This document shows positions 1 through 10,010 of a DNA stretch of 10,010 nucleotides, piece by piece (the stretch's first letter is position 1; every line of letters starts with the position of its first letter). The translations under genes were made by a program, and so were the position numbers. Under the pieces are notes generated by a model that was not told where the DNA came from, searched no databases, and was given only the letters and a program-made list of their open reading frames with translations. Origin of the DNA: Deltaproteobacteria bacterium (GTDB lineage Bacteria; Desulfobacterota; Desulfarculia; Adiutricales; Adiutricaceae); assembly GCA_031278795.1 (NCBI GenBank), contig JAITJT010000035.1, positions 1 through 10,010 on the forward strand, given 5' to 3'.

Positions 1-182
1 CAGAGAGGGCGCTTCTAAAAGGTGTCAAGCGCCAGAGCTTATTGGATAAGGGCATCATTTCCAAAAGGCGGATAACACCCGATAATCTTGGGGATTTTCA
101 GAAGGTGTTCTTCATAAACGCCATGATAGACCTAGAAGATGATATCTCTGTTACGATTCCAGAGGGCATAATAAGCTCATAA
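1..182 (+). CDS. Class IV aminotransferase, C-terminal fragment (PabC-like)
   Basis: This is the last 59 codons of an open frame (frame starts at base 3, TAA at 180-182) entering from the left edge. The segments LLKGVKRQSLLDKG, ISKRRIT and VFFINAM, the last followed by an acidic IDLEDD, match in order the C-terminal part of fold-type IV PLP aminotransferases: the loop leading to the (R/K)Q-L motif, then the strand carrying the 'INAM/NSL' motif. Relatives of this compact kind are usually named aminotransferase class IV or 4-amino-4-deoxychorismate lyase (PabC), which makes p-aminobenzoate for folate. The catalytic lysine and the cofactor-binding residues lie outside the window, so the substrate (aminodeoxychorismate, branched-chain or D-amino acid) cannot be decided. 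A chorismate-using role would suit the neighbouring aromatic operon, but that operon converges on this gene and is not co-transcribed with it. Confidence 0.6.
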   Translation, partial: ERALLKGVKRQSLLDKGIISKRRITPDNLGDFQKVFFINAMIDLEDDISVTIPEGIISS

Positions 183-256
183 AATAGGGGAACTGAAAGC
201 TTGATATTAAATCGTAGTAACTATTGAACAAATCTCACAATAGGCGATTTATAATA

Positions 257-358
257 AGTGATTCTTGGCTAAGGTTTTTGCATTAGTGATTCTTGGCTAA
301 GGTATTTGCATTAAGTGATTCTTGGCTAAGGTCTTTGTATCAAGTAGCTCTTGGCTCT
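257..358. repeat. Tandem repeat, 28/29-bp period, about 3.5 copies
   Basis: Copies begin at 257, 285, 314 and 343. The shared core is AGTGATTCTTGGCTAAGGT, followed by a variable base and TTTGCATT; the fourth copy is shortened and diverged (AGTAGCTCTTGGCT). The copies abut with no unique spacers, and the array lies in the convergent spacer between the aminotransferase and pheA. Its role is unknown. It carries no convincing open frame. Confidence 0.8.
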
Positions 359-369
359 AGAAGGGAAAA

Positions 370-415
370 AGAAAAAACGTCCATACAGCAAGCGGCCCTT
401 AAGGGCCGCTTGCTG
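370..415 (-). terminator. Terminator after pheA (perfect 15-bp inverted repeat)
   Basis: CAGCAAGCGGCCCTT at 386-400 is followed directly by its exact reverse complement at 401-415, so the stem is GC-rich with a practical 4-nt loop. Read leftward it is followed after six bases by a run of T with one C, which makes it a Rho-independent terminator for the pheA operon whose last gene stops at 477. Read rightward it is followed only by TTT, so termination of the converging aminotransferase transcript would be weaker. A second, weaker inverted pair (449-455 with 472-478) overlaps the pheA stop codon. Confidence 0.75.
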
Positions 416-476
416 TTTGGGTAAAGTATATAAAGGGACAAAGAGAGAAAGCTTAGGGATGCCTATTCTTATAAGC

Positions 477-1628
477 TTAGATGGACGCCAGAGTGTTCTG
501 GACCAGGGGTTTGGCCTTGAGGTTGCGCTCGCTAGGTGGGGCCTCGTATGAGCCTAGGACGTGGCACTGCTCGGTGTGCTCGCTTAGGGCTTCTAGGGCC
601 TTGGTGACGGCCTCGTCCTCGAAGTGGCCTTCCAGCTCCAAAAAGAAGAGGTACTGCCAGGGGGCTTCCAGGTTGGGCCTTGAGTGGAGGCGGGTGAGGT
701 TGACCCCGGAGTCGGCTAGGGGCTGAAGGCACTTGTAGAGGCTTCCACTGTTGTGGGTGGCCGCGAACCAGGCCAGGGTGCGGTCGTTTCCGGTGGGCTG
801 GCTGTCGTCGTGGCTCATGATGAGGAAGCAGGTCTGGTTGTGCTGGAGGTCCTGGATGTCACCGGACATGACGGTTAGGTTGTAGAAGGTGGCCAGGGTG
901 GGGTGCCCGATCACCGCGCAGTTGTCGTCGTTTTGGGCCATGGCCACACCCGCGGCCGTGGAGACCGTGGGCCGGAGTTCCACCCCGGGGAGGTTTAAGG
1001 CCAGCCAGTTGCGGCACTGGGCCAGGGCCTGGGGATGCGAGCTGATGGCCTTTATTTGGGAGAGGTCCCCGTGGGTGCTCATGAGCGAGAGGTTGACCTT
1101 GAGGTTGAGCATGGCCTGGGCCCTTAGGGTGGTGTTGGTCATGAGATCCAGGGTCTGGCCCACAATGCCCTCTGTGGTGTTCTCAAAGGGAACCAGGGCG
1201 AAGTCCGCCTCACCGTTACCAGCTAGCTCAAAGACCTGGGGAAGGTCGTCAGCTGGCATGAAGAAGGCCAGTTTCCCGAACTGCTGCAGGGCCGCGGCGT
1301 GGCTGAATGTCCCAGCTGGCCCCAGGAAGGTGACCTTGGTGGGGGCCTGGGCGGCTCTACAGGCCTTGATAATCTCATTAAATACAGACGATGCCGCCTC
1401 AATGCTCAGACCGTCTCCAGGCTTAATGGCGGTGGCCAGATGGGTCATAATCTGCTTTTCGCGGATTAGGTCCATGATGGGAAGCTGGTTCTGCTTCTTT
1501 AGCTTTCCCAGCTCAATTGCCGCCCTGGCCCGTTTCTGGAGAAGCTCCAGGATATTTATGTCCAACTCGTCGATTTCCTTCCTCAAGGGGGCCAGGACCT
1601 CTTGGGATTCCTTACTTATCTTAATCAT
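477..1628 (-). CDS. pheA: Bifunctional chorismate mutase / prephenate dehydratase (P-protein)
   Basis: This cytosolic enzyme converts chorismate to prephenate and then to phenylpyruvate, the committed steps to phenylalanine. Translated from the ATG at 1628 it has 383 residues, normal for the family. Residues 10-92 are an AroQ-type chorismate mutase with the Arg (LRKEID), GKLK and D-x-x-R-E (53-57) active-site elements. Residues 98-275 are the dehydratase, starting VTFLGPAGTFSH, with Glu149-Asn150 (PFENT), Ser197 (SSHPQ), Gln204 and Thr266, matching the catalytic set of the E. coli enzyme. Residues 283-365 are an ACT domain. Two oddities are visible: the TRF motif reads T-C-F (266-268), and the Phe-binding GALV and ESRP motifs read GSLY and HSRP. 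A start nine codons upstream (1655) is open but overlaps the previous gene, whereas 1628 has a GAGGTGA Shine-Dalgarno. It is the second gene after DAHP synthase, four bases downstream of its stop. Confidence 0.95.
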   Translation of the reverse strand: MIKISKESQEVLAPLRKEIDELDINILELLQKRARAAIELGKLKKQNQLPIMDLIREKQIMTHLATAIKPGDGLSIEAASSVFNEIIKACRAAQAPTKVTFLGPAGTFSHAAALQQFGKLAFFMPADDLPQVFELAGNGEADFALVPFENTTEGIVGQTLDLMTNTTLRAQAMLNLKVNLSLMSTHGDLSQIKAISSHPQALAQCRNWLALNLPGVELRPTVSTAAGVAMAQNDDNCAVIGHPTLATFYNLTVMSGDIQDLQHNQTCFLIMSHDDSQPTGNDRTLAWFAATHNSGSLYKCLQPLADSGVNLTRLHSRPNLEAPWQYLFFLELEGHFEDEAVTKALEALSEHTEQCHVLGSYEAPPSERNLKAKPLVQNTLASI

Positions 1629-1632
1629 GATT

Positions 1633-1639
1633 TCACCTC
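1633..1639 (-). promoter_or_regulatory. pheA Shine-Dalgarno overlapping the DAHP synthase stop
   Basis: Read leftward, GAGGTGA spans 1639-1633 and its last three bases are the TGA stop of the DAHP synthase gene; the pheA ATG follows after four bases. Ribosomes ending on the first gene would uncover or reload at this site, so the two proteins are probably made in a coupled way. This site decides the pheA start at 1628 over the longer in-frame option. Confidence 0.75.
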
Positions 1640-2538
1640 GCCTCCTTTTTCTCACCCGGCTCTATGGTGGAAATCTTCCTCCCAAAGTAGGGGGCAATCT
1701 CCGAGAGGCTTAGCATTAGCTCCCTGAAGGTCTCGGGCCTCAAGGACTCCTCTCCGTCGCAAAGGGCCAGCTCCGGCGCGCAGTGCACCTCTATCATGAG
1801 CCCATCCGCGCCCACCGCCAGGGCGGCCTTGGCCAAGGGGCCCACGTAGTGGGCCTTGCCGCTGGCGTGGCTGGGATCCACTATGACAGGGAGATGCGAC
1901 CTCTCCTTGATGGCCAGAACCGCTGAGATATCCAAGGTATTCCTGGTGGAGGGCTCGAAGGTTCTGATGCCCCTTTCGCAGAGGATGACCTTGTCGTTGC
2001 CACCGGCTAGCAGATACTCGGCCGAGCAGAGTATCTCGTCCACGGTGTTCATGAGGCCGCGTTTCAGTAAAACCGGCTTCCTACTCTTGGAGAGGCGTTT
2101 AAGTAGGGAGAAGTTCTGGGAGTTCCTGGCCCCCACCTGGAGGATGTCCGCGTAGGACTCCACCAGGTCGATGTCCGTGGAGTCCATGACCTCGGTTACT
2201 ATGGAGAGCCCGGTTAGCTCTCTGGCTTTGGAGAGCATCTTCAGGCCCTCCTCGGCTAGGCCCTGGAAGCTGTAAGGGGAGCTCCTGGGCTTGAAGGCCC
2301 CTCCCCTGAGGATGTGGGCACCGGAGAGCTTCACGTCCCAGGCGGTTCCCAGCATCTGGGGGTCGTGCTCCACCGAGCAGGGGCCGGCCATGACAATGAA
2401 TTCCGGGCCTCCCACCACGAGGTTTCCCACGGGCACCAAGGTGTCCTCCGGATGCGTTATGCGGCTGGTGAGTTTGTAGGGCGGTAGTTTCTTGGGGGCC
2501 TGGGGCTCCGTCTTTGGTTGTTCTTGAGGACTGGACAT
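1633..2538 (-). CDS. aroF: 3-deoxy-7-phosphoheptulonate (DAHP) synthase, short type I-beta
   Basis: It condenses phosphoenolpyruvate and erythrose 4-phosphate to DAHP, the entry step of the shikimate pathway. The 301-residue protein has the type I-beta/KDO8P-synthase-like barrel: AGPCSVE (51-57), [16 protein letters not shown] (78-93), [10 protein letters not shown] (134-143), [24 protein letters not shown] (220-228) and IEVHCAPE. The four metal ligands Cys54, His224, Glu250 and Asp261 keep the spacing of the Thermotoga maritima enzyme (170, 26 and 11 residues). Before the barrel there are only about 20 residues of Pro/Lys/Gln-rich sequence and a short PYKLTSR linker, so the ferredoxin-like regulatory domain is missing. 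The ATG at 2538 is chosen because GGAG lies six bases ahead; a TTG at 2550 would put the start before that site. The gene symbol is approximate (aroF/aroG naming varies). Confidence 0.93.
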
Positions 2539-2676
2539 AGAAAGCTCCAATTGTTTCTTTGTGAGATTTCACATTGGGATATTTACTAGCCATGAGGCTT
2601 AGATAATTTTCGAATTTGGCTTATATAGCTTGGGCATTTGAGGAGAAAGGCCAATGGAAGGGCATATATAAAGGGC

Positions 2677-2721
2677 CTAAAAAACAAAAAGGGCCGCAGG
2701 CGGTTTCGCCTGCGGCCCTTT
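2677..2721 (-). terminator. Attenuator terminator upstream of the aroF-pheA operon
   Basis: Read leftward, AAAGGGCCGCAGGCG (2721-2707) pairs perfectly with CGCCTGCGGCCCTTT (2702-2688) around an AAAC loop, and is followed by TTTTTGTTTTTT. This is the strongest Rho-independent terminator in the window. It lies downstream of a promoter and a Phe/Tyr-rich leader ORF and about 140 bases before the DAHP synthase start, so it fits an attenuator. The alternative is that it simply ends the transcript of the OmpA-like gene, whose stop is 515 bases away. Confidence 0.85.
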
Positions 2722-2764
2722 AGTCACGAATGCGTGCATACTAAGACGGCAATCAGGCAAAACC
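2702..2764 (-). promoter_or_regulatory. Candidate antiterminator pairing of the leader RNA
   Basis: GGTTTTGCCTG (2764-2754, read leftward) can pair with CAGGCGAAACC (2712-2702), giving 11 continuous base pairs with a single G-U. The second strand includes half of the terminator 5' arm, its loop and the first base of the 3' arm, so the two structures exclude each other. The first strand covers the last two sense codons and the stop of the leader ORF. A ribosome that finishes the leader peptide would hide it and allow termination; one stalled on the Phe/Tyr codons 15-30 bases earlier would leave it free. Pairing was found by eye, without energy calculation. Confidence 0.5.
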
Positions 2765-2875
2765 CTCCCCCAAGCTGTAAAAATAAAAAAACCCGCCAAA
2801 GGCAAAGCTTTGCCAGGAGGGTGATTTTAAGCTTGTGAGGAATTGCTTCCCTATGTCTGAGTTAGTGCTACGCAT
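2753..2875 (-). CDS. Phe/Tyr-rich leader peptide of the aroF-pheA attenuator
   Basis: This is a 40-codon ORF read leftward from an ATG at 2875 to TGA at 2755-2753. It contains seven Phe, two Tyr and one Trp; codons 24-33 read FAFGGFFYFY. Position, composition and the way its stop overlaps the antiterminator strand match leader peptides such as PheL, in which scarcity of the charged tRNA stalls the ribosome and prevents termination. It is longer than PheL (15 residues). The ribosome-binding site is weak (GGA six bases before the ATG). A caution: the Phe/Tyr cluster is encoded by a T-rich run that could instead be the U tract of a small terminator formed by GGCAAAG/CTTTGCC (2814-2801), so chance is not excluded. 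Confidence 0.5.
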   Translation of the reverse strand: MRSTNSDIGKQFLTSLKSPSWQSFAFGGFFYFYSLGEGFA

Positions 2876-2947
2876 TATGTGTCCAGTTGTGTTCCAGATT
2901 CATGTATATCTTGGAACTATGCTAGTTGAAGCCAAGCATGTCCGGGT

Positions 2948-2977
2948 ATGTTAACAAAGATTCAAGAGACCTGTCAA
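2948..2977 (-). promoter_or_regulatory. Sigma-70 promoter of the attenuated aroF-pheA operon
   Basis: Read leftward: a perfect TTGACA -35 (2977-2972), an 18-base spacer and a TAACAT -10 (2953-2948, four of six matches). Directly upstream are A and T tracts (2978-3005) of the kind that act as UP elements. Transcription would start near 2941, giving a leader of about 400 bases that contains the leader ORF and the terminator before the DAHP synthase start. Confidence 0.5.
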
Positions 2978-3064
2978 TATTTTTTTTAAAAAATCCAAAA
3001 AAAAATCACTAAATTGTTGATAGTAATTATATCTCTAAGATTATTATTAATAGATTAAAGATAG

Positions 3065-3084
3065 TCTTTCATATATATGAAAGA
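3065..3084. repeat. Perfect 20-bp AT-rich palindrome
   Basis: TCTTTCATAT is followed by its reverse complement ATATGAAAGA with no gap. It sits about 90 bp upstream of the TTGACA promoter, inside the very AT-rich stretch 2975-3115. It could be a dimeric-regulator operator or a cruciform/hairpin. Apart from this palindrome, the promoter and the leader, I see no gene in 2876-3235. Confidence 0.6.
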
Positions 3085-3146
3085 TATTTTAGTGTAATTT
3101 AATCTTCATTGATAGACTTGCCAAAAACCAAATCGTGCTTATTTTT

Positions 3147-3189
3147 ATCCTTGAGAGGGGCGGATGAAATCATCCGCTTTGCCAAGGAT
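3147..3189. repeat. Two-tier inverted repeat after the OmpA-like gene
   Basis: An outer stem ATCCTTG (3147-3153) with CAAGGAT (3183-3189) encloses an inner perfect stem GCGGATGA (3160-3167) with TCATCCGC (3170-3177). It lies 47 bases beyond the stop of the leftward OmpA-like gene and would form a stable 3' hairpin on its mRNA, but neither direction shows a U tract, so it is not a classical terminator. It may protect the mRNA end. Confidence 0.5.
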
Positions 3190-3235
3190 TTGGAAACAAC
3201 GGTTTCTGGATTCTTTTTCCACAGTCTCCCCCACC

Positions 3236-4231
3236 CTAGTTGGTGGGTCTCCCCCTCGCGGTCAGGTAGTTGGAGTCCGTGAGGTTCACCACCTCCACCC
3301 GGCGGTTACGGCCGTTTTCCGGGGAAAGGTTGGGTAGCGGCCTGGATTCCCCGAAGGCCTCCGTGGGAAGTAGCGAGGGAGAGATGTTGAAGTTGTCCAT
3401 GAGGAAGGACTGGACACGGTTGGCCCTCCTTTGGGAGAGGTCGATGTTGTACTCGTAGGTACCGTAGGAGTCCGTGTGCCCCTCCAGCCTGAAGGTCTTC
3501 CCCCTTAGTGAGGGGGAGGTGAGGGCCCGTCCCAGGGTCTGACAGGTTTGGTAGGCCCTGGAGGTGAGGGTGTCCCGGTCGAAGTCGAATTGAATGTTTA
3601 GGGCTAGCCTGGGCGAGTTGTCCAGATCTGGCTCATTTAGATATTTCTCCGGCGGAGGGCTTCCGCCCCTGGCCAAGGTCAGAGCGGCCCTCTCCTCCGG
3701 GGTATAGGCCGAGCGCCTGGCGCCCGGCTGGGGCGACAGGGCTCTTATCATGTCGTCTAGGGATGGATCGTCAACACCGGTCAGATCGGTTAGGCGCCTA
3801 TCGTTAATGTATTGGAAAGGATAGTGTATGAAAGTCCACTTGGGAAGCGGAAACTCGGAAAATGGCGGCTCCTTGCTCTCAAAGGCCCCTGAGCCGTCGT
3901 AGTCCACCAGCTGGTAGTCCCAGGGGTCTTCCAGGTCGTGATCGGCCACGTAACAAAAGACTCGGCCGTTGTGGCTGAGTCTTAGGGCCCTTCCCTCCTC
4001 ATTGGGGAGGATGAACTCCTCCCTTCTCGTCTCCTCGCCTTCCACGGCTATGTCGAAGTCAATCATCTCATCTGAGACCCTTAAGGAGCCGTAGAGCGCC
4101 GGTGTTAGCCAACCGTAGGGGTAATACTCGTGGTGGTTGGTCATGGCCGAGAGCTCATGAACTCTAAGATAGAGCCCCAGGGCCAGGGCGAGGGTGAGGC
4201 ATAAGGCTATGGCTGGGGTTCTTTTAGGCAC
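3236..4231 (-). CDS. OmpA-family peptidoglycan-binding envelope protein
   Basis: This 331-residue protein begins with a basic n-region (MPKRT) and a hydrophobic stretch (residues 7-21), either a Sec signal peptide (possible cleavage after ELSA, residue 29) or an uncleaved membrane anchor. No lipobox is seen. Residues 30-205 match nothing I recognise; they are acidic and rich in Tyr and Pro. Residues 208-317 are an OmpA/Pal/MotB-type domain: a strand with FDFDRDTL, then EGHTDSYGTYEYN, LSQRRANRV and NGRNRRVEVV. Asp254 and Arg269 correspond in spacing to the pair that holds diaminopimelate in Acinetobacter OmpA. It should therefore tether the cell wall from the periplasm. The start is GTG at 4231, with AAGGA about ten bases upstream; no later Met would keep the signal. 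It appears monocistronic. Confidence 0.85.
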   Translation of the reverse strand: MPKRTPAIALCLTLALALGLYLRVHELSAMTNHHEYYPYGWLTPALYGSLRVSDEMIDFDIAVEGEETRREEFILPNEEGRALRLSHNGRVFCYVADHDLEDPWDYQLVDYDGSGAFESKEPPFSEFPLPKWTFIHYPFQYINDRRLTDLTGVDDPSLDDMIRALSPQPGARRSAYTPEERAALTLARGGSPPPEKYLNEPDLDNSPRLALNIQFDFDRDTLTSRAYQTCQTLGRALTSPSLRGKTFRLEGHTDSYGTYEYNIDLSQRRANRVQSFLMDNFNISPSLLPTEAFGESRPLPNLSPENGRNRRVEVVNLTDSNYLTARGRPTN

Positions 4232-4496
4232 GCTGGGCTTGTCCTTGGGCTAAGGATAGGCAAATGGTTAGGAATAGCTAATGTTTAGACATAGCTAATT
4301 ATTTTTGTGGTCTTTAGGTTAATGCGCGGCCTTTTATGGGCCAGGACTTAAGACCAGATATGGGCCCCACCCAGGGCGCTTTTTGGGCGCGGTGGCTGGG
4401 CCTTACCACCTGTCTTATCGGCTTTTTGAAAAAAAATCCTAAATGTACTTGATTTTGGATTTGATTGTTTTATGATGTTTATATCAATCTTGAGAC

Positions 4497-4520
4497 AAAA
4501 AACCCTGATTCCTTTCAGGG
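4497..4520 (-). terminator. Leftward Rho-independent terminator in the OmpA-dnaG spacer
   Basis: Read leftward, CCCTGA (4520-4515), a six-base loop and TCAGGG (4508-4503) are followed by TTTTTTGTC. No protein gene runs into it from the right, because dnaG is on the other strand and starts at 4940. It therefore ends either a small leftward RNA or antisense transcription, or it is a leader element of the OmpA-like gene. Confidence 0.6.
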
Positions 4521-4597
4521 CGAAATATGGGGCGCACAAAACGCCCTAGCTTATATGCTTTTCCCTGTTTTAGGCTTTGAATATTAGCCTTAAGCTC
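4497..4597 (-). ncRNA. Candidate small RNA ending at the 4497-4520 terminator
   Basis: Read leftward, a TATAAA -10-like box (4608-4603) with a poor -35 (TTATGG, 17 bases upstream) could start a transcript of about 100 bases. It would contain a hairpin GGGCG/CGCCC with a seven-base loop (4546-4530) and finish at the CCCTGA/TCAGGG terminator. The layout of promoter, hairpin and terminator without an ORF is typical of small RNAs, but no family is recognised and the start is a guess. Confidence 0.25.
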
Positions 4598-4686
4598 TTT
4601 TATTTATAGCTTTTACAGTGCCCTTCCATAAGCGTCTTGATTAGTCTTAGATAATCACTGTTTTAGTCTTTGTAAACGGCACTATC

Positions 4687-4738
4687 TTTAGCCACCATCT
4701 TTAGCCTTTAGGTTTAGCCACTATGTTTAGCCTTTTTA
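4687..4738. repeat. Four 13-bp tandem repeats, TTTAGCC-led
   Basis: TTTAGCC occurs at 4687, 4700, 4713 and 4726, exactly 13 bp apart; the six bases between alternate between ACYATS-like and TTTWDR-like. The array lies about 200 bp upstream of dnaG in AT-rich DNA, followed by a perfect hairpin TTGGCAA/TTGCCAA (4773-4791). It may be a protein-binding array or slipped-strand repeat. Apart from this, the terminator and the promoter candidate, I see no gene in 4232-4939. Confidence 0.7.
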
Positions 4739-4840
4739 AATTCATATGTTTTTTTGGCCTTTTTAAGGTTTTTTGGCAAGGCTTTTGCCAATACGCTCAT
4801 GCCCATACGCATCTCACCATGCGTCATTAGCAATATGCCT

Positions 4841-4868
4841 TTGTCCAACTGTTTATGCCAAGTATGTT
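4841..4868 (+). promoter_or_regulatory. Possible dnaG promoter
   Basis: TTGTCC (4841-4846) and TATGTT (4863-4868) each match the sigma-70 consensus in four of six positions with a 16-base spacer, about 70 bases before the dnaG start. This is the best candidate I see, but the region is AT-rich and chance matches are common. Confidence 0.3.
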
Positions 4869-4939
4869 TTTGTTTATTAGTATCGGACTATGGGCTAGCC
4901 TCATGGGAGCTCTCTTTAACTAGAATTTAGGTGCTTTAT

Positions 4940-6769
4940 TTGAAGTTTTCTCCAGAATTCATCCTAGAGGTGCGAGGCCGCACCGACATCCTTTCGGTGG
5001 TTAGCCAGTACGTGGATCTCAAGCGTAGCGGCCACAACAGCTACAAGGGGCTCTGCCCCTTCCACAACGAGAAGACGCCCTCCTTCCACATCAACTGCCG
5101 TGACCAGTTCTTCTACTGCTTTGGCTGCAACGAGGGAGGTGACGTCATCAGGTTCATGGAGCTCATCACGGGCATGAGCTTTCCGGAGGTGATGGAGGAG
5201 CTGGCCAAGAAGGCGGGCATGCAGCTTCCCCAGTGGCACCCGGCCCAAGCGGCCGAGTCCAAGGAGCTCCAGAGGAAGAAGGATCTCTTGCACCAGGTGA
5301 TGGACAGGGCCACCGAGTATTTCGCGGATAGGCTCTGGAGCAACGAGGGAACCCACGTGAGGAACTACCTCAGGAAGCGGGGCGTGGACGACGAGGTCTC
5401 CCGGGCCTTCAACCTAGGTTACAGCCTCAACCAGTGGGACGCCCTCAAAAAAACCTTTCTCAAAGAGGGTTTTGACGAGAGGCTTTTACTGGACGCTGGG
5501 CTCATTAAAAGTAGAGAGCAGGAGCCTGGCACTTACGACGTCTTCCGGGGAAGGCTAATGGTTCCGGTCGCCGCCACCGATGGTAGAACAGTGGCTTTCG
5601 GGGGAAGGCTGGTGGACCAGGCGCCACCGGAGGTTCCCAAGTACGTGAACTCCCCCTTGACTCCCATCTATAAGAAGGGGGAACTACTCTTTGGATTGCC
5701 CCAGGCCAATCCTTATATGAAGGCCTTGGGATGCGCCTATGTGGTGGAGGGCTATTTCGACCTCATAGCGCTTTTCGCCAGAGGGCTAAAGAACGTGGTG
5801 TGCTCCATGGGTACGGCCTTCACCCAGCCCCAGGCCAATCTTCTTAGAAGCCGCGTTAAAGAGCTCTTCTTGCTCTTTGACGGCGACTCAGCCGGCCGCA
5901 AGGCCGCGAAACAAGCCCTTCCCATGCTCTTAAACGCGGAGCTGGACGGTAGGGTGGTATTACTCCCCCACGAGCACGACCCGGATAGTTTCGTGAGGGA
6001 ACAGGGCTTGGATGCCCTCTTTATGCTGGTGGAAAAGTCCATGAACGTCTTTGACTACACCGTGGACTATCTGCTTTCCACCTATCCGGACACCTTGATA
6101 GGCCAGGCCCAGGCCGTGAGGGAGATAAAAGAGCTACTCTCCCAGGTGCCCGACAGTCTCAAGGGCCAGCTACTTAGGCATAAGTTCGCACAGAGGCTGG
6201 GCTTGGACGAGGGGCTCTTCCACCTGGCGCGTCCCAAGGTGGAGGCACCAGAACCCATAGCTCCCTCGCAGGATAAGGCGGAGCCGGGCCCCGGCCTAGA
6301 CGACTCGGCCGCCAACCTCCTCAAGTACGCCATCATCTATCCGGAGACCCAGGGCCTACTCAAGGGCTTGGAGATCTACTGGCCGGAGGATCCTACACTT
6401 CCTCTCTACCAGGAGATGCTTAAGCACATCGAGGAAAACGGAGAGGTCGTCCCCTCCAGGCTCATGCCAAGAGACGCTCAACTCATGAACCTGGTCTCCC
6501 AGGCGGCCACCACGCCCAGGTGGACGGATATCCAGAACGCTCTCTTAGGCTTTCAGGAATACGTCTGGAGACTCAAGAGGAAGGGCGTGGACGCGGCCTT
6601 CTCCAGGACCATAAAGTGCATCCTGGCGGCTGAGACCCAGGGTGACGCGGGCCGCCTAGACGAGCTCAAGGCCCAGGCCAGGGCCTTAAGCGATGAGAAG
6701 AAGCTTTTGCAGTCCCAGGACGCCTTGCACCAGGGCCGCTCCGACAAAGACGGGATGGGCGCGGGCTAA
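4940..6769 (+). CDS. dnaG: DNA primase DnaG
   Basis: DnaG synthesises the RNA primers for the lagging strand at the replication fork, partnering the DnaB helicase. Using the TTG start at 4940 it has 609 residues, normal for the family. The N-terminal zinc-binding domain has CPFHNEKTPSF and YCFGC (ligands Cys39, His42, Cys60, Cys63). The RNA polymerase core has the FRGRLMVPV motif (202-210), and the Toprim fold has EGYFD (catalytic Glu270) and FDGDSAGR (Asp314, Asp316), followed by HDPDSF. The C-terminal 180 residues, the helicase-binding part, are divergent. The TTG is preferred because AGGTG lies six bases ahead and the protein then begins MKFSPEFI like other primases; a GTG at 4931, which is part of that Shine-Dalgarno, is the alternative (612 residues) and has no site of its own. 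It precedes rpoD, the usual partner. Confidence 0.96.
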   Translation: MKFSPEFILEVRGRTDILSVVSQYVDLKRSGHNSYKGLCPFHNEKTPSFHINCRDQFFYCFGCNEGGDVIRFMELITGMSFPEVMEELAKKAGMQLPQWHPAQAAESKELQRKKDLLHQVMDRATEYFADRLWSNEGTHVRNYLRKRGVDDEVSRAFNLGYSLNQWDALKKTFLKEGFDERLLLDAGLIKSREQEPGTYDVFRGRLMVPVAATDGRTVAFGGRLVDQAPPEVPKYVNSPLTPIYKKGELLFGLPQANPYMKALGCAYVVEGYFDLIALFARGLKNVVCSMGTAFTQPQANLLRSRVKELFLLFDGDSAGRKAAKQALPMLLNAELDGRVVLLPHEHDPDSFVREQGLDALFMLVEKSMNVFDYTVDYLLSTYPDTLIGQAQAVREIKELLSQVPDSLKGQLLRHKFAQRLGLDEGLFHLARPKVEAPEPIAPSQDKAEPGPGLDDSAANLLKYAIIYPETQGLLKGLEIYWPEDPTLPLYQEMLKHIEENGEVVPSRLMPRDAQLMNLVSQAATTPRWTDIQNALLGFQEYVWRLKRKGVDAAFSRTIKCILAAETQGDAGRLDELKAQARALSDEKKLLQSQDALHQGRSDKDGMGAG

Positions 6770-6773
6770 AGGC

Positions 6774-6791
6774 GACTTTTTTAAAAAAGTC
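6774..6791. repeat. Perfect 18-bp palindrome after dnaG
   Basis: GACTTTTTT is followed at once by AAAAAAGTC, four bases after the dnaG stop. As RNA it forms a weak A/U hairpin without a following U tract, so it is at best a poor terminator. Confidence 0.5.
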
Positions 6792-6835
6792 CCAATAAGC
6801 CCCAAAAAGTCCCAAAAAGGCCCCAAAAAAGTCCT
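6787..6835. repeat. 10-bp tandem repeat AAGtCCCAAA
   Basis: Units start at 6787, 6797, 6807 and 6817 with an exact 10-bp step, then 6829. The consensus is AAG-Y/G-CCC followed by A-rich bases. The step equals about one helical turn and places A tracts on one face of the DNA, so the stretch may be bent. Function unknown. Confidence 0.65.
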
Positions 6836-6843
6836 AGGGACAC

Positions 6844-6877
6844 GCAAAAAAAAAAGCTTGTTTTTCAAAACGAGCTT
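6844..6877 (-). terminator. Leftward terminator-like hairpin in the dnaG-rpoD spacer
   Basis: Arms at 6854-6864 and 6867-6877 pair over 11 positions with one G-T; read leftward the hairpin is followed by ten T. It could stop antisense transcription entering dnaG from the rpoD side. Read rightward it has the A tract in front and no clean U tract after it. Confidence 0.5.
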
Positions 6878-6960
6878 GTTTATAAAGAGAGCTTCATTTT
6901 TTTGGGGCTTGCTTTGGGCCCACTTTGGGCCGCTTCAGGGGGTATTTCACCCCACACATA

Positions 6961-6984
6961 GGCTCATGGGTTTAACCCATAGCC
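6961..6984 (+). repeat. Inverted repeat GGCTcATGGGTT / AACCCATAGCC
   Basis: Eleven base pairs with one bulged C around a single central T. It follows another small hairpin, GGGGT/ACCCC (6939-6953). Both lie in the spacer between dnaG and rpoD and have no convincing U tract. Confidence 0.5.
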
Positions 6985-7057
6985 AATATTTCAGCGCTTA
7001 TTTTAGATTATTTCAAAAAGGTCTTGTTTTTTTTAGTTTTTAATCTACTAATCACTT

Positions 7058-7180
7058 GCGCCTTTAGCGCATAGCACTTTTAAGACATCTTTTTTTTTAG
7101 CGCCTTTAGCGTTAAGCACTTTTAAGACATTTTTTTCTTTTGCGCCTTTAGCGCTTAGCTTTTAGAGATTTTTTTCTTTG
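7058..7180. repeat. 42-bp tandem repeat, three copies, hairpin plus T tract
   Basis: GCGCCTTTAGCG begins at 7058, 7100 and 7142, exactly 42 bp apart. Each unit has a short self-pairing part (GCGC-CTTTA-GCGC, imperfect in copy two), then AGCACTTTTAAGACAT (shortened in copy three) and a run of seven to nine T. Each unit thus resembles a weak hairpin with a U tract, repeated three times, in the rightward orientation between dnaG and rpoD. Confidence 0.8.
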
Positions 7181-7237
7181 CTAACTAGTTAATCAAATTT
7201 TAATCATACCGTTAACCATTAACTTACCTGTTTTAAA

Positions 7238-7262
7238 GCCTTTGGGGCTTTTGCCCCAAGGC
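7238..7262. repeat. GC-rich hairpin GCCTTTGGGGC / GCCCCAAGGC
   Basis: Ten base pairs with one bulged T and a TTTT loop. No U tract follows in either direction. It opens the hairpin-rich half of the dnaG-rpoD spacer; other simple elements there are the 12-bp palindrome ATTAGGCCTAAT (7321-7332) and the hairpin GGCCTC/GAGGCC with an ATTTT loop (7369-7385). Confidence 0.55.
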
Positions 7263-7503
7263 CCATCCACACAAAGCCGCAAGGCACCCAAACCTGAATA
7301 CAAGGCCGAAGTATAGCGTAATTAGGCCTAATCTATCGTTATGACCACACCGAGGGGGCATCGCGCCAGGCCTCATTTTGAGGCCGGTAAGGAAAGCCCA
7401 ACCACAAAATTCTAACCAAATAATTTCTAAACGGTCATAAATCCAAGTCCTTAAGTAGCCCCGCGCGCGCAGCCTGAGGGGCCTCTTTAGGGAATTTCAT
7501 GGA

Positions 7504-7747
7504 ATCCGCAAACCAGAGGCTTAAGCCTTCCAGCGGATGCCAGGGGGATGTTTTTCCCGCCGGAGTGCGGCTTATCCCCTAGGAGGCCAGTTGTGGCCTA
7601 TCTGACACGAGGCACCCAAGGGCTTTTAGCCCATGGGCTATTACACAAGTATTCAGGTGTTCGATCCAGGATATATGGATCCTTCCCAGAAAGATTTTTT
7701 TGTGGGAAGTGTTATACGCATCTTGTTCTGCCGCGGACTTTCCGCGG
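7504..7747 (+). other. Hairpin-dense leader region upstream of rpoD
   Basis: Consecutive pairings fill this stretch: ATCCGC/GCGGAT (7504-7538) enclosing AGGCTTAAGCCT; GGGGAT/ATCCCC (7544-7579) enclosing CCGC/GCGG; AGGCC/GGCCT (7584-7599); GGGCT/AGCCC (7620-7632), which competes with the palindrome AGCCCATGGGCT (7628-7639); CTTCCCA/TGGGAAG (7682-7709); and CCGCGG/CCGCGG (7731-7747) just before the rpoD Shine-Dalgarno. Such density suggests a folded rpoD 5' leader. I see no known riboswitch core, tRNA, tmRNA, SRP RNA or RNase P RNA signature. Confidence 0.45.
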
Positions 7748-7766
7748 CCCCAAAGGGGAGGGTTAA
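7593..7766 (+). CDS. Possible 57-codon small ORF coupled to rpoD
   Basis: A GTG at 7593 has a full AGGAGG six bases upstream and opens a 57-codon frame whose TAA (7764-7766) lies one base before the chosen rpoD GTG, the arrangement of translational coupling. The product would be basic, with an FFCGKC Cys pair near the middle and an RGPKGEG tail; I recognise no family. Against it: codon use (CGA, TTA, ACA) is unlike the neighbouring genes, and the AGGAGG is part of the AGGCC/GGCCT hairpin. It may be a regulatory upstream ORF rather than a functional protein, or chance. Confidence 0.25.
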
Positions 7767-7767
7767 G

Positions 7768-9522
<1,755 letters not shown>

Positions 9523-9545
9523 TGCCTTCAGTTCGGCCTCTGGCC

Positions 9546-9575
9546 ACAAAAGATCTTTAAGATTTTTGTTTTTGC
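9546..9575 (+). terminator. Weak terminator after rpoD
   Basis: AAAAGATCTT can pair with AAGATTTTT around a minimal loop, followed by a T-rich run with one G (TTTTGTTTTTG pattern), starting about 25 bases after the rpoD stop. The stem is A/U-rich, so readthrough is likely. A small GGCC/GGCC hairpin (9535-9545) lies just before it. Confidence 0.35.
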
Positions 9576-9633
9576 CTCATAGCCTTTTTGCCTTATGTTC
9601 TTCTACGTTCTGTTTTTCATTCTAATCATCTTT

Positions 9634-9674
9634 CTCAAAGGCGCGCCTTAGCCGCAACTGAGGCGCGCTATGAG
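9634..9674. repeat. GC-rich inverted repeat GCGCGCCT / AGGCGCGC
   Basis: The eight-pair stem (9641-9648 with 9661-9668) is extended by CTCA (9634-9637) with TGAG (9671-9674), around a 12-base loop. No U tract follows. It lies in the gene-free stretch after rpoD. Confidence 0.55.
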
Positions 9675-9925
9675 ACAGAGGCCCTGCGGGTTTTCATTTG
9701 ACACGCGGAGCCTGGGATGAGGCCGACAATGCTTACGCGTTGTCATTTGCTTCTGTTTTCGGTAAAACAAAGTCATAATAAGTCCTTTTTTTCTTCCGGC
9801 GTGCCAAGGTGGGTTCTTGGCGCGCCTTGAAGAAAGGTTCCGCTGGTTTTTTAGCCCGAACCAACGGGGTCCGCCTTACGGCCTTAATAACCCAAATGCA
9901 TTTCGTGTTTTATTAACTGGTCATT

Positions 9926-9946
9926 GTGACATTCTCAGAATGTCAC
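9926..9946. repeat. Perfect 10-bp inverted repeat with one central base
   Basis: GTGACATTCT and AGAATGTCAC flank a single C. It could be a hairpin of the RNA ended by the following terminator, or an operator for a dimeric regulator of a gene beyond the right edge. Confidence 0.6.
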
Positions 9947-9950
9947 GGGT

Positions 9951-9988
9951 AAGCTCCCTTGCGGCGCAAGCTTCGAGGGAGCTTTTTT
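9951..9988 (+). terminator. Strong rightward Rho-independent terminator
   Basis: AAGCTCCCT (9951-9959) pairs with AGGGAGCTT (9976-9984), extended by two inner pairs, and runs into six T (9983-9988). Inside the loop, CTTGCG and CGCAAG could form an alternative small hairpin. It is the only convincing rightward terminator between rpoD and the right edge, so it ends either the rpoD transcript or the candidate small RNA. Confidence 0.85.
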
Positions 9989-10010
9989 CTCCGGAAAATC
10001 CATGGGATTT

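Follow-up and report, generated by a model that had tools for sequence, protein, structure and literature searches.

The window, i.e., the whole stretch of 10,010 nucleotides that was analysed, carries a two-gene operon on its minus strand. The first gene, aroF (1633..2538, ATG at 2538), encodes a DAHP synthase recognised by its core domain (Pfam PF00793), and the second, pheA (477..1628, ATG at 1628), a chorismate mutase-prephenate dehydratase with an ACT-like end (PF01817 and PF00800); the DAHP synthase-pheA operon that an earlier note had read from the DNA letters is thus identified by Pfam and NCBIfam profiles. The PheA match to the ACT model PF01842 lies slightly under the cut-off (25.9 bits, with a cut-off of 27). 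Counted from the ATG at 2538, AroF has 301 amino acids and is over the cut-off of both PRK08673 and TIGR01361 (NCBIfam). It covers positions 65-336 only of the 338 in the PRK08673 model, the N-terminal part being absent, and the DAHP synthase of a locus with a Geobacter-type leader (L016) is longer, at 339 amino acids. The N-terminal domain of this model carries feedback inhibition, so in the window control may rest more on RNA. A terminator-like hairpin read by eye 3' of pheA (386..415, minus strand) implies that the operon probably consists of aroF and pheA only. Its neighbours are genes for an OmpA-domain protein (3236-4231), a DNA primase (4931-6769) and a sigma-70 factor (7633-9522). The closest AroF matches are proteins from Deltaproteobacteria bacterium MAGs, with at most 92% identity over the aligned part, and Candidatus Adiutrix proteins were also among the matches (74 and 84% identity). 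Judged by these matches, the DNA is that of an uncultured Candidatus Adiutrix-like bacterium, which we take to belong to a termite-gut lineage.

Upstream of aroF, on the same strand, the promoter, leader, pairings and terminator that the earlier note had placed there agree base by base with our own reading. The predicted sigma-70-type promoter (2948..2977) has a -35 hexamer TTGACA (2977-2972), an 18 bp spacer and a -10 hexamer TAACAT (2953-2948), matching 10 of 12 consensus positions. A leader peptide ORF of 40 codons and a TGA (2753..2875), found by ORF reading and by its conservation in relatives, encodes MRSTNSDIGKQFLTSLKSPSWQSFAFGGFFYFYSLGEGFA and has a weak Shine-Dalgarno sequence by eye (GGA). 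Codons 24-33 (2777..2806) read FAFGGFFYFY, and this aromatic run is kept in frame in relatives. The 5' strand of an antiterminator, segment 2 (2754..2764, GGTTTTGCCTG), lies over the leader stop codon and forms a covarying helix of 11 bp, including one U-G, with segment 3 (2702..2712, CAGGCGAAACC). Segment 3 is common to the antiterminator and to a predicted intrinsic terminator (2679..2721), a 15-bp hairpin of 2721-2707 with 2702-2688 around a loop of 4, with a U-rich tract at 2690-2679 and a hairpin energy of -29.9 kcal/mol. Since the 2:3 and 3:4 pairings both use segment 3, they are mutually exclusive. Computational folding of 2677-2900 gave -92.5, against -60.4 (sd 4.5) in shuffles, and the computed fold also contains a 1:2 hairpin. 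An equally F/Y-rich ORF arose in 1 of 100 shuffles of the window's own upstream DNA; taken alone, therefore, the window's leader is only modestly unlikely.

Two side observations concern this layout. A small hairpin lies between segments 2 and 3 in several of them (L082 and L091; in the window at about 2740-2722), and would shorten the antiterminator loop. The window's leader ATG is 72 nt past the -10 hexamer. An in-frame leader ATG falls exactly 8 nt past it in L093, L094, L096, L098, L099 and L100, so the leader mRNA may be leaderless there.

The comparison was made within the window's own order, using 12 named records (L001-L012) and, from the order to which G010 belongs, 41 genomes. Ten of the 41 genomes were without a close AroF; of the 31 that remained, L108 and G013 offered no upstream DNA and L110, which has diverged, was counted in the next set, so that the order set held 28 regions plus the window, i.e., 29. 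Our strict criterion, set after the sequences had been inspected, demanded a leader starting with ATG, GTG or TTG, 8-95 codons long, with at least 7 F/Y/W in 12 codons and lying inside 800 bases, as well as a terminator hairpin of at least 7 bp and -11 kcal/mol, followed by UUUU, at most 130 nt from the stop. The Phe/Tyr codons are indeed kept upstream of aroF in relatives: 27 of the 29 regions, the window included, were positive by the strict criterion, against 0 of 580 dinucleotide shuffles, and a looser search (an ORF with at least 6 F/Y in 12 codons) was positive in all 29. The two strict misses, L090 with its leader past the 800-base limit and L104 with 6 F/Y, were both positive in the looser search, and a terminator was present in 29/29. 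With three sets pooled, 0 of 3540 shuffles were positive by the strict criterion; among real 800-base windows taken elsewhere in L013-L080, 3 of 1726 were. Judged by F/Y score only, L097, L104 and L090 were equalled by 16, 4 and 19 of 100 shuffles, respectively. Upstream of the leader, 25 of the 27 positive regions have an exact TTGACA with a -10-like hexamer and the other two have TTGACT, in a scan that took the best match and had no shuffle control.

The earlier note had worried that the Phe/Tyr cluster might merely reflect a T-rich run, and this is answered by the reading frame and by third positions. In the 12-codon windows of the order, F/Y/W codons number 218 in frame and 86 and 81 in the other frames, and in the other aroF leaders 690 in frame and 200 and 195 out of frame; because the frame itself was picked by score, these counts are best judged against the shuffles. 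The codons in the order are TTT 119, TTC 27, TAT 34, TAC 27 and TGG 11, and the use of TTC and TAC beside TTT and TAT points to synonymous T/C change. An artefact of the T run or of the first terminator is rejected on the frame bias, the synonymous changes and the relatives that have no repeat before the T run. Phe plus Tyr was also the top of all 190 amino acid pairs by number of positive regions in three sets (28/29, 46/80 and 42/68). The corresponding test of all triples was not decisive (27, 46 and 40 for FYW; 28, 45 and 43 for the best other triples), because F+Y plus nearly any third amino acid scores about equal to FYW, and the pair test and a Trp count in F+Y-chosen windows were used in its place. 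A Trp codon stands ahead of the aromatic run in many order leaders (codon 21 in the window, and L093, L094, L101 and L107); across the 25 codons before the run TGG shows a mild excess, with 20 in frame and 22 in the other two frames together.

The antiterminator pairing was assessed on ungapped sequence, in a register chosen by inspection, because the MAFFT alignment A2 splits segment 3 by a loop gap (in A2, the stretch of L087 was extended by hand to the main terminator, the strict scan having stopped at a smaller hairpin). In this fixed register a 9-bp 2:3 helix has 208 of 243 cells paired in 27 sequences, against 76-122 when the register was slid by 1-3 and a mean of 188 (maximum 200) when partners were swapped, none of 5000 swaps reaching 208. 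Both sides change at five of the nine pairs, e.g., from T-A to G-C and to A-T. Pairing is weak in L098 (3/9, where the strands pair one position over), L082 (4/9), L084 (6/9) and L097 (6/9). When own 2:3 duplex energies were compared with swapped ones, 0 of 5000 permutations reached the own value in any of the four groups tried: the order (n = 26), other aroF loci (n = 79), ADTH synthase loci (n = 40) and one Bacillota order (n = 27). L087 and places whose U tract lies over 100 nt from the stop were left out. In an earlier version of this swap the counts were 1 in 20000 (n = 29) and 0 in 20000 (n = 23). The covariation of the 2:3 stem that the attenuator reading calls for is therefore borne out by cell count, partner swaps and duplex energies alike. 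For the 3:4 stem, own arms gave -25.4 and swapped arms -18.7, with 0 of 5000 reaching the former, a result that is partly circular since the arms were taken from each fold, which favours own pairs.

The geometry is also as the earlier note had described it for the window, with the codons upstream of segment 2 and the stop in or next to it. Across the order, helix 2 starts a median of 13.5 nt past the first base of the last aromatic codon and a median of 9.5 nt before the stop. The distance from codons to helix spreads widely in the other groups, with a greater median, 36 nt, in the Bacillota order. A TCTGCCC segment is, by eye, read in different frames, as VCP in some leaders and as PSAR in Geobacter-type ones, which is expected of a conserved RNA rather than a conserved peptide.

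Given these features, we consider it very probable that the element is a ribosome-mediated transcription attenuator through which the availability of charged tRNA-Phe and tRNA-Tyr controls aroF-pheA expression. Four features that mark this class were found: a short ORF rich in codons for the product amino acids, a terminator before the first gene, a covarying and exclusive antiterminator, and the fitting placement of codons and stop. RNA polymerase would start at about 2941 and a ribosome would translate the leader. With Phe and Tyr plentiful, the ribosome would reach the stop (2755-2753) and cover segment 2, in which case segment 3 would pair with 4 and transcription would end in the U tract. 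With Phe or Tyr short, it would stall at codons 24-33. The front of a ribosome usually reaches 12 nt, and with codon 33 in the A site the front would lie at about 2767, leaving 2764-2754 free; the free segment 2 would then pair with segment 3, the terminator would be blocked and aroF-pheA would be transcribed. That the leader is transcribed and translated, that the ribosome stalls and polymerase reads through, and that Tyr counts beside Phe, we infer from the DNA. The attenuator interpretation put forward in the earlier note is supported by the comparison, through the conserved codons, the exclusive covarying helices and the geometry.

Similar leaders occur upstream of aroF well beyond the order. 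AroF was found at E <= 1e-60 in 183 of 297 phylum genomes, and the 80 places (75 genomes) that we took came from the top of this list, after three of the window's own order. The strict criterion was positive in 46 of these 80 and failed in 34, a proportion that is no estimate for the phylum as the places were picked by AroF similarity. A mixed set of L013-L080 and L110 had 37 positives of 68 and 31 negatives, L021 being too short; L022, L024, L035 and L057 have a Geobacter-type leader whose terminator was not found by the scan, and L064, L071 and L077 among the positives are Bacillota-type. Over all sets, the 177 positives represent 174 distinct leaders. A leader profile search matched 19 of 198 genomes at E <= 0.01; 16 matches lie upstream of aroF, one (L209) upstream of an ADTH synthase gene, and two (L207 and L208) look like chance. 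The profile misses many leaders (it found none in G010), so absence from other operons was not inferred from it. A second GC-rich hairpin and T tract between the first terminator and aroF, seen by eye in L013, L015, L020, L110 and the Geobacter-type L016, L036 and L046, may be read as tandem terminators or as a second element.

Leaders from outside the order have sequences such as NNFYGYWFYYYFALVCPSRED or FYFWYGFYFRPSAR, and Trp joins Phe and Tyr in the run. In leaders whose selection score had counted Trp, Trp falls inside the F+Y-chosen window in 66 of 83 aroF leaders outside the order (66 of 80 without the three of Bacillota type) and in 6 of 27 within it. It is rare elsewhere in these leaders, at 20 of 2532 residues outside the order and 28 of 1254 inside. 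Most aroF leaders found in the phylum outside the order thus have Trp codons in the same run, and there the device in its general form probably senses all three aromatic amino acids at the entry step. In the phylum sample Trp was in the run of 9 of 26 leaders where pheA follows aroF (9/24 in the order, 0/2 outside) and of 30 of 33 where it does not (Fisher p 7e-6, a test on related sequences that left out four with short flanks).

The profile match in G161 (L209) precedes an ADTH synthase gene (TIGR01949, 390 bits, over the cut-off). Next to it is the start of a gene for 3-dehydroquinate synthase II, which scores 158 bits against a cut-off of 392 because the locus ends there; the two enzymes presumably perform the alternative first two steps of the aromatic pathway. 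ADTH synthase was found at E <= 1e-40 in 96 of 297 phylum genomes, from which 30 loci and 40 more places were sampled, with L225, which has insufficient DNA upstream, and L234, whose match contains no start, dropped. The strict criterion was positive upstream of ADTH synthase in 40 of 68 regions, against 1 of 1360 shuffles; L209, the founding case, is the same as L211 and has 6 rather than 7 aromatic residues, and was scored as a miss like the others with 6. Trp occurs inside the F+Y-chosen window of 23 of the 40 leaders and in 15 of 989 residues elsewhere in them, and 2:3 duplexes of own partners reached -22.5 compared with -17.7 for swapped ones (0/5000). Apparently, the arrangement is tied to the entry step of the pathway and not to one gene family. 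The earlier note's view was accordingly too narrow: the arrangement extends beyond the order, includes Trp codons in most aroF leaders there, and precedes ADTH synthase as well.

From the mixed set, L077 (Ruminococcus) led to one Bacillota order with 51 genomes, 40 of which have AroF at E <= 1e-60. In 30 loci from these 40 AroF genomes the strict criterion was positive upstream of aroF in 27, the misses being L292, L309 and L310, against 0 of 600 shuffles. Their runs read like YFFYFSQSFYFSFGYF, with Trp in 0 of 27, and pheA was not found beside aroF in any of the 29 loci with at least 1000 bases downstream. As a general rule, then, that codon content follows operon content fails in this order, which has no adjoining pheA and yet no Trp.

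One tentative account, to which we give somewhat less than even credence, is that an old three-aromatic attenuator stayed in the phylum while the enzyme behind it changed. Leaders of one type, several with an antiterminator like GTCTGCCC/GGGCAGAC, would control DAHP synthase in some cases and the non-homologous ADTH synthase in others, with the RNA tied to the entry step. Within the phylum the choice of codons would depend on the operon, with Phe/Tyr in aroF-pheA operons and Phe/Tyr/Trp where aroF stands without pheA. The Bacillota order departs from this last part.

Which amino acids count is the point at which the attenuator reading faces its strongest competitor. A working attenuator could sense Phe only, the Tyr (and elsewhere Trp) codons being neighbours with little effect; we think this unlikely, though it deserves to be taken seriously. 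In the excerpted text of PMC11802643, Phe limitation matters and Tyr limitation does not at the C. glutamicum aroR leader with its Phe-Tyr-Phe. Phe also outnumbers Tyr in the window's run, and pheA makes the Phe branch. However, the share of Tyr is large, with TAT+TAC at 61 and TTT+TTC at 146 in the order, 256 and 361 in the other aroF leaders, and 163 and 127 before ADTH synthase, and Trp, rare outside the run, sits inside it in the aroF and ADTH synthase leaders counted above.

We regard it as very improbable that aroF is controlled by another RNA route, such as a ligand-binding riboswitch, a T-box or Rho, in which the ORF plays a minor part. The second hairpin and T tract of some relatives would suit such a route, but the conserved parts are the codons, helix 2:3 and the terminator, and the element has no Rfam match at gathering score. 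None of the Rfam 15 families (leader families and T-box included) reached it in the window, nor did any family for the aroF leader element in 13 fetched loci. The best bit score for a known element, RF04312 (trpB), was 24.9 with 59 required, and that motif is described from Firmicutes and Fusobacteria in the excerpted text of PMC11109978, where the two of eight uORF candidates that the excerpt covers are not before aroF. A cobalamin riboswitch at L147:331-497 (minus strand, 96 bits) is unrelated to the leader element. That a plain terminator merely ends an upstream transcript, with a T-rich run reading as Phe/Tyr by chance and no regulation, would accommodate the GC-rich inverted repeat before the window's T run (U7AU5) and the equally aromatic shuffle in 100, but it is hardly credible against the conservation, frame bias, synonymous changes and covariation, with relatives (L091, L094 and L098, by eye) keeping the codons without a repeat before the T run, and would need a coincidence across 174 distinct positive leaders.

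The attenuator that we favour has several known counterparts. In E. coli pheL-pheA a Phe leader peptide and exclusive helices precede the gene for chorismate mutase-prephenate dehydratase; that system reads Phe rather than Phe/Tyr and stands before pheA only, and the window is without an Rfam match. The ilvGMEDA and thrABC leaders read several end products of a common pathway with one leader, but these are branched-chain amino acids or Thr/Ile and not aromatic as here. Attenuation sensing Tyr-tRNA was reportedly suggested for aroF by Camakaris in 1980, and the aroR leader upstream of C. glutamicum aroF is said to have been treated by Neshat et al. in 2014. The E. coli pheL-pheA attenuator is named in the available text of PMC11802643, which together with that of PMC4046766 describes aroR as a leader peptide with Phe-Tyr-Phe before the DAHP synthase gene, acting by ribosome-mediated attenuation that responds to Phe by experiment. 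By this description aroR is set apart by its host (Actinobacteria), by naming three aromatic residues compared with 7-10 in 12 codons here, and by the mention in those excerpts of neither a Trp nor an ADTH synthase counterpart. In Acholeplasma, uORFC-13-1 is alike in description, with Phe codon(s) in a U run, a terminator and aroF downstream (PMC8632094, in part); it differs in lineage and, with 24 representatives, at least one Phe and possibly an extra substructure, is a candidate. Attenuation sensing Tyr-tRNA is also suggested for aroF of E. coli and Shewanella, again a DAHP synthase gene, as a hypothesis or machine prediction, and the excerpts describe no leader of the window's type there (PMC8632094 and PMC2659441). 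A Phe and Tyr leader at the entry enzyme outside enterobacteria, which the earlier note had thought unusual, is less so given aroR and uORFC-13-1.

Leader-peptide attenuation is thus already known, as are Phe/Tyr leaders of aroF, in Corynebacterium and, as suspected, in Acholeplasma, according to the excerpted sources. In the available text of open-licence PMC papers on leaders and attenuation, the leader element is described neither from Desulfobacterota or Ruminococcus-like bacteria nor upstream of ADTH synthase, and the words 'leader peptide', 'aroF' and 'aromatic' do not occur in the main text of PMC545781, which deals with metal-reducing delta-proteobacteria. Compared with Rfam and the portions of those papers at hand, the F/Y/W form, the spread in the phylum and in a Bacillota order, and the use by two non-homologous entry enzymes appear to be new. 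The element is absent from the Rfam 15 copy searched.

In E. coli, control of the first step of aromatic synthesis lies with TyrR, TrpR and allostery. The available text of open-licence PMC papers says little of first-step control in these anaerobes. If the attenuator reading is true, many members of an anaerobe phylum and one Bacillota order would use a leader peptide at the first aromatic step, and two unrelated enzymes would be under one logic. The element would then offer a defined system in which to study how a single leader integrates several amino acids, and whether control shifts between protein and RNA.
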